DNA of 5,188 bases from Lachnospiraceae bacterium (GTDB lineage Bacteria > Bacillota_A > Clostridia > Lachnospirales > Lachnospiraceae), in the NCBI GenBank assembly GCA_017652545.1, contig JAGCAV010000402.1, forward strand, positions 1 through 5,188. The letters run 5' to 3'. The notes under the pieces are model-generated. The model was not told where the DNA came from. It made no database searches and saw only the letters and a program-made list of their open reading frames with translations. Below, piece by piece: positions 1 through 5,188 of this stretch; the first letter of the stretch is position 1; the number at the start of each line of letters is the position of its first letter. The translations under genes were made by a program, and so were the position numbers.

Positions 1-418
1 CAGCGTCCTTCCGGATCTCCGGCAGCGTGAACTTCAGATACTGCTCCGGCTCCTGGCTGTGCGTCTGGATCCAGTTCACCACGCTCTGCTCGTCGATCAC
101 GTTCAGCTTCGTGTTGTGGGTCTGGTACACATTGCACCGCGCAGTCTTCAGCTTCTCGCCGTTCAGCGCGTACAGCAGCCACGCCTTGATGGCCTCGATC
201 TTGTTGTCCAGCGCCTTCTTCCGGGCGTTCAGCTTGTCGGCCTCCGCTTTTACGGCCTCCGCCTCCGCCTTCAGGTCCTTCACCCACAGGGCCACGCCCT
301 CCAGCTTCGCCTCGCGCTCCATCTGCAGCGCGGTCAGCTTCTCCGGATCCAGGATCTCCCCGGTCTCCAGGTCGACGCAGTCCAGGATTGCCTGGTCGAT
401 TTCATACAGTGCTCTCAT
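1..418 (-). CDS. Gp157-family (siphovirus Gp157-like) protein, 3' end cut by window edge
   Basis: The open frame begins MRALYEIDQAILDCVDLETG and runs off the left edge after 139 codons. The order of parts matches my recollection of the siphovirus Gp157 family. There is an acidic N-terminal segment with a short 'ETGEILDPE' stretch, then a long Lys/Glu/Ala-rich coiled coil (about residues 34-75: EREAKLE, KAEAEAVKAEADKLNARKKALDNK), then a small domain containing 'WLLYAL' and 'GEKLKTARCNVYQTHN'. Gp157-like genes usually sit in early/recombination regions of phages. The family has been linked to phage resistance in Streptococcus thermophilus, but its biochemistry is unclear. The start at 418 is supported by AGAAAGGA at 429-436, with a rather long spacing of about 10 nt. 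It is the distal visible gene of the leftward early operon, after an 85-nt gap that holds RNA structures. Confidence 0.8.
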   Translation of the reverse strand, partial: MRALYEIDQAILDCVDLETGEILDPEKLTALQMEREAKLEGVALWVKDLKAEAEAVKAEADKLNARKKALDNKIEAIKAWLLYALNGEKLKTARCNVYQTHNTKLNVIDEQSVVNWIQTHSQEPEQYLKFTLPEIRKDA

Positions 419-446
419 TGTTCAATTGTCCTTTCTGTGGTATAAT
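418..446 (+). promoter_or_regulatory. Candidate rightward promoter (extended -10) opposing the early operon
   Basis: A perfect extended -10, TGG followed by TATAAT, occupies 438-446. A partial -35 (TTGTTC, 418-423) lies exactly 17 nt upstream. Predicted transcription starts near 453 and runs rightward against the leftward operon. No protein gene follows; a terminator-like hairpin follows within about 60 nt. The -35 matches consensus at only three positions, so activity would rest mainly on the extended -10. It overlaps the leader and ribosome binding site of the Gp157-like gene. Confidence 0.5.
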
Positions 447-452
447 AACCAC

Positions 453-513
453 GGCATCAATCACTTTCGTGGTGGGCCGGGATGCTGCGGCAACAGCGCC
501 CGGTCATTTTTTT
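453..513 (+). ncRNA. Candidate small antisense RNA of about 60 nt
   Basis: This would be the transcript between the extended -10 promoter (438-446) and the hairpin plus T-tract ending at 513. It would fold into a small 5-bp hairpin (460-464 with 469-473, loop TTTC, one G-U pair) followed by the terminator hairpin (477-503). It would be antisense to the leader of the Gp157-like mRNA and to the last codons of the 71-aa gene. By analogy, lambda makes the short OOP RNA against its early transcript. The promoter, folds and U-tract are seen; expression and function are inference. The alternative is that the structures belong to the leftward mRNA. Confidence 0.4.
477..513 (+). terminator. Rho-independent terminator-like hairpin, rightward
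   Basis: CCGGG (477-481) pairs with CCCGG (499-503), and GCTG (484-487) pairs with CAGC (494-497). The internal loop is small and asymmetric, and the apical loop is CGGCAA. On the plus strand the stem is followed by TCA and seven T's (507-513). On the minus strand there is no T-run after the stem, so as a terminator it only works rightward. The T's are the complement of the last two Lys codons of the 71-aa gene. No rightward protein gene needs it, which points to a short noncoding transcript. Confidence 0.5.
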
Positions 514-719
514 GCGTGCTTCCCGACATAACCGTACTGGTACCCCGTCCGGATGTTCCCGATCGCCTTCACAAACGACGGATGAGGCTGCATGATGTGC
601 CGGGCATAAATCTCCGTCGTGTTGTCTCCAAACTCCACATAAATGGATGCGGGTTTCCCGTCGATATCCCATTCCTTGACCTTGACGCGAGGATCCGGCA
701 GTATTCTCGCATTTTTCAC
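504..719 (-). CDS. Hypothetical phage protein, 71 aa, GTG start
   Basis: Not recognised. The chosen start is GTG at 719, which overlaps the TGA of the upstream 284-aa gene by four bases (GTGA). A purine-rich GGGGGTGG sits a few bases upstream, so translational coupling is likely. A longer reading from 776 would run 57 nt into the upstream gene and lacks a comparable ribosome binding site. The protein is small, basic and probably cytoplasmic. Features include 'VKVKEWDIDGKPASIYVEFGD' (beta-rich in appearance), 'EIYARHIMQPHPSFVKAIG', and a Gly/Tyr/Lys-rich tail ending GKHAKK. No signal peptide, membrane segment or cysteine is seen. The gene ends in an A7 tract just before the stop. Its place in the early operon suggests an accessory or DNA-metabolism role, but nothing specific can be said. 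Confidence 0.7.
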   Translation of the reverse strand: MKNARILPDPRVKVKEWDIDGKPASIYVEFGDNTTEIYARHIMQPHPSFVKAIGNIRTGYQYGYVGKHAKK

Positions 720-1570
720 AGTTCCACCCCCAGGATCCGGAAGGCGTTCACCTGTTCCGCCCGCAGCTTCTTCCACTGCTCCACGGTGTAGCTCATGACA
801 TCCGCCCCGTCCGGGTTCTCGAAATCAACGTAAGTGGCTCCGTGGATGTCCGTCCGCCGGTACCGGCCGAACAGGCCCTCGATTTCCCGTACCGTCATGC
901 CGTCGTAACAGAGCGGCTGCGTGATCTTTTCCTGCGTGTTGAGATTCAGCCCGGCATCCTCGCAGCTCTGGAAGAACTCATCCGCAGCTGCCGCCATGCC
1001 GCCCATTGCATCCGCCAGGCTGGTCTCCGGCGTCTCCACGACCTCGACCTTGTTCGTCTCCGGCGTCTCGATCCGGAGCGGTCCGTCAACCTTTATCTGC
1101 GGGATCTCCATGATGGACTTCTTCACCTCTTCACACGTCAGCGTGGGCGTCTTCTCCGCGGTCTTCCGGCCGATCCGCTTCGGCAGCTGCGCGTAGATCT
1201 CCGGGCTGCTGTTCTTCAGCTCCGCACGGATCTTGACCCACACTTTCGGCGCGTCTACGCTGCCCATGTTGGTCAGGTATACACGCGGATCCTCGCCGGC
1301 GATCGCCAGGCGGATCGCCTCCGCCTTGATCTCGGGCGTTACCTTGAATTTTTTGTTCAATCTGATCTCTCCCTTCGCTTTCGGTTTTCCGTCCGTGTAC
1401 TCGTAGGGCTTTCTCCCTAACCATTCCCGCTGGAAGTTGCACCAGGTGGCCCGGGGCGATACGTAATTTTTACTCCACAGATAGCCCAGGATGTCCCCGC
1501 CGGTCCTCTCCAGCTCGATGCAGTGCTCCACGATGGCGGCCTTCTCTTCGTAGGTTCTCAGTGTTGCCAT
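716..1570 (-). CDS. Hypothetical phage protein with two HTH-like segments, 284 aa
   Basis: The long frame starts at an ATG three bases after the stop of the small membrane protein gene, with AAGGTGGGG just upstream. Residues about 7-52 (YEEKAAIVEHCIELERTGGD, then LGYLWSKNYVSPRATWCNFQ) look like a helix-turn-helix of the kind seen at transposase or regulator N-termini. Residues about 78-116 (TPEIKAEAIRLAIAGEDPRV, then VWVKIRAELK) look like a second, related helical segment. A low-complexity linker (about 135-190) follows, carrying ETPET twice (168-172 and 179-183). The C-terminal domain (about 218-284) includes CYDGMTVREIEGLFGRYRR and a Trp/Tyr-containing stretch. No DDE catalytic triad or membrane segment is evident. 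I regard it as a DNA-binding early-region protein of unknown function. The two-HTH reading is inference from residue patterns. Confidence 0.8.
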   Translation of the reverse strand: MATLRTYEEKAAIVEHCIELERTGGDILGYLWSKNYVSPRATWCNFQREWLGRKPYEYTDGKPKAKGEIRLNKKFKVTPEIKAEAIRLAIAGEDPRVYLTNMGSVDAPKVWVKIRAELKNSSPEIYAQLPKRIGRKTAEKTPTLTCEEVKKSIMEIPQIKVDGPLRIETPETNKVEVVETPETSLADAMGGMAAAADEFFQSCEDAGLNLNTQEKITQPLCYDGMTVREIEGLFGRYRRTDIHGATYVDFENPDGADVMSYTVEQWKKLRAEQVNAFRILGVEL

Positions 1571-1573
1571 GCT

Positions 1574-1741
1574 TCACCCCACCTTGATCATCCCGGCCGC
1601 CAGGGCGAACACGAAGATCACCACCAGCGGGGCCAGCAGGATCTCGGCCCTCAGGATCAGCCGGTCCCGCCGTTCGCGCCGGGTTTCCTTCACGAATATC
1701 TTCTGCCCGGTAATGGTCCGGATCTGCCGGTATGCTGTCAT
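1574..1741 (-). CDS. Small single-span membrane protein, 55 aa
   Basis: The frame begins MTAYRQIRTITGQKIFVKET at an ATG that overlaps the upstream gene's TGA in an ATGA arrangement (1738-1741). It ends three bases before the start of the 284-aa gene. AGGAGG lies upstream inside the preceding gene. Residues about 16-32 are strongly basic (KETRRERRDR). Residues about 33-51 form one hydrophobic helix (EILLAPLVVIFVFALAAGMI) followed by a very short tail. By the positive-inside rule the N-terminus would be cytoplasmic. Coupling on both sides makes it a convincing gene despite its size. Function is unknown; small membrane proteins in phage early regions can act in superinfection exclusion or host takeover, but nothing here shows which. 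Confidence 0.7.
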   Translation of the reverse strand: MTAYRQIRTITGQKIFVKETRRERRDRLILRAEILLAPLVVIFVFALAAGMIKVG

Positions 1742-1983
1742 GCGTTCATCCTCCTGTTCTCGATCTCTTCATCCGTGCAGCCCCAGAACTTCAGGAACGG
1801 CACCCGCGGGATCTTCATGTGGGACCCGCTCATCTGGTACGGAAAGTGGATGGCCTCCGGCTTTTCGTTTGCGTATCCGATCAGCCTGGTCGGATCCATC
1901 CCCATCGCCTGGGCGGCCTGTGTGCCGGTGATCACCGGCGTGGTCATCCGCAGCAGGTCGTCGAATGTTACGCGGTCAGCCAT
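1738..1983 (-). CDS. Small HTH/excisionase-like DNA-binding protein, 81 aa
   Basis: The protein begins MADRVTFDDLLRMTTPVITG. Residues about 18-38 (ITGTQAAQAMGMDPTRLIGY) fit a helix-turn-helix. They are followed by a stretch ending in 'SHMKIPRVPFLKFWG' (about 54-68), which could be the wing and C-terminal helix of a MerR/excisionase-type fold. This pattern (catalogue helix, 'FP' segment, 'KIPR.PF') is one I associate with small early-operon proteins of clostridial phages, usually annotated as hypothetical or DNA-binding. It could be a recombination directionality factor for the integrase, since none is seen next to int; this is inference. The start at 1983 has only a modest GAGG upstream and lies inside the preceding 36-aa ORF, so translation may be coupled. 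Its stop overlaps the next start (ATGA). Confidence 0.75.
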   Translation of the reverse strand: MADRVTFDDLLRMTTPVITGTQAAQAMGMDPTRLIGYANEKPEAIHFPYQMSGSHMKIPRVPFLKFWGCTDEEIENRRMNA

Positions 1984-2078
1984 TGTGCCTCACGTCCTTC
2001 CGCCGGCCACCGCGCACCCGTCAGGTCGTTGCCCAGGGCGTTGACCGCGTCGCTGAGCCTCTTGGTCAGGTTTCCCAT
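1968..2078 (-). CDS. Small ORF, 36 aa, unknown
   Basis: An ATG at 2078 is preceded by a textbook AAGGAGG at about 2087-2093, with about 8 nt spacing. The frame reads MGNLTKRLSDAVNALGNDLT and then ends ...REAQWLTA before a TAA at 1968-1970, so it overlaps the start of the 81-aa gene by 16 nt in another frame. The N-terminal half could form an amphipathic helix; no membrane segment or known motif is seen. The excellent ribosome binding site argues that ribosomes load here. The ORF may be a true small protein, or a leader whose translation delivers ribosomes to the poorly equipped start at 1983. Family unknown. Confidence 0.55.
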   Translation of the reverse strand: MGNLTKRLSDAVNALGNDLTGARWPAEGREAQWLTA

Positions 2079-2099
2079 TGCTTCATCCTCCTTACAGTT

Positions 2100-2115
2100 T
2101 TACGCAATTACGTAA
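2100..2115. promoter_or_regulatory. Operator-like imperfect palindrome at the end of the cro-like gene
   Basis: TTACGCAATTACGTAA shares the exact stretch TTTACGCAATT (2099-2109) with the operator upstream of the cro-like gene (2353-2363). It straddles the cro-like stop codon and lies upstream of the ribosome binding site of the 36-aa ORF. I see no convincing promoter here, so it could be an auxiliary repressor site or a transcription roadblock. Confidence 0.4.
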
Positions 2116-2320
2116 CTTCGACGGTAAAAAAAATACTACGCGCTTCGTCCCATGTCAGATCCAGCACAGCAATGATCCGTTTAATTTCTTCGCGGTTAAA
2201 TTCACTTAAACCGTTTATTTTTCGGTCAAATGTGGATCTGACGAAGTTTGCCCGCTCGCAGAATTCTCCGATCGTCATACCTCGCTCGACGATCTTCCCC
2301 TTCAAGGCATTTGCTCTCAT
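2108..2320 (-). CDS. Cro-like XRE-family regulator, 70 aa
   Basis: First gene of the leftward early operon, divergent from the CI-like repressor. The protein begins MRANALKGKIVERGMTIGEF. Residues about 15-45 (MTIGEFCERANFVRSTFDRK, INGLSEFN) form a Cro/CI-type helix-turn-helix: helix 2 at 'IGEFCERA', turn, recognition helix at 'VRSTFDRKI'. The last helices are 'REEIKRIIAVLDLT' and 'WDEARSIFF'. Length is normal for a Cro or DUF739-type phage regulator. The start is set by AGGAGGTG (2328-2335) seven nt upstream. It likely binds the same operators as the repressor and switches off the lysogeny promoter during early lytic growth; this role comes from position and family, not direct evidence. Confidence 0.85.
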   Translation of the reverse strand: MRANALKGKIVERGMTIGEFCERANFVRSTFDRKINGLSEFNREEIKRIIAVLDLTWDEARSIFFTVEVT

Positions 2321-2353
2321 AATTTTTCACCTCCTATATATTGTATTTCGGAT

Positions 2354-2369
2354 TTACGCAATTTCGCAA
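2354..2369. promoter_or_regulatory. Operator O1, next to the cro-side promoter
   Basis: TTACGCAATTTCGCAA is an imperfect palindrome related to the sites at 2427-2450 and 2100-2115. It lies just past the predicted start point of the leftward promoter and 34 nt upstream of the cro-like ATG. Occupancy by repressor would block early transcription. Which protein binds is inferred from position. Confidence 0.55.
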
Positions 2370-2379
2370 CCCATGGTAT

Positions 2380-2408
2380 AAGATAAATCATATTTGCACA
2401 AAAGTCAA
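2380..2408 (-). promoter_or_regulatory. Leftward early promoter (cro side)
   Basis: On the minus strand, TTGACT (2403-2408) and TATCTT (2380-2385) are separated by 17 nt. The predicted start near 2373 leaves a leader of about 50 nt that includes the AGGAGG of the cro-like gene. A competing pair, TTGCGA (2364-2369) and TACAAT (2340-2345) with 18 nt spacing, has a better -10. It would start transcription inside the ribosome binding site, so I prefer the first. Confidence 0.45.
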
Positions 2409-2426
2409 GCGACTTTAAATAAAAAA

Positions 2427-2450
2427 TTGCAAATTTGCGTAATTGTGTGA
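2427..2450. promoter_or_regulatory. Overlapping operators O2/O3 over the repressor promoter
   Basis: TTGCAAATTTGCGTAA (2427-2442) and TTGCGTAATTGTGTGA (2435-2450) overlap and share the 8-mer TTGCGTAA, the reverse complement of TTACGCAA in O1. The first contains the perfect palindrome GCAAATTTGC (2429-2438). Together they cover the -35 and spacer of the repressor promoter exactly, which is a layout for autoregulation and for Cro competition. Confidence 0.55.
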
Positions 2451-2456
2451 TACAAT
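2427..2456 (+). promoter_or_regulatory. Rightward repressor/lysogeny promoter
   Basis: TTGCAA (2427-2432), an 18-nt spacer, then TACAAT (2451-2456) preceded by TGA, giving an extended -10. Transcription would start near 2463 and read repressor, secreted protein and integrase. No other clear promoter was found within the cassette. Confidence 0.6.
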
Positions 2457-2487
2457 GCAGACAGACATGAATCAGGAGGTATTTTAA

Positions 2488-2811
2488 ATGACACTTGGTG
2501 ATGTTATTAGAAACCGTCGGATAAAACTTGGAATGAACCAGCAAGAACTTGCGCAAGCTATCAATACAACGACTGCAACAGTATCACGATGGGAGTCTGG
2601 TGATATACAAAAGATGAAAAGACCGATGATTGAAAGGTTATCGAATGTGCTGATGCTTGACCCGATGATTTTTATGCAGCAGGAAGAAGTTCTGATGCCG
2701 GATGAATTTGAGGTTATTGAGGCATATCGTTTATCTGATTTTTCGACAAAAAACGCTGTTCGAAGAGTGCTCGGGATTGAAGAAAAAAACACCGCGCAAC
2801 AAGTAGGATAA
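2488..2811 (+). CDS. CI-like XRE-family repressor, 107 aa
   Basis: The protein begins MTLGDVIRNRRIKLGMNQQE. Residues about 3-39 are a canonical XRE helix-turn-helix: 'LGDVIRNRRIKLGMNQQELA' followed by 'TTTATVSRWESGD', with the usual SRWE.G recognition signature. Residues about 43-60 (MKRPMIERLSNVLMLDP) complete the domain. The C-terminal part (about 65-107) is short and polar. There is no S24/LexA-type peptidase domain and no Ala-Gly cleavage site, so RecA-driven self-cleavage is not expected. Induction would need another route, such as an antirepressor or a protease. The start has AGGAGG at 2474-2479 with 8 nt spacing. The gene is AT-richer than its neighbours. It opens the lysogeny cassette and likely represses the divergent early promoter. 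Confidence 0.88.
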   Translation: MTLGDVIRNRRIKLGMNQQELAQAINTTTATVSRWESGDIQKMKRPMIERLSNVLMLDPMIFMQQEEVLMPDEFEVIEAYRLSDFSTKNAVRRVLGIEEKNTAQQVG

Positions 2812-2835
2812 TCAAAATATATTAAGGAGGGTACC

Positions 2836-3294
2836 ATGAAAAAACTGCTCACCGTCATCCTGATCCTGGCGCTGGCCATGCCGACGCTCGCCCTGGCGGA
2901 TCTGCCGGATATCTCCGGCCTGACGCTGGATGAACTGATCGAACTGAAGGACCGCATCAACAGCGCGATCTGGTCCGCCGACAACTGGAAGGAAGTCGAG
3001 GTCCCGCCGGGACTCTGGCAAGTCGGAATTGATATTCCTGCCGGCCATTGGAAAATCCGCCTGGCATCCGACCATGCCTACGCATATGTCTGGTATTTTG
3101 AAGAGCCGAACGAATTCGGGAAGCCATTCGCCACGCTGACAAAGTATGACAATACCGCAATTTCCACTAAAGACTGGCATGGCCATGATCGTCATGAAGC
3201 TGATTACGACATGAAAGAAGGCTGGTATTTCTATTGCGAAGAAACGACAATATTCACCCCTTATGACGGGAAGCCAAGTCTTGGCTTCGACTGA
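2836..3294 (+). CDS. Secreted protein of unknown function, 152 aa (candidate lysogenic-conversion gene)
   Basis: The start is fixed by AGGAGG at 2825-2830, five nt upstream. Residues 1-21 are a classic Sec signal peptide (MKK, hydrophobic core LLTVILILALAM, then TLALA), with cleavage likely after Ala21. There is no lipobox cysteine. The mature protein has a short helix (about 29-46, LTLDELIELKDRINSAIW). Two similar turns follow, VPPGLWQVG (56-64) and IPAGHWKIR (67-75); the 'DIPAG.W/Y' pattern recurs in secreted proteins of Gram-positives. The rest is aromatic-rich and probably beta-stranded, with only one cysteine (134), so no internal disulfide. It sits 24 nt after the repressor and directly before integrase, a position that should be transcribed in the lysogen. 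I infer an exported prophage accessory (moron) protein acting at the cell surface; the activity is unknown. Confidence 0.82.
   Translation: MKKLLTVILILALAMPTLALADLPDISGLTLDELIELKDRINSAIWSADNWKEVEVPPGLWQVGIDIPAGHWKIRLASDHAYAYVWYFEEPNEFGKPFATLTKYDNTAISTKDWHGHDRHEADYDMKEGWYFYCEETTIFTPYDGKPSLGFD
3270..3288 (+). repeat. Perfect 8-bp inverted repeat just before integrase
   Basis: GAAGCCAA and TTGGCTTC flank a three-base spacer (GTC), inside the last codons of the secreted-protein gene. No T-run follows, so it is not a simple terminator. It ends six nt before the integrase ribosome binding site and could influence integrase translation or mRNA processing. Confidence 0.5.
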
Positions 3295-3304
3295 GGTGAT
3301 CACC
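3294..3304 (+). promoter_or_regulatory. Integrase ribosome binding site, within a palindrome
   Basis: AGGTGAT overlaps the stop codon of the preceding gene and lies 4-5 nt before the ATG at 3305, which decides that start over the ATG at 3263. GGTGATCACC (3295-3304) is a perfect 10-bp palindrome running up to the start codon. Confidence 0.6.
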
Positions 3305-4489
3305 ATGACCTGCCCGAAGTGCCATAAACCTTCCATTCCCGATGCGGTATACTGCCCGTATTGTGGAAAGAAACTTTCACCCGAACAAAAAAAGCGCCGC
3401 CCGAAACGGACGGCAAACGGCACCGGTAGCGCGTTCAAGCGCGGATCCGGATGGGTGGCCCAGGCGGTGGTCGGGTATCGTGAGCTCCCGGATGACCTGA
3501 TGGATCCGGCGAACAAGCGGCAACGGATCCCGATCAAAAAGACAAAGGCCGGCTTTGCCACGAAGGCGGAGGCGCTGGCATACATCCCGACGCTGCGGGC
3601 CCTGAAGCCGGATGCCGCCCCGACGCTGCAGTATTACTGGAACAACTACGAAAAGAACGAGTACACCGCCTTGTCAGCATCCAAGCAGACAGCCTACAGT
3701 ATCGCCTGGAACCGGCTGGACAAGCTCCACAACATCCGCGTGGACCAACTGACGGTCGTAGATCTTCGGGACACGGTGTCCGCGGAGTGTTCCACATATT
3801 ACACCGCAAAGGACTGCCGGACCGTGCTGACGACGCTCTTCCGCATGGCTGCAGCTGACGGATACGCGAACAAGGACCTGCCGTCCTTCATCCAGCTGCC
3901 GAAACTGACGGAAAAGGAACGCGAGCCATTCAACGATGTCGAACAGGCGACCCTCTGGAAGCTCTACGAATCCGGCGATCTCCGGGCCGCCATCCCGCTG
4001 CTGATGATCTACAGCGGCCTGATGCCGGGCGAGTGTTTCGACCTCCACGTGGACATGATTGACCTGGACAACCGGCAGATCATCGGTGCCGGCAAGAAGA
4101 CCACTGTCCGGAAGAAGACGCCGGTGACGATCGCCGCCGTGATCATCCCGGTGCTGGAGGATCTGATCGCCCATGCGCGGCCGTCAGGGCGGCTTTTTAC
4201 CGCCTCTGAGGATCAGTGGAGGAAAGACTACTACGACGCGCTGGAGGCGGCCAAATGCCGCAAATTACAGCCGTATTCCTGCCGCCACACGACCGCCACG
4301 GCGCTGGCGATCACGGAAGGCGTCGCTCCACAGACCATCAAAAAAGTCATGCGCTGGTCGACAACTCGGATGCTGGACCGGTACGCGCATCCGGATATGG
4401 AAGACACGAAAGCGGCTGTAGATGCCATAGGCCGCCAGTCAACTACCGACACACTACCGACAGATTGCGCTGAAACAATCGCAAAATAA
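3305..4489 (+). CDS. int: Phage tyrosine-family site-specific integrase with N-terminal zinc ribbon, 394 aa
   Basis: It catalyses integration of phage DNA at the attP site that follows it. Residues 3-20 form a zinc ribbon (Cys3, Cys6, Cys17, Cys20). A basic linker follows, then an arm-binding-type domain (about 40-98, GSAFKRGSGWVAQAVVGYRE). The SAM-like core-binding domain is about 106-200, and the catalytic domain about 208-375. Seen in the catalytic domain: a Lys pair in the beta-hairpin (264-265), 'PYSCRHT' with Arg327, Trp351 in 'MRWSTTRM', and the nucleophile Tyr360 in 'LDRYAHPD'. Two usual positions differ. The first catalytic Arg (usually TG.R.GE) is Met240 in 'YSGLMPGE', and the His of H..R is Tyr324. 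I believe related clostridial phage integrases share these variants. The last 16 residues (from about 379) are encoded by attP arm repeats. ATG 3305 has the better ribosome binding site. Confidence 0.93.
   Translation: MTCPKCHKPSIPDAVYCPYCGKKLSPEQKKRRPKRTANGTGSAFKRGSGWVAQAVVGYRELPDDLMDPANKRQRIPIKKTKAGFATKAEALAYIPTLRALKPDAAPTLQYYWNNYEKNEYTALSASKQTAYSIAWNRLDKLHNIRVDQLTVVDLRDTVSAECSTYYTAKDCRTVLTTLFRMAAADGYANKDLPSFIQLPKLTEKEREPFNDVEQATLWKLYESGDLRAAIPLLMIYSGLMPGECFDLHVDMIDLDNRQIIGAGKKTTVRKKTPVTIAAVIIPVLEDLIAHARPSGRLFTASEDQWRKDYYDALEAAKCRKLQPYSCRHTTATALAITEGVAPQTIKKVMRWSTTRMLDRYAHPDMEDTKAAVDAIGRQSTTDTLPTDCAETIAK
4442..4462 (+). repeat. Two integrase arm-type sites (integrase side of attP)
   Basis: ACTACCGACA occurs exactly at 4442-4451 and 4453-4462, an 11-nt period or about one helical turn. 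Both lie inside the integrase reading frame, encoding TTDT and then LPT. The same sequence occurs four times beyond the core, so these are best read as arm-type binding sites of this integrase. Confidence 0.7.
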
Positions 4490-4498
4490 AGGCATCAG

Positions 4499-4562
4499 CT
4501 CCCCTGCTAAGGGAGTAGTGTCAGTGATGGCAGCCCGGGTTCAAATCCCGGCTTCTCCGCCA
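4499..4562 (+). other. attP core: 3' part of a tRNA-Ser(GCU) gene
   Basis: The anticodon stem is CTCCC (4499-4503) with GGGAG (4511-4515), around loop CTGCTAA with anticodon GCT (4506-4508). A long class II variable arm follows (TGTCA 4519-4523 with TGGCA 4528-4532, loop GTGA). The T stem is CCGGG/CCCGG around TTCAAAT (4535-4551). The 3' acceptor strand is CTTCTCC (4552-4558), then discriminator G and encoded CCA (4559-4562). There is no 5' acceptor strand (expected GGAGAAG) or D arm upstream; the integrase stop lies 9 nt before. So this is not a working tRNA but the piece that rebuilds a host tRNA-Ser gene on integration. Confidence 0.85.
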
Positions 4563-4567
4563 AAATG

Positions 4568-4598
4568 CCCGTAGATCAACGATCTGCGGGTTTTTCTT
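4568..4598 (+). terminator. Rho-independent terminator downstream of integrase/tRNA core
   Basis: CCCGTAGATC (4568-4577) pairs with GATCTGCGGG (4581-4590) over ten base pairs with one G-U, loop AAC, followed by TTTTTCTTT. It would end the rightward lysogeny transcript in the excised phage. After integration it would lie directly behind the rebuilt tRNA-Ser, provided the crossover is within the tRNA part. Confidence 0.8.
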
Positions 4599-4639
4599 TC
4601 GCTCTGAATCTAAGCGTGGATTTCTGTAGTTTTCTACCA

Positions 4640-4660
4640 ACTACCGACATACTACCGACA
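4640..4660 (+). repeat. Two integrase arm-type sites (inner pair, holin side of attP)
   Basis: ACTACCGACA is exact at 4640-4649 and 4651-4660, with the same 11-nt period and orientation as the pair on the integrase side. A short inverted half-match (GTAGTT, 4626-4631, against AACTAC, 4639-4644) lies just upstream. Confidence 0.7.
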
Positions 4661-4684
4661 TGACATTTTCGAGCACCCCCTCCT

Positions 4685-4707
4685 ACTACCGACAATTACT
4701 ACCGACA
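4685..4707 (+). repeat. Two integrase arm-type sites (outer pair, holin side of attP)
   Basis: ACTACCGACA is exact at 4685-4694 and 4698-4707, with a 13-nt period instead of 11. They lie 25 nt beyond the inner pair and end ten nt before the A-tract of the leftward terminator. Confidence 0.7.
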
Positions 4708-4716
4708 TCCAGAGAC

Positions 4717-4747
4717 AAAAAAAGCGCCCCGGGATTTCTCCCAGGGC
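4717..4747 (-). terminator. Rho-independent terminator of the leftward lysis region
   Basis: GCCC (4726-4729) pairs with GGGC (4744-4747), and GGGA (4731-4734) with TCCC (4739-4742). There is one C/A mismatch and a TTTC loop. Read on the minus strand, the stem is followed by two bases and seven T's (4717-4723). It lies 50 nt past the holin stop and keeps late transcription out of attP and int. Confidence 0.85.
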
Positions 4748-4750
4748 ATT

Positions 4751-4784
4751 GTTATTTTGGAAATCCGTCATTTACTAAAATAAC
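4751..4784 (-). repeat. AT-rich imperfect hairpin after the holin gene
   Basis: GTTATTTTGGAAAT (4751-4764) pairs with 4770-4784 (ATTT, one bulged A, CTAAAATAAC), including one G-T pair, around loop CCGTC. It sits between the holin stop and the terminator. No T-run follows it. It may stabilise or process the 3' end of the late mRNA, or be a protein site; only the structure is seen. Confidence 0.5.
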
Positions 4785-4796
4785 AGATTCCATATT

Positions 4797-5021
4797 TTAC
4801 TCTTCATCAGGCGGTTGTTTTTCCTGTTTGTTGTACTGCATCGTGCTGATCCCAAGCAGGGCGCCCAGGAAGGCGTCGACCGCCGTGATCGTCCCGACGA
4901 TCTGCTCCGCGTATGGCAGATCCCAGATCCGGGCCAGGGCAAAATACAGCGTGCCGATCGCCGGCAGCAGGATCTGGGCGATAAACTTCAGGACATCATA
5001 TACCTTGTTGCTCATTTTCAT
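4797..5021 (-). CDS. Phage holin, r1t-like family, 74 aa
   Basis: The protein begins MKMSNKVYDVLKFIAQILLP. It has two transmembrane segments, about residues 11-31 (LKFIAQILLPAIGTLYFALA) and 41-59 (IVGTITAVDAFLGALLGIS). They are separated by a short 'IWDLPYAEQ' loop, and a charged tail ends EKQPPDEE. The order and the 'SNK.YD.LK', 'LPY.EQI' and 'TITAVDA.LG.LLGIS' patterns match the Lactococcus phage r1t-type holin family as I know it. Holins permeabilise the membrane late in infection and release endolysin. The start at 5021 is set by AGGAGG (5028-5033); an upstream ATG at 5051 lies inside the preceding gene. It is the last gene of the leftward late region; no endolysin follows, so that gene presumably lies upstream outside the window. 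Confidence 0.9.
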   Translation of the reverse strand: MKMSNKVYDVLKFIAQILLPAIGTLYFALARIWDLPYAEQIVGTITAVDAFLGALLGISTMQYNKQEKQPPDEE

Positions 5022-5027
5022 GTTGTA

Positions 5028-5033
5028 CCTCCT
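5028..5033 (-). promoter_or_regulatory. Holin ribosome binding site
   Basis: AGGAGG on the minus strand, six nt before the ATG at 5021, decides this start over ATG 5051. It begins immediately after the stop codon of the upstream gene (5035-5037), so the two genes are likely coupled. Confidence 0.8.
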
Positions 5034-5034
5034 G

Positions 5035-5188
5035 TCAGTGTGCGTAAGCATGGGCGGGCACCGGCTGCGCTTCCGGCGGGATCGACGGCAGCGCCCGCAC
5101 CTGGTTGTAGATATCGCTGATCACGTTATTCTCCCCCAGCGCCTCATATTGGACATACATATTATCAATGTTTGCCCGATCATCCGCG
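5035..5188 (-). CDS. Unknown phage late protein, C-terminal 50 residues only
   Basis: An open minus-strand frame enters from the right edge and ends at TGA 5035-5037, next to the holin ribosome binding site. The visible part includes 'ADDRANIDNMYVQYEALGEN', 'NVISDIYNQVRALPSIPPEA' and ends 'VPAHAYAH'. The middle looks helical, and the tail is Pro/Ala/His-rich and probably disordered. No family is recognised, no membrane segment is seen in this piece, and the start is outside the window (an internal ATG at MYVQ is possible). Codon use resembles the neighbouring phage genes, and coupling with the holin suggests a late, lysis- or tail-associated protein. Confidence 0.6.
   Translation of the reverse strand, partial: ADDRANIDNMYVQYEALGENNVISDIYNQVRALPSIPPEAQPVPAHAYAH

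Follow-up and report, generated by a model that had tools for sequence, protein, structure and literature searches.

Directly downstream of its integrase gene, the window (the whole 5,188-base stretch of DNA analysed here) carries part of a tRNA-Ser(GCU) gene between exact repeats, which a preliminary description took for an intact attP on non-integrated phage DNA. The locus raises the question of whether this region is a complete attachment site, one end of an integrated prophage or the junction of two prophages, and whether an integrase in which two catalytic residues are replaced could act on it. From the sequence comparisons below we hold with high confidence that a temperate phage of rumen or gut Clostridia has its complete attP at 4442-4707 and that the molecule is not a single integrated prophage. 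As a site, this attP is ordinary in kind; the noteworthy parts are the recurrent inversion of attP among relatives and the exchange of a catalytic arginine.

Layout of the site in the window

The integrase gene, int (3305-4489, + strand), starts with ATG at 3305, ends with a stop codon at 4487-4489 and encodes a tyrosine integrase of 394 aa (PF00589, E 1.6e-10; PHROG 1, integrase) with an N-terminal zinc ribbon followed by arm-binding, core-binding and catalytic domains. The tRNA piece behind it (4498-4562) comprises the whole anticodon arm (anticodon GCT at 4506-4508), the variable arm, the T arm and the 3' end with an encoded CCA, and makes up the attP core (4498-4563, +). ARAGORN called no complete tRNA in the window, and the Rfam tRNA match at 4512-4559 scored 24.1 bits against a cut-off of 29; all five Rfam matches within 4300-4900 were below threshold. 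Between the core and the right-hand repeats lies a terminator-like stem-loop with a T run (4568-4595, +; CCCGTAGATC / GATCTGCGGG, then TTTTT), and by eye similar stems stand 3' of host tRNA genes. The tRNA fragment and terminator (4503-4599) also gave a sub-threshold Rfam match to the Streptococcus sRNA SpF41 (27.6 bits, cut-off 52), a family that may itself contain att-site remnants.

The repeated word, ACTACCGACA, has six exact copies in the window, all on the + strand: two left of the tRNA piece (4442-4451 and 4453-4462) and four right of it (4640-4649, 4651-4660, 4685-4694 and 4698-4707). Shuffling gave a mean of 0.00 copies and reached six in 0 of 200 shuffles, and the 21-kb pieces of three related phages with the same word (L002, L004 and L005) hold six copies each, all within the attP region. 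The copies form a P-arm pair (4442-4462, +, spacing 11), an inner P'-arm pair (4640-4660, +, spacing 11) and an outer P'-arm pair (4685-4707, +, spacing 13); in relatives the counterpart of the P-arm pair lies mostly ~55-70 bp ahead of the anticodon loop. Past the right repeats, a Dp-1-type holin gene (Phage_holin_Dp1; 4797-5051, - strand; PF16938, E 4.6e-30; PHROG holin) is convergent with int, so the right flank is phage DNA. The preliminary description was thus accurate on the 3' tRNA part without a 5' half after int, on the two left and four right repeats and on phage genes beyond both flanks, and neither of the contrary signs it named, host genes past the right repeats or copies of the word outside attP in the three 21-kb pieces, was seen. 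Its layout needs amending in two respects: the left pair sits inside the 3' end of the int frame, and the repeats fall into three pairs.

Several features of this layout have counterparts in mycobacteriophage attP sites, as excerpted in PMC3203893: those of L5, Giles and cluster K draw their common core from a tRNA or tmRNA gene, that of CrimD has paired 11-bp arm-type repeats left and right of the core, which a stem-loop separates from the right arm, and the arm repeats of L5 and Giles are in direct orientation. The likeness is one of description, and the hosts are others; in the phages considered here, moreover, the arm word changes over dozens of phages and the whole attP is found inverted.

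Upstream of int, two 25-nt repeats (2092-2116 and 2346-2370, 80% identity) lie around a small HTH gene (2108-2320, -) ahead of a Cro/C1-type HTH gene (2488-2811, +) and are likely operators of the lysogeny switch. Between the repressor and int, 2836-3294 (+) encodes a 152-aa protein with a signal-peptide-like N-terminus and no Pfam or NCBIfam match, and the equivalent place in L021 (6058-6465) holds a different small signal-peptide-like protein; this interval is possibly a slot for lysogenic conversion.

The host tRNA gene and integrated and free relatives

An exact 55-nt core (CTGCTAAGG...CTTCTCC) was present at 11 places in 10 of 300 genomes from the family of the Clostridia MAG RGIG4436 (G003). 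ARAGORN called tRNA-Ser(gct) at all 11 places, with tRNA-Ser(tga) directly ahead of it at eight, and identity between window and host starts at 4498 at every site and ends at 4560-4564 (63-67 nt). Among 197 genomes from the family of a second genome, Clostridiales Firm_05 (G014), a 60-nt core match was found in G014 only. When the host 5' half was joined in silico to the core and P' side of the window, tRNA-Ser(gct) was called, and no tRNA was called in the reciprocal product or in attP alone. The 12 host pieces (~3 kb each, two shorter) contained no match to the int or holin of the window.

These results fit a mechanism in which the N-terminal domain of Int would bind the paired ACTACCGACA sites and its remaining domains the tRNA-derived core, and in which Int would recombine this core with the 3' half of the host tRNA-Ser(GCU) gene, the crossover presumably falling at the anticodon arm. 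Because integration would join the window's 3' half to the host 5' half, the tRNA would be restored on the holin side, and the int side would retain the displaced 3' fragment.

Scans with peptide patterns around the integrase motifs yielded 40 genome loci with a related int, at 15 of which an intact tRNA-Ser(GCU) lies beside int, downstream on the opposite strand. A P'-side pair accompanies it at 13 of the 15 (at L044, L055, L060 and L061 by 8-nt words only; L037 lacks the pair and L059 is doubtful), and a P-side pair at none; for comparison, 149 of 11,984 control zones of 110 bp elsewhere in the loci had an exact 8-nt pair with spacing 11-12. Three prophages are whole on one contig. In all three, the intact tRNA and a P' pair mark one end, the opposite end has a P pair with a 3' fragment, and the contig contains exactly two cores, not three. 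For example, contig C2 of G001 reads tRNA-Ser(tga), intact tRNA-Ser(gct), P' pair and int, and its far end, with 43.7 kb between the cores, has phage-end genes (one sub-threshold holin match), the P pair and the 3' fragment. Contig C11 of G013 is the reverse, with 3' fragment, P pair (2 mismatches in 9) and int, and 38.8 kb on the P' pair, intact tRNA-Ser(gct) and tRNA-Ser(tga). On contig C60 of G015 the P pair with 3' fragment and the P' pair with intact gene are 59.3 kb apart. In addition, G014 has int, a P pair and a 3' fragment, its 60-nt core equals that of the window except for the first base, and the gene past the fragment, for a peptidoglycan-binding-domain protein, is probably of the host.

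The host search and these junctions substantiate what had been proposed from the window alone, namely that the target is the 3' end of a host tRNA-Ser(GCU) gene and that attL and attR each keep one side of the arms found on both sides in the window. Prophages with int next to a partial tRNA copy, for which a search had been suggested, do occur (as on contig C11 of G013). As in tRNA-gene islands (Islander), the relatives have a restored tRNA at one end and a displaced fragment at the other; in contrast to the islands as excerpted in PMC4383910, the unintegrated form is seen here and the int side switches between relatives. By eye, P'-like arm pairs also stand behind intact tRNA-Ser(GCU) genes at L202, L210 and L211, with no related int or holin in the 3-kb piece, and these could be prophage remnants or ends at a tRNA-Ser(GCU) hot spot.

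In G003 (L033/L189), int, core and P' pair are followed by a 38-residue int remnant that faces the complete int (L033, after 11155; 60.5% identity, E 1.6e-10), the sole such case among the loci searched. Since the core lies between int and a facing remnant, phages of this clade meet at one chromosomal site; the double int is possibly the scar of two phages with opposite attP direction in tandem, and as such a clue to the attP flip.

A script searched the surroundings of the int end for a word present as two pairs at a distance of 150-330 bp. It found two-sided pairs in 68 of 121 int loci, or in 62 once exact duplicates were removed (43 oriented as in the window and 19 inverted). Full-length int regions had them in 63 of 106 cases, compared with 1 of 1,187 control windows taken within these loci and 0 of 106 shuffles. 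The 53 loci in which the script found no two-sided pair comprise some that are integrated, some that end too early and some that may have diverged repeats. Among the 62 loci the P pair has spacing 11 in 57, the P' pair has spacing 12 in 34 and 11 in 23, and the median distance between the pairs is 213 bp; the int-attP-holin order with matching words recurs. One copy of the core was present in 27 of 30 related virus records and none in three. Of the 20 related records whose ends were fetched, six overlap at their ends by 77-126 identical bases, five of them with a two-sided attP, and the other 14 may be fragments or linear since their ends do not overlap. From the single cores and end overlaps of these relatives, such contigs are phage genomes that carry attP, and some are closed.

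With both the P and the P' arms in place, the molecule is not a single integrated prophage, and on this sequence evidence it is most likely free phage DNA, which would be excised, replicating or packaged, a tandem array being less likely. Such an array, in which 4442-4707 would mark where two tandem prophages in the chromosome adjoin at a shared tRNA gene, we consider unlikely: the junction of same-direction prophages would give an identical sequence, islands in tandem at a single tRNA gene are recognised in the excerpted text of PMC4383910, and in G003 a core and its P' pair lie between the complete int and a convergent remnant, but the whole-prophage contigs have two cores rather than three, the related virus records nearly all have one, and a holin rather than a second int lies past the window's site, so that two tandem phages would need the same direction. 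Of the earlier claim of non-integrated DNA, therefore, attP and the lack of integration are well supported, also by the one-sided junctions of the relatives, and a free form as opposed to a tandem junction is probable.

The integrase active site and the arm-type sites

Arg I is usually essential in tyrosine recombinases, and an enzyme with both Arg I and the first His replaced is by default expected to be inactive. The window's integrase (residues numbered from 3314 as 1) has Met237 (codon 4022-4024, +) in place of Arg I and Tyr321 in place of the first catalytic His, as do 116 of 116 loci, a tally without five truncated rows. These loci all keep Lys262, Arg324 and Tyr357 and have Trp or His at residue 348, so that part of the catalytic R-K-H-R-H/W + Y set is absent. 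Since the protein has the PF00589 profile and the fold of tyrosine recombinases (AlphaFold model moderate, pLDDT 73, pTM 0.47) with Arg I and the first His replaced, it belongs to a variant active-site clade and is not a canonical member. Relatives outside this clade have Arg I (Faecalibacterium Aster, Butyrivibrio Arawn, Fusobacterium Funu2, two faecal clones and L014-L016), and its absence is thus a mark of the clade. The N-terminal zinc ribbon (CxxC...CxxC; 3314-3380 of the window) is absent in part of the clade. The distant Arg I integrase of L015 adjoins what by eye resembles the 3' portion of a different tRNA, together with TTGTTGAC-like repeats (~11150-11220), in the same int-attP arrangement as in the window. 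In 50,697 phage records a near-DNA search with the whole window gave no match, and a protein search with int gave 13 records, all below 60% identity; NCBIfam returned three Xer-type models only, far below cut-off, and the PDB sequence search three sequences of one Int protein (6emz, 6en0 and 6emy), weak, with a best E of 0.0014.

An alignment of 370 proteins (88 Arg-type and 282 Met-type among the matches listed) drew on the best 120 matches each from Aster (Arg-type), MT835551 (Met-type) and one further search. Residue 266 (codon 4109-4111, +), four residues past the catalytic Lys, is Arg in all 281 listed Met-type proteins with a residue there and in none of the 88 Arg-type proteins (Gly 87, Asn 1). 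The first His is Tyr in 280 of 280 complete Met-type rows among these matches, and in the 86 complete Arg-type rows it is His in 46, Tyr in 37 and another residue in three. Because Arg at 266 tracks the loss of Arg I, we regard Arg266 as a candidate for, and perhaps the actual, relocated catalytic arginine. Residue 269, however, is Arg in 69 of the 88 listed Arg-type rows and mostly Thr in the Met-type, so the residue for which Arg266 substitutes may be Arg269, either alone or together with Arg I. The Met/Arg266 exchange is probably one event in one clade, and 281 versus 0 hence does not amount to 281 independent cases; the scans for integrase loci, moreover, used peptide patterns around these very motifs, which biases the sampling. 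As other substitutes for Arg I, Arg224 was dropped (Arg in just 52 of 116 loci) and Arg347, the first candidate, was demoted (also in 18 of 86 complete Arg I-bearing rows among the matches listed).

In CTnDOT Int the substitute Arg is at K-2. Arg I is likewise absent in some CTnDOT-type integrases (IntCTnDOT), and IntDes has Arg I shifted and the first His replaced by Tyr (PMC8138268). Compared by description, the substitute Arg of CTnDOT Int is said to lie further downstream, the candidate here is at K+4, and IntDes is, in the excerpted text of PMC8138268, reported from Desulfovibrio only. From the Tn916/Tn1549-type integrases (IntTn916 subgroup), as excerpted in PMC8138268 and PMC5871717, that of the window differs in its replaced Arg I and first His, its N-terminal zinc ribbon and its tRNA-gene target. 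Arg I contacts the scissile phosphate in Tn1549 Int, where R225K served as the inactive control (PMC5871717, in excerpt), and the window's attP might by analogy be a relic whose integrase is dead. This is very unlikely, as the replacing residues are invariant, such integrases lie in prophages with precise junctions (L051 in G001, L040 in G013 and L028 in G015), and Arg266 stands for Gly exactly where Arg I is lost.

Arm words vary between phages (ACTACCGACA, TATTCCTAACA, TTCCCAACA, TACTACCCACA, TACTAATAACA and TACTGTTTACA, among others). They share a shape close to TAyTnCynACA and give 39 consensus words in 62 loci. Across these loci the distance between words correlates with that between arm-binding domains (r 0.60), also when the catalytic domain is taken into account (partial r 0.50, p 0.0005, 2000 permutations), and correlation with the catalytic domain given the arm-binding domain is r 0.016 (p 0.38). 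This is the covariation that arm-type sites should show, and we infer that the ACTACCGACA pairs are such sites; a small-scale parallel is found in cluster K mycobacteriophages, in which arm-word differences are tied to residues of the integrase N-terminus (excerpted in PMC3203893). The wide variation of the words between phages could instead point to operators, Xis/RDF sites or iterons, but the fixed place of the pairs around the core, their single side after integration and their covariation with the arm-binding domain make this reading highly improbable. Eight loci (L067, L069-L071, L076, L105, L106 and L113) have the same arm pairs and geometry with no tRNA-Ser(GCU) core between them, and seem to be related phages in which the target changed and the arm word was kept.

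Finally, the window could be an integrated end (attL or attR) whose holin side comes from a neighbouring element or decayed host prophage, as the arm pairs without a related integrase at L202, L210 and L211 might by eye suggest, but this can practically be set aside given that left and right repeats are the same word, that a decayed neighbour is not expected to match word and spacing, and that the same gene order with matching words is found in relatives.

Orientation of attP among related phages

Among relatives of the attP-bearing phage of the window, the whole attP (arms, core and terminator) is in some cases reverse-complemented with int and holin in place (L005/L064, L073, L077-L080, L107 and others). 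For example, when L107 was compared with L101 by BLAST, int aligned on the plus strand up to 16 bases before the L107 stop, and past int a stretch of 282 bp (79.8%) aligned on the minus strand, -5 to 275 with 278 to -1; between L073 and L075, int aligned plus, attP minus and the holin region plus. The holin strand, callable in 34 of 110 labelled loci (the other 76 had no holin match), is the same in both attP states (23 of 23 and 11 of 11). Orientation was labelled for 110 of 117 rows by the strand of the core, or by repeat-word direction where the core is not tRNA-Ser (the eight loci with no tRNA-Ser(GCU) core between the arm pairs), with L030 and L035 set by hand; L058-L061 (truncated int) were excluded from the tree and residue tallies, and L065 from the 116-locus tally. 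On a quick LG+G4 tree of int, at least 23 changes of orientation are needed over the 117 rows, 17 of them "forced" with the seven unlabelled rows counted with the other side; on an equally quick tree of the 110 labelled rows alone there are at least 24, of which 20 are forced by starred branches, and shuffled labels give a mean of 36. Opposite orientations share the same word in L063/L064 (ACTACCGACA), L073/L074 (TACTACCGA) and L103/L107 (TACTGTTTACA), which favours an in situ flip over an exchange involving an unrelated phage. Both orientations integrate, as seen in G001 and G013. Among the papers listed in searches of open-licence full text, we recognised no description of inverted attP among related prophages or of arm-site coevolution.

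A wider reading, which we offer tentatively and regard as doubtful, is that attP is a reversible module repeatedly turned in place while int, arm word and lysis genes stay, in a large clade of Clostridia phages whose Arg I may have moved from its canonical helix to the beta hairpin that follows the catalytic lysine, at K+4. The Arg I exchange would amount to natural compensation within an active site regarded as nearly invariant. More generally, arms on both sides of attP in a metagenomic contig directly indicate a phage outside the chromosome, and matching attL and attR allow the host to be named without culture, here a family of rumen Clostridia MAGs. The loci also link integrase N-termini to their arm words in dozens of natural combinations, sufficient for an attempt at a recognition code. 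A flipped attP would leave the target tRNA gene unchanged and reverse the direction of prophage entry, and if flips come from recombination tied to the site (e.g., between tandem opposite-direction phages, as G003 hints), prophage orientation would be a switchable trait. Prophage direction has been studied by inverting lambda in E. coli (PMC11253608, in excerpt); with attP repeatedly inverted in nature, selection on the direction of prophages at a fixed tRNA gene becomes testable.
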